Shown here: positions 1 through 64,000 of the stretch, piece after piece | Position numbering within the stretch: the first letter of the stretch is position 1 | How the letters are laid out: every line of letters starts with the position of its first letter | Assembly (NCBI RefSeq): GCF_003863355.1 | Contig: NZ_QQWG01000001.1 | Span: 434,001-498,000 of the forward strand | DNA: 64,000 nucleotides | From: Ancylomarina euxina | GTDB taxonomy: Bacteria > Bacteroidota > Bacteroidia > Bacteroidales > Marinifilaceae | Reading direction: 5' to 3' | Translations under genes and position numbers: made by a program | The notes under the pieces: model-generated | Database searches by the model: none | The model's input: only the letters and a program-made list of their open reading frames with translations | What the model was told of the DNA's origin: nothing

Positions 1-1566
1 TTGAAGACCTTCACTAATGTTTCCTTTTTCGGCGATTAATTTCTTAGCGCCTTCGTAGTTTGCATCACCTTGAAGAACCATCAACATTTCACCCATAGAG
101 ATCATTGCAGCTTTCATCTTCTCGAAATCTACTTTGTACGTTCCAGTTGCCTCGTCACGAGTGAAAGCACCAGTCTCTTCAAAGTGGTAGAAACGAATCA
201 TGTTAGCTTTACCGTGAGCACTCGAAGCACCAAAACGAACTGAGCGGAATGTACTAGCCATAAAGGTAACGTAGTTATCCATTAGGTCTTTGTCTTTAAT
301 CTCGCCCCACTCAGATAATTTAGTCACCATATAAAGACCTAAAATATCAGCTTTTCCTTCTTCGATAGAAGTATAAGCATCCTTAAGGGCTTTACGAACG
401 GTTAATGTTTGATCGGCAAGTGTGTATTTGATGCCTAAACCGTGAGCCACTTCGTGAAACATCGTGTTCTCGAAGAAAGCGTCGAATTTAACGTTCTTAC
501 GTTGGCTTTCGTCAATCAAAAGGTTTGAGATAGGAACTAGAATCTTATCGAATTTAGCCTGCATTGCATTTTTCAACTGCAGTTTACGGCTACCTTTAGC
601 AAGATGTACTCTTGGGTCGTTTGGTAGGTTAATCGCAATGTTTTTGCTGCCTGCATTACAGTCTCCACCATAATAAATAACGTCATATGCATTCATATCT
701 GCATTCGCATTCGCTTTTTCAGCTTTATATTCTGCAGGAACAGGAAGACTCTCTTGTAAACGAGGAAGAAGAGCTCCAAAACGAGATAGTGTCTTAGACC
801 AAACTTTATCCTTAACCAGGATTTGAGCAGAATGGGAAGCCTTGTAACCGTAAAGTGCATCTTCGTATGTTTCAATAGGCCCAACAACAAAATCAATTGT
901 GTTGTCTTGCATATCCATCCAAGCCATATCCGAAGCTAAATAGTCATCAGTCAATAAGGCTTCAGCACGCAATTCTAAATATTTTTTCAAACCAGCATCT
1001 TCAGCTAGTTCAGCAGCTTTTAATAATAAAGCAGATGCTTTTTCAGTTTCTGTCTTATAAGCAACGTGATATGGAAGAACAACTAGTTTTCCGTTTTCGT
1101 CGCGGCGAACAACCGAATAAGTACTGCTCTTTAAATCATCCTGAATAGCATCAAACTCTTCTTTTGTCATATCAGCTGGATAAAAGTTGGCTCCAGCCGG
1201 TTTTTTGCCATAGGTGTCAATAAAAGAAGCTTGGTTATCAAGTCTGTCCCAAGGGCCATAATTGATTTTTGCATAAGCAACAGCAGCAGGATCTTTCAAT
1301 TTTGAAAGGAATTCTGTTTTGTCACCAATAGCATCTTTCCAGAAAATTTCTTCCATAATTTCTGACACTTCAATCAGAATAGGAAGCATTTGCTTTTCCT
1401 TTTCAGTAAGCAAAGAAACGTCAGTTTTCAATTCAACTTCGGCATATTGGTTTACTTTTTCCTGAAGAGGAGATACGGTTTCTTTTTTACAACATTGCTT
1501 CTCTTTGCAAGATGTAAATCCTAAACTAAAAATGGCGATTAAGGCCAGAGATGCTAGTTTGTTCAT
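1..1566 (-). CDS. Zinc metallo-hydrolase lipoprotein, M49 (dipeptidyl-peptidase III)-like, 3' end outside window
   Basis: The 522 residues in the window begin with a lipoprotein signal: a hydrophobic stretch ending in FTSC, so the mature protein should be lipid-anchored. A zinc-binding HEVAH motif lies at about H371-H375, followed by EEGKAD near residue 402, the usual place of the third zinc ligand in gluzincin peptidases. This resembles the Bacteroidota relatives of dipeptidyl-peptidase III, although M49 proper has a six-residue HExxxH motif. The start at 1566 is the ATG just before the signal peptide. The stop codon lies beyond base 1. A good promoter is present upstream (1663-1693). The peptide substrate cannot be told from sequence. 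The family call is fairly safe, the exact activity is not. Confidence 0.8.
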   Translation of the reverse strand, partial: MNKLASLALIAIFSLGFTSCKEKQCCKKETVSPLQEKVNQYAEVELKTDVSLLTEKEKQMLPILIEVSEIMEEIFWKDAIGDKTEFLSKLKDPAAVAYAKINYGPWDRLDNQASFIDTYGKKPAGANFYPADMTKEEFDAIQDDLKSSTYSVVRRDENGKLVVLPYHVAYKTETEKASALLLKAAELAEDAGLKKYLELRAEALLTDDYLASDMAWMDMQDNTIDFVVGPIETYEDALYGYKASHSAQILVKDKVWSKTLSRFGALLPRLQESLPVPAEYKAEKANANADMNAYDVIYYGGDCNAGSKNIAINLPNDPRVHLAKGSRKLQLKNAMQAKFDKILVPISNLLIDESQRKNVKFDAFFENTMFHEVAHGLGIKYTLADQTLTVRKALKDAYTSIEEGKADILGLYMVTKLSEWGEIKDKDLMDNYVTFMASTFRSVRFGASSAHGKANMIRFYHFEETGAFTRDEATGTYKVDFEKMKAAMISMGEMLMVLQGDANYEGAKKLIAEKGNISEGLQ

Positions 1567-1662
1567 TTGTTTGTCTTATTAGTTTATTGATGTTTACTTT
1601 TTTCCTTCTGCTTTAATATGAAACTATGATGTCAATAATCATTAGTTTTGTATTTTGATCTT

Positions 1663-1693
1663 CAAAAATACAAGCAAAGAATTGTAATACCAA
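1663..1693 (-). promoter_or_regulatory. Bacteroidota-type promoter for the M49-like gene
   Basis: Read on the minus strand, TTG (1693-1691) is followed after 20 bases by TATTTTTG (1670-1663). This fits the Bacteroidota -33/-7 pattern (TTG, about 20 bases, TAnnTTTG). Transcription would begin near 1656, about 90 bases before the start codon. Confidence 0.6.
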
Positions 1694-1733
1694 TACTTAA
1701 GTCTAATAAAAACAACCTAAATTTTTCTTTAAG

Positions 1734-2927
1734 ATGAACACAAGAATAATAGTTGCTGCAGTTTTGATTTTGGGATCTCTCTCATCATCATTTGCCAAGA
1801 AAAAAGAAGAAAAGAAAAGCTATCAATTTACTATTGAAAAGCAGCTGAAAGCCACGGAAGTAAAAGATCAGCATAGATCTGGAACCTGTTGGGCTTATGC
1901 CATGAGTTCTTTTCTAGAGTCAGAACTAATTCGAATGGGAAAAGGAGAGTTCGATCTTTCTGAAATGTTTATTGTGAACAGAAATTATCACCTGAGAGCT
2001 AAGGATTATGTGCGTTTTCATGGGATGAAGAGTTTCTCGGCTGGAGCTGAGGGATGGGATGCTTTAAATGTGATTAAGCAATTCGGGATACTTCCTCAGG
2101 AGGCCTATACGGGGAATACTTTTGATGAAATACTTCCTGTACATGGTGAGATGGATGCTATATTAAGTGCCTATGTTGACGCTGTTGTGAAGAATAAAAA
2201 TAAAAAAATTACACCTATTTGGATGAAAGGTTTTGATGGCGTTCTCGATGCTTACTTGGGTGAAATTCCAGAATCATTCAATTATGATGGAAAAGAATAC
2301 ACGACAGAATCATTCACCTCAGACCTAGGATTAAATATGGATGACTATGTTACCATTACTTCATATACGCATCACCCATTTTACGAGAGTTTTATTTTCG
2401 AAGGTGCTGACAACTGGTCTTTGGGTGAAGTTTTGAATGTCCCAATGAATGAGATGATGCAAGTTGTTGATTATGCAATTGAGAAGGGCTACAGTATTGC
2501 TTGGGGAAGCGATGTGAGTGAAAAAGGGTTCGCATTTAGAAAAGGGGTTGCAGTTGTACCAGAAACGGAATTAAAAAATATGGCTGATTCTGAGATTTCA
2601 AAGTGGCAGAATATAAGTAAAGATCAGAAGTCGTCTTATGGAACCGAATATCCTGTAAAGGAAAAAGAAATTACTCAAGAGATGCGTCAAATAGCATTCG
2701 ATAACTACGAGTCTACAGAGGACCATATGATGCATATTGTTGGAACAGCGAAAGATCAGAATGGGAGCAAGTATTACTTGGTGAAAAATTCATGGGGAAC
2801 CGATTTGAATTCACATGAAGGCTATTTCTATGCATCGAAAGCATTCGTAGAATACAAAAGCGTTTCAGTATTAATGCACAAAGATGCTATCCCTTTAGAT
2901 ATAGCGAAGAAACTAGGCTTAAAATAA
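1734..2927 (+). CDS. Secreted C1-family cysteine peptidase (aminopeptidase C / bleomycin hydrolase-like)
   Basis: A 397-residue protein with an N-terminal signal peptide (about residues 1-21, ending SSFA). The papain-fold catalytic set is visible: the oxyanion glutamine Q46 and nucleophile C52 in QHRSGTCWAYA, histidine H334 in DHMMHIVG, and N352 in VKNSWG. The long insert between Cys and His and the DHMMHIVG context are typical of the C1B (PepC/bleomycin hydrolase) branch rather than classical papain. Export to the periplasm or surface is inferred from the signal peptide. The gene is 15 bases upstream of a marC-like gene and may be co-transcribed with it. Confidence 0.88.
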   Translation: MNTRIIVAAVLILGSLSSSFAKKKEEKKSYQFTIEKQLKATEVKDQHRSGTCWAYAMSSFLESELIRMGKGEFDLSEMFIVNRNYHLRAKDYVRFHGMKSFSAGAEGWDALNVIKQFGILPQEAYTGNTFDEILPVHGEMDAILSAYVDAVVKNKNKKITPIWMKGFDGVLDAYLGEIPESFNYDGKEYTTESFTSDLGLNMDDYVTITSYTHHPFYESFIFEGADNWSLGEVLNVPMNEMMQVVDYAIEKGYSIAWGSDVSEKGFAFRKGVAVVPETELKNMADSEISKWQNISKDQKSSYGTEYPVKEKEITQEMRQIAFDNYESTEDHMMHIVGTAKDQNGSKYYLVKNSWGTDLNSHEGYFYASKAFVEYKSVSVLMHKDAIPLDIAKKLGLK

Positions 2928-2942
2928 ATTGAATTTTAAAAA

Positions 2943-3578
2943 ATGAATGAATATTGGACTTTTGGACTCTTGGCAGTCACCTCGTTTTTTACACTGATTA
3001 ATCCTCTTGGCGTGATGCCAATTTTTATGACGATTACAGGTGATTTGAATGCCGATCAAAGAAAGAAAACAGCAAGAAAAGCGACTATTGTTTCGTTTTT
3101 TACCCTTGTTGCATTTGCCTTTTCAGGGCAACTCTTGTTTCAGTTCTTTGGAATATCGGTTAACAGCCTGAAGATTGTTGGAGGGGTTATTTTCTTTATT
3201 ATGGGGCAAGATATGCTTCAGGCACGATTGAGTAAAATTAAGGTAAGTGATAGTGAAATTACCGAATATGTAAACGATGTTTCTATCACACCTCTTGCTA
3301 TTCCTATGATTTGTGGACCGGGAGCTATTACGAATGGAATCGTTTTAATGGAAGAAGCGGGGAGTCTTGAATCGAAGATAATTTTAGTTAGTGCGATTTT
3401 TCTGACATGTCTTTTGACTTATATTATTCTTTGGAGTTCATCCCGAATTATAAAATTCTTAGGAGATACTGGTAATAAAATTCTCATGCGCTTGATGGGA
3501 TTAATTGTGATGGTAATCGCAGTAGAATTCTTCTTTAGTGGCTTACGCCCAATTGTTCAGGAAATGCTTAAGATCTAA
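2943..3578 (+). CDS. MarC-family integral membrane protein
   Basis: A 211-residue, very hydrophobic protein with about six membrane segments. The N-terminal sequence FTLINPLGVMPIF and the central PLAIPMICGPGAI are the two conserved loops of the MarC/UPF0056 family. Family members are inner-membrane proteins of unsettled function; a role in multiple antibiotic resistance was proposed for E. coli MarC and later withdrawn. It follows the C1 peptidase by 15 bases and ends at a strong bidirectional terminator. Confidence 0.9.
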   Translation: MNEYWTFGLLAVTSFFTLINPLGVMPIFMTITGDLNADQRKKTARKATIVSFFTLVAFAFSGQLLFQFFGISVNSLKIVGGVIFFIMGQDMLQARLSKIKVSDSEITEYVNDVSITPLAIPMICGPGAITNGIVLMEEAGSLESKIILVSAIFLTCLLTYIILWSSSRIIKFLGDTGNKILMRLMGLIVMVIAVEFFFSGLRPIVQEMLKI

Positions 3579-3600
3579 ATCAGATTAGATCAAAAAAAAA

Positions 3601-3628
3601 CACCTCTCCAACAGGCGTTGGAGAGGTG
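3601..3628. terminator. Bidirectional intrinsic terminator
   Basis: A perfect 12-bp stem with a 4-base loop (AGGC), preceded by a run of A and followed by A-rich sequence. It lies between the convergent marC-like and sulP genes. The A run on the left side gives the U tract for the minus-strand transcript. Confidence 0.85.
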
Positions 3629-3670
3629 AAAAAAACTCTGCGACTTTCACCCCAGAGAAAAAAAAAGTCT

Positions 3671-5281
3671 TTATCCTATCTTTACTTTATCAGTAACAAC
3701 ATAGTAACGAGGATCGTCAATATCGCGAATAATAACAGCATTGAAACGAGAATCAGCACGTTGCAATAATGTGATACAGTCAGCACTTAGATGCTTCAAT
3801 TTAATACTTTTCCCAGCATTTTCATACTTATCTACTAAATTACTGATCGCTTCAATTCCTGAATGGTCAGCTACTCTCGATTCGATGAAATCAATTTCAA
3901 CCTCCTGAGGATCGCCATGAACATCGAATTTTGAATTAAATGTGCTGATTGATCCGAAGAATAGTGGTCCCCAAATTTCATAAACCTTCGTGCCATCTTC
4001 TCTTACCGATTTTCGGGCACGAATACGTTTTGCATCCTGCCATGCGAATACCAGAGCAGATACAATAACACCAGCCAATACGGCAATTGCAAGGTCGAAC
4101 ATGACTGTTAATCCTGTTACAAGTATAATAACAAAGGCATCGGTACGAGGAATCTTATTCATGATGCCAAAGGTAGCCCAGGCAAATGTTCCGATGACAA
4201 CCATAAACATCACACCAACCAAAGCAGCAATAGGTACCTGCTCGATAAGTGGAGAAGCAAAAAGAATAAATGCTAATAGCGTTAGTGCAGCAATAATACC
4301 AGACAAACGACCACGACCACCAGACTTAACGTTGATAAGTGATTGACCAATCATGGCACATCCACCCATACCACCAAAGAAACCAGTGACGATATTTGCA
4401 GCACCCTGAGCCATACATTCGCGGTTACCATTTCCACGAGTTTCAGTAATCTCATCAAGTAGGTTAAGAGTCATTAGGGATTCAATCAATCCGATAGCAG
4501 CAATGATAGATGCATATGGTAAGATGAATTTGATGGTCTCTAAATTCAGAGGAACCATTGTGAAAAGCTGAGACTGGAAAGTAGGTAAACCACCTTTTAG
4601 TCCTGAGCCACCACCATCACGGATAAATGAACCTACTGTACTCACATCTAATCCACCAAAAATGGCAAGTGCTGAAACAGTTAAGATCGCAGCCAGAGCT
4701 GCAGGGACTTTAGTTGTGATCTTAGGTAATAGGTACATGATACCCATGGTTAATACCACTAATCCGATCATTGTATATAAAGCACTGCCTATCAACCAAA
4801 CAGATTCTCCATCTATTTTCTGAGTAAACATGCCTAGTTGTGACATGAAAATTACAATAGCCAAACCATTCACAAAACCCATCATTACTGGATGAGGAAT
4901 GAGTCTAACGAATTTACCAAATTTGAAAACACCTGCTAAAAACTGAAAAACTCCAGCCAGAACAACGGTTGCGAATAAATAATTTAAACCCATATTTTGA
5001 ATAGGCTCGATCATATCGAGTCCCATTTGGTTACCATCTTTTACAAGACTTACCATTACGACTGCTAAGGCTCCAGTTGCTCCTGAAATCATACCTGGAC
5101 GGCCACCAAAAATAGATGTAATTAAACCAATCATGAAAGCGGCGTATAGACCAACTAATGGGTCAACACCTGCCACAAAGGCAAATGCTACAGCTTCTGG
5201 AACCAGTGCTAAGGCCACTGTAAAACCTGAAAGAATATCATCTTTTGAATTTGCGGCTTTCCGCTTAAAAAACTCTACCAT
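3671..5281 (-). CDS. SulP-family anion transporter with STAS domain
   Basis: A 536-residue transporter. The first 400 residues hold about 10-12 membrane segments with SulP/SLC26 signatures (ALVPEAVAFAFVAGVDPLVGLYAAF near the N terminus, and GGMGGCAMIGQSLINVKSGGRGRLSG in the middle). Residues from about 430 onward form a C-terminal STAS domain. The family carries sulfate, bicarbonate or other anions with H+ or Na+ in the inner membrane. The substrate cannot be assigned from sequence. It is convergent with marC and divergent from dps, and stands alone. Confidence 0.92.
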   Translation of the reverse strand: MVEFFKRKAANSKDDILSGFTVALALVPEAVAFAFVAGVDPLVGLYAAFMIGLITSIFGGRPGMISGATGALAVVMVSLVKDGNQMGLDMIEPIQNMGLNYLFATVVLAGVFQFLAGVFKFGKFVRLIPHPVMMGFVNGLAIVIFMSQLGMFTQKIDGESVWLIGSALYTMIGLVVLTMGIMYLLPKITTKVPAALAAILTVSALAIFGGLDVSTVGSFIRDGGGSGLKGGLPTFQSQLFTMVPLNLETIKFILPYASIIAAIGLIESLMTLNLLDEITETRGNGNRECMAQGAANIVTGFFGGMGGCAMIGQSLINVKSGGRGRLSGIIAALTLLAFILFASPLIEQVPIAALVGVMFMVVIGTFAWATFGIMNKIPRTDAFVIILVTGLTVMFDLAIAVLAGVIVSALVFAWQDAKRIRARKSVREDGTKVYEIWGPLFFGSISTFNSKFDVHGDPQEVEIDFIESRVADHSGIEAISNLVDKYENAGKSIKLKHLSADCITLLQRADSRFNAVIIRDIDDPRYYVVTDKVKIG

Positions 5282-5663
5282 ACTTTATCTCGTCAAAAAT
5301 TTTGTTTACAAGGGCGCAAAAGTAGTGAATTAAATTCTATCGTCGTGATCCACTCTGACTTAAATGAATAAATTTTGAGCGGAATCGATGTCGTGGCAAG
5401 TCATATATGATCGATTTTCGTGAACCAATGAATTACAGTAAAAATTTATTTTTTCTGGAATAATAGAATAAACGTCCTATTTGTACTGAATTAGTAAGGT
5501 ATATAATGCCCATCTATTAAGATATAAAAACAATCGATTTGATCTATATGTATTTTGTGCGCATATTTGCAGTGTTGATTTTGATGTGTTGTAAATGTTG
5601 AATCAACATTTATAAAATAAATTGAATTGGGCTTTTGCCTGTTACAAATAAAAATGAAATAAG
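5282..5663. other. Intergenic region between sulP and dps
   Basis: This 382-bp divergent spacer holds the dps promoter (5538-5569). I see no coding sequence or strong hairpin in the rest. Confidence 0.5.
5538..5569 (+). promoter_or_regulatory. Promoter for dps
   Basis: TTTG (5538-5541) and, after 20 bases, CATATTTG (5562-5569) match the Bacteroidota -33/-7 pattern at 7 of 8 positions in the -7 box. Transcription would begin near 5576, about 88 bases before the dps start. Confidence 0.55.
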
Positions 5664-6131
5664 ATGAAAAATTTAATAGGAATAGATCAGGAAAAAGCGA
5701 GCGTATTAAGTGCAAAATTAAACGACTTATTGGCAAATTATCAAATGTTTTACCAGAATTTGAGAGGATTTCATTGGAATATAAAAGGACGTGAGTTTTT
5801 TGAATTACACCTAAAGTTTGAAGAGTTATATAATGATGCGGTTATTAAAGTTGATGAGATTGCTGAAAGAATTTTGACCCTTGAAGCAGAACCTTTACAT
5901 ACCTTTTCAGACTACCTTAAAGTGTCAGAATTGAAAGAAGCCAAAGGCATTACGAATGGAGTAGAAGGAGTTGAGATTGTCGTTAAAAATTTCTCCTTGC
6001 TAATTTTAAAAGAGCGAGAAATTCTAAGTCTTGCAGGTGATGCAGAGGATGAGGGTACGGTTAGTCTTATGAGCGATTACATTTCTCAGACAGAAAAAAC
6101 ACTCTGGATGTTGAACTCATACTTACGTTAA
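5664..6131 (+). CDS. dps: Dps, DNA-protecting ferritin-like protein
   Basis: A 155-residue four-helix protein, the usual Dps length. The ferroxidase-site residues at the dimer interface are visible: H37 in NLRGFHWNIKG, H49, then D and E in KVDEIAERI. Dps forms a 12-subunit shell that oxidises Fe(II) with hydrogen peroxide and stores iron, protecting DNA. In many bacteria it belongs to the OxyR regulon, and an oxyR gene is present 6.6 kb downstream. Control by it is an inference. It has its own promoter and terminator, so it is monocistronic. Confidence 0.93.
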   Translation: MKNLIGIDQEKASVLSAKLNDLLANYQMFYQNLRGFHWNIKGREFFELHLKFEELYNDAVIKVDEIAERILTLEAEPLHTFSDYLKVSELKEAKGITNGVEGVEIVVKNFSLLILKEREILSLAGDAEDEGTVSLMSDYISQTEKTLWMLNSYLR

Positions 6132-6158
6132 TATAAACCTCTTTTGAAGAGATAAAAC

Positions 6159-6190
6159 AAAAGCACCACATATATACTTGTGGTGCTTTT
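6159..6190. terminator. Bidirectional terminator between dps and dxs
   Basis: A 12-bp perfect stem (AAAAGCACCACA / TGTGGTGCTTTT) with an 8-base loop. A runs on one side and T runs on the other serve both convergent genes. Confidence 0.85.
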
Positions 6191-6213
6191 TATATTTTGC
6201 CATGAGTTTGACT

Positions 6214-8115
6214 TTAGATAAGAAGTTCTTGACTTGCTACTTTAATTCCTTCTTTGTCAAACCCGCATTCTCGATACAATTCTTCTTGGGTACCATGTTC
6301 AACCCATCTGTCAGGTACACCTAGGCGTTTAATCCTGGAAGAATAGTCATTATCACTCATAAATTCCAGAACAGCAGAACCTAATCCACCAATTATAGAT
6401 CCATCTTCAATTGTGATGATATTTTGATGATTTTTGAATACTTCGTGAAGTAAATCTTTGTCGATAGGTTTAAGGAATCGCATATCGTAATGTGCAATTG
6501 AGTGCCCTTCTTTTTCTAATTCATCAATTGCATCAGAAGCTTGCATGCCAACTGGGCCAATAGATAGGATCGCTAAATCTTTTCCAACTCTCAATTTTTG
6601 TCCTTTACCAATCTCTATTTCTTTAAAAGGAGTCCTCCAATTCAACTCACGACCTGTACCTCTTGGGTATCGAATAGAGAAAGCCCCTTTGCCACCCAAC
6701 TGAGCGGTGTACATTAGGTTTCGTAATTCTTCCTCATTCAACGGAGATGATATGGTCATGTTTGGGATACAACGGAAGAAAGCTAAATCGTATACGCCAT
6801 GATGTGTTGCACCATCAGCGCCAACCAAGCCTCCTCTGTCTAAACAAAATACCACATCAACATTTTGCAAAGCAACATCATGAATAACCTGATCAAAGGC
6901 ACGTTGCATAAATGATGAGTAGATGGCACAAAAAGGTATTTTACCTTTAGCAGCCAATCCTCCAGAGAAAGTAACGGCATGTTGCTCGGCAATTCCCACA
7001 TCAAAAGCTCTATCTGGCATTTTTTCCATCATAATATTTAATGATGAACCAGTAGGCATTGCAGGTGTAATTCCAACAATTTTTTCATTTTTTTCGGCCA
7101 ATTCAACTAGAGTGTGACCAAATACATCCTGAAATTTAGGGATTTGCGGACTATCTGATTTCTTTTTAAGAATTTCACCAGTTTGAGCATTAAATTCAGC
7201 TGGTGCGTGCCAGTATGTTTGATTTAACTCGGCAGGTTCAAAGCCTTTCCCTTTTTTAGTGATGCAGTGTAGTATTTTTGGTCCTGGAATCTTTTGCAAA
7301 TCACTCAGAACTTTAACCATATGATTGACATTGTGTCCATCTACAGGTCCAAAATATCTGAAATTTAAGGCCTCAAATAAATTACTTTGTTTTAATAGAA
7401 TGGTTTTAATACCATGTTCAACCTTCTGAAATAATTTTTGAGTGTTAGGGTTCACTCGGTTAAATTTTCCAAGAAAACGCCAAACATCATTCTTTACTTT
7501 ATTGTATGTTTGCGAGGTGGTAATATCTAACAAATATTCACTCATCCCACCCACATTAGGGTCGATAGCCATATTGTTATCATTCAAAATAACTAATATG
7601 TCAGCATTATTTGTTGCTGCATTGTTTAAGCCTTCAAAGGCTAATCCTGCAGTCATCGATCCATCACCAATTACAGCGACTGTTTTTCTGTCTTTTTCGT
7701 CACTTAATTGTGCCGAAACAGCCATTCCTAATGCTGCAGAAATTGAAGTAGAGGAATGTCCAACCGTAAAAGCATCGTATTCGCTTTCCCCACGATTAGG
7801 GAATCCACTTATTCCCTTATATTTTCTGTTGGTGTGAAAAAGATCTTTTCGACCAGTCAAAATCTTGTGTCCATAGGCCTGATGGCCAACATCCCAGATC
7901 AGATTATCGTAGGGCGTATTCAAAACGTAATGTAATGCAACACTAAGCTCTACGACACCTAGACTAGCTCCAAAATGACCTGGATTACAGGAAACTTGTT
8001 CGATAATTTCCTGACGCAGTTCTGTACAAACTTGAATTAGATCATCTTCCGATACCTTTTTTAGGTCGGATGGGAAGTTGATTTGATCCAATAATGGTTT
8101 TTCAGACTTTGTCAT
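6214..8115 (-). CDS. dxs: 1-deoxy-D-xylulose-5-phosphate synthase
   Basis: A 633-residue thiamine-diphosphate enzyme that condenses pyruvate with glyceraldehyde 3-phosphate. This is the first step of the MEP isoprenoid pathway and feeds thiamine and pyridoxal synthesis. The TPP motif GDG...NDNNMAI is at about residues 150-183, and the transketolase-type pyrimidine domain ([15 protein letters not shown]) and C-terminal domain follow. Its length matches the family. It starts with [20 protein letters not shown], the conserved opening of bacterial DXS. It stands alone in this window. Confidence 0.97.
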
Positions 8116-8310
8116 TTGTTAATCAGTTTATGGTATATTGCTGTACGGATTTTGTCCGATTTTTAAAAATGGTCTAGGGGACGAAGATAGGAAAAATTGA
8201 GCAATCCCAAAGCACAGCTATTTCTGGATAGGGTATAAATAGTCAAGTTATTGCTTGATGCACGAGTGACGTATATGACATAAGATACTTAAGCGAAAAG
8301 TCGATTTGTA

Positions 8311-8341
8311 TTGTGCGCTAAACTTAGACTTTTTATATTTG
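8311..8341 (+). promoter_or_regulatory. Promoter for the OmpA-like lipoprotein gene
   Basis: TTG (8311-8313), a 20-base spacer and TATATTTG (8334-8341): a full match to the Bacteroidota consensus. Transcription would begin near 8348, leaving a leader of about 58 bases. Confidence 0.72.
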
Positions 8342-8405
8342 TTTTGAAATTTCTTAAAGTTGTAATTTGAGAAAATGGATTAGGTAATTAATTGATAATT
8401 AAGAT

Positions 8406-9410
8406 ATGAAAAGAATTAAACAGTTTTTGGTTGTTCTTGCTACAGGAAGTGTCCTTTTCTCCTGTGTACCAGCTCGTCAATATCAGAATTTAGAATCCTG
8501 GGCTAATGAAAATCAAAAGAAATATGAAGAGCTAAAGGATGCTAATCGCCTATTGATTGAAAATAATACTGAATTGGAGGGGCAACTTGAAGTTTTAGAA
8601 GATAAATACAAACGAGCTGATGAAGAATATAAAGAAAGTTCAGAGCGTTTGTTTAAGAGTAAAGAACAATTAAAACGCTGCGAAGTAAATCAAGAGGATT
8701 TGCTTGCACAGTTGGCTAAACAACAAAAAGGTAGTGCGAAGGAAGCGAAGGCTCTATTAGATCTAATTCATAAAACTCAGGATAATTTGAATTTACGTGA
8801 AGATGAGATAATGAGTTTAGAACAGGATTTGAAACGTAGAATAATAAAGTTAGATGATTTACAGAATGAAATCAATCGTCGTGATAAACGCTTGTTGGAA
8901 TTAGAAAGTGCTCTGGCAAAGAAAGATAAAGCTGTTATTGACTTGAAGAATAAGGTGATGAATGCTTTAACTGGTTTCGATAATAAGGGACTGAGTATCT
9001 CTAATCGAAATGGAAAGGTTTATGTGTCTATGGATGAAAAATTACTTTTCAAATCTGGAAGTTATACCGTTGATGTTAGAGGAGCACAAGCCTTGAAACA
9101 ATTGGCTCAGGTATTGTCTACAAATAAAGATATTAATATCGTAATTGAGGGACATACAGACAACGTACCTTATAAAGGGAGTGGTGACTTGAAGGATAAT
9201 TGGGACTTGAGTGTGAAGCGAGCGACTTCAATTGTTAGGATCTTAATTATGAATAAGGGAATTGACCCACAGAGAATGACTGTAGCAGGTAGGAGCAAAT
9301 ATTTACCAATTGTAACCAATGCTAGTGTCGAAGGAAGAAGCAAAAACCGTCGTACTGAGATTATATTGACACCTAAACTAGATGAGCTTTTCCAAATATT
9401 GGGACAGTGA
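8406..9410 (+). CDS. OmpA-family lipoprotein with coiled coil
   Basis: A 334-residue lipoprotein with lipobox LFSC at about C20. Residues 30-190 are rich in charged heptads and are probably a long coiled coil. The C-terminal third is an OmpA peptidoglycan-binding domain (VIEGHTDNVPYKG near residue 250, with NWDLSVKRA and SKNRRTEI), which binds diaminopimelate in the cell wall. It should tether the outer membrane to peptidoglycan, with the coiled coil spanning part of the periplasm. It has its own promoter. No gene symbol is safe. Confidence 0.88.
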   Translation: MKRIKQFLVVLATGSVLFSCVPARQYQNLESWANENQKKYEELKDANRLLIENNTELEGQLEVLEDKYKRADEEYKESSERLFKSKEQLKRCEVNQEDLLAQLAKQQKGSAKEAKALLDLIHKTQDNLNLREDEIMSLEQDLKRRIIKLDDLQNEINRRDKRLLELESALAKKDKAVIDLKNKVMNALTGFDNKGLSISNRNGKVYVSMDEKLLFKSGSYTVDVRGAQALKQLAQVLSTNKDINIVIEGHTDNVPYKGSGDLKDNWDLSVKRATSIVRILIMNKGIDPQRMTVAGRSKYLPIVTNASVEGRSKNRRTEIILTPKLDELFQILGQ

Positions 9411-9544
9411 TAATCTTATGATGTGATAAAGTGTTCGTGTGATAATTCGAAGATGATAGGGATTTTTCGTTACATAATATGATTGATTAGGTCTCATTAA
9501 TAAGGGTTTTTACATTATGGGCCTTATTAAAATATAAAGAAAGG

Positions 9545-10345
9545 ATGATGCAGTTTTCAGATAAGAAATTAATTATAGGAATGATTCATGTTCAGGCATT
9601 GCCCGGGACACCAAATCATAAAATGAATTTGGAGGAGATTTCGGAATTGGCAGTGAAGGAAGCCAGGCAGTATGAAAATGCTAAACTCGATGCTCTTATT
9701 ATAGAAAATATGCACGATGTACCGTATCTGAAAGGGCAGGTTGGTCCAGAAATTACGGCCGCCATGACTCTTGTGGCTAAGGCGATTCGTGATGCGGTGA
9801 ATTTACCCCTAGGCATTCAAATTCTGGCTGGAGCTAATAAAGAAGCATTGGCGGTTGCAAAATCGGCTAATCTTGATTTTATTCGTGCTGAAGGATTTGT
9901 TTTTGGTCATGTGGCTGATGAGGGGTATATCGATTCTTGTGCAGCAGGATTAATGCGATACCGAAAAATGATTTCAGCTGATAAGGTGAAGGTTTTTACC
10001 GATATTAAAAAGAAACACAGTTCTCATGCTATTACATCTGATGTGGATATTGTAGAGACTGCACATGCCGCTGAATTTTTTCTTAGCGATGGGATTATTG
10101 TTACCGGTTCATCAACAGGAAAGGCTGTAGATATTCGAGAATTGGATGCCTTAAAAGATACGGTTCGTAAACCCATATTGATAGGTTCAGGTATTACGGC
10201 AGATAATATTTCAGAGTACTGGGATTATGCGAATGCCTTTATTGTGGGCTCTCATTTTAAAGAATCAGGTTATTGGATGAATCCAATTTCAGATGAGCGA
10301 TTATCGGTCTTTATGGAGAAAGTTGACGTATTGAGATCTAGATAA
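9545..10345 (+). CDS. BtpA/SgcQ-family TIM-barrel protein
   Basis: A 266-residue protein of the BtpA family (IGMIHVQALPGTP at the N terminus, DALIIENMHDVPY, SSTGKAVD, and PILIGSGITADNI near the end). BtpA was found as a factor stabilising photosystem I in cyanobacteria; SgcQ-like members occur in sugar operons. Neither role is likely in this organism, so the function is open. A TIM-barrel phosphate-binding loop (GSGIT) is visible. The start could be either of the two adjacent ATG codons (9545, 9548). A 9-bp hairpin (9497-9505 with 9532-9540) sits just before the start. Confidence 0.85.
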   Translation: MMQFSDKKLIIGMIHVQALPGTPNHKMNLEEISELAVKEARQYENAKLDALIIENMHDVPYLKGQVGPEITAAMTLVAKAIRDAVNLPLGIQILAGANKEALAVAKSANLDFIRAEGFVFGHVADEGYIDSCAAGLMRYRKMISADKVKVFTDIKKKHSSHAITSDVDIVETAHAAEFFLSDGIIVTGSSTGKAVDIRELDALKDTVRKPILIGSGITADNISEYWDYANAFIVGSHFKESGYWMNPISDERLSVFMEKVDVLRSR

Positions 10346-10374
10346 TAGATTCTACGTATTATATAATGCATAAA

Positions 10375-10401
10375 AAAAGCTGCTCAATTTGAGCAGCTTT
10401 T
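10375..10401. terminator. Bidirectional terminator
   Basis: A 12-bp stem (AAAAGCTGCTCA / TGAGCAGCTTTT) with a 3-base loop between the convergent btpA-like and CoA-transferase genes, flanked by A and T runs. Confidence 0.85.
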
Positions 10402-10423
10402 GTATTTTGAAATCGGTGAATGA

Positions 10424-11740
10424 TTACTTCACTAAATTGTTTACGAAGTGGTAGTGAGAACCGAATCTTTCGAAAGCAGCTCTATCAAGTTCTTCTCTAA
10501 AATCAGGATGAGCCACAGAGATAATTGCTCTTGCTCTTTGCTGAAGTGTTTTACCAAATAGGTTGACACATCCATGCTCCGTTGCAAACCAACGCATGTT
10601 GTTACGAGTTGTTACAACACCCGATCCTTGTAATAGAGTTGGTGTAATCTTAGAAACACCTCTACCAGTTACCGAAGGCATAGCGATAATTGGAACTCCA
10701 CCTTCAGAAGCCGCAGCACCACGAGTAAAGTCAATCTGTCCACCTACACCAGAGTAGTGAGTTGTTCCGATAGAGTCAGCACAAACCTGACCAGTAAGGT
10801 CGATAGAAAGAGCCGAGTTGATTGCACAAACCTTAGGGTTTTGCTTGATAATGTGTACACCATTGGTGTAAGCAACATCCATCATTAATACTCCTGGGTT
10901 ATCATCAACGAAATCGTAAAGTTCTTTTGTTCCCATAAGGAAACCAGCAACGATTTTACCCTTGTCAAGTTTCTTATTCATTCCGTTAACAACACCGCTC
11001 TCAACTAATGGAAGAAGTCCGTCAGCAAACATCTCAGTGTGAACACCTAGATTTTTGTGGTTACCAAGCTGAGCTAATACAGCATTAGGAATACCACCAA
11101 TACCCATTTGAAGACAAGCTCCGTCAGGGATAAGGTTAGCTACATTTTTACCAATAGCGATATCAATTTCTGATAATGGCGCATTGTGATGTTCGATAAG
11201 TGGAGAATCATCTTCACAGAAAACATCGAAAGAGCTTAATGGCATCATAGCATCACCAAAAGCACGAGGTACATTTGGATTGATAATTGCCACAACTGTA
11301 TCAGCCATTTCAACAGCTGCACGAGAACAATCTACTGAAGTTCCTAGAGATACATAGCCATGTTTGTCTGGAGGGCTTACTTGTACAACAGTTACATTTA
11401 CATTTAGATAGCCTTCGCGAATTAATTGCTGAGTTTCACTAAGGAAAACAGGAATGTAGTCAGCATATCCAGCTTGAGTTTGTTTACGAACGTTAGCCCC
11501 AACAAACAAAGATTCTAGGTTGAAAATACCTTCAAACTCTGTTGCTGCATATGGAGCTGGTCCTTCAGTATGAATGTGTTGAATAGTTACATCGTAAATT
11601 TCACCATTACGACCTCGGTCACACATAGCATTAATGAACTTGTGTGGCGCTAGAGCAACTGAGTGAAGGTGTACTCTGTCACCTGACTTAATCACCTTTG
11701 CAGCTTCTTCGAATGATACTGTTTTGATACCGTGTTGCAT
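10424..11740 (-). CDS. Acetyl-CoA hydrolase/transferase family protein (family I-type CoA-transferase)
   Basis: A 438-residue member of the acetyl-CoA hydrolase/4-hydroxybutyrate CoA-transferase family. HIHTEGPAPY lies near the N terminus. The catalytic glutamate is expected in GVHTEMFADG (about residue 235), preceded by GIGGIPNAVLAQLG. GVGGQIDFTRGAAAS and the C-terminal hydrolase domain follow. Such enzymes move CoA between acetate and other short-chain acyl groups in fermentation or acetate assimilation. The acceptor cannot be told here. The probable start is the ATG at 11740. Its upstream region holds a minus-strand terminator about 140 bases before the start. Confidence 0.9.
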   Translation of the reverse strand: MQHGIKTVSFEEAAKVIKSGDRVHLHSVALAPHKFINAMCDRGRNGEIYDVTIQHIHTEGPAPYAATEFEGIFNLESLFVGANVRKQTQAGYADYIPVFLSETQQLIREGYLNVNVTVVQVSPPDKHGYVSLGTSVDCSRAAVEMADTVVAIINPNVPRAFGDAMMPLSSFDVFCEDDSPLIEHHNAPLSEIDIAIGKNVANLIPDGACLQMGIGGIPNAVLAQLGNHKNLGVHTEMFADGLLPLVESGVVNGMNKKLDKGKIVAGFLMGTKELYDFVDDNPGVLMMDVAYTNGVHIIKQNPKVCAINSALSIDLTGQVCADSIGTTHYSGVGGQIDFTRGAAASEGGVPIIAMPSVTGRGVSKITPTLLQGSGVVTTRNNMRWFATEHGCVNLFGKTLQQRARAIISVAHPDFREELDRAAFERFGSHYHFVNNLVK

Positions 11741-11879
11741 TGTTATTCAGTTTATATTGAGCTTATAAATTTCAAATTCGCACGCTAAAGTAGTATATTT
11801 TTTAAGCCTTAAAACTGCTCTTTAGCATGATTGCTCAACAACATATTGAAAGCGTGTGTTTTAATTTTTTTTAATAAAA

Positions 11880-11911
11880 AAACAGCCAGAAGACCCAACT
11901 CCTGACTGTTT
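11880..11911 (-). terminator. Minus-strand intrinsic terminator
   Basis: On the minus strand AAACAGTCAG pairs with CTGGCTGTTT (10 bp, one G-U), followed by a run of seven U. On the plus strand the same stem has a C-A mismatch and a poorer tail, so it acts on minus-strand transcription. Confidence 0.75.
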
Positions 11912-12140
11912 TAACCCAAACATCTAATAAAACTTAAATAACAAAAAAAACTATCAAACTATTATATTGTTTTAATTGTTGTAATAGTATAGCAGCTATT
12001 ACAGCTAACTTTATCTCTACTCTGATCCTAAAATCATAAACACAGTTTAGTTATATAATTTTTTACAGAAATAGGTATTGTCAATTAATTAGCTTAAAAG
12101 TCAAACTGTTGTATATGTTGATTAAGCTTAAAACAATAGT
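11880..12140 (-). ncRNA. Candidate small RNA divergent from oxyR
   Basis: A full-consensus Bacteroidota promoter and a Rho-independent terminator face the same way about 260 bases apart, with no gene between. An internal hairpin (GTAATAG 11981-11987 with CTATTAC 11996-12002) is present. The terminator is 140 bases before the next start codon, so the alternative is an attenuated leader of the CoA-transferase gene. The position next to oxyR recalls OxyS of E. coli, but no sequence similarity is claimed. The 5' end is estimated from the promoter. Confidence 0.5.
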
Positions 12141-12146
12141 TTAATA

Positions 12147-12178
12147 CAAATATAGAATAGTTCTAAGTATCAATCAAA
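12147..12178 (-). promoter_or_regulatory. Minus-strand promoter for the candidate small RNA
   Basis: On the minus strand TTTG (12178-12175), a 20-base spacer and TATATTTG (12154-12147) match the Bacteroidota consensus exactly. The -33 box is only a few bases from that of the divergent oxyR promoter, so one operator could control both. Confidence 0.65.
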
Positions 12179-12184
12179 TCAATA

Positions 12185-12218
12185 TTGTATATAAAGCAAT
12201 AGATATTGTTTATATTTG
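12185..12218 (+). promoter_or_regulatory. Promoter for oxyR
   Basis: TTG (12185-12187) and TATATTTG (12211-12218). The spacer of 23 bases is at the long end of the usual range. The dyad CAATA-GA-TATTG (12197-12208) lies in the spacer, a fitting place for autoregulation. Confidence 0.5.
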
Positions 12219-12254
12219 TAATTCAAAATCAAAAAAACTAAAAAACAAACTGAT

Positions 12255-13196
12255 ATGGTTACATTAACTCAACTAGAATATGTTGTTGCTGTAGATACGC
12301 ATCGCCATTTTGCAACTGCAGCAGATAGCTGTTTTATTACGCAGCCTACATTAAGCATGCAAATCAAAAAACTTGAAGAATTTTTAGATGTTACCATATT
12401 TGATAGGAGTAAGCAACCTATTATTCCAACTGATGTCGGTATTCCTATTATTGAACAAGCTAGAATTATATTAGGAGAATCAAAAAAGATTAATGAGATT
12501 GTCAAGAATCATAGAAATACAGTTGAGGGGAGTTTAAAGATTGGTATTATCCCAACCTTAGCACCATTTTTACTCCCTATGTTTATTGGAGATTATATTA
12601 GAAATTATCCAGATGTAAAGGTTGAAGTTGAAGAGATGGTATCGGATGATATTGTAAAAGCTTTGAAAAAAGACCTTTTAGATGTTGGTATTTTTGTGAC
12701 TCCATTGAGAGATGATAAGATAAAAGAACAGCCTCTGTTTTTTGAAGAGATGATGATATATGCTCATAAGGATCATGATATATTAAAAAAAGAAATTGTT
12801 GAAGTCAAGGATATCGCTACATCTGAAATTTGGATGTTGGGTGATGGACACTGTTTCCGTAATCAAGTTATCAATCTTTGTGAGATGCATAGCATGCAAC
12901 ATCAGGAACTGCCTTTTGAATTTGAGAGTAATTCTTTGGAAACTCTGATGAAAATTATCGATCGTGAAGGTGGTTTTACACTTATTCCGGAGTTGGCTAC
13001 ACAGTACATGTCGGCAGAAAAATTGAAACAAGTGAAGTCATTTACAAATTTACACCCCCTTAGAGAGGTCAGTTTAGTTTATTCTCGACATTATTCAAAG
13101 AATAAATTATTGAATTTATTGGGGCAACACATACGTGAAATGATGCCTGTAGCCTATCTGAACAAGGAAAGAGGAACAATTGTTGAGTGGAATTGA
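12255..13196 (+). CDS. oxyR: Hydrogen-peroxide-sensing regulator OxyR (LysR family)
   Basis: A 313-residue LysR-type regulator. The N-terminal winged HTH (residues 1-60) reads HFATAADSCFITQPTLSMQIKKLEE. The effector domain has the OxyR redox pair: C200 in GDGHCFRNQ and C209 in VINLCEMH, eight residues apart, at the same numbers as C199/C208 of E. coli, in the same DGHCxRxQ context. This supports a true peroxide sensor and not just any LysR protein. Oxidation forms a disulfide and activates genes such as dps and catalase. A candidate small RNA is divergently transcribed from the same spacer. Confidence 0.93.
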   Translation: MVTLTQLEYVVAVDTHRHFATAADSCFITQPTLSMQIKKLEEFLDVTIFDRSKQPIIPTDVGIPIIEQARIILGESKKINEIVKNHRNTVEGSLKIGIIPTLAPFLLPMFIGDYIRNYPDVKVEVEEMVSDDIVKALKKDLLDVGIFVTPLRDDKIKEQPLFFEEMMIYAHKDHDILKKEIVEVKDIATSEIWMLGDGHCFRNQVINLCEMHSMQHQELPFEFESNSLETLMKIIDREGGFTLIPELATQYMSAEKLKQVKSFTNLHPLREVSLVYSRHYSKNKLLNLLGQHIREMMPVAYLNKERGTIVEWN

Positions 13197-13369
13197 AAAA
13201 AAATGTTCCTCAGGAATAAGGGGTTAGCTTTTTTGTTGCACAAAACTTGATTTTTTTTGCATTTCCCTCTTGTGTGATTGAAGAATTATAATTTACTTTG
13301 CATCGCAAAAGAGAGAAAAAAGAGACTTGTTTTCTGCTTCTTTCTCTAGCAAAAAAAAACTGCAAAGTG

Positions 13370-13400
13370 TTTGTGTTATTCAAAACTTCAATTATCTTTG
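13370..13400 (+). promoter_or_regulatory. Promoter for the tRNA-Glu pair
   Basis: TTTG (13370-13373), 19 bases, TATCTTTG (13393-13400): a textbook Bacteroidota promoter. Transcription would begin near 13407, ten bases before the first tRNA. Confidence 0.8.
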
Positions 13401-13416
13401 CAGCTCCAAATTTGAT

Positions 13417-13488
13417 GGTCCGTTCGTCTAGGGGTTAGGACGCTAGATTTTCATTCTAGTAACACGGGTTCGATTCCCGTACGGACTA
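13417..13488 (+). tRNA. tRNA-Glu (anticodon UUC), copy 1
   Basis: A full cloverleaf of 72 bases. The acceptor GGTCCGT pairs with ACGGACT (first pair G-U), the anticodon loop TTTTCAT gives anticodon UUC, and the T arm is ACGGG-TTCGATT-CCCGT. The 3' CCA is not encoded in full. Confidence 0.96.
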
Positions 13489-13531
13489 CATAGTTTTGCA
13501 ATTCTTTAATTGCTTTTTGGAGATTTTTTTT

Positions 13532-13603
13532 GGTCCGTTCGTCTAGGGGTTAGGACGCTAGATTTTCATTCTAGTAACACGGGTTCGATTCCCGTACGGA
13601 CTA
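13532..13603 (+). tRNA. tRNA-Glu (anticodon UUC), copy 2
   Basis: Identical in sequence to copy 1 and separated from it by 43 bases, so a tandem duplication within one transcript. It is followed after 30 bases by rpsT, which may be read through. Confidence 0.96.
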
Positions 13604-13633
13604 CAGTTTTAAATAATTTGATACAATAAAGAG

Positions 13634-13885
13634 ATGGCAAATCATCAATCCGCAATTAAAAGAATTCGTCAGTCTGAGGTTAAAAGAGTACACAACAAGT
13701 ACTACGCTAAGACTGCCAGGAATGCCGTAAGAAATTTACGTGCGACTACTGATAAGGAAGCTGCTTCTGAGTTGCTACCTAAGGTTACAGCTATGTTAGA
13801 TAAGTTGGCTAAGATCAACGTTATTCATAATAACAAAGCTGCTAATTTGAAATCAAAATTAGCATTACACGTTAACTCGTTGTAA
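13634..13885 (+). CDS. rpsT: 30S ribosomal protein S20
   Basis: An 83-residue basic protein starting [24 protein letters not shown], the signature of S20, which binds 16S rRNA early in 30S assembly. Length is normal for the family. No separate promoter is obvious in the 30 bases after the second tRNA-Glu, so co-transcription with the tRNAs is likely. It ends at a strong terminator. Confidence 0.97.
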
Positions 13886-14212
13886 GACTCAATAAACTCT
13901 TATACAGAAGCCTACTAATTTATTAGTAGGCTTTTTGTGTGTAAATACATTTTTGTTTAAGATGATTGATCCATAATTATTCAAGTTTTAGCTGAGGTGT
14001 GTTGTTTTTAAGGCTACAGCTTTATAGGTAGGGGCAGTTACAAAAGTTAGGTCTAAGAGTATTGATTATATTCTGGAATTATCTTTTAAGTTTTTCGCTG
14101 ATTTACTAATATAAAATAAGTGTCTATAGAGTTATTAGAAGCGTAAAGAATAAAGCCGTAAGTCTTGTATCTATTCTCATCACTTTAAGATAAGTGAACA
14201 AGTATACGTTGT
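13886..14212. other. Intergenic region between rpsT and rodA
   Basis: Apart from the rpsT terminator (13909-13932), I see no gene, promoter or clear repeat in these 327 bases between convergent genes. Confidence 0.5.
13909..13932 (+). terminator. rpsT terminator
   Basis: AGCCTACTAAT pairs with ATTAGTAGGCT (11 bp) and is followed by TTTTT. Confidence 0.85.
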
Positions 14213-15637
14213 CTATCTTAGTAGTTCTAGTCTATTAGCATCCAATCTAAGGAAGATAAAGAGTAGAATAGTAAAAGACCATAGAGATGAGCCTCCATAG
14301 CTAAAAAATGGCAGAGGTATCCCAATAACAGGTGCCAATCCAATTGTCATACCTACATTTACTGCAATATGGAAAAATAGGATGGCCGCAACACCATAGC
14401 CATATATTCGACTAAAGCTCGAACGTTGTCTTTCTGATAAGAAAATAAGACGTAAGATGAGGCTTAAGTGCAATATAAGGACAAGAGCAGATCCTAAGAA
14501 TCCCCATTCTTCACCTACGGTACAGAAAATAAAATCGGTACTTTGTTCAGGAACAAAGTTGAATTTTGTTTGAGTCCCATTTAAAAAGCCTTTACCATTG
14601 AATCCACCAGAACCAATAGCAATTTTCGATTGATTAACGTTGTATCCTGCTCCATATGGATCGGATTGAATGCCTAGTAATTCATTAATTCTTTGCTGTT
14701 GGTGAGGCTCCAATACTTGTTCAAAAATATAACTAACCGAAAAGGTATAAAGTAAACTTCCGATGACTAATAAAAGAACAAGTGCTGCATTTTTAATTTT
14801 ATTGCGATAAATATACACAAGAAAAGGAATCCCATTTAGAAGAATCGAAATTACAAGCAAAGAGAAATTTCCAAGTTGTAAGCCTGTGCCTTTATTAATT
14901 AGCCACAAAGTTCCAAAACTACCAGCAAGTAAGGCAAATGCTATTGCAATTTGTTTTATCTGAATACCAATCATTTTTAAACTTATAGCTGCTATAATAA
15001 CGATCAGTATAGCTACGGTGAAACTTGAATATATAAGCGTAAAGACAAAGAAAATGGCAGCTAATAAGGCTAGTAATAAAACAAATCCTGATAGGCCTTC
15101 TCTATAAAGAACGAGAATGAAGACAGAATAGACTAGGGCAGAACCTGTATCATTTTGCATTAATATGAGAACTGCTGGAGTAAAGAGTATAAGTCCTGTA
15201 ATAAACAGGGATTTAATTTTATGAATCTTAAAATTGTACTGGCTGAGATATCTTGCTATTGCTAGATTAGTTGCAAACTTGGCGAATTCAGCGGGCTGAA
15301 AACGAATAGAGCCAAGTTGAAACCATGACCGTGCCCCATTTACTTTAACTCCAAATACTAAAACGGCTAAGAGTAGTAGAATCATGACTATAAGTGTGGG
15401 GTAGGCAAATGCAGAATAGAACTTACTTTCAATCGTAAGTATGATAATGGCGATGAAAATTGCAGCGCCAATCCAGATTAGCTGTTTCCCGTAGCGTTGA
15501 GTGGCATCAAGAATGCTTTGATGATCTTCGTTGTAGACAGCAGCATATATATTTATCCAGCCCAAAAATACCAATATAGCATAAAGCAAAATGGTTATCC
15601 AATCTAGGTTTTTAATTAGGCTTACTCTTCTATTCAT
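14213..15637 (-). CDS. rodA: Peptidoglycan glycosyltransferase RodA (SEDS family)
   Basis: A 474-residue polytopic membrane protein with about 10-12 membrane segments. SEDS landmarks are NGARSWFQLGSIRFQPAEFAKFATNLAIARYL (residues ~105-135), the loop QSKIAIGSGGFNGKGFLNGTQTKFNFVPEQSTDFIF, and GLAPVIGIPLPFFSYGGSSLWSF near the C terminus. RodA polymerises glycan strands from lipid II in the elongasome with its partner PBP2, encoded 18 bases upstream. It is the last gene of the mreB-mreC-mreD-mrdA-rodA cluster. Confidence 0.96.
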   Translation of the reverse strand: MNRRVSLIKNLDWITILLYAILVFLGWINIYAAVYNEDHQSILDATQRYGKQLIWIGAAIFIAIIILTIESKFYSAFAYPTLIVMILLLLAVLVFGVKVNGARSWFQLGSIRFQPAEFAKFATNLAIARYLSQYNFKIHKIKSLFITGLILFTPAVLILMQNDTGSALVYSVFILVLYREGLSGFVLLLALLAAIFFVFTLIYSSFTVAILIVIIAAISLKMIGIQIKQIAIAFALLAGSFGTLWLINKGTGLQLGNFSLLVISILLNGIPFLVYIYRNKIKNAALVLLLVIGSLLYTFSVSYIFEQVLEPHQQQRINELLGIQSDPYGAGYNVNQSKIAIGSGGFNGKGFLNGTQTKFNFVPEQSTDFIFCTVGEEWGFLGSALVLILHLSLILRLIFLSERQRSSFSRIYGYGVAAILFFHIAVNVGMTIGLAPVIGIPLPFFSYGGSSLWSFTILLFIFLRLDANRLELLR

Positions 15638-15655
15638 AACGACTCTTCTTTTTTT

Positions 15656-17503
15656 TTATTCGTCTTGCTTGTCTTCTTTGGTGTTGATCAAATCTGCTTC
15701 AAGCATTCTTTTCTCTAAATACTTCTTGTTTTCAGAAATCTCACCTTTCAGATATTTTTCGATTATCAAACCAGAAATTGGTGCTGCATATCTTGAACCC
15801 CATACGCCATTTTCTACGTAAACAACAAGTGCAATCTTAGGATCGTCTTTGGGTGCAAAGGCCACGTATACTGAATGATCAATACCCGGATTTTGAACTG
15901 TTCCTGTTTTACCACAAACACGTATGTCTTTTATAGCTGACGATCGACCTGTACTACCTTCACCGCCATGAACCACTAAGTCCATTCCCTCTATAACAGG
16001 TTCGAAATACTTGGGCTCAATTGTTGTTTGGTTCTTTATTAGAAATTTTGAATCAATTTTCCCATCAGATCCTATTGATTTCACGATATGAGGTGTGTAA
16101 TAATAGCCTCGGTTGGCAATACAAGAAACCATATTTGCCATTTGTAAAGGTGTAATTGAAAGTTCGCCTTGACCAATGGCCATTGAAACAATATTAAGAG
16201 ACTTCCAATTTTTAGTTTTGTTTCTTTTAGCGTGATAAGTCGCTTGGGGAATAAATCCTGTTAATTCACTGGGTAAATCTGTGCCTAGCTTAGTCCCAAA
16301 ACCGAAAGAATTAACATGCTTTTTCCAGTTTGTGTATCCATTACTGGTTGATCCAAAGCGAGGTGCATCCAGAATCTCTCGGAATGTCTGAGCATAGTAG
16401 GCATTGCAGGAGTGTTGTATTGATTCTTTTAAATCGAGAGGAGATTTATGATGGTGACACCCCATAGTAAAACGGCCAGCGTGATAGCCATCATGGCATT
16501 TGATTCGTGTGTTGGGTGTTATAATTCCTTCCTGAAGGCCAATAAGGGCATTTATAAGTTTAAAAATTGAGCCAGGAGGGTAGGTGGCTATCATAGATCG
16601 ATCAAATAAGGGTCTTAGTGAATCATTATTGGCAAGTTCACGGTAGTTTTTCGACATAGCTCTACCCACAAACATCTCTGGATCGTAACTGGGGCTTGAT
16701 AGTTTAACTAAGATTTCACCTGTTTTGGGGTCAATAGCAACAATACTTCCTTTTTTGTTTTGCATGAGTTCTTCAGCATACTCTTGCAGTTTAATATCCA
16801 AAGTAGTTGTTATATCTTGGCCCTCAATCGCATTTTTATCTAGATCTCCATTGTGGAATGATCCTTTGATTCGGTTGTAAACATCTACCCAATAGACTTT
16901 CAGTCCTTTTACGCCTCGCAGTACTTCTTCGTATGTGCTTTCAAGTCCACTTTTGCCAATATAATCACCTTGAGTGTAATATTTATCTTTTTCAATGTGT
17001 CTGTCATTTACTTCACCCAAATAACCTAAAGTATGTGCTGCATTGTGATGAGGGTATTTTCTAAGTGTACGGGTTTGAACAAAAAAACCAGGAAATTTAT
17101 ATAGTTTTTCCTGAAGAACAGCATAGCACTCTGATGATAGTTGTTTGATAAAAATAGAGGAACGGTATCTGGAGTGTTTTTTTGCTTTTTTAATTCGATG
17201 AATAACATCTTCTTTATTAATACCAATAAGGTTGCAGAAGTCTAGAGTATCGAATGTTTTAACCTGACGAGGTATAATCATTAAATCGTAGGCTGCTTGA
17301 TTGTAAACTAAAAGGTCACCGTTTCTGTCGTAGATTAAACCTCGTGCGGCATATTGAGTTACTCTGCGTTGAGAATTACTCTCGGCCGATAGCTTATATT
17401 CATCGTTAACAATTTGAAGGTTGAAGAGTCTGATTAGGAATATGAGAATAACAAAGGCAAAGATGCCTCCAATAGTAAATCTTCGGTTTGAATAGTTATT
17501 CAT
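15656..17503 (-). CDS. mrdA: Penicillin-binding protein 2 (elongation transpeptidase)
   Basis: A 615-residue class B PBP with one N-terminal membrane anchor (residues ~10-30), a PBP dimerisation domain and a C-terminal transpeptidase domain. Catalytic motifs are SxxK at S312-K315 (GSIFK), SCN at S365-N367 and KTGT at K532-T535. It cross-links new peptidoglycan during cell elongation with RodA. The gene lies between mreD (16-base gap) and rodA (18-base gap), one operon. Confidence 0.96.
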   Translation of the reverse strand: MNNYSNRRFTIGGIFAFVILIFLIRLFNLQIVNDEYKLSAESNSQRRVTQYAARGLIYDRNGDLLVYNQAAYDLMIIPRQVKTFDTLDFCNLIGINKEDVIHRIKKAKKHSRYRSSIFIKQLSSECYAVLQEKLYKFPGFFVQTRTLRKYPHHNAAHTLGYLGEVNDRHIEKDKYYTQGDYIGKSGLESTYEEVLRGVKGLKVYWVDVYNRIKGSFHNGDLDKNAIEGQDITTTLDIKLQEYAEELMQNKKGSIVAIDPKTGEILVKLSSPSYDPEMFVGRAMSKNYRELANNDSLRPLFDRSMIATYPPGSIFKLINALIGLQEGIITPNTRIKCHDGYHAGRFTMGCHHHKSPLDLKESIQHSCNAYYAQTFREILDAPRFGSTSNGYTNWKKHVNSFGFGTKLGTDLPSELTGFIPQATYHAKRNKTKNWKSLNIVSMAIGQGELSITPLQMANMVSCIANRGYYYTPHIVKSIGSDGKIDSKFLIKNQTTIEPKYFEPVIEGMDLVVHGGEGSTGRSSAIKDIRVCGKTGTVQNPGIDHSVYVAFAPKDDPKIALVVYVENGVWGSRYAAPISGLIIEKYLKGEISENKKYLEKRMLEADLINTKEDKQDE

Positions 17504-17519
17504 ATCTGTTCAGGCAATT

Positions 17520-18023
17520 TTATTTTTTTGAAATGATAAATTGACTTGTGATGACAAGTATTAAAGTAAAAATACTACTTAATATGATTCTGATTAATGT
17601 ATCGCCAAAGTTGTTAAAAGAAAAAACCTCAACAATAAACAGGAAGCTATGATGAGCAAGAATTAGAATAAGAGCGTATTTAAAAAACCACGAAAATCCG
17701 TATACATATAGACCTTGTTCAATATTACATTCATAATTATCTCGAACAGAAATGTAATTTAATATATATGGTCTTAGAAAGCCCATGAAAACACAAGCCG
17801 AAGCGTGAATGCCAATAGTATTTGAGAAAACATCTATACTGAGTCCCATAAAGAATGAAAAAACTAATAATAGCCAAGGTGGTGTGTTAAAAGGAAGTAA
17901 TAAAATGAATAAAACATATAGGTAAGGGTTGATGAAACCACTTAGCTGAATGTTATTAAAAATAGTAACCTGAAGTAAGATTAGTATTATAAATCGGATA
18001 ATATTTTTAACTATAAAATTCAT
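17520..18023 (-). CDS. mreD: Rod shape-determining protein MreD
   Basis: A 167-residue hydrophobic protein with about five or six membrane segments, of the length and position of MreD. The sequence is poorly conserved as is usual for the family (INPYLYVLFILLLPFNTPPWLLLVFSFFMGLSIDVFSNTIGIHA matches the MreD core). It overlaps the end of mreC by four bases, a sign of coupled translation. It is an inner-membrane member of the elongasome. Confidence 0.9.
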   Translation of the reverse strand: MNFIVKNIIRFIILILLQVTIFNNIQLSGFINPYLYVLFILLLPFNTPPWLLLVFSFFMGLSIDVFSNTIGIHASACVFMGFLRPYILNYISVRDNYECNIEQGLYVYGFSWFFKYALILILAHHSFLFIVEVFSFNNFGDTLIRIILSSIFTLILVITSQFIISKK

Positions 18024-18847
18024 TTTTCAACTTCGTTTTCTAATTCTAATCGTTCGTCTTTCAATAAATCTCCTATCACATCAACATATGATATTTGATT
18101 AAAATCGTTACTTAGTAAGACAATAATTTCGCGGAAGTTACCACCAGAAGACGGTAATACTTCGTCAGCGGTTCCAAGAAGTATGCCTTCTGGGAAAACA
18201 GAAGAAAAACTACTTGTCGTTATTGTGTCACCAATTTTGATGTCAACATGAGATGGGATTTCAATTAATCGGGCTTTACGGTAATCTTTACCGTCCCAAT
18301 AGAATGAGCCATGGTGATTGTTCTTCTTAATCTTAGCTGATATTTTCAGTCTGCTATTCAGCAGGGAAAGAACCGTTGAGTAGTTGTCTGAAACTGATTT
18401 TACGATACCAATAACGCCATTATTGGTTACAACTCCCATTTCTGTTTGTATTCCTTGATTTCTCCCTTTATTGAGGGTAATGTAATTTCGTTGTTTATTT
18501 ATTGAGTTGTTAATCACTTTTGCCGAGCGATAAACATACTGCTGCTTGAAGAGGGTGTCCTGATAAAAGAAAAAGGAATCTGCAGAAAGCTTGTAGTTTT
18601 CTGAAAGTAAATTATGGAGTAAGGTGTTTTCGTTACTTAACTTATCGTTAATTTTAGTCAGTCTAACGTAATCACTAAAAGAATTTACTTTATTGTAAAT
18701 GCCTCCACTTATGGCATTGTTAGAGTTTAGGAAAACCGTTTTGTGATAGTTATTATTGTTTACGATGAGTAAAAAACAAACCAACTCTATTATTAAAAAT
18801 AGAATTGTGAAATGAAATCTGACAATGACTTGGAGTAGATTCTTCAT
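18020..18847 (-). CDS. mreC: Rod shape-determining protein MreC
   Basis: A 275-residue protein with one N-terminal membrane segment (residues ~8-30), a short coiled coil (~55-85) and two periplasmic beta domains. The conserved RNQGIQTEMGVVTNNGVIGIVKSVS and GDTITTSSFSSVFPEGILLGTA motifs identify MreC. MreC links MreB to PBP2 and activates it. It lies between mreB (115-base gap) and mreD (4-base overlap). Confidence 0.95.
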   Translation of the reverse strand: MKNLLQVIVRFHFTILFLIIELVCFLLIVNNNNYHKTVFLNSNNAISGGIYNKVNSFSDYVRLTKINDKLSNENTLLHNLLSENYKLSADSFFFYQDTLFKQQYVYRSAKVINNSINKQRNYITLNKGRNQGIQTEMGVVTNNGVIGIVKSVSDNYSTVLSLLNSRLKISAKIKKNNHHGSFYWDGKDYRKARLIEIPSHVDIKIGDTITTSSFSSVFPEGILLGTADEVLPSSGGNFREIIVLLSNDFNQISYVDVIGDLLKDERLELENEVEK

Positions 18848-18962
18848 TCAATTATAAAGAGGTAAGCATTTATGTTTTTATGCTTATTGGTTAGTTGATT
18901 TATGAACTAACCAATAAGCTATAACCCGCAAATGATATCGAATTATACCATTTGCTATCTGA

Positions 18963-19985
18963 TTATCTCATTAAGAATGAGAAGTTTTTGACATTTTTAA
19001 GTGCGACACCTGTCCCTCTTGCTACAGCTCTCAATGGATCTTCAGCAATATGGAATGGAATGTTTAATTTATTCATTAAACGTTTATCAAGACCACGAAG
19101 TAGTGCGCCACCTCCAGCAAGATAAATTCCACGGTTCACAATATCAGCATACAATTCAGGAGGTGTTTGCTCCAATGCACTTAAGATTGCAATCTCGATT
19201 TTAGAGATTGATTTTTCAAGACAATGTGCAATTTCCTGATATGAAACTGGTATTTCAATTGGAAGAGCTGTCATTTGATTTGGCCCTTGAACACGGAAAT
19301 CAGCTGGTGGTTCTTCTAGTTCAGACAGAGCAGATCCAACATGAATTTTGATGTCTTCAGCAGTACGCTCACCAATTTTGATATTGTGTTGGTGACGCAT
19401 GTATTCCTGAATATCCGCAGTTAAATCGTCACCAGCAATTCGAATTGATTTATTGGTAACAATACCTCCAAGAGAAATTACTGCAATTTCAGTTGTTCCA
19501 CCTCCTATATCTACGACCATGTTTCCTTCAGGAGCTTCAACATCAATTCCGATACCGATAGCTGCTGCCATTGGTTCATAAATCATGTAGACATCTCTAC
19601 CTCCAGCATGCTCAGAGGAATCACGAACAGCACGCATTTCAACCTCGGTACTACCCGATGGGATACAAATAACCATTCTTAATGATGGAGGAAATAGACG
19701 TGGCTTTTTATTGATCATTTTGATCATCCCACGAATCATTTGTTCGGCAGCATTAAAATCTGCAATTACACCGTCGCGCAAGGGACGGATTGTTCGAAGA
19801 TTGTCGTGAGTTTTACCTTGCATTTGGCGTGCCTTCTCGCCAATAGCCACCATTTTCTCGGTGCGTCGGTCAAGTGCCACAATCGAAGGTTCGTCAACCA
19901 CAATCTTATCATCACAAATGATGATTGTGTTTGCCGTTCCCAGGTCGATGGCAATTTCCTGTGTCATGAATGAAAAAAATCCCAT
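18963..19985 (-). CDS. mreB: Rod shape-determining protein MreB (actin homologue)
   Basis: A 340-residue actin-fold ATPase. It shows the phosphate-1 motif IDLGTANTIIICDD, the phosphate-2 motif VVDIGGGTTEIAVIS and the adenosine motif GIYLAGGGALLRGLDKRL. An N-terminal amphipathic MGFFSFM segment would bind the membrane. MreB filaments guide the elongasome. It is the first gene of the mre/rod operon, 131 bases after purH, so it may have its own promoter or be read through from purH. Confidence 0.97.
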   Translation of the reverse strand: MGFFSFMTQEIAIDLGTANTIIICDDKIVVDEPSIVALDRRTEKMVAIGEKARQMQGKTHDNLRTIRPLRDGVIADFNAAEQMIRGMIKMINKKPRLFPPSLRMVICIPSGSTEVEMRAVRDSSEHAGGRDVYMIYEPMAAAIGIGIDVEAPEGNMVVDIGGGTTEIAVISLGGIVTNKSIRIAGDDLTADIQEYMRHQHNIKIGERTAEDIKIHVGSALSELEEPPADFRVQGPNQMTALPIEIPVSYQEIAHCLEKSISKIEIAILSALEQTPPELYADIVNRGIYLAGGGALLRGLDKRLMNKLNIPFHIAEDPLRAVARGTGVALKNVKNFSFLMR

Positions 19986-20116
19986 ATAGTCGTGTGTATC
20001 TCGGTTTTATCTTTTTTATATTTTCAGAACTTTGTCCTCTAAGTTTAGAAGCATCCTAAGGTAGCAAGTTTATTAGGATTAATACACAGCTCGAAACAAA
20101 GAATCTGATTATAATT

Positions 20117-21649
20117 TTAATGTTTAAAGTGACGCATGCCTGTAAATACCATAGCAATACCAAACTTATTAGCTAAATCGATTGATTCTTGATCACGAAT
20201 TGAGCCACCAGGTTGGATAATTGCAGTAATTCCAGCTTCGTTCGCAGCTTCAACACAATCGCCGAATGGGAAAAAAGCATCCGATGCCATTGCACTTCCT
20301 TTGATGTTTTCACCACCCTGACGGATTGCATTTTCTAAAGCCCAAATACGACTAACTTGTCCTGGACCTACGCCCGTTGTCGTTTTGTCTTTGGCAATAG
20401 CAATACCATTCGATTTGGCGTGTTTAACTGCTTTCCATGCGAAAATTAGATCCTCCATTTCACTTTCAGATGGCTGACGCTCACTTACAACTTTCAACTG
20501 ATCGTTAAATAATTTCTGATCTTGTTCCTGAATTAATAATCCTCCTAAAACAGTACGTGCTTTAAAGGTTGAATATCCGGTTTTTAAGATTTCTGGAAGT
20601 TCCAACAATCTTAAATTCTTTTTCTTAGTTAATATTTCTAGCGCTTCAGCACTATAGGATGGAGCAACAATAACTTCAAGGAAAATTGAGTTCATGATTT
20701 CAGCTGTAGCTGCATCAATTTCACGGTTTGAAGCCACAATACCTCCAAAGATAGAAACTGGATCTGCCTCGTAAGCTTTCTTGAAAGCTTCAGCAATTGT
20801 TGGTGCACTACCTATTCCACAAGGATTAGCATGTTTTGCTGCAACAATCGTTGGTTCTGAATATTCCTTTAAGGTTTCTAAAGCCCCATCGGTATCACCA
20901 ATATTATTATACGAAAGTTCCTTACCATGAATTTTATTGGCCGCAGTAAGTGTTCCTTCAGTCTCTTTAATCTGAGCATAGAAACTGGCTTTTTGATGAG
21001 GATTTTCACCATATCTAAGATCTTGCTTCTTCTCGTAAGTTAAAGTGATCGTATCTGGAGATTGGATATCCAGCTTTGCATTAAAATAGTTCGAAATTAA
21101 AGCATCGTAATGTGCAGTGTGTTGAAACACTTTAGCTGCAAGTAGCTCTTTGGTTTCGAAACTTGTTGAACCATTTTCTTTAAGTTCTGCAATAACAAGA
21201 TCATAATCCTTCGGATCTGTAATAACTGAAACGAATTTGTAGTTTTTTGCTGCAGCTCTAAGCATGGTTGGACCACCTATATCGATATTTTCGATAATCT
21301 CTTCGTGCCCAGCTTCAGGATTTAAAACAGTTTGTTTGAAAGGGTATAGGTTACAAACGACAATATCTATTGCCTCTATGCCTAATTCTTTCATCTGCTT
21401 CTGATGCATTTCGTTATCGCGAATAGCTAAGATTCCCCCCTCAACATTAGGATGAAGTGTTTTTACTCGGCCATCAAAACATTCTGGGAATTGTGTCAGA
21501 TCTGAAATATCCATTACAGGAATTCCCTCGGCTTTAAATTTAGCTGAAGTACCTCCAGTGGAAATTATTTCCCATCCTAGTTGGTCTAGTTCTCTTGCAA
21601 ATTCAACAATATTTGTCTTATCAAAAACACTGATTAGAGCTCTTTTCAT
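20117..21649 (-). CDS. purH: Bifunctional AICAR transformylase / IMP cyclohydrolase
   Basis: A 510-residue enzyme of full family length. The N-terminal IMP cyclohydrolase (MGS-like) domain has [32 protein letters not shown], and the C-terminal AICAR transformylase domain has [13 protein letters not shown] with the catalytic Lys-His pair. It catalyses the last two steps of purine synthesis to IMP. A purH-mreBCD order is common in Bacteroidota. The upstream spacer has a possible minus-strand -7 box (21782-21775) with no good -33 box. Confidence 0.97.
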
Positions 21650-22056
21650 GATTCTTTTTTTGGGGTAATTTATATGAGTCGAAAATTAACTTTTCAGCAA
21701 AAAAAAATTCAAACTGGAGCAGTTATGTAATTTACTAAAGGATAGCGCTTTACGTAATTGCGATTAGTTTCACGCAAAGTTAAGAAAAAGCCTAAAATTT
21801 AAGACTTATAAGTTGAGCTTTTTTAGTCAAAATTTTGAGAAAAATATTTCCTCTTGTTTTTAGGGGAATCGCTTTGAGGTATGGGTTTGTGTTTTGCTTT
21901 ACTAAATGGTGAGCATAAGTAGTAATTTACTTATGATTTTAGTTTTATTTGTTTCAAATTTGAATATGAAAAAGACGAGTTGAGGTTCGAATTGAAAGTA
22001 AATCATCCTAACAGTTTAAAGTCAATTTTGATGAGTTAGGATGATTTGTTTGATAT
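21650..22056. other. Intergenic region between purH and mgtE
   Basis: These 407 bases hold a terminator-like hairpin after mgtE (22000-22047) and a weak minus-strand -7 box (21775-21782) for purH. I see no coding sequence and recognise no riboswitch. Confidence 0.45.
22000..22047 (-). terminator. Probable terminator of mgtE
   Basis: A 13-bp perfect stem (AAATCATCCTAAC / GTTAGGATGATTT) with a 22-base loop lies ten bases after the mgtE stop. The tail is only moderately U-rich. Confidence 0.6.
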
Positions 22057-23415
22057 CTAAATCATGCTGTAGAAATAGGCTCCAATCGAAAGATAGATGA
22101 ATAAGCCAACAATATCATTTAATGTTGTAATAAATGGACCAGTTGCCAAAGCGGGATCCACCTTTGCTCTATGGAGCATCAAAGGAATAATGGTGCCTGC
22201 TATAGCAGCAAAAATCATAACGGCAAATAGTGCTACAGATACAGATATGGTTAATGCGAATGAATCACTGTAGAAATAATTGGATAAGAATAATAAAGAA
22301 GAACAGGTTAAGCCGTTGATAAGTGCTCCTCCCAATTCGCGCATTAAACGACTGAATGTACTTTCAATACCTAAAGAATTACTTGCGATACCTTGTACAA
22401 TGATTGCTGATGACTGAACACCAACATTACCTGCCATCGCAGTGATTAATGGAATAAAGAAAGCTAGAGCAGGAGTTGCTGATAATCCGGTTTCATGTGT
22501 CGCAATAACCATTGCTGCAAAAATCCCCCCAACTAATCCTATCAGTAGCCAAGGTAGACGCGCTCTGGTTTGTAACCAAATGGAGTCATTCGATTCAATA
22601 TCTTCGTAAATACCCGATGCCATCTGATAATCTTTCTCAGCTTCATCACGAATAACATCTACCACATCATCAATAGTGATTCGTCCCATTAGGCGCCCAA
22701 TACTGTCGACTACAGGGAGGGCTACCAAGTCATATTTCTCCATGATAAGAGCAACTTCCTCGTCAGATTCGTCGGTATGGACTGACATGACATCAGGTTC
22801 ATAGATGTTACCGATTTTGGCAGATGTAGGACTCAGAATCATCTTTTTAAGAGATAGTGTTCCTATTAGTTTTCCGTCATCATTAACAACATATACGTAA
22901 TAAATTTCGTCAATATCTTCAGCTTGACGGCTAAGTTCACGTAGGCAGGTAAGAACCGTCCAATTCTCATTGACGATAACCAATTCCTTTCCCATCAAAC
23001 CACCGGCGGTGTCTTCGTCGTAATGTAGAAGGTCTACAATGTCACCAGCAGTTTCAACATCTTCTATATGAGAAAGAAGTTCTTCTTGTTTTTCATCAGA
23101 GAGACCACCGATAAGGTCGGCGGCATCATCCGAATCCATGTGATCGATGAATTTTTTAGCAATAACCTCAATAGGAAGAACTTTGATGAAACGTTTACGA
23201 TCATCCTCTTCAATTTCTGAAAGAACATCGGCACCCGTATCGGCATCAAGAAGTAGAAATATATATTTGGCTTCTTCTGTATTTAATTCGTCTAAAATAT
23301 CTGCAATATCTGCTGCGTGCAGATGTTCGACTTTAGCTTTTGCTTCAGTCTCATTTTTCTGATCTATTAATTTTTTTAGATCATCGATGTATTCGCGAGT
23401 TAATTCAAATTGCAT
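22057..23415 (-). CDS. mgtE: Magnesium transporter MgtE
   Basis: A 452-residue Mg2+ channel with the full MgtE architecture: acidic N domain (residues ~1-130), two CBS domains (~135-255; MSVHTDESDEEVALIMEKYDLVALPVVD), then five membrane segments from about 285 with the pore signature FIPLITAMAGNVGVQSSAIIVQGIA. The N and CBS domains close the channel when cytosolic Mg2+ is high. It stands alone with its own terminator. Confidence 0.95.
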   Translation of the reverse strand: MQFELTREYIDDLKKLIDQKNETEAKAKVEHLHAADIADILDELNTEEAKYIFLLLDADTGADVLSEIEEDDRKRFIKVLPIEVIAKKFIDHMDSDDAADLIGGLSDEKQEELLSHIEDVETAGDIVDLLHYDEDTAGGLMGKELVIVNENWTVLTCLRELSRQAEDIDEIYYVYVVNDDGKLIGTLSLKKMILSPTSAKIGNIYEPDVMSVHTDESDEEVALIMEKYDLVALPVVDSIGRLMGRITIDDVVDVIRDEAEKDYQMASGIYEDIESNDSIWLQTRARLPWLLIGLVGGIFAAMVIATHETGLSATPALAFFIPLITAMAGNVGVQSSAIIVQGIASNSLGIESTFSRLMRELGGALINGLTCSSLLFLSNYFYSDSFALTISVSVALFAVMIFAAIAGTIIPLMLHRAKVDPALATGPFITTLNDIVGLFIYLSIGAYFYSMI

Positions 23416-23658
23416 AACATCTTATTTTTTTAATGTGTGACGAATTTCCTTAGGCCATTGATCTTATTATTGACATATTGAAGAGTATTCTGCATTCTAA
23501 ATGTGATGCAAAAGTCTGTATCGATTATATGAAAATAGGCTTCTATTTAAAATTTAGATCAGAGAACTATTTACTTCAGCATCTAATATAATTAAATAGT
23601 TGATAAAGTAATAGAAACTTAAACTTTGATAAACATCTTCGAAGCTAGAGTCATAAAT

Positions 23659-24438
23659 CTATTTTGCTAGAAGTGCGTCAATTTTATTAGTTAACTCTAC
23701 AAATTCCTGAACCGAAAGTTGCTCAGGTCTTTGTCCCATGACTTCGTCGTCAAGTTTAAGGTCGCCGAGTAAGCTTTTAAGTGAATTTCGGAGTGTTTTT
23801 CGTCGTTGATTAAAGCCCGTTTTAACAACTCGGATAAATAAAGGTTCATTACATTCTAAATGCGTAGTGGTGTTGCGACTCATGCGAATGACGCCGGAGT
23901 TAACCTTTGGTGGTGGATTGAATACTTCTGGTCCAACCGTGAAAAGATAATCAATATTGTAGAAGGCCTGCATCAATACACTTAAAATACCATAAGCTTT
24001 GCAGTTGGGCTTTGCACTCATGCGTTCCGCTACTTCTTTTTGAATCATACAAACAACTTCGGGAATTTGATCACGATAATCAAGGACCCTAAAGAAAATC
24101 TGAGAAGAAATATTATAAGGGAAATTTCCAATGATGACAAAAGGCTCATCGAATAATTTTGATAAATCGTAGCGAAGAAAATCTTCTCCTATTATTCGAC
24201 CATCTAGTTCAGGATATTTCTCTTTTAGATAGGCTACCGATTCGGTATCAATTTCTACAACATGAGTTTCAAAACTCTTATTTGGTAAAAGATATTGAGT
24301 TAGAACACCCATTCCTGGGCCTATCTCCAATACTTTATTTATTTGGTTAGCCTGTAAGCTATCAACAATTTTCTTGGCAATATTTAAATCTTTCAAGAAA
24401 TGTTGCCCTAAATTTTTCTTTGCTCTAACGTTCCCCAT
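23659..24438 (-). CDS. rsmA: 16S rRNA dimethyltransferase RsmA (KsgA)
   Basis: A 259-residue methyltransferase that dimethylates two adjacent adenines in the 3' helix of 16S rRNA. It starts [21 protein letters not shown] and shows the SAM motif [16 protein letters not shown] and the catalytic [13 protein letters not shown] (NLPY-type) motif. Length is normal. No close operon partner is visible. Confidence 0.96.
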
Positions 24439-24761
24439 ATTCCGGTCTTCAATACTTTTTTAACAGGAGATTTATTCTTAGGCTAAAAAACCAAAGTATT
24501 TTACAAACATTTCGTTATTTTTGCGATTCACCTGTCGTAAATTACGGCAAATTTAGAACTAAATACCATAAGAACAGGGTTTACTTGTTGAAATTTTAAA
24601 ATTCATTGACAAGAAAATCTAGATTTGTTTGTTTCAGCAAGATTCCTGTTGTAAAATTCAATCTGATTGATAATTTGTTCAGATTAGGAAATTTATTGCT
24701 CGAAAACTGATGAAGCAAGCTTGAGTTATGGGAAAATAACCATGTACAAAAACCGAACACA
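24439..24761. other. Intergenic region before the flippase-like gene
   Basis: These 323 bases lie between divergent genes. A TATTTTTG box on the plus strand (24516-24523) could be a -7 element but lacks a -33 partner. I see nothing else. Confidence 0.35.
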
Positions 24762-25775
24762 TTGAAGAAAACATTAAGTCAAAGCATAAAATTCCTAATT
24801 TTCTTTTCTATAAGCGCCTTTTTATTTTGGATAATTTATAGAGGTCAAGATACATCTGAGATCTTTGAGGTGTTGAAAAATGAGGTCAATTATTTATGGA
24901 TTCTGGTTTCTCTTCTCTTTGGACTTTTGAGTCATGTTAGTCGAACTATTCGATGGAATATGTTGATTGAATCATTGGGTAGAAAACCACGGTTTACCAA
25001 TACTTTCCTGGCTGTAATGGTTGGCTATTTTGCTAATTTAGCCTTACCCCGAATGGGAGAGATATCTCGTTGTGGTGTCATTAGTAAATATGAAGATGTT
25101 TCGTTTTCAAAGCTAATAGGAACTGTGGTTTTGGAAAGAGCTCTCGATATTGTTATGCTTTTGCTGCTCTTACTTCTGACCATGTTTACCCAATTTGAAG
25201 TATTGTCTAATTTCATGACACGTAACCCACAGGTGAGTTCTAAGTTATCTGCTGTTTTTGCCTCTTCAATTACAATGTATGTTATGCTTGCTTTAGCATT
25301 GCTTGTATTTATCTTCAGAAAGAAGTTTAAGCACACCACATTTTATAAGAAGATATTGTTCACTCTTGGCAACTTTATGGATGGGTTTAAAGCTATTCGT
25401 AAGCTGGATAATAAACTCCCCTTTATATTACATACTGTCTTTATATGGGTGATGTATTATTTAATGACTTATATTTGTTTCTTTAGTTTTGGATTCACCT
25501 CGAATTTGCCTGCATTAGCAGGGCTTACAGTTTTTGTGATGGGGAGTTTTGGTATGGTTGCTCCTGTTCAGGGTGGTATTGGAGCTTGGCATTTCATGGT
25601 TATCGGTACACTGTTAATTTACTTACCTAATACGCCTGATATTGAGAAACTATCTAGAAGTTTTGCTTTAGTTGTTCACGGTTCTCAAACGGCTATGATT
25701 ATTATTGTTGGAGCACTTTCAGTAATTGCTTTACCTTTTGTTAATCGTAGTAAAAGCTTAAATCAAAATTCATAA
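24762..25775 (+). CDS. Lysylphosphatidylglycerol synthase transmembrane-domain / UPF0104 membrane protein
   Basis: A 337-residue protein with about eight membrane segments. The family signatures are SHVSRTIRWNMLIESLGRKPRFTNTFLAVMVGYFANLALPRMGEISRCGVI and GGIGAWHFM, which match the AglD/MprF flippase-domain family. Such proteins are thought to move lipids or lipid-linked sugars, but the substrate here is unknown. The start is a TTG (24762): the only nearby ATG is out of frame. The next gene follows after 10 bases, so the two are probably one operon. Confidence 0.85.
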   Translation: MKKTLSQSIKFLIFFSISAFLFWIIYRGQDTSEIFEVLKNEVNYLWILVSLLFGLLSHVSRTIRWNMLIESLGRKPRFTNTFLAVMVGYFANLALPRMGEISRCGVISKYEDVSFSKLIGTVVLERALDIVMLLLLLLLTMFTQFEVLSNFMTRNPQVSSKLSAVFASSITMYVMLALALLVFIFRKKFKHTTFYKKILFTLGNFMDGFKAIRKLDNKLPFILHTVFIWVMYYLMTYICFFSFGFTSNLPALAGLTVFVMGSFGMVAPVQGGIGAWHFMVIGTLLIYLPNTPDIEKLSRSFALVVHGSQTAMIIIVGALSVIALPFVNRSKSLNQNS

Positions 25776-25785
25776 ATAAATTCAT

Positions 25786-26967
25786 ATGTGCGTGCAGTTT
25801 CAAATAGAAGAGGTAGTTGATCAGCTATCGAAGCGAAATTTTTTGGAATTACCTGTACGTCTATATAAAAACGAACCGAATTGGGTTCGACCTCTGGATA
25901 GAGATATTGAGGATGTTTTTGATCCTGAGAAAAATAAGATGTTTCAACGTGGCAGCTGTTGTCGTTGGATTTTGAAAAACTCAAATGGAATTACCGTAGG
26001 TCGCGTTGCTGCTTTTATTGATAATAAAACACGAAATTTAAGCGATCAGCCTACAGGAGGGATGGGCTTTTTTGAATGTATTGATGATAAAGATGCAGCT
26101 TATATTCTTTTCGATCACTGTGTTGATTGGCTGAAGAATCAGGGTATTGAAGCTATGGATGGACCTATAAATTTTGGGGAGCGTCATCAATGGTGGGGCT
26201 TGTTAGTTGATGGCTTTCATAGACCATTGTACAATATGCCATATTCGTTACCCTACTATCAAAACCTTTTTGAATTATATGGTTTTAAAACTTACTTCAA
26301 GCAATATACTTATAAGACCCTTTTTTCTACCGATAGTTTAAGTGAGATAATTGAATGGAAAGCGAAACGAATTGAGCGTAATTCCGATTATTCTGTTGTT
26401 CATTTTAATAAAAAAAATAAGGATAAGTTTATTCGGGACTTTGTTCATATTTATAATGCAGCTTGGGTTTCGACTATTCCAGGGATTGATTTTATGACAC
26501 CGGAGCATGCAAATGAGACCTTCAGTTCGCTAAGTTCTATATTGCATGAAAGGTTGCTTTGGTTTGCTTATTATAAGGGTGAACCGATAGGATTTTTTAT
26601 CATGACTCCAGATATGAATGAGGTTTTAGTTGGGGGAGATGGAAAATTGGGTTTGTTAGGTAGGTTGAAATTCTTGCATTACAAGTATATTAAGAAGAAT
26701 AAGAATGCAATCGGTTTGATATTCGGAGTTGTGCCTGCTTTTCAGTCTAAAGGGATTGATGCAGCTATGATTTATCAGTTTTCAAAAGAGGGCTTTGATC
26801 CGGAATTTCCTTTTGAAACACTTGAGATGAATTGGATAGGTGATTTTAATCCTCGAATGATGCATATGATGGATCATATTGGTGCATCGATTTATAAAAC
26901 TCACATCACTTATCGTAAACTTTTTGATGATAGTAAAGTTTTTAAGCGTTCTCCAATTATTAATTAA
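25786..26967 (+). CDS. GNAT-fold (acyl-CoA N-acyltransferase-like) protein of unknown function
   Basis: A 393-residue soluble protein of a family common in Bacteroidota. The N-terminal part (LPVRLYKNEPNWVRPL...EDVFDPEKNKMF) and the middle (GPINFGERHQWWGLLVDGF) are strongly patterned. The C-terminal half (residues ~230-380; GEPIGFFIMTPDMNEV, VVPAFQSKGIDAAMI, LEMNWIGDFNPRMM) resembles a GNAT acyltransferase fold. I cannot name a substrate. It follows the flippase-like gene by 10 bases, which suggests a shared envelope-related role. That is inference only. Confidence 0.75.
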   Translation: MCVQFQIEEVVDQLSKRNFLELPVRLYKNEPNWVRPLDRDIEDVFDPEKNKMFQRGSCCRWILKNSNGITVGRVAAFIDNKTRNLSDQPTGGMGFFECIDDKDAAYILFDHCVDWLKNQGIEAMDGPINFGERHQWWGLLVDGFHRPLYNMPYSLPYYQNLFELYGFKTYFKQYTYKTLFSTDSLSEIIEWKAKRIERNSDYSVVHFNKKNKDKFIRDFVHIYNAAWVSTIPGIDFMTPEHANETFSSLSSILHERLLWFAYYKGEPIGFFIMTPDMNEVLVGGDGKLGLLGRLKFLHYKYIKKNKNAIGLIFGVVPAFQSKGIDAAMIYQFSKEGFDPEFPFETLEMNWIGDFNPRMMHMMDHIGASIYKTHITYRKLFDDSKVFKRSPIIN

Positions 26968-27010
26968 TCGACTATTCTTTGTTGTAATCAGCTAAGGTTT
27001 TGTTAAAAAA

Positions 27011-27036
27011 AAAGCCATCTCTTTCGAGACGGCTTT
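27011..27036. terminator. Bidirectional terminator before recQ
   Basis: AAAGCC and GGCTTT close a stem with inner TCTC/GAGA pairing, after a run of A and before T-rich sequence. It lies between convergent genes. Confidence 0.8.
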
Positions 27037-27044
27037 GGTTATTT

Positions 27045-29222
27045 TTATAGTCCATGTTCTGTATGGAACTTTATTCGTAGTAGACGTATGTCTTCTTCTG
27101 AGTAATCTTCTTCTCCCAATTCTTCAAGAGCTTCTTCTATATCGTCGGTTTCAGCTTCATTGAAGTATTCCATTACTTCTTCTTGTCTGTCTTCATCAAT
27201 TGTTTCGTCGATATAATAATCGATGTTGAGTTTTGTGCCCGAATAGACAATGGCATCCATTTCTTTTAATAAATCAGAAAATTCCATGCCTTTTGCATCA
27301 GCAATGTCTTCAAGATCCATTTTTCTATCAACGCTTTGGATGATGTAAACCTTAAATTTTGATTTGTCTGCGATAGATTTCACAACCATATCTTGAGGAC
27401 GTTCAATATCATTCTCTTCAACGTGCTTGGCAATTAATTCAGCAAATTCTTTGCCAAAACGCTTTGCTTTACCAGCTCCAACACCTTGTATATGCGACAT
27501 TTCTTCAATATTAATAGGATATTGAATAGCCATGTCTTCAAGTGAAGGATCTTGGAAGATAACGTATGGTGGAGTGTCTTTGATTTTCGATATTTTCTTT
27601 CTAAGATCTTTAAGCATCTTTAAAAGAGTAGTGTCTACTGCAGCTGTACCTGTTGATTTTGGAGTGTCTGTGTCTGATTCATTAAATGCATGATCATCCG
27701 TAAGCATAAAAGGAGTAGGATTTTTTAAGAATTTGTGTCCTTCCTTCTTAATTTTTATAACCCCATACTGCTCAATGTCTTTTTCAATAAACAAATGGAT
27801 TAGAGCACGACGGAAAACCATATTCCAAAAATGCTGATCTTTGTCTTTACCACAACCAAAGATATCAAGTTCGTCGTGTTTGTATGATTTTGTCGAAGAG
27901 TTTGATTCTCCGGTTAAGATATTTACCAGATGATCGATTTTAAACCTCTCTTTGACTGTTTTGACAACATTGAGAGCCTTAACTACATATTCCTCACCTT
28001 GGAACTCTTTTTTAGGGTGTAGGCAGTTGTCGCAACTGCCACAATTCTCTTCAGTATGAGTTTCGCCAAAGTAATGAAGTAGGACAATACGTCGGCAAAC
28101 TGCTGATTCAGCGTAAGAGACGGTTTCTAAAAGAAGCTGTTTGCCAATTTCTTGCTCAGCGATCGGTTTACCTTGCATAAACTTTTCAAGCTTCTGGATG
28201 TCTTTATAGCTGTAGAAAGTTAGGCAATGGCCTTCTCCTCCATCTCTACCGGCACGACCTGTTTCCTGATAATAGCCTTCTAAGCTTTTGGGAATGTCGT
28301 AGTGTATTACAAAGCGCACATCGGGTTTGTCGATTCCCATACCAAAGGCGATGGTTGCAACAACAACATCGATATCTTCCATTAGGAATTTATCTTGGTT
28401 GCCCGATCGAGTCGCTGAATCCATACCAGCATGATAAGGAACAGCATTAATTCCATTAACTTGAAGTGTTTCTGCTAGTTCCTCGACTTTTTTTCGGCTT
28501 AAACAATAGATGATGCCTGATTTACCTTCATTTTTACGAATGAACTTGATAATCTCTTTTGTGGCTTCAACTTTAGGTTTCACCTCATAGTAAAGGTTCG
28601 AACGGTTAAAGGATGATTTGTAAACTTTAGCAGTTAGCATGCCAAGGTTTTTTTGTATATCATGTTGAACTTTAGGCGTCGCTGTTGCTGTTAAGGCAAT
28701 AATTGGAGCTTTCCCAATTTCTTCAACAATAGGTCTTATTTTACGGTATTCAGGTCTAAAATCGTGTCCCCATTCCGAAATACAATGTGCTTCATCTACA
28801 GCGTAGAAAGAAATTTTGATATTTTTTAGAAATTCAATATTGCTTTCTTTGGTCAATGATTCCGGAGCAACGTACAATAGTTTTGTTCTGCCTTCGATAA
28901 CATCTTCCTTAACTTTTAATGTCGCTGATTTTGAAAGGGACGAATTCATAAAATGTGCAACCCCATCATCTTCGCCAAAATTTCTCATGGCATCAACTTG
29001 ATTTTTCATCAAGGCGATTAATGGGGATATAATTATTGCTGTTCCTTCCAGCATCATAGCAGGTAATTGATAACACAGTGATTTACCTCCACCAGTAGGC
29101 ATTAGTACAAAACTATCATTACCATTAAGAACATTATTTATAACTTCTTCTTGACTTCCTTTGAAAGTGTCAAAACCAAAATTCTTTTTTAAATGACTAA
29201 CTAGCTCAAACTCCGTTTTCAT
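27045..29222 (-). CDS. recQ: ATP-dependent DNA helicase RecQ
   Basis: A RecQ helicase of about 725 residues. Walker A is MPTGGGKSLCYQLPAM and the DEAH box is YAVDEAHCISEWGHDFRPEYRKI. The superfamily 2 motifs IATIAFGMGIDKPDVRFVIHYDIPKSLEGYYQETGRAGRDG, a zinc-binding Cys cluster (CRRIVLLHYFGE...CGSCDNC), the RQC winged helix and an HRDC domain follow. It unwinds forked and recombination DNA. The frame is open to 29255, but I place the start at 29222 (MKTEFELVSHLKKNFGFDTFKG), where RecQ proteins normally begin. The C-terminal 100 residues are very acidic. Confidence 0.94.
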   Translation of the reverse strand: MKTEFELVSHLKKNFGFDTFKGSQEEVINNVLNGNDSFVLMPTGGGKSLCYQLPAMMLEGTAIIISPLIALMKNQVDAMRNFGEDDGVAHFMNSSLSKSATLKVKEDVIEGRTKLLYVAPESLTKESNIEFLKNIKISFYAVDEAHCISEWGHDFRPEYRKIRPIVEEIGKAPIIALTATATPKVQHDIQKNLGMLTAKVYKSSFNRSNLYYEVKPKVEATKEIIKFIRKNEGKSGIIYCLSRKKVEELAETLQVNGINAVPYHAGMDSATRSGNQDKFLMEDIDVVVATIAFGMGIDKPDVRFVIHYDIPKSLEGYYQETGRAGRDGGEGHCLTFYSYKDIQKLEKFMQGKPIAEQEIGKQLLLETVSYAESAVCRRIVLLHYFGETHTEENCGSCDNCLHPKKEFQGEEYVVKALNVVKTVKERFKIDHLVNILTGESNSSTKSYKHDELDIFGCGKDKDQHFWNMVFRRALIHLFIEKDIEQYGVIKIKKEGHKFLKNPTPFMLTDDHAFNESDTDTPKSTGTAAVDTTLLKMLKDLRKKISKIKDTPPYVIFQDPSLEDMAIQYPINIEEMSHIQGVGAGKAKRFGKEFAELIAKHVEENDIERPQDMVVKSIADKSKFKVYIIQSVDRKMDLEDIADAKGMEFSDLLKEMDAIVYSGTKLNIDYYIDETIDEDRQEEVMEYFNEAETDDIEEALEELGEEDYSEEDIRLLRIKFHTEHGL

Positions 29223-29255
29223 CTTCTGTAATTTGTTGTCATTAAATATTAACAA

Positions 29256-29573
29256 TATCTTTTTTTACACTGAAAAATGCTTCGTGTTGAATTGTGAAAA
29301 AAAATAATTCTAATATTATCTGTTGCTTATTTTCATATCGCTGAGAACCTGCGAAGCTAATAAAAATGTTTTGCAGATTTAGCTTTTAAAGGTGTGATTT
29401 TTACCTCAGTTCAGTCTTTTTTATTCAATAAATGAATACTTTTGTATTTAAATTTAGATAAACATTTGAAGAAAACAAAAACTTAAAGTCTTTTAACAGC
29501 TTTTAACTTTTTTTCTTTTTTAAGCCTTTATTTGGGGGTAAATAGAACATTAATAATTTAATACTGATAAGTT
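29256..29573. other. Intergenic region between recQ and kpsF
   Basis: A 318-bp divergent spacer. A plus-strand TACTTTTG (29437-29444) could be a -7 box for kpsF but has no clear -33 box. Nothing else is recognised. Confidence 0.4.
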
Positions 29574-30542
29574 TTGAATTCACTGGATAAAATAAAAAAA
29601 ATAGCAATAAATACAATTCAAGAGGAAGCGAGAACTATAAGTCAACTTGTTGATTATATTGATGATGACTTCGCAAAAGTTGTTGAACTTATTTTAAAGA
29701 GTAAGGGGCGCGTTGTAGTAACTGGAATTGGGAAGAGTGCGAATATTGCTAACAAAATTGTTGCAACTTTAAACTCTACGGGAACACCTTCAATGTTTAT
29801 GCATGCGGCTGATGCCATCCATGGTGATTTAGGGATGATTAGACCTGATGATATTATTATTTGTATATCCAAGAGTGGAAATACGCCAGAGATCAAGGTT
29901 TTGGCTCCTTTGATCAAAAACATGAAAAATGTTTTAGTTGGCATGGTTGCTGGTTTGGATTCTTTTCTGGCAAAGCAATCAGATTATGTACTTAAAGCTG
30001 TGGTGGATAAAGAGGCTTGTCCTAATAACCTGGCACCAACAAATTCAACGACTGCTCAATTGGTGATTGGCGATGCTCTAGCAGTGTCATTGCTTGAAAG
30101 TCGTCAGTTTAGTTCTCAGGATTTTGCAAAATATCATCCGGGTGGCGCTTTAGGCAAAAAGTTATATTTACGTGTGAATGATCTAATTGTTAAACAAACT
30201 GCTCCTCGAGTAAAATTAAATGACGATATTCGTTCGGTTATTCTTGAAATCTCTTCGAAGAGAATGGGAGCAGCTGCAGTTATTGACGAAGAAAATATGC
30301 TGTTAGGAATAATTACAGATGGTGATTTGCGTAGAATGATGCAGCGGTATGAGGATCTAAAACCTCTTAAAGCGAAGGATATTATGTCGGTATCTCCTAA
30401 AACAATTGGTAAGGATGAATTGGCAATTAATGCTTTTCATTTGATGGAGAAAAATAGCATCACCCAATTGGTTGTTTGTCAGGATAACAAGTATATTGGC
30501 TTAGTTCATCTTCATGATATTTTAAAAGAAGGTATTGTGTAG
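29574..30542 (+). CDS. kdsD: Arabinose-5-phosphate isomerase (KpsF/KdsD/GutQ family)
   Basis: A 322-residue enzyme with an N-terminal SIS sugar-isomerase domain (GRVVVTGIGKSANIANKIVATLNSTGTPSMFMHAADAIHGDLG, and CISKSGNTPEI) and two C-terminal CBS domains (~205-322). It converts ribulose 5-phosphate to arabinose 5-phosphate, the first step to KDO for lipopolysaccharide. It uses a TTG start (29574), as no ATG precedes MNSLDKIKK in frame. tatC follows after 53 bases. The lptB gene 3.6 kb downstream is also in the LPS pathway. Confidence 0.92.
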   Translation: MNSLDKIKKIAINTIQEEARTISQLVDYIDDDFAKVVELILKSKGRVVVTGIGKSANIANKIVATLNSTGTPSMFMHAADAIHGDLGMIRPDDIIICISKSGNTPEIKVLAPLIKNMKNVLVGMVAGLDSFLAKQSDYVLKAVVDKEACPNNLAPTNSTTAQLVIGDALAVSLLESRQFSSQDFAKYHPGGALGKKLYLRVNDLIVKQTAPRVKLNDDIRSVILEISSKRMGAAAVIDEENMLLGIITDGDLRRMMQRYEDLKPLKAKDIMSVSPKTIGKDELAINAFHLMEKNSITQLVVCQDNKYIGLVHLHDILKEGIV

Positions 30543-30595
30543 ATTGGTATCATTTAATCACAAATTGAGTAGTTGTTTATCGTAATTGGTTTTAT

Positions 30596-31408
30596 ATGTC
30601 AGAGAAAGAAGAAGATGGAATGAGTTTCCTGGAACACTTAGAAGTGTTGCGTTGGCACCTAATTCGTGCCGTATTGGCCGTATTGGTATTTGCTATAACA
30701 GCCTTCGTATTTTATGATTTCATTTTTGATCAAATTATATTAGCTCCTAAGAATGTTGATTTCTTCACAAATAGAATGTTTGCTCTTTTTGCAGATTATA
30801 CTGGCATTGAATCCTTAAAGATCAATACTAAGCCTTTTCAGGTGATTAATATCAATATGGCAGGTCAGTTTGCAACGCATATAAGCGTCTCTCTGGTGAT
30901 AGGTTTAATCGCAGGTTTCCCTTATTTGTTTTTTGAATTCTGGCGTTTTGTAAGACCGGCTTTATATTCTACCGAGAAGAAACATGCCAGAGGATCGATT
31001 TTTTATACCAGTTTCTTATTTGCTCTTGGAGTTTCTTTTGGTTACTATGTGATCACACCTTTATCCGTTCACTTTTTAGGATCCTATAATGTGTCGTCTC
31101 AGGTGATGAATCAGATTAATTTAACGTCGTATATTTCAACTATTACCTCAATCGTTTTAGCGAGTGGGATTATTTTTGAATTACCTATTTTAATCTTCTT
31201 TTTGAGTAAAATTGGTTTGGTAAGTCCTGAATTTCTAAGGAAATATCGAAAGCATTCTATCGTTTTAATATTGATTTTGTCAGCTATTATAACGCCACCA
31301 GATATTTTCTCTCAAATTTTGGTTTGTTTGCCATTATTGGTTTTATATGAAGTAGGGATTGGTATTTCTAAACGTATTCAAAAACAGCAGGCTAAAGAAT
31401 TTGAATAA
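30596..31408 (+). CDS. tatC: Sec-independent protein translocase TatC
   Basis: A 270-residue membrane protein with six segments. It starts MSFLEHLEVLRWHLIRA (the TatC HLxELRxRL motif) and contains FPYLFFEFWRFVRPALYSTEKK and the ILSAIITPPDIFSQ ending. TatC recognises twin-arginine signal peptides of folded exported proteins. It follows kdsD by 53 bases and ends at a clear terminator. No tatA gene is seen in the window. Confidence 0.95.
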   Translation: MSEKEEDGMSFLEHLEVLRWHLIRAVLAVLVFAITAFVFYDFIFDQIILAPKNVDFFTNRMFALFADYTGIESLKINTKPFQVININMAGQFATHISVSLVIGLIAGFPYLFFEFWRFVRPALYSTEKKHARGSIFYTSFLFALGVSFGYYVITPLSVHFLGSYNVSSQVMNQINLTSYISTITSIVLASGIIFELPILIFFLSKIGLVSPEFLRKYRKHSIVLILILSAIITPPDIFSQILVCLPLLVLYEVGIGISKRIQKQQAKEFE

Positions 31409-31474
31409 ATTGTCTAAGCAATAAAAACTATTTAGATTAGTTCTTCTGTCAGGAAGGATTTATTGTTAATTTTG

Positions 31475-31497
31475 AATCCCTAATAATGTTAGGGATT
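31475..31497 (+). terminator. tatC terminator
   Basis: AATCCCTAA pairs with TTAGGGATT (9 bp, 5-base loop), followed by TTTCTT. Confidence 0.75.
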
Positions 31498-31546
31498 TTT
31501 CTTAAATTACAAGAATCATCATTCATGTTCATCTATTAATGTATAC

Positions 31547-34057
31547 ATGCGGAAGTTATCTAAAGGATTAGTATTGTTATTGTTTATTCTGATGGGGGTA
31601 GGAATAAGTCAGCCTGTATTTGCTCAGGTTACAAAGCTTAGAGGCAAAGTTATAGATGCCGATACTCAAGAGCCATTACCATTTGTTAATATCGCTTTTA
31701 AGGGGACAACTATTGGTACGACTACAGATTTTGATGGGAATTATTTCCTTGAAACTCGTACTCCCACAGATTCCTTGCATATCTCTTTTGTTGGTTATAA
31801 AGGGAGGGCTTTTAAGGTTCTTAAAGGAACTTTTCAGACTCTGGATATTGAGCTACATTCCGAAGCAGTTTCCCTGCAGGAAATTAGAATATTGCCTGGA
31901 GAGAATCCGGCTCATATTCTATTGAGGAAGATTATTGCACGCAAAAAGAAGAACAATCCATCACGTCTAGAGTCATATCAATATGAGACTTACACGAAAA
32001 TGGAAATGGATTTAAATAATATTGGTGAAGATTTTAAGAATAAAAAAATCATGCGCCAGTTTCAGTTTGTCTTCGATTATGTTGATACTTCTGTTGTGAC
32101 AGGTAAGTCCTATTTACCTGTTTTTATTACCGAATCCCTATCTGACTATTATTATAGAAAAAGTCCTAAGCTTGAGCGAGAAGTTATTAAGGCATCTCAA
32201 ATGTCGGGTATAGAGGATAATGCAAGTTTGGCTCAGTTTACAGGTCAGTTGCATCAGAATATTAATATCTACGATAACTTTATTGACCTATTTAATAAAG
32301 GCTTTGTGAGTCCTATTGCAGATGGAGGATTGAGTTATTACAAGTATTATTTGACCGACAGTGCTTACCGTGATGGTAATTGGTCTTACCATATGTCGTT
32401 TAAGCCTAAAAGAAAATTAGATCCTTGTTTTGTTGGTGATTTTTGGGTGGCTGATACAACTTTTGCTATTGATATAATGAAAATGCGTATTACCAAAGAT
32501 GTAAACCTGAATTGGGTTAAAGACTTGGTGAGTACCAATGAATACCAGAAGCTAAATGATTCTACATGGTTCCTGAAAAAACAGAATTTATTTGTTGATT
32601 TTATGTTGACGGATAGGGATTCAACTTCTCAGATGGGATTTTTTGGGAGAAAAACGATTTCATATCGTGATGTGAAGTTGAATGTGCCGATTCGTAAAGA
32701 GATTGTCAAACTTGAGAATAATGTCATTGTTAATGATGATGCACTTGGTAAAGAGGCCACCTATTGGGATAATGCTCGACCTTTTAAACTTTCGAAGCGA
32801 GAATCAGGGATTTATGCCATGGTTGATTCCATTCAAAATGTGCCATTATACAGAAATATTATAGACATTATTCAAACTTTTGTGACAGGCTATTATACGA
32901 AGGGGAATTTTGAGTACGGACCATATTACAAGCTCTATTCATTTAATGAAATTGAAGGGAATCGCTTCATGTTTGGCGGAAGAACATCCAATGATTTCAG
33001 TACTAAGGTCATGTATAATGCACATCTCGCTTATGGAGATAAAGACAACCGATTAAAGTATGGCTTGGGATTCTTATACATGATTAATAAATTACCACGA
33101 GAGACTTTTGGTATGCAGTGGAAGCATGATATTCATCAGCTTGGAAAGAGTCCGAATGCTTTCACAGAGGGTAATATATTAGCCTCATTACTTAAGAGAA
33201 ACCCAAACAATAAGCTAACTATGCTTAATCAGTTTGAGGCGCATTACGAAAAGGAATGGTTTCAAGGTTTTATGAATACCCTGAAATTCCGTTATCGGGA
33301 TATTTCTCCAACTCCAATTGTACCTTTTGTTTCTCCTAATGGAGACTTGCCAATAGCTGGAATTAAAGCTTCCGAAATTGAACTTAGAACACGATGGACT
33401 AGGAATGAGAAGGTGGTGATGGGTGAATTTGAAAGAGTACATTTTGGCGGGCCCGTGCCTATTGTGAATCTTTACTTGACAATGGGAGTTAAGAATTTAC
33501 TAGGGAGTAATCATGAATATTTTAAGGCTGATTTAAGTGTCGATCATACACTGGAATTACAACCTTTAGGTAAGTTGCGATATTTAGCAACGGCTTCTAA
33601 ATTGTTTGGTAAGGTCCCATACCCCTTATTATCTTTGCACGAAGGAAATGAAACCTATGCTTTCGACCCTTATGCATTTAATATGATGAATTATTTTGAG
33701 TTTGCCAGTGATCAATACGTGAGCTTATCATTAGAACATCATTTTCATGGTTTTATTCTGAATCGAATTCCTTTGTTTAAAAAATTGAAGTGGCGTTCTG
33801 TTGTTACAGCTAAAGGTCTTTGGGGAACATTATCCGATAAGAATAATGGCGCTTTGACAAACAGCGAAGCTAAAATGATTTTCCCTGCAGGTTTGTCAGA
33901 TGTAAAAGATCCGTATTTTGAAGCCAGCGTAGGCATTGAAAATATTTTCAAATTTTTCCGTGTTGATGCCATGTGGAGATTAAATCATTTGGAGCCAAAT
34001 CCCAATCAGGATTTCGAAGAATTTGGTATTCGTGCCATGTTTCAGATGACATTCTAA
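31547..34057 (+). CDS. DUF5686 / carboxypeptidase-like regulatory domain outer-membrane protein
   Basis: An 836-residue protein with a signal peptide (to about residue 26), a CarboxypepD_reg-like beta domain (~32-110; KLRGKVIDADTQEPLPFVNIAFKGTTIGTTTDFDGNYFL) and a long C-terminal region of alternating beta strands ending in a phenylalanine (ALFQMTF-type). This is typical of DUF5686 proteins of Bacteroidota and fits an outer-membrane beta-barrel. The N-terminal domain is shared with SusC-type transporters, but no TonB plug is seen. The substrate is unknown. Confidence 0.87.
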   Translation: MRKLSKGLVLLLFILMGVGISQPVFAQVTKLRGKVIDADTQEPLPFVNIAFKGTTIGTTTDFDGNYFLETRTPTDSLHISFVGYKGRAFKVLKGTFQTLDIELHSEAVSLQEIRILPGENPAHILLRKIIARKKKNNPSRLESYQYETYTKMEMDLNNIGEDFKNKKIMRQFQFVFDYVDTSVVTGKSYLPVFITESLSDYYYRKSPKLEREVIKASQMSGIEDNASLAQFTGQLHQNINIYDNFIDLFNKGFVSPIADGGLSYYKYYLTDSAYRDGNWSYHMSFKPKRKLDPCFVGDFWVADTTFAIDIMKMRITKDVNLNWVKDLVSTNEYQKLNDSTWFLKKQNLFVDFMLTDRDSTSQMGFFGRKTISYRDVKLNVPIRKEIVKLENNVIVNDDALGKEATYWDNARPFKLSKRESGIYAMVDSIQNVPLYRNIIDIIQTFVTGYYTKGNFEYGPYYKLYSFNEIEGNRFMFGGRTSNDFSTKVMYNAHLAYGDKDNRLKYGLGFLYMINKLPRETFGMQWKHDIHQLGKSPNAFTEGNILASLLKRNPNNKLTMLNQFEAHYEKEWFQGFMNTLKFRYRDISPTPIVPFVSPNGDLPIAGIKASEIELRTRWTRNEKVVMGEFERVHFGGPVPIVNLYLTMGVKNLLGSNHEYFKADLSVDHTLELQPLGKLRYLATASKLFGKVPYPLLSLHEGNETYAFDPYAFNMMNYFEFASDQYVSLSLEHHFHGFILNRIPLFKKLKWRSVVTAKGLWGTLSDKNNGALTNSEAKMIFPAGLSDVKDPYFEASVGIENIFKFFRVDAMWRLNHLEPNPNQDFEEFGIRAMFQMTF

Positions 34058-34131
34058 GTGTGAAATTTATTTTGACAAGATATATTAACATATCAGCCTA
34101 AGACTATTCCCTACAGTTTCATATATTTGCA

Positions 34132-34139
34132 CAACTCGG
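34132..34139 (+). promoter_or_regulatory. Possible -7 box of the lptB promoter
   Basis: TATATTTG followed by C, 23 bases before the lptB start. A matching -33 TTG is not obvious, so this is a partial match. Confidence 0.4.
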
Positions 34140-34161
34140 GGACAAAACCTAAAGATTTTTT

Positions 34162-34893
34162 ATGATTTTAAGAGCTGAAAATTTAGTAAAGAAATATAAA
34201 AGCCGTACAGTTGTTAAAGGTGTATCGGTAGAAGTGAAGCAAGGTGAGATCGTTGGATTGCTAGGACCTAACGGTGCTGGTAAAACAACATCATTCTATA
34301 TGATTGTTGGATTGATTCAGCCCAATGGTGGGCGGATTTATCTTGACGATAGAGAAATTACAAATGAGCCTGTCTATAAAAGAGCTCAAATGGGTGTTGG
34401 TTATTTGGCTCAGGAAGCCTCGGTATTTCGTAAGTTGAGTGTTGAAGACAATATTAAAGCTGTATTGCAGATGTCTGATTTCACAAAAGAATATCAAGAG
34501 CAGCGATTGGAAGAAATGCTAAATGAGTTTAGCCTTCAGAAGATTCGCAAGAGTTTGGGAATTCAGCTTTCAGGTGGTGAGCGTAGAAGAACTGAGATTG
34601 CTAGAGCTTTATCGATTAAGCCTAAATTTATTCTTTTAGATGAACCATTTGCTGGTGTTGATCCAATTGCGGTAGAAGATATTCAGGATATTGTTCGTAA
34701 ACTAAAGGACAAGAATATTGGTATCTTAATTACTGACCACAATGTTCAGGAAACTCTTTCGATTACTGAAAGAGCTTATTTATTATTCGAAGGCAATATC
34801 CTTAAATCTGGAACTGCAGAAGAGTTAGCTAATGATGAAGATGTGCGTCGAGTATACTTAGGAAAGAATTTTGAGTTAAGACGTCAAAAATAG
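34162..34893 (+). CDS. lptB: LPS export ABC transporter ATP-binding protein LptB
   Basis: A 243-residue ABC ATPase. Walker A is [18 protein letters not shown], the signature is [15 protein letters not shown] and Walker B is [20 protein letters not shown], with H-loop ITDHNVQET. The wording of these motifs is specific to LptB, which with LptFG extracts lipopolysaccharide from the inner membrane. No lptFG or lptA is nearby in the window. Confidence 0.94.
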
Positions 34894-35055
34894 AAATGAC
34901 TGTTTTTTTTTGAAAAAGACGATGCTTATGTCTTATTCGTTTGAAATAGATTAAGATAGGAGAAGTTTTTAAAGTTGATTAATTTTGATCCGTCAGGCTT
35001 AAAAAGCCAGAAAATAAAAAATATTAAGAAACTTTGTTTTTTTTCAAAAATACTA

Positions 35056-35086
35056 TTGCACAAATAAAAAAAGACACATATATTTG
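35056..35086 (+). promoter_or_regulatory. Promoter for tRNA-Leu
   Basis: TTG (35056-35058), 20 bases and TATATTTG (35079-35086), a full consensus match. Transcription would begin near 35093, nine bases before the tRNA. Confidence 0.75.
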
Positions 35087-35101
35087 CACCGCAATTAACC
35101 C

Positions 35102-35183
35102 GCGGATGTGGCGTAATTGGTAGCCGCGCTAGACTTAGGATCTAGTGCCGTAAGGCGTGGGGGTTCGAGTCCCTTCATCCGCA
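35102..35183 (+). tRNA. tRNA-Leu (anticodon UAG)
   Basis: An 82-base cloverleaf. The acceptor GCGGATG pairs with CATCCGC, the anticodon loop CTTAGGA gives UAG, a variable arm (TGCCGTAAGGCGT) marks a class II tRNA, and the T arm is GGGGG-TTCGAGT-CCCTT. The full CCA is not encoded. Confidence 0.96.
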
Positions 35184-35200
35184 CACAGAGAAATAACCTT

Positions 35201-35246
35201 AAACCGCCCTTCTGAAGATGTGAAAACATCATGCTTGAGGCGGTTT
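35201..35246 (+). terminator. tRNA-Leu terminator
   Basis: AAACCGCC pairs with GGCGGTTT, with an inner GATG/CATC stem, followed by TTTT. It separates the tRNA from tig. Confidence 0.7.
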
Positions 35247-35286
35247 TTTGCAATTTTAAAGGGTTTATCATTCTAATAGCTGAAAA

Positions 35287-36636
35287 ATGAATATCACAAG
35301 AACCAACACTGATGATTTGAATGCTGTAATTAAATTACAGTTAGTAAAGGAAGATTATGCGAGTCAAGTTGACTCTGTGCTTAAGGAACACCGTAGAAAA
35401 GCAAGTATCGATGGTTTCCGTCCAGGTAAAGTGCCAATGGGTTTGATTAAAAAAATGTATGGTACTCCGGTTTTAGCTGATGAAGTAAATAAAATTCTTG
35501 GTCGAGAACTATATAAGTTTATCGAAGAAAACAAGTTGGATATTTTAGGTGAGCCTCTTCCTAGTGAGACTGAGCAAAAGGATATCAATTGGGAGAAAGA
35601 TACTGAGTTTGAATTTGCATTCGATATTGCTTTGGCTCCTGAGTATACTCTTAGCCTAAGCAAAAGAGATAAAATCAACTTCTTTAAAATTGCAGTTGAT
35701 GAGAAAATGATTCAGAATGGTGTAGATATGCACGCTCGTCGTTTTGGTTCTAACGAAGATGCCGAAGTTGTTGAAGACAAAGAAATCCTTAAAGGAAACT
35801 TTGCTCAACTTGATGCTGAAGGAAATCTTGTTGAAGAGGGTATCGTAAGTGAAGATGTTGCTATTTCATTGGAATATATGAAAGACGAAGAGTCTAAAGC
35901 GAAATTCGTAGGTGCTAACGTAAACCAGATTATTACTTTTAATCCTGCAAAGGCATTCCCTAATAGATCTGATTTAGCTTCTATGCTAGGTGTTGCTCCA
36001 GAAATGGCTGAAACTCTTGAATCTGATTTCCAATATACAATTACAAATATTTCTAAGTTTGTTCCTGCTGAAATGAATCAGGAGTTATTCGATAAAGTAT
36101 TTGGTGAAGGAAAAGTTGCTTCTGAAGAAGAATTCAGAAATCAAATTAAAGCAGATATCGAGGCTCAGTTGGTTAACGATAGCGATTATAAATTCTTAAT
36201 TGACTCTAAAGAGAAATTGGTTAAGAAAGCAAAAATCGAACTTCCTATTGCTTTCTTGAAGCGTTGGATTATTGCGACTAACAAAGAGATGACTGCAGAG
36301 CAAGTAGAAAGCGATTTCGAAAACTATTCGGATGATATCAGATGGCAGTTAATTAAAGATAAGTTAGTAAAAGAAAACGATCTTAAAGTAAGTGAAGAAG
36401 AGGTTGTTGAATTTGCTAAGAAACAAGCTTTAATGCAATTCCAGCAGTATGGTATGATGGAAGTGCCAGAAGAGTACTTGATGAACTATGCTAAGCAAAT
36501 GTTAGAGAATAAAGACGAGGCTAGAAAAATCTGGGATCGTAAATTAGATGACAAAGTTATTGAGTACCTTAAGAATACTATTAAGGTTGAAGATAAAGAA
36601 GTTTCGACTGAAGAATTCAACAAAATGTTTGAATAA
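35287..36636 (+). CDS. tig: Trigger factor (ribosome-associated chaperone)
   Basis: A 449-residue trigger factor. The N-terminal ribosome-binding domain has DGFRPGKVPMGLIKKMYG (the GFRxGxxP signature, residues ~40-58). A divergent peptidyl-prolyl isomerase-like domain and a long helical C-terminal chaperone domain follow. It protects nascent chains at the ribosome exit. The order tig-clpP-clpX is conserved in many bacteria and is found here. Confidence 0.94.
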   Translation: MNITRTNTDDLNAVIKLQLVKEDYASQVDSVLKEHRRKASIDGFRPGKVPMGLIKKMYGTPVLADEVNKILGRELYKFIEENKLDILGEPLPSETEQKDINWEKDTEFEFAFDIALAPEYTLSLSKRDKINFFKIAVDEKMIQNGVDMHARRFGSNEDAEVVEDKEILKGNFAQLDAEGNLVEEGIVSEDVAISLEYMKDEESKAKFVGANVNQIITFNPAKAFPNRSDLASMLGVAPEMAETLESDFQYTITNISKFVPAEMNQELFDKVFGEGKVASEEEFRNQIKADIEAQLVNDSDYKFLIDSKEKLVKKAKIELPIAFLKRWIIATNKEMTAEQVESDFENYSDDIRWQLIKDKLVKENDLKVSEEEVVEFAKKQALMQFQQYGMMEVPEEYLMNYAKQMLENKDEARKIWDRKLDDKVIEYLKNTIKVEDKEVSTEEFNKMFE

Positions 36637-36660
36637 GCATTTATAGAATAAATACATTTG

Positions 36661-36686
36661 CAACCACGCTCTAATGAGCGTGGTTG
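36661..36686 (+). terminator. tig terminator
   Basis: CAACCACGCTC pairs with GAGCGTGGTTG (11 bp, 4-base loop), followed by TTTTTT. The next gene, clpP, therefore probably has its own promoter. Confidence 0.85.
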
Positions 36687-36839
36687 TTTTTTATTCAGCA
36701 TTTTGTATAAGTGATGTATATAAAAGCATTTTTTTTAGCTAATTTAGCTAAACTTAAATGTTGTAATTGTACATTAAATAATAGTCTTTTGTTTTGGGAG
36801 GTTTATCCAATCAAAACTCAAATTAAATATTTTCATCCT

Positions 36840-37520
36840 ATGATACCACAAGACGAATTTAAAAAGTTTGCGACTCAGCATAGAGGAATTAGCAGTCTTT
36901 CATTAGATAAATATACCTCTATCAGTAATTCATATATTTCTCCTACTATTATTGAGGAACGTCAGTTAAATGTTGCTTCTATGGACGTGTTTTCACGTTT
37001 GATGATGGATAGAATCATCTTTCTTGGTGTGCCTATCGATGATTATGTTGCTAATATTATCATGGCTCAGTTATTATTTTTAGAGTCAACTGAACCCAAT
37101 AAGGATATTCAGATCTATTTTAATACACCAGGTGGTTCGGTACATGCAGGCTTAGGTATTTACGATACCATGCAGTATATCAATTGCGATATCGCAACTA
37201 TTTGTACAGGTATGGCAGCTTCAATGGGTGCTGTCTTGTTAACAGCAGGAGAAAAAGGAAAGCGTTCAGCTTTGAAACACTCTCGTGTGATGATTCATCA
37301 GCCTATGGGTGGTGCTCAAGGTCAGGCTTCTGATATTGAAATTACTGCCCGTGAGATTATGAAATTGAAGAAGGAACTTTATACCATTATTTCAGATCAT
37401 TCAGGAATGCCTTTTGATAAGGTTGAGAAAAATTCTGATCGTGATTATTGGATGACTGCTCATGAAGCAAAAGAGTATGGTATGATTGACGAAGTTTTGT
37501 TAAGAGAGCCTAAGAAATAA
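36840..37520 (+). CDS. clpP: ATP-dependent Clp protease proteolytic subunit
   Basis: A serine peptidase of about 226 residues. Catalytic S128 lies in GMAASMGAVLL and H153 in HSRVMIHQPMGG, and the Asp is near residue 202 in NSDRDYW. The frame is open from 36711, but the 43 extra residues look like untranslated leader. MIPQDEFKKFATQHRGISS at 36840 is the normal Bacteroidota ClpP start. It forms two heptameric rings that degrade proteins fed by ClpX, encoded next. clpX follows after 180 bases. Confidence 0.94.
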   Translation: MIPQDEFKKFATQHRGISSLSLDKYTSISNSYISPTIIEERQLNVASMDVFSRLMMDRIIFLGVPIDDYVANIIMAQLLFLESTEPNKDIQIYFNTPGGSVHAGLGIYDTMQYINCDIATICTGMAASMGAVLLTAGEKGKRSALKHSRVMIHQPMGGAQGQASDIEITAREIMKLKKELYTIISDHSGMPFDKVEKNSDRDYWMTAHEAKEYGMIDEVLLREPKK

Positions 37521-37572
37521 GGCTTGAAAAATCATAAAAATCTAGGAAATGCAGAGTTTAGCTTAAAATGCT

Positions 37573-37580
37573 TAACTTTG
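37573..37580 (+). promoter_or_regulatory. Possible -7 box of a clpX promoter
   Basis: TAACTTTG followed by C lies in the 180-base clpP-clpX spacer, but no -33 box is at the right distance. clpX could have its own weak promoter here. Confidence 0.35.
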
Positions 37581-37700
37581 CATTTCTAATATAAGAAGGA
37601 ATCGTATTTTGAAAATACGAAGATCTATTTAATTGTAAACAACTTGGTTTAATGATGTTTAATATCTGACATCGACAAGCTAAAAGACTATATTTTACTT

Positions 37701-38915
37701 ATGGATAAATGTTCATTTTGTGGGCGAGATAAAAAAGATACCAATCTTTTAATTGCGGGAATCAGTGGTCACATTTGCGATAGTTGTATCGATCAAGCAC
37801 ACGAGATCATTAAGGAAGAGGCAAAAATTAATTCTGATCTTAACTTGACCGACCTTCAGTTGTTGAAACCAACTGAAATTAAAGCTTTCCTTGATCAGTA
37901 TGTTATTGGTCAGAATGATGCTAAAAAATATCTTTCGGTTGCCGTTTATAATCATTACAAAAGGCTACTTCAGGAAGAGGATGATGAGGAGATCGAAATT
38001 GAAAAATCGAATATCATTCTAGTTGGAGAAACAGGAACAGGTAAAACGCTTTTGGCAAGAACGATTGCTAAAATGCTTCACGTACCATTCACGATTGTTG
38101 ATGCGACAGTTTTGACTGAAGCAGGTTATGTTGGTGAAGATATCGAATCGATTCTAACACGTCTTTTACAAGCTTCAGATTACGATGTTGAGGCTGCTGA
38201 AAAAGGGATTGTATTTATCGATGAGATTGATAAAATTGCACGTAAGAGTGATAACCCATCAATTACTCGTGATGTTTCTGGTGAAGGTGTTCAGCAAGGT
38301 TTATTGAAATTGCTTGAAGGATCTATAATCAATGTTCCACCACAAGGCGGTCGTAAGCATCCTGATCAAAAAATGATACCTGTTAATACAAAGAATGTTC
38401 TTTTTATTTGCGGAGGTGCTTTTGATGGTATTCAGCGTAAAATTGCTCAGCGTTTAAATACGGCTGTTGTTGGTTTTAACGCGAGTAAAACTGCTGAGAA
38501 AGTTGATCAGCAAAATTTATTGCAATACATAGCTCCACAGGATTTAAAATCATTTGGTTTAATACCTGAGATTATTGGTCGTCTACCTGTTCTAACTTAT
38601 TTAGAGCCTTTGGATCGCGAGGCACTTCGAAATATTCTAACTGAGCCTAAAAATTCAATTGTTAAGCAATACAATAAGCTGTTTAAGATTGATGATATTG
38701 AATTGACTTTCGACGAGAGTGCTTTGGAATATATCGTTGATAAGGCTTTGGAATACAAATTAGGGGCACGTGGTTTGCGTTCAATATGCGAAGCAATTAT
38801 GATGGATGCTATGTTCGAATTACCAACTTCAGATGAAAAAACAGTTATGATTGATGCTAAGTATGCTGCTGGGAAATTAGAAAAAACCAACATGAAACAT
38901 TTGAGAATAGCTTAA
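37701..38915 (+). CDS. clpX: ATP-dependent Clp protease ATP-binding subunit ClpX
   Basis: A 404-residue AAA+ unfoldase. The N-terminal zinc domain has CSFCGRD...CDSCI (C4, C7 and the second pair 19-22 residues on). Walker A is [18 protein letters not shown], Walker B is [12 protein letters not shown], and the pore and sensor motifs ([29 protein letters not shown]) are present. It unfolds substrates and passes them to ClpP. It ends at a strong terminator shared with the convergent acetyltransferase gene. Confidence 0.97.
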
Positions 38916-38940
38916 GTTTGCATTCTATATAAAAACAAAA

Positions 38941-38965
38941 AAAGTCTGGTGATTAACCAGACTTT
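38941..38965. terminator. Bidirectional terminator after clpX
   Basis: AAAGTCTGGT pairs with ACCAGACTTT (10 bp, 5-base loop), flanked by A and T runs. Confidence 0.85.
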
Positions 38966-38972
38966 TTTGTTT

Positions 38973-39500
38973 TTATGCTTTAACCGATTTAAGATATTCA
39001 TTTTTTAGAATTGACATGATAATCTTGTCGTGATAGGCTCCATCCCTAAAGCAAGCCTGCCTGAGTTTTCCTTCTGGTGTGAATCCTGCTTTTTGATAGG
39101 CTTTTAATCCGCCAATGTTTGGTTCCGATACCGTTAGCATCAATCGGTTCAGTCCCTTTTCGCAAAAGGCAATTTTAAGAACCAGCCTTGTCACCTCGCA
39201 TCCAATACCTTTATTCCATTGTGACTTGTCACCGATAAAAATGAAGTATTCTCCTGATTTGTTTAGTCTTGAAATCTTGCAAATACCGGTAAACCCAATT
39301 AATTGCTCACTGTCTCTCAAGAAAATTCCAAGGTTTAAACCTTTTGTGTCTTCAAGAACAGATTGGAACCAAACATCCACTTCGTCTGGGCTGTTTGTTT
39401 TCTGAAAAGCAGAGAGTGAATATCTGATACTTTCACTATCATTAAGCCATTTGTAAAAGGAAGAGATATGAAGCTTGTTTAAAGCTTTTAGTTCAATCAT
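38973..39500 (-). CDS. GNAT-family N-acetyltransferase (RimJ/RimL type)
   Basis: A 175-residue GNAT protein. It shows LGIFLRDSEQLIGFTGICKI, the acetyl-CoA binding loop GDKSQWNKGIGCEVTRLVLKIAF (Q/RxxGxG/A type) and NIGGLKAYQKAGFTPEGKLRQ, as in RimJ/RimL-like and amino-sugar acetyltransferases. The acceptor is unknown. It is 3 bases after folA, so the two are co-transcribed. Confidence 0.85.
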   Translation of the reverse strand: MIELKALNKLHISSFYKWLNDSESIRYSLSAFQKTNSPDEVDVWFQSVLEDTKGLNLGIFLRDSEQLIGFTGICKISRLNKSGEYFIFIGDKSQWNKGIGCEVTRLVLKIAFCEKGLNRLMLTVSEPNIGGLKAYQKAGFTPEGKLRQACFRDGAYHDKIIMSILKNEYLKSVKA

Positions 39501-39503
39501 ACT

Positions 39504-39989
39504 TTATTTTCTCTCGTAATCAATAAAAGAATAGGCGTACTCATTTTTAGCATCAGGCATATAATCCTCACGTTTTACGCTATTCCAGATTTTTGCTTCA
39601 AGCTTAGGGAAGAAGGTATCTCCATCAAATTTGCTATGCACTAATGTTAGATACAATTTATCTGCCTTGTCAATAGCTTCTTTATAAATGGTACCACCAC
39701 CAATAATAAAAGCTTCCTGATCGGCAGGAACTATAGCAAGAGCTTCTTCCAAAGAATTAACCACAATGCAACCTTCTACCTTATAATCCGCCTGACGGGT
39801 AATTATTATTGAGGTTCGGTTTGGTAGCGGTTTTCCTATTGAATCGAATGTTTTGCGTCCCATAATAATATGGTGTCCTGTTGTTAAAGCCTTGAATCGT
39901 TTTAGATCGGCAGATAATCGCCAAATCAGTTGATTATCTTTTCCAATAACATTGTTCTGAGAAGCTGCTACGATGATCGATATAGGCAT
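39504..39989 (-). CDS. folA: Dihydrofolate reductase
   Basis: A 161-residue enzyme that reduces dihydrofolate to tetrahydrofolate with NADPH. It starts ISIIVAASQNNVIGKDNQLIWRLSADLKRFK and has HHIIMGRKTFDSIGKPLPNRTSIIITR and AFIIGGGTIYKEAI, the standard DHFR motifs. It is placed after thyA (140-base gap), which makes dihydrofolate, a common pairing. Confidence 0.96.
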   Translation of the reverse strand: MPISIIVAASQNNVIGKDNQLIWRLSADLKRFKALTTGHHIIMGRKTFDSIGKPLPNRTSIIITRQADYKVEGCIVVNSLEEALAIVPADQEAFIIGGGTIYKEAIDKADKLYLTLVHSKFDGDTFFPKLEAKIWNSVKREDYMPDAKNEYAYSFIDYERK

Positions 39990-40129
39990 AATAGTGGTAT
40001 GTTGGTGAATGTATAAGTTCGTTAATGAGTGAAAGAGTTAATGGGTGAATTTGTGATTAAAACTCAGATGCTTAAATCCCAATACCTTATTCAGTTTAAC
40101 TCTTTAGCAATTTAACCATTTAAATGAGA
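39990..40129. other. thyA-folA spacer with short degenerate repeats
   Basis: The spacer holds near-repeats GTTAATGAGTGA / GTTAATGGGTGA and a series of TTTAAC-like words (40096-40125). Such low-complexity words are frequent between genes in this phylum. No function is proposed. Confidence 0.3.
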
Positions 40130-40924
40130 CTAGACTGAAATAGCTCCCTTTATGTGGGGATCAGCTTCGTAGTTTTCCAGACTAAAGTCTTCGATTTTAA
40201 AATCAAAAATACTTTTAACATCAGGATTGATTTTCATTTGAGGCAGCTTTTTAGGCTTCCGAGTCAATTGTAGATCAACTTGTTCTAGATGATTGTTGTA
40301 AATATGAGCATCACCTAATGTATGAATAAAATCGCCTGCTTCTAAATCACAAACCTGGGCCATCATCATGGTTAGTAGGGCATAAGAGGCAATATTAAAA
40401 GGCACACCTAAAAAGATATCGGCACTACGCTGATATAACTGACAGGACAATTTGCCATCAGCCACGTAAAATTGAAATAGGGCATGACAAGGAGGTAAAG
40501 CCATATTTTCTATATCGGCAACGTTCCAGGCACTTACAATTAATCGGCGTGAGTTTGGATTGTTCTTAATATCATTTACCAATTGAGAAATTTGATCAAC
40601 ATGTTCGCCATTAGCTTTAGGCCATGAACGCCATTGATAGCCATAAACATGCCCTAGGTCGCCATTCTCATCAGCCCATTCATTCCAAATTTTCACCCCA
40701 TTGTCCTGTAGATATTTGACGTTGGTATCGCCATTCAAAAACCACAAAAGCTCATGAATGATGGATTTTAAATGTAGTTTTTTGGTTGTAAGTACAGGAA
40801 AGCCTTCTGATAGGTCGAATCGCATTTGATGACCGAAAATACTAATTGTTCCGGTTCCTGTTCGGTCACCCTTTTGGTTACCTTCCTGAGTCACTTTCTC
40901 TAGCAATTCGAGATATTGGCGCAT
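40130..40924 (-). CDS. thyA: Thymidylate synthase
   Basis: A 264-residue enzyme that methylates dUMP to dTMP with methylene-tetrahydrofolate. The nucleophile C146 lies in [13 protein letters not shown], the phosphate-binding RR in [11 protein letters not shown], and [24 protein letters not shown] is the folate and dUMP region. Length and cysteine number match E. coli ThyA. It is first in the thyA-folA-GNAT group. Confidence 0.97.
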
Positions 40925-41171
40925 AGTTGTTCAAATTTTTTCTTAAAATTAGTTTAAAGTTAAACTTTCCAACGGAAGAATGTTTCTCTCTTCTAAATAT
41001 TTCGAGAATCAACTTATTAACATCTCTGTTGAAAACTATTTGCGAATAGGAATATCGAAACAGACTTTAGCTTTTAAAAAGCTTAATCTGAAAAATATTT
41101 TTATTTAACTCAACATAAATCATTAATTTAAAGTCTCCTTATATTATCTAATCGTTTAAAAATTAGGTCAA

Positions 41172-42644
41172 ATGCTCATCAAAACCTACGGAAGTGCTGT
41201 GTATGGAATTCATGCCACCACCATCACAATTGAAGTTAATGTTTTTAATGGCGTTCGTTTTTCTTTGGTTGGTTTACCCGATAATGCCGTGAAGGAAAGC
41301 CAGCAGCGTATTGATTCTGCTTTAAGAGAAGTTGGTTATAAAATTCCAGGTAAAAAGATCATTATTAATATGGCACCTGCTGATATTCGGAAGGAAGGCT
41401 CGGCCTATGATTTGCCCTTAGCCGTTGGAATATTAACGGCTACTGAACAAATTAAATGTCCAGACTTGCAAAAATATGTGATTATGGGTGAGCTTTCTTT
41501 GGATGGAAGTTTAGTGCCTATTAAAGGTGTTTTACCTATGGCTATAAAGGCCCGAGAAGAAGGTTTTGAAGGTTTGATTTTACCAAAGGAAAATGCGAAA
41601 GAAGCGGCAGTTGTCAATAATTTAAAGGTTTATGGCATTGAGAATATTAAGGAACTGATTGATTTCTTTAATGGAGAGGCTGAGTTGGTCATTACAGAAG
41701 TAGATACAAGAGCAGAGTTTTATTCTCATCTGAATCATTTTGAACATGATTTTGCAGATGTAAAAGGACAAGAAAATGTAAAAAGAGCCCTTGAGATTGC
41801 CGCAGCTGGTGGACACAATATCATAATGATTGGCCCTCCAGGTTCTGGAAAGACAATGCTGGCAAAGCGTATTCCAGGTATTTTACCTCCACTAAGTTTA
41901 CAGGAAGCCTTAGAAACTACAAAAATACATTCGGTAGCTGGCACGCTTGAAAAGGGAAGTGGTTTAATGACTAAACGACCATTTAGAAGTCCACATCATA
42001 CGATTTCCGATGTCGCACTGGTTGGGGGCGGAACAATTCCCAAACCCGGTGAAATTAGTTTATCACACAATGGTGTGCTTTTTCTCGATGAATTACCTGA
42101 ATTTAAAAGAACGGTGCTCGAAGTCATGCGACAACCTTTAGAAGATAGAACGATTACAATCTCACGTGCCAAGTTTACGGTTGATTACCCGGCAAGTACG
42201 ATGTTGATTTCATCAATGAATCCCTGCCCTTGCGGGTTTTATAATCATCCAGATAAAGATTGCCTTTGTCCCCCAGGTATGGTTCAAAAATATTTGAGTC
42301 GAATTTCTGGGCCTCTTCTCGATCGAATCGATATTCACATTGAGGTGACACCCGTTTCCTTCGATAAAATTTCAGACGAACGACTTTCTGAAAAGTCCTC
42401 AGTTATTAGAGAAAGGGTAGAGCTCGCTCGTCAGGTTCAATCCGCACGTTTTGTCGATGAGGAAGGCATTCATTCCAATGCCATGATGAGTTCTCGACTT
42501 CTGCGTAAATACTGTCGACCCAACGAAGCTGGTATGCAGCTTTTGAAAGTTGCCATGGAAAAAGTTGGTCTTTCAGCTCGGGCCTACGATCGAATTTTAA
42601 AAGTCACAAAATTTCATTATAAGTCGGTATCTTTATCAGCATGA
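41172..42644 (+). CDS. comM: ComM/YifB AAA+ ATPase (Mg-chelatase-like), 3' end displaced by a mobile island
   Basis: A member of the YifB/ComM family. It has the N-terminal LonC-like domain (SLVGLPDNAVKESQQRIDSAL), Walker A GPPGSGKT at residues 221-228, Walker B FLDELPEFKRTVLEVMRQPLEDR, and MNPCPCG. ComM is a hexameric helicase that aids branch migration during natural transformation. The frame runs into the island after residue 478 (RILKV) and ends with 12 foreign residues (490 in all). The genuine last 34 residues lie at 51630-51731. Joining the halves gives 512 residues, the normal family length. The lost tail is part of the C-terminal domain, so activity is doubtful. Confidence 0.95.
   Translation: MLIKTYGSAVYGIHATTITIEVNVFNGVRFSLVGLPDNAVKESQQRIDSALREVGYKIPGKKIIINMAPADIRKEGSAYDLPLAVGILTATEQIKCPDLQKYVIMGELSLDGSLVPIKGVLPMAIKAREEGFEGLILPKENAKEAAVVNNLKVYGIENIKELIDFFNGEAELVITEVDTRAEFYSHLNHFEHDFADVKGQENVKRALEIAAAGGHNIIMIGPPGSGKTMLAKRIPGILPPLSLQEALETTKIHSVAGTLEKGSGLMTKRPFRSPHHTISDVALVGGGTIPKPGEISLSHNGVLFLDELPEFKRTVLEVMRQPLEDRTITISRAKFTVDYPASTMLISSMNPCPCGFYNHPDKDCLCPPGMVQKYLSRISGPLLDRIDIHIEVTPVSFDKISDERLSEKSSVIRERVELARQVQSARFVDEEGIHSNAMMSSRLLRKYCRPNEAGMQLLKVAMEKVGLSARAYDRILKVTKFHYKSVSLSA
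42600..42604 (+). other. attL core (left comM/island junction)
   Basis: AAAGT shared with the right junction. Upstream is comM, and from 42605 on the sequence is island. The recombination point should lie on two bases inside this word, as serine integrases use a 2-bp crossover. Confidence 0.75.
42606..42626 (+). repeat. Left terminal inverted repeat of the island
   Basis: ACAAAATTTCATTATAAGTC plus G, 21 bp. It is the reverse complement of 51599-51619 with one mismatch (20 of 21). In the circular form the two would face each other across the core and form attP. Confidence 0.85.
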
Positions 42645-42655
42645 TGATAAATACA

Positions 42656-43261
42656 ATGAAAGCAAAGTACATAAGAGTATCGACATTGGAACAAAATACA
42701 GCAAGGCAAAATGTGGGTTGTAAAGAATATAAGCTGTATGAAGATAAGTTGTCTGGTTTAATTCCATTCAGTAAAAGATCTGCAGCAATAAAATTGATGG
42801 AGGATATTGAAAAAGGATATATTAACTATGTTCATATTAGTTCAATAGATCGACTTGGACGAAACGTAATAGATATCCAAAATCAATTGAATTGGTTTGT
42901 TGATAGAAAAGTACAAGTCTATGCTGAGAACATTCAAATGAATCTGCTAAATGAAGACGGAACATTGAATGCAATTGCAAAGATGATTATTGACTTATTA
43001 AGTTCTGTTGCAAGCATCGAAATAAATGCAATTAAAGAACGTCAAATGCAAGGAATTAATATTGCAAAAGTTAAAGGTGATATCTATAAAGGAAGAAAAC
43101 GTGGTGCTGTAATGTCAGATAAAGATTATTTAAAACGACATAAAGATGTCGTTAGCCTTCTCAAGGATGGTTTGAGTTTAAATAAAATTTCGAAACTAAC
43201 TGGTAAAGCATTTGTGACTGTAAAATCGGTTGACCAAAAATTAAATTCTTTAATAGCTTGA
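42656..43261 (+). CDS. Small serine recombinase (resolvase/invertase family)
   Basis: A protein of about 201 residues from the ATG at 42656 (MKAKYIRVS); the frame is open 15 bases earlier. The catalytic serine is S9 in YIRVST, and the arginines of SSIDRLGRN are in place. The long E helix (IIDLLSSVASIEINAIKERQMQGINIAK) and a C-terminal helix-turn-helix (LLKDGLSLNKISKLTGKAFVTVKSV) complete the resolvase architecture. It starts 30 bases inside the left repeat, at the opposite end from the large integrase. It could resolve multimers, invert a segment or assist excision; none is shown by sequence. Confidence 0.88.
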   Translation: MKAKYIRVSTLEQNTARQNVGCKEYKLYEDKLSGLIPFSKRSAAIKLMEDIEKGYINYVHISSIDRLGRNVIDIQNQLNWFVDRKVQVYAENIQMNLLNEDGTLNAIAKMIIDLLSSVASIEINAIKERQMQGINIAKVKGDIYKGRKRGAVMSDKDYLKRHKDVVSLLKDGLSLNKISKLTGKAFVTVKSVDQKLNSLIA

Positions 43262-43622
43262 TTTTAACATTCTTTTAAAGTCTTGATAATCAAAGGATAG
43301 TTTTAACCTAATATATAAGATATAACAAGAAAAGATTTAAGTAATTGTTTTTATATGTTAATGTTAAAAATGAGATGAATACATATGGAAATGTAACGTT
43401 TTTAAATGAAATTTTAATGATTAATAATTGTCAAAAAGATATAACGTTAATGTAATCAGATAGATAATAAAATTGCGCCTTTTTGCAAGTAATCTGAGTA
43501 AACCACCTTGTTCCTCAAGGGGTTTTATTAAATCAAGAAGTGAAAATAATCGTTTTTGAGATTGAATACAGTAATTGATTCGAATCTTGTGAATCGCATA
43601 TTAATGATTTTGTGTATCAGTT
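43262..43622. other. Island intergenic region between recombinase and RNA polymerase genes
   Basis: These 361 bases are AT-rich and separate convergent genes. They hold a terminator (43500-43525) and two GTTAATGT words (43357-43364 and near 43445). No coding sequence is seen. Confidence 0.5.
43500..43525. terminator. Intrinsic terminator in the island
   Basis: AAACC-A-CCTTG pairs with CAAGG-GGTTT with one bulged A and a 5-base loop, followed by TTTATT on the plus strand and TTTACTC on the minus strand. It can serve either of the convergent genes. Confidence 0.6.
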
Positions 43623-45923
43623 CTAACTAAAAAAATATTCATTCTTCTTCATTAAGTCGAGTTTAATTTCAATCGTATTTTTATTATCGTTTTGATAAGG
43701 AAGTTTTATTTTGTCAATTTTCTTGACTTGTGCTGTACTGTCATCTAATTGAGAAATTAATTGTTCATGAAGAAACTCTATTGGATTCGTTTTAATTAAT
43801 GCAATAAATTCCTTCTTGATAATAACTAACATCTTATCTACATGATTTGGATGACAGCCAAATGAATCATGTATCCAATCAGAGGATTTAATGTTATTAT
43901 TTCGTAATCTTAATGCAACTCGTCTCAATAAATCCGCATCAAGTGAATGAATGAAATTTGGACTAATTGCTCTCCTCATTTTTTTTGAATCGATTATTGA
44001 TGAACGATCTTTTTGAAAAATATTAATTTGTTTTTCTGAATTTGGAAGCTTCAATGTTATCTGTTTTTTACTAGCTTCTTTGTATTTAACATGGTTAACC
44101 ATAAAGCCATCAGATGTTTTCCAACTTATAGCTTTATTGGACTTTGTTAAAATTGAATTCATTTCTTGAATATACTTTTCGAATGCTTTACCTCCGTTTA
44201 ATTCTCCATAGATTGCTTCTCCAATAATCCTTGATAGATGTAATGCACTTTCCTTTGTTATCCAATGAGTGTCAATATTGTTTTGAATAATACTTTTCCA
44301 TATTAAATCAGACATACCAATTGTAGTACCTCCATAATTTGAAATCATAACGGGGGTTTTACATATGCTTCTTCCGTTGGTTTCTAATAATTTCATCAAT
44401 ATTTCCAATTTCTCAATTTTATCTTCATGTTGGAATTCATTTTTCATATTCATTTTGAATTTCAGCTCATTTAATTCATCATCTATTAGATCGATTGATG
44501 TTTCAGCTATACGAATATAAATATCTTCTCTTTTTTGATTCCCATTTTTATCAAACGTCGGTATAACATTTGTTGCCTCACAACCTGCTATATCTCCTGT
44601 GATTGCAGATGTAAATTGACTACCACTGTTACATGCATCAAGATGAATTCTGGTTTTAATTTTGTAATTAGAATCGTTGATGAAATTTTGCATTTCTATT
44701 TGATGCGATAGGAATTGATATGGTTTATCAGCTTGTTTATAGGAGGTATTAAGCATTTCTTTTCCTCTTTGAACTCTATGTGTAAATGGCAATTTATCAT
44801 CGCCATAGAGCGAAGCTAAATAAGCCCAACACCAATTTTCACCATTTTTTGTTAATTGTTCTCCTTGAGCATATTCAAGCATTGCTTTAATAGCATCTGT
44901 CCCTTGAGGAGATAATATTGATGGAATAGGATAGATTCTTCCTCTTGAATCATATGAGTGAGGAAAGTATATTGTTTTATCAATATATTTTTTTGCAAGT
45001 TTAATTGCTAATTTGTGAGTTCGATAATTGCTTAATGCTGATTCGTATTGATTGTAATAAGCTTTATATAATTCGAGTGATTGTAAATATATTTTTCGAT
45101 TATCTTTAATCTTTGCTCTTTCAGATTCACTTATCTTTAGAGAGCTATCATTTAGATCAATTTCTAATTTGCAACTTTTATTATCTGGTTTATTAAACTT
45201 TACAAAATCGTTATACCTTGGTTCTACAAGATCTTGTTCTATTCTCATTAAGACCGATTCATTTATACACCATGCTGTTGACTGGATGTAATTTATAGAA
45301 TCAAATACATTTTTAGAGTATAACGAATAGTCAATATCTCGGACATGTGATCTGATCATTTCATATTGTATATGCTGATATCCTCCGCTGATTGTATTGT
45401 TCTCGTATTTCCAATCAACTGGTTGTTCTGTCAATGGAGAAGGGAAAAATGACTTGTATGACTGAACGGAAATATCGTTTAAGATGTCATTGGGAATATT
45501 ACAAGAATAGAATACTTGTCTTTTGTATGTACCTGAATTATCATCTCCACTCTCATTAAGACAGAAATATTGACTTGCATCAACTATGATTTCAACAAAT
45601 CGCCATGTGTGTTCGAAAGACAACTCTGTTAATATCTTATTTTGAATTAAATTAATATGCTTGTGTCGAGTTTTAATTGACCCATTGCCACCTGAATGAG
45701 AATCAATGTTTGTTAAATATGAAAGAAGAAATAGAATTTCAGTGATTTTAGTTTTTATAATTTCATCATCATTAAAATAAGTTTTTAGAAGAGTCCGATA
45801 CTTTCTTGCACATCCATTATAAATCCAATTTTTCACATGCGGTATAATGTTTGACGCTTCATGTATTAATAATTCGTTCTTCAATATTTTCGTTCGATCC
45901 ATTATTCTTATTTCGATAATCAA
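43623..45923 (-). CDS. T7-type single-subunit DNA-directed RNA polymerase
   Basis: A 766-residue protein of the phage/mitochondrial RNA polymerase family. The catalytic set is complete: first Mg aspartate D429 in HLDACNSGSQ (T7 D537), K522 and Y530-G531 in RSICKTPVMISNYGG (T7 K631, Y639), and D686 in WIHDSFG (T7 D812). PHSYDSRGRIYPIPSILSPQGTD (321-343), SPNFIHSLDADLLRRV (654-669) and the C-terminal FFS foot match too. Spacing D-to-K is 93 residues (94 in T7). The N-terminal region is about 108 residues shorter than in T7, so promoter binding may differ. ATG codons at 45923 and 45902 are both possible starts. It should transcribe DNA alone, from promoters not yet known. Confidence 0.93.
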   Translation of the reverse strand: MIIEIRIMDRTKILKNELLIHEASNIIPHVKNWIYNGCARKYRTLLKTYFNDDEIIKTKITEILFLLSYLTNIDSHSGGNGSIKTRHKHINLIQNKILTELSFEHTWRFVEIIVDASQYFCLNESGDDNSGTYKRQVFYSCNIPNDILNDISVQSYKSFFPSPLTEQPVDWKYENNTISGGYQHIQYEMIRSHVRDIDYSLYSKNVFDSINYIQSTAWCINESVLMRIEQDLVEPRYNDFVKFNKPDNKSCKLEIDLNDSSLKISESERAKIKDNRKIYLQSLELYKAYYNQYESALSNYRTHKLAIKLAKKYIDKTIYFPHSYDSRGRIYPIPSILSPQGTDAIKAMLEYAQGEQLTKNGENWCWAYLASLYGDDKLPFTHRVQRGKEMLNTSYKQADKPYQFLSHQIEMQNFINDSNYKIKTRIHLDACNSGSQFTSAITGDIAGCEATNVIPTFDKNGNQKREDIYIRIAETSIDLIDDELNELKFKMNMKNEFQHEDKIEKLEILMKLLETNGRSICKTPVMISNYGGTTIGMSDLIWKSIIQNNIDTHWITKESALHLSRIIGEAIYGELNGGKAFEKYIQEMNSILTKSNKAISWKTSDGFMVNHVKYKEASKKQITLKLPNSEKQINIFQKDRSSIIDSKKMRRAISPNFIHSLDADLLRRVALRLRNNNIKSSDWIHDSFGCHPNHVDKMLVIIKKEFIALIKTNPIEFLHEQLISQLDDSTAQVKKIDKIKLPYQNDNKNTIEIKLDLMKKNEYFFS

Positions 45924-46079
45924 TTCAATTTGTCTTACTCATTTTCTATAAACCTTTAAGCTACTATAAGGTTTAAATTTAATATCGCACTAAAATAAGA
46001 TTCTTTGAGATGAATCTGCTTGAAGTTTGCTATTAATGTTTAAGGTATACTCTAAATGTTAATTGTTTCATAATAATGT

Positions 46080-46100
46080 TACTTTTGATTTAAATCAAAA
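46080..46100 (+). promoter_or_regulatory. -7 box and palindromic operator before the nuclease gene
   Basis: TACTTTTG (46080-46087) overlaps the 18-base perfect palindrome TTTTGATTTAAATCAAAA (46083-46100), which ends nine bases before the start codon. The core TTGAT-N4-ATCAA equals the FNR-type consensus. A regulator could bind here and block transcription of the nuclease gene. No good -33 box is seen. Confidence 0.45.
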
Positions 46101-46109
46101 AAATACATT

Positions 46110-47006
46110 ATGACAGTACAATTTTCACAAACGGAAACAGACATACTAGATCAATTTACTGCAGGAACAAGTTTCACACTTGATTCTAAAAATTATACAG
46201 TTTTGGAATCAGGTAAGCCAAGACCTCCAAAGGGAGAAGGTAAAACAGATCTTTATATCTTGGCAAATGATTCTAACAATAATTCTATTGAACTAAAAAT
46301 ATCAATAAAACAGCATAATGCTGATTTTCTTGAAAACAAAATTAGTTTAGATAGAGCGATACAAATACTAGGGGATGATGCTCAAGATATTATTAGTGAT
46401 TCAATAAGTGACATCGAAGATGAATTTCGTGATGATTATTTAATAACTATCAATAAATATGGGCGCACCGTAGCGAAGACATTAAAGATAGGTTGGAAAT
46501 TCGAATTGCTTAATTGTAAAAGTGGAGCTAAATCAGGATTGATGAAACTTAATGACGCACAAAAAATAGATGTTTATTCAGGTTCTAATCTTGATTGTTC
46601 AAAAAAGAATTCCAATGTTAATGGTCGAATAGTAGCTAATTCAGGTGTTGCAAATTGTATATTAGAACTAAAGAAAAATCCAACATTGACTACTCAAACC
46701 ATAATAAACGATTTGAGACCCATCGCTGATTATGCTAAAACACAAAGTATTTATTTTGCGTGTAAGGCTGTAAATTATAGAATGACCCCAGATAAATGGG
46801 ATGGGAATCGACCATTAGCTGTTTATGTGAATTGGTTTATAGATGATTCGAAACTTAATGGCGAAATTGTATTTGATTCTCCATTAAGCACGTCAGCAAA
46901 TAGTATTGGTAAGAATATTAGAAAACTCCTTAAAATATTAAATATAAATGATGGAAATTTTAAGTCGATTAAAACCATTTTGGAAAATGTAAAATATTAC
47001 GAATAA
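46110..47006 (+). CDS. Probable type II restriction endonuclease (PD-(D/E)XK)
   Basis: A 298-residue protein not recognised as a named enzyme. Residues 40-68 (PKGEGKTDLYILANDSNNNSIELKISIKQ) have a PD-(D/E)XK nuclease layout: D47, then E61-x-K63 after 13 residues, and the KTD...ELKISIKQ wording seen in restriction enzymes that bind Mg2+. The rest is alpha/beta without known motifs. It lies directly upstream of a C-protein-like regulator and a C5 methyltransferase, the context of a type II system. The nuclease call rests on motif plus context. The cut site is unknown. Confidence 0.72.
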   Translation: MTVQFSQTETDILDQFTAGTSFTLDSKNYTVLESGKPRPPKGEGKTDLYILANDSNNNSIELKISIKQHNADFLENKISLDRAIQILGDDAQDIISDSISDIEDEFRDDYLITINKYGRTVAKTLKIGWKFELLNCKSGAKSGLMKLNDAQKIDVYSGSNLDCSKKNSNVNGRIVANSGVANCILELKKNPTLTTQTIINDLRPIADYAKTQSIYFACKAVNYRMTPDKWDGNRPLAVYVNWFIDDSKLNGEIVFDSPLSTSANSIGKNIRKLLKILNINDGNFKSIKTILENVKYYE

Positions 47007-47012
47007 TTTAAA

Positions 47013-47047
47013 TATATTTGTCAAATAATGACAAGTCGAAATAAGAC
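47013..47047 (+). promoter_or_regulatory. Promoter with tandem C-box-like operators
   Basis: TATATTTG (47013-47020) runs into TTGTCA-AATAA-TGACAA (47018-47034). Two dyads of the form GTC-N7-GAC lie in tandem, at 47020-47032 and 47035-47047, with centres 15 bp apart. Tandem dyads just before a C gene are the hallmark of controller-protein operators in restriction-modification systems. The regulator gene starts 7 bases later. Confidence 0.65.
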
Positions 47048-47053
47048 ATCTCT

Positions 47054-47365
47054 ATGAAGATTACATTTGGCGAATATATTCGAAAACTCAGAAATGAAAA
47101 AGAATTAACTTTAACGCAACTTGCGGCGTTACTTGGATTAGATTCTGCTAATTTAAGTAAGATCGAAAATGGGAAAAGAGATTTCGACGAAAAAAGATTA
47201 ATTATATTATCTGAAATATTTAATATTAGAGAAGATGTAATACGACAAGAGTATATAGGTGACATAATTGCAAAAACTCTTTATGAGAACAATTGTAATG
47301 AAGCTATATTTACAATGGTCAAAGAGAAGGTTAAATACTTAGAACAAAAAGAAGTTAAAATATGA
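47054..47365 (+). CDS. XRE-family regulator, probable controller (C) protein
   Basis: A 103-residue protein with an N-terminal helix-turn-helix (residues ~8-62; [37 protein letters not shown]). It is a little longer than classical C proteins (about 80 residues). It overlaps the methyltransferase gene by 4 bases, so the two are translated together. The tandem dyads in front of it suggest autoregulation that delays or limits methyltransferase and nuclease timing after entry into a new host. Confidence 0.82.
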
Positions 47366-48393
47366 AAGTAGTTTCGTTTTTTGCAGGAGCAGGCGGATTA
47401 GATTTGGGATTTGAAAAGGCTGGATTTGATGTAATATGGGCAAATGAATACGATAAAGTTATTTGGGAAACATATGAGAAAAATCATAAACAGACTACTC
47501 TAGACAGGAGAAGTATTGTTGATATTAAGTCTGATGAGGTTCCTGAATGCGATGGAATTATTGGAGGACCGCCATGTCAAAGCTGGAGTGAAGCAGGTGC
47601 TTTAAGAGGAATAAATGATAAACGAGGTCAATTATTTTTCGACTTTATAAGAATCTTAGAAGCTAAACAACCAAAATTCTTTTTAGCAGAGAATGTTAGT
47701 GGAATGTTATTACCTAGACATAAAGATGCTCTTGAGAATATTAAGGAAATGTTTAGAAATGCAGGATACGAACTTTCTTTTCAACTATTAAATGCTTGTG
47801 ATTATAATGTTCCACAGGATAGAAAACGTGTGTTTTTTGTAGGAATTAGAAAAGACCTTGGGTTTAAATTTGAATTTCCAAACATCACTTATCCCAAAGT
47901 TGATTTGTTAACTACCATAGGTGATCTAAAAGAAAATGCAGTTCCTGCTTTAGAGAAAAATCATACAAACCAAATGTCTTGCGTTATACCTAATCATGAA
48001 TACATGATAGGTGGATTTTCGACTATGTTTATGTCTAGAAATCGTGTGCGAAAATGGGATGAACAATCATTTACAATTCAAGCTGGTGGTAGACATGCTC
48101 CTATACATCCTCAAGCTCCAACTATGGAACTTGTTGAAAAGGATAAACGGAAATTTGTTGAAGGACAAGAACATTTGTATAGACGTTTAAGTGTAAGAGA
48201 ATGTGCAAGAATTCAGACTTTTCCTGATGATTTTATTTTTTATTATTCCAAAGTTGCTGACGCTTATAAAATGATTGGTAATGCTGTTCCTGTAAATTTT
48301 GGGAACTTTATGGCAGAATGTATTAAACAGCAGATTGAAGAGTGTGAAAAGAATAAAGGTAAAGTTATATCTAAAGAATGTGCAGAAATCTAA
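47362..48393 (+). CDS. DNA (cytosine-5-)-methyltransferase
   Basis: A 343-residue C5 methyltransferase with all main motifs in order: [32 protein letters not shown] with catalytic C72, VI AENV (E110), [41 protein letters not shown], and [13 protein letters not shown]. It transfers methyl from SAM to cytosine within a target site, protecting host DNA from the partner nuclease. The target-recognition region (~185-250) is short; the sequence recognised cannot be read from it. It ends at a strong terminator. Confidence 0.95.
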
Positions 48394-48456
48394 CAAGCAC
48401 ATAAAGTATCTGATTAAATTCACTTTATTGCAACACAAAGTAGGAAACATTTACAG

Positions 48457-48478
48457 GATTAGACTTTATAGTCTAATC
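48457..48478 (+). terminator. Methyltransferase terminator
   Basis: GATTAGACT pairs with AGTCTAATC (9 bp, loop TTAT), followed by ten T. Confidence 0.88.
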
Positions 48479-48736
48479 TTTTTTTTTTATTACAGTTATT
48501 AGACGATTTAAGGCACAATTTAAATGTTAATGTGTATAATCGAAACATTATATTTTTGAAAAAATAACGAAATCAAGAATATATTTAATTCATTAAGAAA
48601 ACAATGATATAAAGCGTTTTGATCTTGATGTAGCATTCTATATCATTTGAAAAAGATCGTGTGTTATATCGCCGTAAATCATGATTAAAAATGAAATTAC
48701 TGTATGGGATTGGATAGTTTGAATATAAAAAAAAGA

Positions 48737-48767
48737 CAAGCTTCATAAAGATCGTTTATGAAGCTTG
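48737..48767 (-). terminator. Terminator of the secreted-protein gene
   Basis: A 13-bp perfect stem (CAAGCTTCATAAA / TTTATGAAGCTTG, 5-base loop). On the minus strand it is followed by a long run of U. Confidence 0.85.
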
Positions 48768-48806
48768 CCTTTTCTATTAATAATGCAGGATGTCAATATT
48801 TGCAAA

Positions 48807-49622
48807 CTACATTTTCTCAATACATTTTAAATACTCTTGATATTTAATACCATCTTTTATTTCACTATCATAGATGTATAATCTCACATCAGATATTATC
48901 TTTTGCGATAAAGTTTCAATTTCTTCTTTCTCTAGATTAAAGAATGCTGAATATGTAAATCCTCCACCATTGCGACTGACTTTTGAATCTACTTCAACAT
49001 TAGGTCTTTCTATTTTTGTACCATCTTTAAAAAGAATTATAACACCTTTAATTCCTACATTAATTGTACTTCCAGAAACCTGAATACTCATATAGTTGGT
49101 TATTGAAGAATCAGTTTGAACTCGTAGGAATGATATTGGATTGATGTATGGTGAATGATATTTGGTTTTATTTGTAAATTTATCCTTCTCTACAATTATG
49201 CTATTACAATAATCCTCGATATTTTCCTTGATAACTACTTTTTTTGTTTTAAGTGGCTTTATCTCTTTGATTATATATTGAGGACTATATGTCATAGAGT
49301 TCAATCGAATTTTAAATCGATTACCTGTCGTATTATCAATGATATTTGTTTGGAATTTTAAATTAGTAACACCGTTTACTTTTCCAATTTCCTCAATTGC
49401 AATATTACTGAATCCATATTTTTCTAATTTTTTTGGAACTCTTTTGTTTAGAGCATTAATTACTGCGGAACTTAATCCGATATTCGTAATTTCTTTTAAA
49501 TATTCGTTAGTGAATGTTTCTTTTACTTCAAGAGTTTTCTTTCCTACTGGTGCTACTTGAGCAGTAGAATTAAATGACATTACTAACGCGATAATAATGA
49601 CTAAAAGAGATAGTTTTTTCAT
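48807..49622 (-). CDS. Secreted protein of unknown function, island cargo
   Basis: A 271-residue protein with a clear signal peptide (MKKLSLLVIIIALVMSFNSTAQ). The mature part is a mix of strands and helices, rich in Lys and Ile, without cysteine pairs, lipobox, catalytic motifs or membrane anchors that I recognise. I cannot assign a family. It has its own terminator and an unusual structured spacer upstream. As the only exported product of the island it might act at the cell envelope, for example in exclusion; that is speculation. Confidence 0.8.
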   Translation of the reverse strand: MKKLSLLVIIIALVMSFNSTAQVAPVGKKTLEVKETFTNEYLKEITNIGLSSAVINALNKRVPKKLEKYGFSNIAIEEIGKVNGVTNLKFQTNIIDNTTGNRFKIRLNSMTYSPQYIIKEIKPLKTKKVVIKENIEDYCNSIIVEKDKFTNKTKYHSPYINPISFLRVQTDSSITNYMSIQVSGSTINVGIKGVIILFKDGTKIERPNVEVDSKVSRNGGGFTYSAFFNLEKEEIETLSQKIISDVRLYIYDSEIKDGIKYQEYLKCIEKM

Positions 49623-49984
49623 ATTGATTCTTTAAATAAAATAATGAATCCATAAGGTTCTTTCGGATACGGATAGTGCTCTATGTAAATTGAAAGAGGG
49701 CGTGAACCTCTACTAATGATTTAATAATACGAGGTATCTGGAAACACCCTAGAAGATTAAACACAGCAGAATAGAACACGCCCATGCAGGCGCGTCAACT
49801 CAACCATTTCCTCTTCTATTAAATTTTCCAGATTTTCGTATAGAGAAATAATTAGTAACGCAAACTCTTTATATGTAGTATATTATCTTTTGTTTAGATC
49901 ATGTATGAAATTTTTACTTGTTTCAATGTTTAAAAATAGAACATATCTGACAATTTTCTTTATGAATGTTAATCTTATTTTACA
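49623..49984. other. Island intergenic region with structured segment
   Basis: The 362 bases between two minus-strand genes hold a dense set of complementary segments at 49698-49833. Outside this I see only AT-rich sequence and one ATGTTAAT word near 49966. Confidence 0.5.
49698..49833. ncRNA. Candidate structured RNA with nested and crossing stems
   Basis: Perfect complementary pairs: GGGCGTG (49698-49704) with CACGCCC (49777-49783); ACCTC (49706-49710) with GAGGT (49731-49735); ATCTGGAAA (49736-49744) with TTTCCAGAT (49825-49833); TAGAAGA (49750-49756) with TCTTCTA (49812-49818). The third and fourth pairs stack into one long arm. The first pair crosses that arm, which would make a pseudoknot or a switch between two folds. 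The strand is unknown; on the minus strand it would be the leader of the secreted-protein gene. No known RNA family is recognised. Confidence 0.42.
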
Positions 49985-51562
49985 TTATTCATCCCAATAC
50001 TGATATGTTTTAACTCCATTTTCTCGAATTATTTTTTTTATCCTCCTTACTTTAGGGTAAACACCTTCATTAAGCTCTTCTGTATCTGCATGATCTTCGA
50101 AAGGCAAATTGTCCCAATCAAGAGTTGTATATTTATTTTGTCCATTATTTTCCTTTAAAGATTTCTTATATGCAAATAATTGATGTCCACGATATATTGG
50201 TATCATTGCTTTTGCCCAACCTTTTATTTTAACAACAGCAAAATCGTCTCCGATTTCTATCCATTCTAATATCTTTAATAATTGTGATTTAAAAATATCA
50301 TGATTATCACTGTAATGTATTATTTCGTTGTCAAGACTGTTTTGAAGCGCTCTATTGGTTTCATATAAATCTTTCATATCAATCTCTATTTGAGATAATT
50401 CATACTCAAATTTGCGCTCAAAAGCATCGTATTTAACATCATCAATCTTACTAGATAATAATCTTTCATAGTTTTTTTCAGACATTATTTTTAATGCTCG
50501 TTTTCTTTTTAGGTGTGTGGTAAGATTGGCATTATTAGTATCGATTTTTTGTTTTAAATCTGATCTAACTAATTCATCTTTCGATAGACTTGCATTACTT
50601 TCTAGTACGTTTCGTACTTCCTGGATTAAGAATGGTCTATTAACAGATTTCGTATCACACTTTTTAGAACAGCGATAAATATTTATATTATTTGACTTTA
50701 TGATGATTTGATTCATTGTTGCACCACATTTACACTTTATGAATGAGGCGAAAGGATTAACATGGACACCAATTCGTCCAGCAAATCGCTTTCTTTCATC
50801 GATAAATTTTTGTGCTGCATTGAATGTTTCTTCATCAACAATCGCTGGAACTTTAATGATTGAATCATTATATTTTCTTTTCCCACAATAAAAGGAGTTA
50901 CGTACGATTGAATGAACACTTCCAGTTTTCCATTCTTTTGTTTCGTAATTTTCATTAAGATAGTTTACTATCGTCCTTACTCCAACACCATTAAGTAGTA
51001 ATTCAAACATTTTTTTAACGAGAATAGATTCTCCTTCATTAATAACAGGCTTGCCATCAGAACCTTTATCGTAACCATAAATTTTAGCACTAAAACATCC
51101 TCCTTGACTTGCTGCAAATTGTTTTCCCGATTTAATTCGATGACTTAATGAAATGGATTCTTGTTGTGCCATACTGGAAAGCATTCCTGTCATCATTTGG
51201 ACAGTTGGATTTTCAACTCCATTCTCATTTAATGTTGATAACCCTTCTTTTTGTATATGAATTGCTATACCTTTTTTAGTGCAATCATCAATAAAATTTA
51301 CGATATCAATATATCGTCTAGATAATCTGCTTAATTCACTAACCATTATGTGCTTGATATTATTATCCTGAATGTAATCAAGCATTTTATTGAATTCAAT
51401 CCTTTCATCCAACCCTTTTCTAAAACCTGATATTTTCTCTGCAAATATTGCAGAGATGTCTAATTTTAAATACTGAGCCCAACGTTTTAAATCATCAATT
51501 TGACGATCGAATGATTGAGAGTCATCTGTTGAACTTACTCTTGCGTATATAACTGCTTTCAT
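49985..51562 (-). CDS. Large serine recombinase (integrase of the island)
   Basis: A 525-residue large serine integrase. The catalytic domain (residues 1-145) has S10 in IYARVSS and the arginines of SELSRLSRRYIDIV. The Recombinase domain (~155-265; AKIYGYDKGSDGKPVINEGES) and a zinc-ribbon domain with KCKCG and CSKKC come next, then a coiled-coil region (~350-410) that controls direction in this family. It starts 37 bases inside the right terminal repeat, the usual place of an integrase next to its att site. It is the likely cause of the insertion into comM. Excision normally needs a small directionality factor, which I cannot identify. Confidence 0.95.
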   Translation of the reverse strand: MKAVIYARVSSTDDSQSFDRQIDDLKRWAQYLKLDISAIFAEKISGFRKGLDERIEFNKMLDYIQDNNIKHIMVSELSRLSRRYIDIVNFIDDCTKKGIAIHIQKEGLSTLNENGVENPTVQMMTGMLSSMAQQESISLSHRIKSGKQFAASQGGCFSAKIYGYDKGSDGKPVINEGESILVKKMFELLLNGVGVRTIVNYLNENYETKEWKTGSVHSIVRNSFYCGKRKYNDSIIKVPAIVDEETFNAAQKFIDERKRFAGRIGVHVNPFASFIKCKCGATMNQIIIKSNNINIYRCSKKCDTKSVNRPFLIQEVRNVLESNASLSKDELVRSDLKQKIDTNNANLTTHLKRKRALKIMSEKNYERLLSSKIDDVKYDAFERKFEYELSQIEIDMKDLYETNRALQNSLDNEIIHYSDNHDIFKSQLLKILEWIEIGDDFAVVKIKGWAKAMIPIYRGHQLFAYKKSLKENNGQNKYTTLDWDNLPFEDHADTEELNEGVYPKVRRIKKIIRENGVKTYQYWDE

Positions 51563-51598
51563 ATTAAATTGTTTGCCTAAATATAAATGAAAAATAAT

Positions 51599-51619
51599 CG
51601 ACTTACAATGAAATTTTGT
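51599..51619 (-). repeat. Right terminal inverted repeat of the island
   Basis: The 21-bp counterpart of 42606-42626 in inverted orientation, with one G/A difference. Together they are the two arms of the predicted attP. Confidence 0.85.
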
Positions 51620-51623
51620 AATT

Positions 51624-51628
51624 AAAGT
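51624..51628 (+). other. attR core (right island/comM junction)
   Basis: AAAGT, the same 5-bp word as at the left junction. comM resumes in frame with the GTT codon at 51627. Confidence 0.75.
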
Positions 51629-51734
51629 TTCGCGAACAATTGCCGACCTGGAAGGCTCTGAGACTATTGAGACCGATCATTTATCTGAAGCTATTCAGTA
51701 CCGAAGTTTGGATCGTGATGGTTGGGGAGGGTGA
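51627..51734 (+). pseudogene. comM: 3' remnant of comM
   Basis: Reads [12 protein letters not shown]...[13 protein letters not shown] and ends with TGA at 51732-51734. [10 protein letters not shown] and AIQYRSLDR are the conserved C terminus of YifB/ComM proteins. It has no start codon of its own and is separated from its gene by the 9.0-kb island. Precise excision would restore the gene. Confidence 0.95.
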
Positions 51735-51882
51735 TATTTAATGTTGAATTAAGAGTTATGAATTTACTGGACACTCCTTGGATTTCCCCTTTTGTTTTGC
51801 TCTGGCTTGGGTGTAATTTGTACAGTTATTGGATAACTATTAACATTTACGAAAATCCAACTGATAACTAGCTTAATGGTCT

Positions 51883-52008
51883 TGGCTTAGGAGTCCGATA
51901 GCTATCGGAAGTAGTGGAAATCTCGCAGTTCATTTGGCTTTTTGAGGGGTGGGGCGAGGAGTTGCAGCGTAAAGCACGACCAGCAGTATAGAAGGAACCT
52001 CACTTTAG
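51883..52008. repeat. Possible dispersed intergenic repeat with palindrome
   Basis: TCCGATAGCTATCGGA (51894-51909) is a perfect 16-base palindrome, followed by GC-richer sequence unlike the surroundings. Similar CCGATAGCTATCGG-headed repeats are, as I recall, scattered between genes in some Bacteroidota. Only one copy is in this window, so repetition is not shown here. Confidence 0.35.
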
Positions 52009-52063
52009 ATTGGCGTTAAATACTCAATTTTTACAAATTGGGGAAAAGATAAATCCTATTGGC

Positions 52064-52092
52064 TTGTTTTGTATATTGTTTTCTTACTTTTG
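52064..52092 (+). promoter_or_regulatory. Promoter for ppa
   Basis: TTG (52064-52066), 18 bases and TACTTTTG (52085-52092). Transcription would begin near 52099, about 52 bases before the start codon. Confidence 0.6.
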
Positions 52093-52150
52093 TTATACAA
52101 ATTTTGCAAACAGGTAACTGTTTGGTATTGAAATTGAAAAATATAGACTA

Positions 52151-52822
52151 ATGGGAAATAAATTAAATGATCCTATTGGCCGATTGATGGGCTTACGTTA
52201 TAAGTCGCATCCTTGGCACGGGATTGATGTTGGCGATGATGCACCGAATTCGGTGATGGCATTTATCGAAATGGTGCCAACTGACACGGTTAAGTATGAA
52301 GTTGATAAGGTGAGTGGTTTTTTGAAAATCGACCGTCCGCAAAAATATTCCAATGTTGTACCTGCCCTTTATGGTTTTTTACCTCAGTCGTATTGTGGTA
52401 AGTTAGTAGGGGAGTATTGTAGTGAGAAATCGGGAAAAAAAGATATTAAAGGTGATGGCGATCCGTTGGATATTTGCGTGTTGACCGAGAAGGCGATTGC
52501 TCATGGCGATATTATTGCTGAGGTACGTCCTATAGGCGGTTTCCGTATGATCGATGGTAATGAGGCTGATGATAAGATTATTGCCGTTTTAAAGAACGAT
52601 GCAACCTACGGTAGTTACAATGATATTTCTGATTGCCCTGAGGTTATTATAACCCGATTAAAGCATTATTTTTTAACTTATAAGGATATGCCAGGTTTGG
52701 ATAGCGAAGCCGAAATTACGCACGTATATGGACTTGATGAAGCTAAAGAAGTGATTATACGTTCACTGAATGACTATAAAGCACGATTTGAAAATTTAGA
52801 AGATATTTTGAAGCACGTATAG
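52151..52822 (+). CDS. ppa: Inorganic pyrophosphatase (family I)
   Basis: A 223-residue soluble enzyme that hydrolyses pyrophosphate to phosphate and pulls biosynthetic reactions forward. The metal-binding signature DGDPLDICVLTEKAI (DxDPxD) and IPxE-type FIEMVPTDTVKYEVDKVSG are present, and RPIGGFRMIDGNEADDKIIAV follows. It is a little longer than the E. coli enzyme (175), as usual for the Bacteroidota form. It is monocistronic. Confidence 0.95.
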   Translation: MGNKLNDPIGRLMGLRYKSHPWHGIDVGDDAPNSVMAFIEMVPTDTVKYEVDKVSGFLKIDRPQKYSNVVPALYGFLPQSYCGKLVGEYCSEKSGKKDIKGDGDPLDICVLTEKAIAHGDIIAEVRPIGGFRMIDGNEADDKIIAVLKNDATYGSYNDISDCPEVIITRLKHYFLTYKDMPGLDSEAEITHVYGLDEAKEVIIRSLNDYKARFENLEDILKHV

Positions 52823-52860
52823 TTCTAATTTCCTCAAGGAAGATGGAACTTTCAAATATA

Positions 52861-52893
52861 AATGGAACCCTCGATTCTTCGATGAGTTCCATT
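52861..52893 (+). terminator. ppa terminator
   Basis: AATGGAAC pairs with GTTCCATT with an inner TCGA/TCGA stem, followed by TTTTTT. Confidence 0.8.
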
Positions 52894-53046
52894 TTTTTTA
52901 TATCATACATAAATAAATTTTATTACTTTTAACTCATGTTAAAATTCAACCTTGGGTTGGTTTATAGGTTTATTCTAGTATAAATAATAAATAGGATTCA
53001 GACATTTTATTAATGTTGATTCTCAATTTGAAAATTATTTAATTTA

Positions 53047-53667
53047 ATGGGAAGTCAGGAGGACTCACAGGTAAGAATTAATGCTCTTTTAAAAGAGTTG
53101 GACAGACAACAACTTGAAGTCAAGAAGAAAAAAAACTTGATTCGACTTATTGTATCTGTCACTATACTTGTATCTCTTGCTGTTTTTAGCTTTGTATATA
53201 AGAAGACGAATCTCGATAAGAGTCAGGTTATTCAGGTTGAGCGAAGTGGCGGTGATATTGTAAAAGAGAAAACACCTATTACCAAGCAAGTAAAAACGTA
53301 TCAACTTGTTTTCGAAAATTTAAACCAATATCCTTTAGCTCGTTTTTTTAGTGAGAAGGAAGCTCTGGCTTTTCAAAAACAAATTCAGAAATTACAATTG
53401 CCTACAACTTATATTCATATTGATAGTCTCGAAGGTAAAGAAAGAGTTTTAACTATCTCTTTAAACTATCGTTATTACATACAGTTTGGGCTATTTAAGA
53501 ATCAACTGATTCCTGATTTAGCTGATAATATGGTTTACCTTCATCAGTTAAAAGATAAGAATTTATTCAAATATCGCTTAGGTCCGTTCGCTCATAGTGC
53601 TCAGGCAGAACATTTGGTTAAGGATCTGAAATTAAAAGATTATCTGATTGTTGAAGTCTCAAATTAA
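53047..53667 (+). CDS. Single-pass membrane protein with SPOR-like C-terminal domain
   Basis: A 206-residue protein. There is a short charged cytoplasmic part (1-26), one membrane segment (~27-48; LIRLIVSVTILVSLAVFSFVY) and a periplasmic region. The C terminus (~135-204; YYIQFGLFKNQLIPDLADN...FKYRLGPFAHSAQAEHLVKDLKLKDYLIVEV) fits the SPOR fold, which binds denuded glycan strands at the division septum. A cell-division or wall role is likely but not certain. It stands alone. Confidence 0.65.
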   Translation: MGSQEDSQVRINALLKELDRQQLEVKKKKNLIRLIVSVTILVSLAVFSFVYKKTNLDKSQVIQVERSGGDIVKEKTPITKQVKTYQLVFENLNQYPLARFFSEKEALAFQKQIQKLQLPTTYIHIDSLEGKERVLTISLNYRYYIQFGLFKNQLIPDLADNMVYLHQLKDKNLFKYRLGPFAHSAQAEHLVKDLKLKDYLIVEVSN

Positions 53668-53682
53668 ATTGACCCTATATAA

Positions 53683-53713
53683 AAACTCTCATTCTTTATC
53701 GGAATGAGAGTTT
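53683..53713. terminator. Bidirectional terminator
   Basis: AAACTCTCATTC pairs with GAATGAGAGTTT (12 bp), flanked by A and T runs, between convergent genes. Confidence 0.85.
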
Positions 53714-53734
53714 CTTTTTGTTTCAATTTGTAAT

Positions 53735-55237
53735 CTAATACAGTTGGTTATGACACTCAGAACAAAGCTTGGTTTCCCATTGTTTATCGATATCAATAGG
53801 GTGTTTAAATTCAAGAGGAGCCTGAAGTGTTGACATTTCCATTTCTCCTGTTTTGCCTTGTGAAACAATATCGTGACATAAATTACAATCTCTTGATATC
53901 GTTTCTCCTTTATCTGTAACGTGTTTGTCATTATGACAGCGGAAACAACCGTTTGTCTCTAAATGGCCTAAATGGTTAGGGTAGGCTTTCCAATTCACTC
54001 TCATCTCTGGGAATATATTGGATTTGTAACCCTTTTGTATGGCAGTAATCGTATTGGTGATTTCAGCTTTGTTCGATTCTAACATCTCAGGATACATAAC
54101 CTCGTAATATTCTAAAACTTGACTTCTGATAGCTATCATGGCACTATCAGTACTAGGATAATCCTGATTTAGGATATCCATCGAAACCACTTTTATATCA
54201 GGTAATTGTTTGGATATTTCTCCTGATGAAATTAGCTCATCAATAAAATTTTGCGGAACATGATAGTCGTGAGATGGACGGTTGTGACAATCCAAACAGT
54301 CCATTGTACGAGTTTTAAGGCTGTCAATTTCTTTCTGACTGAGTAAATTGTCAGGCTCAAGATAGAGTTTTACTTCACCCGTTTTAAGGTTTGTATATCT
54401 TACCCAAGGTAAGGTCTCCCGGGTTCTTGTTGACGCAATATATTCAATTTTCACATCAGGATTGATATGCCAGTGAATACCTTCAGAAAGCCCCTTAGCA
54501 CTAATATTAGCGCTGGTTTTCATTTTCATGAAGATGTTGTGATCTGTAGTGGTTTCATCTGCCAAATACGATTTTTTGTTCTTCAACTTACTATCGTAGA
54601 ATTTTTGAGGCCAATGGCATTGTTCACAAGTTTCGCGAGCTGGACGTAAATTTTCTATGGGGGTGGGGATTGGTTTAGGATATTTCTTGGTTAGCACAGA
54701 ATATACCTGATATAAACCAGAAAGTTTACTTCTCATATACCAACCTGATCCTTCTCCCACATGACATTCAACACACTTTACACGCTCATGTGATGATTGA
54801 TGATAGGCAGTATGTTCTGGTGCCATAACCTGATGGCAAAGCTTTCCACAAAATTCAACCGACTCGGTGTAATGAAAGGCATGATAACTCCCCATAGATG
54901 AGATGATCAATATAAAAACGGTCCCGACGATAAAAACGACACTCGCATTTCGGGTTTTCGGGTCATTGAAATCGATTTTGGGCCATTCTAACTTATCCTC
55001 AGCGAGTAAATGTTTTTTTAATTTACGGTTGGTTCTGATCATTCCAATAGGAATCAGAATTAAACCACCAACAAAAAACATGGGGAGAATAATGTAGATA
55101 AAGAGACCTACATACGAGCTACCTAAATTGTAAAAGAAGGATAAAGCCAGTAAGAATCCAATAATGAATAGGTTCATTGCAGCAATTCCTGCTCCAAGAA
55201 GGGATAGCCAGTTTCTGGCTGAGTTGGGGAGTTTCAT
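53735..55237 (-). CDS. NapC/NirT-like multihaem cytochrome c, membrane-anchored
   Basis: A protein of about 500 residues with three N-terminal membrane segments (the last near residue 110) and a large haem-binding part. Six CxxCH motifs (CVECH, CEQCH, CLDCH, CFRCH, CNLCH, CSECH) plus one CxxxCH (FCGKLCHQVM) at the first site are visible, so up to seven haems. The first part (CGKLCH...HERVKCVECHVGEGSGWYMRSKL) is NapC/NirT-like, a type that takes electrons from menaquinol. The frame is open to 55297, but MKLPNSARNW at 55237 is the better start. It is the last gene of the cytochrome operon, after a b-type cytochrome. Confidence 0.88.
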   Translation of the reverse strand: MKLPNSARNWLSLLGAGIAAMNLFIIGFLLALSFFYNLGSSYVGLFIYIILPMFFVGGLILIPIGMIRTNRKLKKHLLAEDKLEWPKIDFNDPKTRNASVVFIVGTVFILIISSMGSYHAFHYTESVEFCGKLCHQVMAPEHTAYHQSSHERVKCVECHVGEGSGWYMRSKLSGLYQVYSVLTKKYPKPIPTPIENLRPARETCEQCHWPQKFYDSKLKNKKSYLADETTTDHNIFMKMKTSANISAKGLSEGIHWHINPDVKIEYIASTRTRETLPWVRYTNLKTGEVKLYLEPDNLLSQKEIDSLKTRTMDCLDCHNRPSHDYHVPQNFIDELISSGEISKQLPDIKVVSMDILNQDYPSTDSAMIAIRSQVLEYYEVMYPEMLESNKAEITNTITAIQKGYKSNIFPEMRVNWKAYPNHLGHLETNGCFRCHNDKHVTDKGETISRDCNLCHDIVSQGKTGEMEMSTLQAPLEFKHPIDIDKQWETKLCSECHNQLY

Positions 55238-55363
55238 CGGTTTCAGATTTAAGTTATCCTCCCGATACTTATTGGGAGGTAATCGCCCTATAATCATCCT
55301 GCACAGTCAAGTTGTTTCGGTATAGAAATACATACCGAAACATTTATAATGACTTGTGTTTTA

Positions 55364-55978
55364 TTAATGCCAACCTGTTACTATGCTTTTAAAATTACTG
55401 GTTGGTTTTTTTCCAATTGTAGCAAAATACAAATGGATAATAAGAAATATGGAAATAAAGAATCCAATAATAGCATGCAGTAAGGCTGTTAAAAAGATAC
55501 CACTCATATTATATGCTTCTTCAATAATAAGTTCGGGAAACAGTAGGGCAATACCTGTAATAATAATAACAGGGACTAAGAGATACATGACTGCAACGTA
55601 GGTGTATTTTTGGATTGGATTAAATTTTCTTTTTTCTGAAATTGGATAAGGAGGTGCTTCGTTTTTAAACATCCCATATACATAGTAACGTGCTTGTTTG
55701 AATAAGCGCTTGCGTAATCCTTTGGGCTTTATTCTATAAAATTTTTTGTTTGATGTTATCATATTACCAATAAAAAACATCAGATAGCTAATTGAAACAA
55801 TTATGCCTGCGTAATTATGAAGTGTAACAGCTAAATCGAATCGAATCAACTCAAAGCCAGGCTTCGCAAACTGCATATTTAAACCCGTATAGATTAAAAC
55901 AAGAATTCCTAAAGCATTTAATGCATGCCAAATGCGTAACCATACAGGGTATAAGTATATTTTTCCTTCTGTAGTCAT
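55364..55978 (-). CDS. Cytochrome b561-type membrane subunit
   Basis: A 204-residue protein with four main membrane segments. Histidines are placed as in the Ni/Fe-hydrogenase and thiosulfate-reductase cytochrome b family: WLRIWHALNALGI, VTLHNYAGI, LLHAIIGFF and LIIHLYFATIG. It should carry two haem b and pass electrons from or to menaquinone. It is 5 bases after the 306-residue cytochrome gene and upstream of the NapC-like gene, so the three form a membrane module. Confidence 0.88.
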   Translation of the reverse strand: MTTEGKIYLYPVWLRIWHALNALGILVLIYTGLNMQFAKPGFELIRFDLAVTLHNYAGIIVSISYLMFFIGNMITSNKKFYRIKPKGLRKRLFKQARYYVYGMFKNEAPPYPISEKRKFNPIQKYTYVAVMYLLVPVIIITGIALLFPELIIEEAYNMSGIFLTALLHAIIGFFISIFLIIHLYFATIGKKPTSNFKSIVTGWH

Positions 55979-55983
55979 GAAAT

Positions 55984-56904
55984 CTATTTTTTAATGATTC
56001 TGAAAAAAGTATGCACAATAACACCTGTTATTACACCCAAGAAAATAAGAATACTCAAAAGGTTTAAGATCTCATTTTGATAGGCCCCTATAACGTAGGA
56101 TTTATTAGAAAGGATATTGCCAACCGCACCTTTCTGACTACGTGCTTGTATATTTTTATACTTATATAATGATGCATTAAGATGAGAATCTGATGTGTGA
56201 CATTCGACGCATAATTTAAGGGCTTTTTCTTTGGGTAGAATATTGTGTGATACCATCAATGAATCCAAAACTTCTGTATGACATTCGATACATCGAACAT
56301 TTTCGAAATGTAGTTTCTGATTAGGGAGCCAGTTGTGAGTCTCTATAAGTTTTGGACTTTGCGATTCAGATACCAATTGATACCTTGGAGAATCATCATG
56401 GCAGGACAAACACATTTCATTGCTAGACTTAACAATGTCTTTTACATTTTCGCTTGTGCGCGCTTTTGCTTGATAATAATGTTGATTGTGACATTTAGAG
56501 CAGGTAAATTGATCTCCTAATGCACGAGCATGAGTGCTTTTTTTAAACTCTTCTTCTATCTGTTCAAATTTATAATCTGCGAAATTTTCGTCTCCTCCAT
56601 GGCAATCAATACAGGTTGAAAGAGGTTCTAATTTTAAATCTCCTTGATGAGGGTAGGTCTCATAATCTGAGGAATGACAATCGATACATTTGAAAGAGCC
56701 ATGTACACCTGCCTTTATTCTTAAAGAATCAAGAATAAAATATGGGTTCATTAAGCGTTTTTCATTTCGCTCGGTCCATTCATTATATATGGTGTGAGTT
56801 TGATTCGAATGACATCGTAAACAATCATTATCTGCTTTTAGATTCAATGCAAATGAAGCTAAAAAGATAAGAAGTAAAGAAAGCCTTAGTTGGGAAACAC
56901 GCAT
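55984..56904 (-). CDS. Seven-haem cytochrome c, membrane-anchored
   Basis: A 306-residue protein with a signal peptide (to about residue 24) and one C-terminal membrane segment (~275-300). Seven CxxCH motifs are visible: CLRCH, CIDCH, CIDCH, CSKCH, CLSCH, CIECH and CVECH, with extra His that could be distal ligands. This is the cytochrome c3/NrfH-like type of periplasmic electron carrier. It lies between the monohaem cytochrome and the cytochrome b genes in the operon. Confidence 0.88.
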   Translation of the reverse strand: MRVSQLRLSLLLIFLASFALNLKADNDCLRCHSNQTHTIYNEWTERNEKRLMNPYFILDSLRIKAGVHGSFKCIDCHSSDYETYPHQGDLKLEPLSTCIDCHGGDENFADYKFEQIEEEFKKSTHARALGDQFTCSKCHNQHYYQAKARTSENVKDIVKSSNEMCLSCHDDSPRYQLVSESQSPKLIETHNWLPNQKLHFENVRCIECHTEVLDSLMVSHNILPKEKALKLCVECHTSDSHLNASLYKYKNIQARSQKGAVGNILSNKSYVIGAYQNEILNLLSILIFLGVITGVIVHTFFRIIKK

Positions 56905-56971
56905 ATTATAAAGTGTAAATTAAAATTCCTGAAATACAGAGCACTTCAGGAATTTATTTGAATTGATAATC

Positions 56972-57391
56972 TTATTTCAGAGTTCTCAGATAGTTGATGA
57001 TAGACCATCTATCTTCATCGTCTAATACCTTTTTCTCGTAATTTGGCATTTCATCACGACCAACAAAGGATTGGTAATAAAGGACACCATCAGATTGTGC
57101 CTGAAATTCAGCCGATTTAAAAGAACGAATTGCAGTTTTCATACTACCCGCCTTAGGACCGTCGGCCTCTCCTTTACCCCCATGGCAAGATTTACAGTGC
57201 TTAGTATAAAGCATTTTGCCAATTTTTAATGAACCGGCATCATCTTTCATACTATTTTTCATGTCTTTGTACTTAGCTGGAATTTCCCATGGTCCGCCCA
57301 TTTTTTTATCCTGTGGTAAAGCAAAAGCCATAAATAGGGCTCCAGCAAAAACCAGAGTTAATCCCATGACTATTTTTTTTAATGTTTTCAT
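56972..57391 (-). CDS. Monohaem class I cytochrome c
   Basis: A 139-residue protein with a signal peptide (MKTLKKIVMGLTLVFAGALFMAFA) and one CxxCH motif in LYTKHCKSCHGGKGEADGPKAG. A methionine ligand is likely in GRDEMPNYEKKV. The ending DDEDRWSIINYLRTL is typical of cytochrome c6-like domains. It should be a soluble periplasmic electron shuttle between the multihaem partners of the operon. Confidence 0.92.
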   Translation of the reverse strand: MKTLKKIVMGLTLVFAGALFMAFALPQDKKMGGPWEIPAKYKDMKNSMKDDAGSLKIGKMLYTKHCKSCHGGKGEADGPKAGSMKTAIRSFKSAEFQAQSDGVLYYQSFVGRDEMPNYEKKVLDDEDRWSIINYLRTLK

Positions 57392-57409
57392 AATTGTAAG
57401 TTTGAGTGA

Positions 57410-58291
57410 TTAAAAATTCCACAATCTTGTAATTGTAAAGCCAATCATAAAATTGTCCATATCAATTTTACTATGGTTATTCACCATGATATCCTGTTGG
57501 ATTAAACCACTAGAGTTGCCCATGTAAATTTGGAACGCGTGTGTACTGGTTGAAATTTCGTAACCAAAAGAAAAGTTTGGTTCTGGATTTTCATAATTAT
57601 CAGCTTCTGTATCTAAGTATCCCAGATCAAGTGGCATATCAAGGTTGAAAATGATCGAACCCTGTGGTGAAACCTTATATCGACCATTAAAGTGCACACC
57701 AACTTTGTCGTGATACATTCCCTCATTAATTAAATTGTAGTGAGAGAAACTAAGTCCTGTTTGCAAGCTTAGTTCATCTGAAAATTTACGACCTACAATA
57801 ACTTGAGCAAAAGATGATAAGCGATTAGAAGATTTAAAATCATCGTGAAATTGATCTTTATCTCTACCATCAATGGCAATATTACCATATACTGCAAGAG
57901 CAAGAGGAACTGTATTGTTTCTTGTTTGCTCAAGAATAGTCCATTTGGCATTAAAATCGGTCGTCATTTTGTCCTTAGTAACACCTAAGCCGATTTGAAC
58001 ATTATTCGCCACAACGTAGTTTAATCCAAGGCGAATATTTGCGCCTGAGGCAAATAAACCCCAAAGATCAGAATGTCCATTTTCAACGGTTCCAAATTTG
58101 TGTTGTATAGCAAATTCTAAAGTGTTCACCGGTTGAATAACTGTTGTTTGATTATCAATTAAATATCCACTTTCAAAAGGTGATCTAACTGGTTTGTCAA
58201 CCTTCTTGGTTTCCGTTTCAGTCTCTTGAGCTAGAACGCTCCCAAAAGCAAAAACAAGCAGGCATGATAATGTAAATATATATTTTCTCAT
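57410..58291 (-). CDS. DUF5777-family beta-barrel outer-membrane protein
   Basis: A 293-residue protein with a signal peptide (to about residue 21) and alternating beta strands throughout, ending in a strand with terminal Trp-Asn-Phe (ITRLWNF), as in outer-membrane barrels. The opening PVRSPFESGYLIDNQTTVIQPVNTLEFAIQHKFG matches the DUF5777 family. Its place between cytochrome genes suggests a barrel that holds or admits electron carriers at the outer membrane. That role is inference. Confidence 0.82.
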   Translation of the reverse strand: MRKYIFTLSCLLVFAFGSVLAQETETETKKVDKPVRSPFESGYLIDNQTTVIQPVNTLEFAIQHKFGTVENGHSDLWGLFASGANIRLGLNYVVANNVQIGLGVTKDKMTTDFNAKWTILEQTRNNTVPLALAVYGNIAIDGRDKDQFHDDFKSSNRLSSFAQVIVGRKFSDELSLQTGLSFSHYNLINEGMYHDKVGVHFNGRYKVSPQGSIIFNLDMPLDLGYLDTEADNYENPEPNFSFGYEISTSTHAFQIYMGNSSGLIQQDIMVNNHSKIDMDNFMIGFTITRLWNF

Positions 58292-58307
58292 AATTGCATG
58301 TATTTGA

Positions 58308-58670
58308 TTAGTTATCCTTAGCTCCTTCGGTAATCCATGTTAATAACAGGAGACGTTCTTGTGAACCCATATTTTGACCATGTCCGTCTGTTGATCTTTT
58401 GTAGACTTTACTTTCCGCAGGATTGGCAGTGTTGATGAAGCCTCCGTTAGTAAGGTTCGCAAAAGCAGAACCTGTCACTAAAATAGGTGTTCTGCTATCG
58501 TGACATCCTATACACTTAGATTGAAAGATTGGTTCAACTTGTGCAGTAAAGCTGATCGGATTTTCCGGGTCAGGTTCTGGTGTTGGTACAGTTTCAACGA
58601 TATAATCGTATTCGCAGGCAACTAATCCAATCATGAAAAGGAAAGCTAGTACTTTGATATATCTTTTCAT
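58308..58670 (-). CDS. Small monohaem cytochrome lipoprotein
   Basis: A 120-residue lipoprotein with lipobox GLVACEYDY (Cys near residue 19) and one CxxCH in FQSKCIGCHDSRTP. The C-terminal helix LLLTWITEGAKDN is common in such domains. It should sit on the outer membrane, next to the DUF5777 barrel encoded 16 bases downstream. It appears to be the first gene of the six-gene block. Confidence 0.87.
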   Translation of the reverse strand: MKRYIKVLAFLFMIGLVACEYDYIVETVPTPEPDPENPISFTAQVEPIFQSKCIGCHDSRTPILVTGSAFANLTNGGFINTANPAESKVYKRSTDGHGQNMGSQERLLLLTWITEGAKDN

Positions 58671-58797
58671 ATGATTATTATTTAAGTGAAATGAGATGCT
58701 TACTTTGTTTCGATAACACTATATGGTGTAACAATAAGCTTGCCATCTCTACTTTAATGATGATGTCTTGGTATAGAACATCTGATTTTATCTGTAA

Positions 58798-58830
58798 AGG
58801 AGTTGTTCAATGTTACATTAAACAACTCCT
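58798..58830 (-). terminator. Hairpin after the six-haem cytochrome gene
   Basis: AGGAGTTGTT pairs with AACAACTCCT (10 bp, 13-base loop) 30 bases after the stop. The tail is weakly U-rich, so it may attenuate and not fully stop read-through into the downstream cytochrome genes. Confidence 0.55.
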
Positions 58831-58859
58831 CACAAATATCTATTTTAATTTAGTTGTAA

Positions 58860-59918
58860 TTATGGTAATGCTGCAATTTCAACTTCCATAGCTTCAATTG
58901 AGTTTTGCAATAAAGCTTTCACATACTTAGGGTTGTGAGCACCAAAACTACGGTCTTCCTCTAAACCAACCCAATTAAAGAATGCTTGTGCTTGTTTCAT
59001 AGGATAAGTTCCTACAACTGGGTGATAACCATCAACGTCATCTCCACCTACAACACCTAAGGTAATTAACTGGTCTCTTAGTTCAATAAGTTTATCTTCA
59101 ACATCAGTTCTAACGCCACCATAATTAAAGTCAGTATTACTAGCGTCGTGACAAGTATTACATGCTAATAATGAAGGCTTCCATGAGTGTCCACCTTCTC
59201 CTTCTTCAGCATCAAATTCTGCCATATGGCAACCTGTACATGAGGCTTGATTTAAGTGTTTGGCAGAACCGGCTTCTGGATAATCAACAGAACCTGCAAT
59301 TTGAGCAAAGCCAACACCTGCAACAACATTAGCTTGTGCACCATGATGTGGACCATAATGGGTACTTGTAATATTATAAGTATCGCCTGGTTTGTCAATA
59401 TTTGGCTCAGCTCTTCTTGATTGATGGCAGTTGGCACATAAATTAGAATTACCTTTTAGATCCATTGTAGTTGTAGGATCGAAAATAGGCTTTACTGGAT
59501 CTTTAAGTCTTAAAGCATAATCGGTTGCTTCCATTGTCTCATGTAATCCATGACAGGTTGCACATTCCCATGCAGTTGGGTTTGTGATATTACCTAGAAC
59601 TTCACCATTATTAGCAAATTGAACAAATCCCTGGTGAGAGTGACATGCAGCACATGAAGCACGTCCACCTGCATAGTCAACAGCATTTACGCCACTACTA
59701 TGTACAGACATTGAGAATTGTGCTTCGATGTTTGATTTGGTTTCACCAGAGTGACAAGCCATACATGTGGCATTGCCATCAGTACCATCTACACCATTGG
59801 TTCCATTAGCACCATCAGTACCATTTAAACCTGCAATACCTTGAGGTCCTTCACAAGCTGCGAATATTGCTCCTACTGCAAGGAAGAGAAGCCAGATTTT
59901 AAATTGTTTTCGTTTCAT
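58860..59918 (-). CDS. Six-haem cytochrome c lipoprotein with collagen-like Gly-X-Y segment
   Basis: A 352-residue lipoprotein (lipobox near AACEGPQG, Cys ~21). Residues ~24-48 are eight Gly-X-Y triplets (GPQGIAGLNGTDGANGTNGV onward), like bacterial collagen-like stalks. Six CxxCH motifs follow: CMACH, CAACH, CATCH, CANCH, CTGCH and CNTCH. It should be anchored in the outer membrane, with the stalk holding the haem domain away from it. It heads the cytochrome cluster and faces the divergent FNR-type regulator gene. The electron acceptor is unknown. Confidence 0.87.
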   Translation of the reverse strand: MKRKQFKIWLLFLAVGAIFAACEGPQGIAGLNGTDGANGTNGVDGTDGNATCMACHSGETKSNIEAQFSMSVHSSGVNAVDYAGGRASCAACHSHQGFVQFANNGEVLGNITNPTAWECATCHGLHETMEATDYALRLKDPVKPIFDPTTTMDLKGNSNLCANCHQSRRAEPNIDKPGDTYNITSTHYGPHHGAQANVVAGVGFAQIAGSVDYPEAGSAKHLNQASCTGCHMAEFDAEEGEGGHSWKPSLLACNTCHDASNTDFNYGGVRTDVEDKLIELRDQLITLGVVGGDDVDGYHPVVGTYPMKQAQAFFNWVGLEEDRSFGAHNPKYVKALLQNSIEAMEVEIAALP

Positions 59919-60053
59919 AAGTTAGGGGATTAAAGAATTTATTCGATAAATCTACTGATTACAGAAAAAAATCCCTCATAATACCCAATGACAGTAATCT
60001 ACTGCAATAATGATTCTTAATAGAAAAAATAGCGATGTGAATCTTGGCTTGAG

Positions 60054-60067
60054 TTGATATTTATCAC
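60054..60067. promoter_or_regulatory. FNR-like site between the cytochrome cluster and its regulator
   Basis: TTGAT-ATTT-ATCAC matches the FNR consensus TTGAT-N4-ATCAA at 9 of 10 fixed positions. It lies in the divergent spacer 37 bases before the regulator start and about 135 bases before the cytochrome start. Confidence 0.45.
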
Positions 60068-60103
60068 TATATTAGAATTTGAATTATACCTAAATAAACC
60101 TAT

Positions 60104-60799
60104 ATGTTTGGAAAAGGAACTGATGTTTGCTGTGGCTCTTGTCCCCATGCCTGGCCGAATTTTAAGAATTTGACATCTGCTGAAATGAAAGAAATGAGTG
60201 AAAGTCGGTTTCAGTCAAGTTTTACTGCTGGCGAAACGATTTTCAAAGCTGGTTCACCTACATCTAGTGCCGTGTTTCTTTCCTCGGGTATTGCAAAAAT
60301 ATATCTTGAAGGTTTCGATGGAAAAAAAATTATTCTTGGTTTGGCTAAGCCAGGCTATTTATTAGCAGGGCCAGGAAATTATGTTGACTCAACGCATCAT
60401 TATAGCGTAGTCGCACTTACCGATGTTAGTGCTTGTTTTATCGATATGAATTTGATCAAATCCTATGTCCAAAAAAACCCCTTGTTTGCCGAAGGTTACT
60501 TAAAAGATATTAGTCTGAAATCATTGCGGATTTTCTATAAAATGATAAGTTTGGCTCAGAAAAAGATGCCAGGACGAATGGCAGAGGGCCTACTGGAACT
60601 TGCTGATGAGGTATTTAAATCCGATGAATTTGCCCCTATTCTATCCAGACAGGAGTTGGGTGAATTTACAGGAATGGCCAAAGAAAATGTCGTTCGCATA
60701 TTGAAAGAATTCTGCAATGAAGGAATTATCAGCACCAATGGTTCAACGATAACTATAATGGATAAGCAGAAGTTGCAGCTGATCTCGGCCAATGGTTAA
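60104..60799 (+). CDS. Crp/Fnr-family transcriptional regulator with N-terminal cysteines
   Basis: A 231-residue regulator with a cyclic-nucleotide-like sensor domain (~25-140) and a C-terminal HTH (~178-205; LSRQELGEFTGMAKENVVRILKEF). The recognition helix has ENVVR, with the Glu and Arg that read TTGAT half sites in FNR (ETISR). Near the N terminus C9, C10 and C13 followed by His (DVCCGSCPH) could bind an iron-sulfur cluster or metal. It lies divergent from the cytochrome cluster with an FNR-like site between, so redox or oxygen control of that cluster is likely. Confidence 0.85.
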   Translation: MFGKGTDVCCGSCPHAWPNFKNLTSAEMKEMSESRFQSSFTAGETIFKAGSPTSSAVFLSSGIAKIYLEGFDGKKIILGLAKPGYLLAGPGNYVDSTHHYSVVALTDVSACFIDMNLIKSYVQKNPLFAEGYLKDISLKSLRIFYKMISLAQKKMPGRMAEGLLELADEVFKSDEFAPILSRQELGEFTGMAKENVVRILKEFCNEGIISTNGSTITIMDKQKLQLISANG

Positions 60800-61704
60800 T
60801 TACCTAGTTTTTTCTTTTTTAGACTTGCCCAGGAGATCACAAAAGTTCCCATAATTGTGATTATGCCTCCTATAAATTGATTTTGTGTTGGAAGCATATT
60901 CATAATAAAGAAACTACCTATTATTATAAAAAAGCTACGATTTGATAGAACGATTGTTACTTTTGAAGCCTCTATATAGTTTAAGGCTATATAGGTTAAT
61001 ATAGTACCTAGGAATGGACCAAGTAATGAGCCTATTGAAATGTAGATGATTGAAAGACTTGTATATTGGGGTATTTCAAAAAGGTAAATTGTATATAATA
61101 AAAAGCCACCTAATAAGGCAAAGTTGCGGTATAAGGTAATCATGGTTGAAGGGAGTGTTCTTATTTCCGATTTAGCTAAAATTAAACTGATCCCATAAAA
61201 TAGAGCAAAAATATAAGTGGCAAGACTTTCTGGTCTCGTCAGGATTTCAATTGTAAAGCCAGCGTCGGTATAGTTGATTAGAATAACCCCCAATATCGTT
61301 AGGATTATTCCTAGGAATTCGAGCAGTGTAAATCGTTCTTTTAAAAAGATGATGCTAATAATAATAACAAATACAGGACTAGTGTTAGCTAGAAACGAAA
61401 CAATTGTTGGATTGGGTGTTAATTGAATGGCTAAGAAAAAAGCAGAAGTGGCTATTAATTCAGAGCCTGCGATAAGCAGAAGAGTTTTCTTTGCCGATTT
61501 TGAAAGGTTTCTAAAGCGATGTCGTTTTTTATAGTACCAATTATATAGTATATTCCAAAATATAGCACTGCTAAACCATAAAACACCAAAACTTGCCAAA
61601 TTCACATCTCTCATTGCCAGCTTGCTGAAAATGTAAACATTGGAAAATGTAATGGTTGCTAAGAGGGCTATTAATAATCCTTTTAGTTGCTGAGCTAATT
61701 TCAT
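60796..61704 (-). CDS. EamA-family (DMT) transporter
   Basis: A protein of about 302 residues with ten membrane segments in two EamA repeats (ALLATITFSNVYIFSKLAMRDV ...; ESLATYIFALFYGISLILAKSEI ...), ending in a Lys-rich tail. Drug/metabolite exporters of this family move amino acids or other small molecules. The substrate is unknown. The frame is open to 61830, but MKLAQQLKGLLI at 61704 fits the family start. It overlaps the end of the regulator gene by 4 bases in convergent orientation. Confidence 0.86.
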   Translation of the reverse strand: MKLAQQLKGLLIALLATITFSNVYIFSKLAMRDVNLASFGVLWFSSAIFWNILYNWYYKKRHRFRNLSKSAKKTLLLIAGSELIATSAFFLAIQLTPNPTIVSFLANTSPVFVIIISIIFLKERFTLLEFLGIILTILGVILINYTDAGFTIEILTRPESLATYIFALFYGISLILAKSEIRTLPSTMITLYRNFALLGGFLLYTIYLFEIPQYTSLSIIYISIGSLLGPFLGTILTYIALNYIEASKVTIVLSNRSFFIIIGSFFIMNMLPTQNQFIGGIITIMGTFVISWASLKKKKLGN

Positions 61705-61875
61705 GGTATACGAATAATTTTCAGCGCAAATGTATTCAAGATTTTGATAATAAAAAGATATGCAAAATAAATATTTCGTAGTCTTTTTTGAGTTTGACCA
61801 TCGCGTTTTTTTTATTGAATTTCGAGTCAACTGGTAAGTCTAGATTTTCATTTTTAATATCTATTGCTAACTTGC

Positions 61876-62151
61876 ATGCCTATGGAGATGAATTTATTAT
61901 TTGCAATGATAGCGACTTATTTGGTGAATGTTCCTTTTGGTTATGTTCGTCAAGGTTTTAAGAAGTATTCAGTGATGTGGTTTGTAGCCATTCATTTACC
62001 GATCCCTTTTGTTATTTTATTTCGACATTTTTTTGACGTGGGTTATGAAATTTTCACCTATCCTTTTATGCTGTTTGCTTTCTTTATGGGACAGTTTTCA
62101 GGAAAGAGAATCCGAATTTACAAGATGAGAAAGAATGATATTGAGGTGTAA
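61876..62151 (+). CDS. Small membrane protein of unknown function
   Basis: A protein of about 91 residues with three hydrophobic segments (LLFAMIATYLVNVPFGYV, SVMWFVAIHLPIPFVILFRHFF, EIFTYPFMLFAFFMGQFSG) and a basic tail (KRIRIYKMRKN). I know similar small proteins in Bacteroidota but no function. Starts at 61864 (TTG), 61876, 61882 and 61888 are possible; I chose the first ATG. Confidence 0.65.
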   Translation: MPMEMNLLFAMIATYLVNVPFGYVRQGFKKYSVMWFVAIHLPIPFVILFRHFFDVGYEIFTYPFMLFAFFMGQFSGKRIRIYKMRKNDIEV

Positions 62152-62368
62152 TAAGCGTGTATTTGTTTTAAATTATATGGTCTGGCAAGCATAGTTTTGA
62201 AGTTTTTCTTTCTCTACTGAAACTTACGACATGGGTTTCAAAATTCTCAATAATGAAATTGTGCATATCGCCCTAATTTCTGTGGATTAGCTCTTCTTAT
62301 TACTATTTATACGTTTTCACTTTTCTCCCTCCTTAAGAAAGCCGTTTTCTTACCGTCTGCCTTGTAAC

Positions 62369-62449
62369 TTCTCCGTATCAGCTTCGTATCACAACTGGGT
62401 TAACCCAGCTTTGATCCAGCCTTGGTCCATCTTTATTCCAGTTTTGTTC
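62369..62449. repeat. Degenerate 11-bp tandem repeats around a palindrome
   Basis: CAGCTTTGATC, CAGCCTTGGTC, CATCTTTATTC and CAGTTTTGTTC follow each other directly (62406-62449). Two related 11-mers (TTCTCCGTATC, AGCTTCGTATC) lie at 62369-62390. Between them is CTGGGTTAACCCAG (62395-62408), a perfect 14-base palindrome. The block is pyrimidine-rich on the plus strand. Confidence 0.55.
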
Positions 62450-62691
62450 CGAACTTAATTATGCTTCGAGGCGTATCCTGGTCAACAAATATAAATTCTT
62501 ATAAAGAGTATGTTCTGTACTTTTTATTGTGAAATAAAATAGAGTGAACTTGAGTTTTGGATTTAACTGTTTTTATTACAGCTTAACCTGTGATCATACC
62601 CTAAGCTTGGTTGTATCGAAGACAGCTTAGTATCCCTGAATTTTGGACAACTTTGCTTTAAAAGACATGATCCGGAAATAAAATTCTAATA

Positions 62692-62723
62692 AAAATGGCT
62701 ACCCCTTTCGAGATAGCCATTTT
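62692..62723 (-). terminator. pgi terminator
   Basis: AAAATGGCTA pairs with TAGCCATTTT (10 bp), with A-rich sequence upstream giving a U tract on the minus strand. Confidence 0.8.
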
Positions 62724-62742
62724 AGTTTTATATAACCGATTT

Positions 62743-64000
62743 TTATAATCGCTCTTTAATCTTTTTCGTTTCTTCTTCGAAACCTGGTTTTTCCAATAAG
62801 GCAAACATATTGCTTTTGTATGCTTCAACACCTGGTTGGTCGAAAGGGTTAACATCAAGAATGTAACCACTAACACCACAAGCAATTTCGAAGAAATATA
62901 GTAACTCACCAATATAGAATTCATTAAGCTCAGGAAGCTCAATTCTAATATTTGGTACACCACCATCAACATGTGCTAGTTGAGTTCCTAATTCAGCCAT
63001 TTTATTCACCTCGTCAACTCTTTTTCCTGCAAGGAAATTAAGTTTGTCAAGATTGTCTTTGTCTTTAGGGATAACAACTTTATATTTTGTTTTAGCTATA
63101 GAGAGAACGGTTTCGAAAATGTTACGCTGTCCTTCTTGAATGTATTGCCCCATTGAGTGTAAATCACTAGTCAAGTCAACACTAGCTGGGAAAATACCTT
63201 TGTTTTCTTTTCCTTCACTTTCGCCGTATAGTTGTTTCCACCATTCAGCAATATTGTGAAGTTTTGGGTTGTAGTTCGCTAAAATTTCGATCTCTTTCCC
63301 TTTAGAATACAGAACGTTTCGAGTTGCAGCATAAAGTAGAGCAGGATTTTCTTCAAATTCTGTTGCTACAGTGAATTCTTGCATTGCTTTTGCACCTTCA
63401 ACTAATTTTGTGATATCGTGACCTGCTACTGCAATTGGAAGTAAACCTACTGGAGTTAAAACAGAAAAACGACCACCAACATTGTCAGGAATAACAAAAG
63501 TCTTGTAACCTTCCTGATCAGCTAGAGTACGAAGAGCTCCTTTTGATTCGTCAGTAACAGCAATGATTCTTTCTTTAGCTTCTTCTTTTCCTACACCTTC
63601 TTCAAGTAATTCTTTTAACAATCGGAATGCAAGAGCAGGCTCAGTTGTTGTACCCGATTTAGAGATCACGCAGATTCCAAATTCGATATTTTCTAGAATC
63701 TCCATTAGTTCATAAAGGTAATCTTCGCTGATGTTTTGTCCAGCATAAAGAACCAATGGATTTTCGTTGTCTGCCTGAAGCATATCAAAGTTGTTTGCCA
63801 AAGCATCGTTTACTGCTTTTGCTCCCAAATAAGATCCGCCAATACCAATGACAACCAGAACTTCAATGCGCTCTTTTAAGTTATTTGCTGTGTCTTGAAT
63901 ATCTTTCAATTCAGCAGCCGTAATTTGTGATGGTAAGTTAACCCAGCCCGTATATTCGTTGCCTTTACCTGTTCCTGCATGAAGGGCAGTTAAATGCTTT
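62743..64000 (-). CDS. pgi: Glucose-6-phosphate isomerase, 5' end outside window
   Basis: The last 419 or so residues of PGI; the frame is open to the window edge ([19 protein letters not shown]...). Only the first 25-30 residues should be missing for the 445-450-residue short form. Signatures include [32 protein letters not shown] (SIS domain), [20 protein letters not shown], and [13 protein letters not shown] with the catalytic Lys. It interconverts glucose 6-phosphate and fructose 6-phosphate in glycolysis. Confidence 0.95.

Follow-up and report, generated by a model that had tools for sequence, protein, structure and literature searches.

Why would a bacterial chromosome carry, on an island rather than in a phage genome, the gene of a single-subunit RNA polymerase? 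The question is raised by a gene in the window, the whole 64,000-nucleotide stretch of Ancylomarina euxina DNA analysed here. The enzyme family is known and is found in phages; what is new is a copy on an integrative element without recognised phage genes, in one genome. An earlier reading of the sequence alone had proposed a T7-type polymerase that transcribes its island from promoters of its own.

The island encodes a predicted single-subunit RNA polymerase

The polymerase ORF was present at the position given by the sequence-only reading, in a frame without stop codon or frameshift. Its likelier start is the ATG at 45902 (759 aa) rather than the TTG at 45923 chosen there, and the residues then named as D429, K522, Y530 and D686 are D422, K515, Y523 and D679 in the 759-aa numbering. 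The proposed T7-type identity held: PF00940 RNA_pol matched at 5.3e-52 (Pfam; 177.6 bits, cut-off 22), PHROG 414 'RNA polymerase' at 3.8e-123, and the best solved relative by sequence was T7 RNA polymerase (9e-30). Family membership was judged by the catalytic Asp pair, the Arg, Lys and Tyr of the fingers and the His preceding the second Asp, and all six residues (D422, R511, K515, Y523, H678 and D679) were identical in the island enzyme, in 17 of 17 close and in 5 of 5 distant phage enzymes, as the earlier claim of a complete catalytic set implied. The gene is thus predicted to encode a real, intact-looking single-subunit RNA polymerase.

The suggested structural comparison with the T7 enzyme bore this out. 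An AlphaFold model built from a 26-row alignment reached a pLDDT of 86.4 and a pTM of 0.77, and the best 50 of 166 Foldseek matches were mitochondrial and T7 RNA polymerases, with E-values down to 2.6e-30 (8atv), TM-scores on the model of 0.54-0.64 and an overall rmsd of 10.6-19 (T7 enzyme 1cez: TM-score 0.64, rmsd 10.6). The model predicts a right-hand fold of the T7/mitochondrial type. Fold, active-site residues and motif order are common to the island enzyme and the T7 and mitochondrial RNA polymerases (PF00940), whereas the best T7-type phage records are only about 25-27% identical to it.

The nearest relatives are enzymes of Cbastvirus-type phages

Assignment to the single-subunit family stood, but T7-like phages or prophages as its closest kin did not: the nearest relatives were polymerases of Cbastvirus-type phages, such as Cellulophaga phage phiST (NC_020842) and Tenacibaculum phage Larrie (ON950054), the latter described as a lytic siphovirus. 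An IMG/VR search returned 94 polymerase relatives, and 79 loci were kept for neighbourhood comparison. When the neighbours of close homologues were listed, as had been proposed, 26 of 26 close IMG/VR relatives adjoined terminase, portal or primase-helicase genes of Cbastvirus-type phages; unlike them, the island polymerase has no terminase, portal or primase-helicase gene beside it that Pfam or PHROG recognised. Homologues confined to complete T7-like prophages, the outcome that would have told against the earlier reading, were not what was found.

Two trees were built from the island enzyme, phiST, Larrie and a selection of the 79 IMG/VR loci: 33 in the larger tree, and 17 close with 5 distant ones in the second. 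Near-duplicates, fragments, most distant loci and one locus with an interrupted frame were omitted. The island, phiST and Larrie polymerases fell into one 20-row clade with 100/100 support in both trees. The second tree is to be read with care because of an unsettled bootstrap, an unusual letter composition of the island row and the meeting of long branches. The distant phage enzymes split off by a long branch with full support (T7 itself is absent from the trees), and in an AU test a sister position of the island enzyme to the phage group was not rejected (p 0.52).

Identity to each of the 17 close phage enzymes was only 42-49%, which does not support a recent copy of a known Cbastvirus gene. 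At 166 columns invariant in the 17 phage enzymes the island enzyme kept 145, substituted 19 and lost 2 by deletion, while each phage enzyme deviates at 0-5 of 145-150 such columns; several of the substituted columns show the residue of the distant enzymes. The sequence-only reading had taken a shortened N-terminus as the sign of a separate branch. Most of this shortness is a trait of the whole group (764-792 aa in the 17 phage enzymes against 759 aa), though about 30 conserved N-terminal residues are specifically absent from the island enzyme, and a separate branch draws some support from the changed columns and the AU test instead of from N-terminal length. The island polymerase may be an early side branch of the Cbastvirus-type group, with which it has in common full-length homology, size class, catalytic residues and a C-terminal FFS, and from which it differs by the N-terminal loss, by the changes at phage-invariant columns and by its place in a chromosome, on an integrative element in which no phage genes were recognised.

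The polymerase gene lies on a serine-integrase element inserted in comM

The features of the element are listed in Table 1. Five relatives were aligned, in which comM is uninterrupted (three of four genus mates and two others). Relatives match residues 1-480 of the 490-residue truncated frame inside longer frames of their own. AAAGT stands at both junctions, with the inverted-repeat arms just inside as in an integrase-type attP, and G+C is 29.5% in the element against 36% in the 9 kb on either side. A SusC/RagA-type match suggests that the host belongs to Bacteroidota. A terminal gene for a protein that combines a Resolvase with a Recombinase domain, an attL/attR core repeat, a dyad attP and an empty site in relatives together identify a large-serine-integrase integrative element, inserted in the DNA-uptake gene comM at codon 478.

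Table 1 Features of the element and its junctions (window coordinates)
Feature	Coordinates	Strand	Basis
comM (Mg-chelatase-like / YifB family); native up to and including codon 478, followed by 12 foreign residues	41172..42644	+	PF01078 7.5e-97
Left-junction copy of the 5-bp repeat (AAAGT)	42600..42604	+	junction alignment
Inserted element, 9,024 bp	42605..51628	.	junctions against uninterrupted comM of relatives
Left arm of 21-bp inverted repeat (attP half)	42606..42626	+	95% complementary to 51599-51619
Small serine recombinase of the resolvase/invertase type (ORF open from 42641; start probably at 42656, by eye)	42656..43261	+	PF00239 5.2e-21; PHROG 125 DNA invertase 6.6e-31
Predicted single-subunit RNA polymerase, Cbastvirus type, 759 aa	43623..45902	-	Pfam, PHROG, solved relatives, tree, model, residues
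Predicted type II restriction endonuclease	46110..47006	+	PADLOC REase_II 3.5e-48
HTH protein, probable controller (C) protein	47054..47365	+	PF01381 2.7e-12; PADLOC best HTH_VI 3.5e-11, Control_protein 1.1e-07
Predicted C5-cytosine DNA methyltransferase	47362..48393	+	PF00145 1.5e-100; PADLOC MTase_II 2.7e-113
271-aa protein, signal-peptide-like N-terminus (by eye), without known family	48807..49622	-	Pfam, PHROG, NCBIfam, PADLOC negative
Structured RNA resembling a leader, upstream of the secreted-protein gene	49640..49850	-	folding z -3.5
Large serine integrase, 525 aa	49985..51562	-	PF00239 4.1e-30; PF07508 1.9e-15; PHROG 95 integrase 9.5e-77
Right arm of 21-bp inverted repeat (attP half)	51599..51619	+	95% complementary to left arm
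Right AAAGT (51624-51628) and orphaned comM 3' end	51624..51734	+	junction alignment

Scans of the element with Pfam, PHROG and NCBIfam recognised no capsid, portal, terminase or tail gene, and no replication gene with these or PADLOC. With its junctions defined, the description as a chromosomal island in which no further phage genes are recognised was upheld, and a T7-like prophage is ruled out by the lack of recognised structural genes and by the Cbastvirus-type kinship of the polymerase.

Pfam and PADLOC also confirmed the restriction-modification genes and the two serine recombinases said to accompany the polymerase. The endonuclease and methyltransferase genes stand side by side with the HTH gene between them, a complete-looking gene set whose predicted activity is type II restriction-modification; Pfam, PHROG and NCBIfam gave no match to the endonuclease. 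A PHROG 864 (DNA primase) match to part of the methyltransferase (1.3e-07) was read as a shared methyltransferase domain.

Insertion in comM and defence cargo recall AbaR and other comM-borne elements of Acinetobacter, where a Tn7-like element targets comM, in contrast to the large serine integrase at codon 478 here; the accessible text of that source mentions no RNA polymerase (PMC11472951).

The polymerase-carrying island is known from one genome

PF00940 was found in 1 of 194 relatives, 1 of 393 order genomes, 1 of 395 phylum genomes and 1 of 395 class genomes, each time the genome itself, in samples that overlap and in surveys whose sole positive control was that genome (0 positives among 14 control genomes). 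The earlier statement that such genes are rare in bacterial chromosomes fits these samples well. Plasmid records held single-subunit RNA polymerase genes in 3 of 72,556 cases, which resemble the island in that the gene lies outside a phage record; these copies are 22-26% identical to the island polymerase. Unlike the island, Vibrio panuliri pVPan1 has genes for a portal and a major capsid protein as well; on the 11.4-kb Peribacillus plasmid the annotation splits the polymerase into two ORFs, and the Shinella record is without annotation at the polymerase locus.

The other island genes gave a similar picture. The large serine integrase had no relative in IMG/VR, and the other island genes were absent from the polymerase loci compared there; IMG/VR holds viral contigs only, and the absence of an island gene in it says nothing on other islands. 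The integrase matched 976 plasmid records, all below 60% identity and 4 of them over at least 80% of its length. Serine-recombinase matches in 40 of 95 other relatives were partial or of low identity (best 37% over residues 3-233). The restriction endonuclease occurred in 1 of 247 order genomes (its own) and, at 29-34%, in 5 plasmid records, and the 271-aa secreted protein in 1 of 96 genomes (its own), with no match in the 95 others. Two scans of genome contigs by a few short peptide patterns found no relative, a weak sign of absence.

Motif searches gave no convincing promoter

Motif searches of the island, phiST, Larrie and phage contigs gave no convincing promoter for the island polymerase, and the claim that island genes are read from dedicated promoters is unsupported so far. 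The strongest phage motif was GTATCTTTA, with 24 intergenic copies in phiST. GTTG stands about 19 bp upstream in 15 of the 24, which is a host-type promoter layout in Bacteroidota. Larrie carries TATCTTTG or TATATTTG in its place. For these reasons GTATCTTTA, initially a candidate for the promoter of the polymerase, was set aside, and because of the host-type layout it may not be a phage polymerase promoter. The window holds one GTATCTTTAT, at 42627, whose TATCTTTA lies 28 nt before the likely resolvase start. After masking of GTATCTTTA, an EM motif search on phiST and Larrie (widths 18 and 24, three shuffles) yielded AT-rich motifs only: phiST at width 18 was level with the shuffles, Larrie was below them, and phiST at width 24 reached 135 against 118-125 with a motif that is partly a GTTG remnant.

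Within the intergenic DNA of the element a 25-bp block occurs twice on the + strand (46039-46063 and 48507-48531; 21/25 identical), the first copy 46 bp before the endonuclease start. The shared pattern, built from these same two copies, had no site with fewer than 3 mismatches elsewhere in the genome. It is a weak lead as a promoter, since 3 of 60 shuffles equalled or beat the pair and the block showed no clear enrichment across 2 complete phages and 25 contigs. Host-type -7 boxes were present upstream of 1 of 5 island genes and 4 of 34 other window genes; this gives no contrast between the two sets of genes, and on this count the host polymerase may read the island.

Possible roles of the polymerase

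The anatomy of the element and the family of the enzyme are established; activity, promoters and timing we infer as follows. A working polymerase would have been acquired from the Cbastvirus-type group, or from a sister group outside the sampling, and retained by the element as a transcriptase for its own use. With short promoters that it recognises itself, the enzyme would read at least one gene of the element independently of the host polymerase, for instance in a cell whose transcription an infecting phage has seized or silenced. Dedicated transcription of island genes is our leading guess among roles, and a phage-derived enzyme kept for that purpose is a reading we prefer tentatively, at less than even odds. 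The gene may still be, or recently have been, under selection, because it has no stop codon and keeps 145 of the 166 phage-invariant columns; relaxed selection is possible because the 21 changed columns compare with 0-5 in each phage enzyme.

If the enzyme serves the island, a bacterial mobile element would possess its own transcription machine, independent of the host enzyme on which both phages and the regulators of the host act. Such an element would offer a small test case for single-subunit RNA polymerases leaving phages for other genomes, as is assumed to have happened for mitochondria, and AT-rich bacterial hosts might gain a new promoter-polymerase pair. A decidedly doubtful extension is a class of defence islands with their own phage-type RNA polymerase, self-transcribing or self-priming when a phage disables the host polymerase, whose enzyme would be an old, early-branching Cbastvirus-group lineage living on islands and not in virions. 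In such a cell the defence and mobility genes of the island would stay expressed, or its DNA would still be copied.

The gene could instead be a passenger, taken up from a phage of the Cbastvirus type or from one of its relatives, without a selected role and intact through recent capture. This is unlikely, yet a serious contender: the single instance in all four surveys, the altered phage-invariant columns and the absence of a promoter from the motif searches all speak for it. Against it, the frame is full-length and the tested catalytic residues are kept despite 42-49% identity, which points to selection if the lineage has long been outside phages. The best 40 blastn matches (2 phages, 26 IMG/VR contigs) all lie within the polymerase gene, and a random phage fragment is therefore not what was captured. 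Even a passenger would document that a serine-integrase element, both of whose ends are defined, captured a single phage gene precisely.

Rather improbably, the polymerase would act against phages, recognising Cbastvirus-like promoters and thereby mistiming phage expression or marking infection, beside restriction-modification. Its grouping with the phages' own polymerases, companion genes that resemble a defence system in PADLOC and close relatives residing in phages, one of them described as lytic, are consistent with such a device; the PADLOC models, however, gave the polymerase no match.

Priming in a minimal phage satellite, where the polymerase would make replication primers in place of the primase of known satellites, is very unlikely. 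The island is like PICMI, PLE and PICI satellites in being small and site-specifically integrated with defence cargo, and like PICMIs it has an integrase and defined att sites. It differs in that Pfam, PHROG, NCBIfam and PADLOC recognised no helicase, initiator, packaging or capsid-remodelling gene; a replication module would exist only if the polymerase serves as one. TV-Pol elements, which reportedly come from a study of Iyer, Abhiman and Aravind in 2008, are a further parallel. According to the accessible text of PMC2579912, their polymerase is related to T7-like RNA polymerases and occurs in bacteria on mobile DNA that also has recombinases, in the vicinity of restriction-modification operons. 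TV-Pol is a separate minimal family of proposed primase-polymerases, whereas the island protein is a full PF00940 enzyme with a strong profile match. The same text has T7-like enzymes doubling as primases in mitochondria (PMC2579912), and the PICMI Prim is described, in the accessible text of its source, as a putative RNA polymerase that makes short primers (PMC10803314).

Contamination with phage DNA or a chimeric assembly is scarcely credible even in a draft of 77 contigs, given that housekeeping genes flank the element within a contig of 536,674 bp, that comM matches on either side at one point, that a junction repeat and matching inverted-repeat arms are present, and that the phiST large terminase had no match in the genome (a search without positive control).

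A leader-like RNA in the element

The leader-like RNA had no Rfam match at E 0.5. DUF805 RNA was discarded as its identity, as the RF03081 matches in one genome do not cover the matching stretches but follow about 25 bp downstream. The stretch was matched in 3 of 95 other genomes, and the 4 sequences have a two-hairpin consensus in common, with one pair changed on both sides.

An element carrying a phage-type RNA polymerase interrupts comM

The comM gene is unbroken in three genus mates (G002-G004) and in the related genomes G008 and G010. In A. euxina it is native up to and including codon 478, after which 9,024 bp of foreign DNA follow, with a G+C content of 29.5% against 36% in the 9 kb on each side. 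The terminal arms are complementary, so that joining the ends into a circle would place a dyad around the core, the arrangement that a large serine integrase would be expected to use. The element sits within a contig of 536,674 bp among housekeeping genes that include thymidylate synthase, trigger factor, purH, rodA and inorganic pyrophosphatase, and an assembly artefact is an unlikely source of the island. One report describes comM as a gene that takes up elements in Acinetobacter, some bearing defence genes (PMC11472951). In the fourth genus mate, G001, comM is interrupted elsewhere, near codon 285-289, by an element of ~38.5 kb that bears Tn7-like genes. One end of this element encodes a TnsA-like endonuclease and a Mu/integrase-type transposase, its interior carries heavy-metal transport genes, and a serine resolvase lies close to the opposite end. 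This insertion is a second, unrelated event in comM.

Features of the element and of the comM locus (positions in the window unless a genome is named)
Feature	Position	Strand	Remark
Inserted element	42605-51628
AAAGT, one copy per junction	42600-42604 and 51624-51628
21-bp arms	42606-42626 and 51599-51619		just inside junctions; 95% complementary
GTATCTTTAT	42627-42636	+	adjoins left att arm; sole copy in window
Single-subunit RNA polymerase ORF	43623-45923	-
Possible small RNA gene	48481-48775		methyltransferase to secreted-protein gene
Possible leader RNA	49640-49850	-	precedes secreted-protein gene
Large serine integrase	49985-51562		right end of element; PF00239 and PF07508
Separated comM 3' end	51624-51734
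comM element of G001 (loci L121, L122)	G001:C1, about 517900-556381		9 ORFs scanned

From the left, the element encodes a small serine recombinase, the polymerase, a restriction endonuclease, an HTH protein, a C5 methyltransferase, a 271-residue protein and the integrase, with the endonuclease, HTH and methyltransferase genes all in the same direction. The endonuclease was recognised by PADLOC only (REase_II, 3.5e-48), and the 271-residue protein looks secreted and matches no known family. The methyltransferase also partially matched a PHROG labelled DNA primase, a hit that was discounted. Profile searches including PHROG and PADLOC recognised no virion, packaging or replication gene on the element, and the phiST terminase had no match anywhere in the genome in a search run without a positive control. 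The sequence-only reading of an island without phage genes is supported in that none besides the polymerase was recognised.

The polymerase retains the family active site and resembles Cbastvirus-type phage enzymes

The sequence-only reading located the polymerase ORF correctly; its TTG start adds seven residues, and the likelier start is the ATG at 45902, which yields a protein of 759 residues. The protein matched PF00940 with 177.6 bits (cut-off 22) and PHROG 414 at 3.8e-123, and D422, R511, K515, Y523, H678 and D679 are the same in the island enzyme, all 17 close and all five distant phage enzymes. An AlphaFold model, built on an alignment of 26 rows from the window and IMG/VR alone, reached a pLDDT of 86.4 and a pTM of 0.77. 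The 50 matching structures listed are mitochondrial and T7 RNA polymerases (E from 2.6e-30), and the model does not lack the fingers/palm fold on which the T7-type assignment had been staked. The TM-scores to these 50 were only 0.54-0.64 on the model with a large overall rmsd (10.6-19), indicating that domain positions differ or are poorly fixed in the model.

The polymerase was matched by 2,555 of 50,697 phage records, and the six top records (45-46% identity, 98% query coverage) were Tenacibaculum phage Larrie (ON950054) and five phiST-type Cellulophaga phages; the next-ranked records fell to 26%. Among 79 IMG/VR loci kept, all 26 at or above 42% identity had, within the stretch retrieved around them, a terminase, portal or primase-helicase gene like those of phiST, and the remaining 53 carried polymerases 23-28% identical. 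None of the 79 had relatives of the island integrase, resolvase, endonuclease, HTH or secreted protein at E 1e-4; one (L037) had a methyltransferase match of 36%. The 40 best blastn matches of the element to phages all lay within the polymerase gene. In each of two trees, the island and Cbastvirus-type enzymes formed one group of 20 rows with 100/100 support. Larrie is described as an exclusively lytic siphovirus that lacks integration genes (PMC10013915).

Identity to 17 phage enzymes was 42-49%, and 46-83% (median 53%) among the phages themselves. Of 166 columns that do not vary among the 17 phages, the island enzyme has substitutions at 19 and deletions at two; in a leave-one-out control each phage enzyme departs at 0-5 of 145-150 columns. 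At columns 393, 461 and 756, for example, the island shares the residue of distant enzymes where all 17 phages share another, whereas columns 465, 512 and 708 carry changes unique to the island. Across the five distant enzymes, the island residue is present at 9 of the 21 changed columns and the phage residue at 13. The separate branch proposed earlier is compatible with the AU test, which did not reject the island as sister to all sampled phages (p 0.52) and does not establish that position.

In line with the sequence-only reading, the enzyme is very rare in the bacterial genomes sampled. The polymerase or its family was found in this genome alone among 194 relatives and 393 order, 395 phylum and 395 class genomes (the samples overlap, and all 14 control genomes were negative). 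The species-genome collection gave no relative in two pattern scans, which are weak evidence given how few short patterns they used. Only three of 72,556 plasmid records matched, at 22-26%: one carries phage portal and capsid genes, one has no annotation at that place, and the third, an 11.4-kb Peribacillus plasmid (NZ_CP110135), has the polymerase gene annotated as two ORFs. All other annotated genes of NZ_CP110135 are hypothetical.

Possible roles of the polymerase

We tentatively favour a role in which the polymerase would act as a transcriptase dedicated to its element: the element is compact, its other recognised genes are devoted to mobility and defence, and it retains an enzyme of 759 residues in which every catalytic residue tested is intact. 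Nearly as likely, though itself doubtful, is that the gene is a passenger. The private changes, seen in one copy only, fit altered function and relaxed selection alike. Interference with related phages is unlikely. Priming the replication of a satellite-like element is improbable. It has a parallel in PICMI satellites, which carry genes for excision/integration, antiviral defence and replication, the last including Prim, which putatively synthesises short RNA primers (PMC10803314). TV-Pol, found on bacterial mobile elements, is a distinct family of polymerases related to T7-like RNA polymerases (PMC2579912). Among the titles and abstract openings listed by searches of a literature collection with few subscription papers, none reported a single-subunit RNA polymerase on a restriction-modification island. 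The element combines known parts in an arrangement not found described, with exact boundaries, in one genome, and with a putative role for the polymerase; the initial observation stands and its interpretation is borne out in part.

Candidate promoters and RNA elements

The strongest upstream motif of phiST (NC_020842) was GTATCTTTA, with 24 intergenic copies (e.g. at 73358, plus strand), 15 of them preceded by GTTG at ~19 bp. This pair is likely a host-type promoter ahead of many phiST genes; its layout resembles that of Bacteroidota host promoters, with TTTA in place of their TTTG. In Larrie, TATCTTTG or TATATTTG takes its place, frequently preceded by an AAATTTTAACA-like block. After GTATCTTTA was masked, EM returned AT-rich motifs only, one of four settings scoring above its three shuffles. 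Host-type -7 boxes are about alike in frequency upstream of island genes (1/5) and elsewhere in the window (4/34). GTATCTTTAT is the same as the phiST promoter core, and the TATCTTTA within it begins 28 nt before the likely start codon of the resolvase.

A 25-bp block occurs twice on the same strand in island intergenic DNA, one copy 46 bp upstream of the restriction operon. A pair as good or better arose in 3 of 60 shuffles, the block was not clearly enriched in the phages, and the sole other genomic match to its pattern has three mismatches (the reversed control gave four matches within three); as a candidate promoter it is a lead only. One copy lies inside a gene-free stretch of ~250 bp between two strong terminator-like hairpins, which may be a small RNA gene.

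The secreted-protein gene is preceded by a structured RNA-like leader (folding z -3.5) with no Rfam match, possibly an undescribed leader RNA. It recurs at ~70% identity once in the related genome G067 and twice in G094 (L132, L133, L135), and the four sequences have a common two-hairpin consensus with one compensatory pair. In G094 each copy is followed, ~25 bp downstream, by a DUF805 RNA (RF03081).
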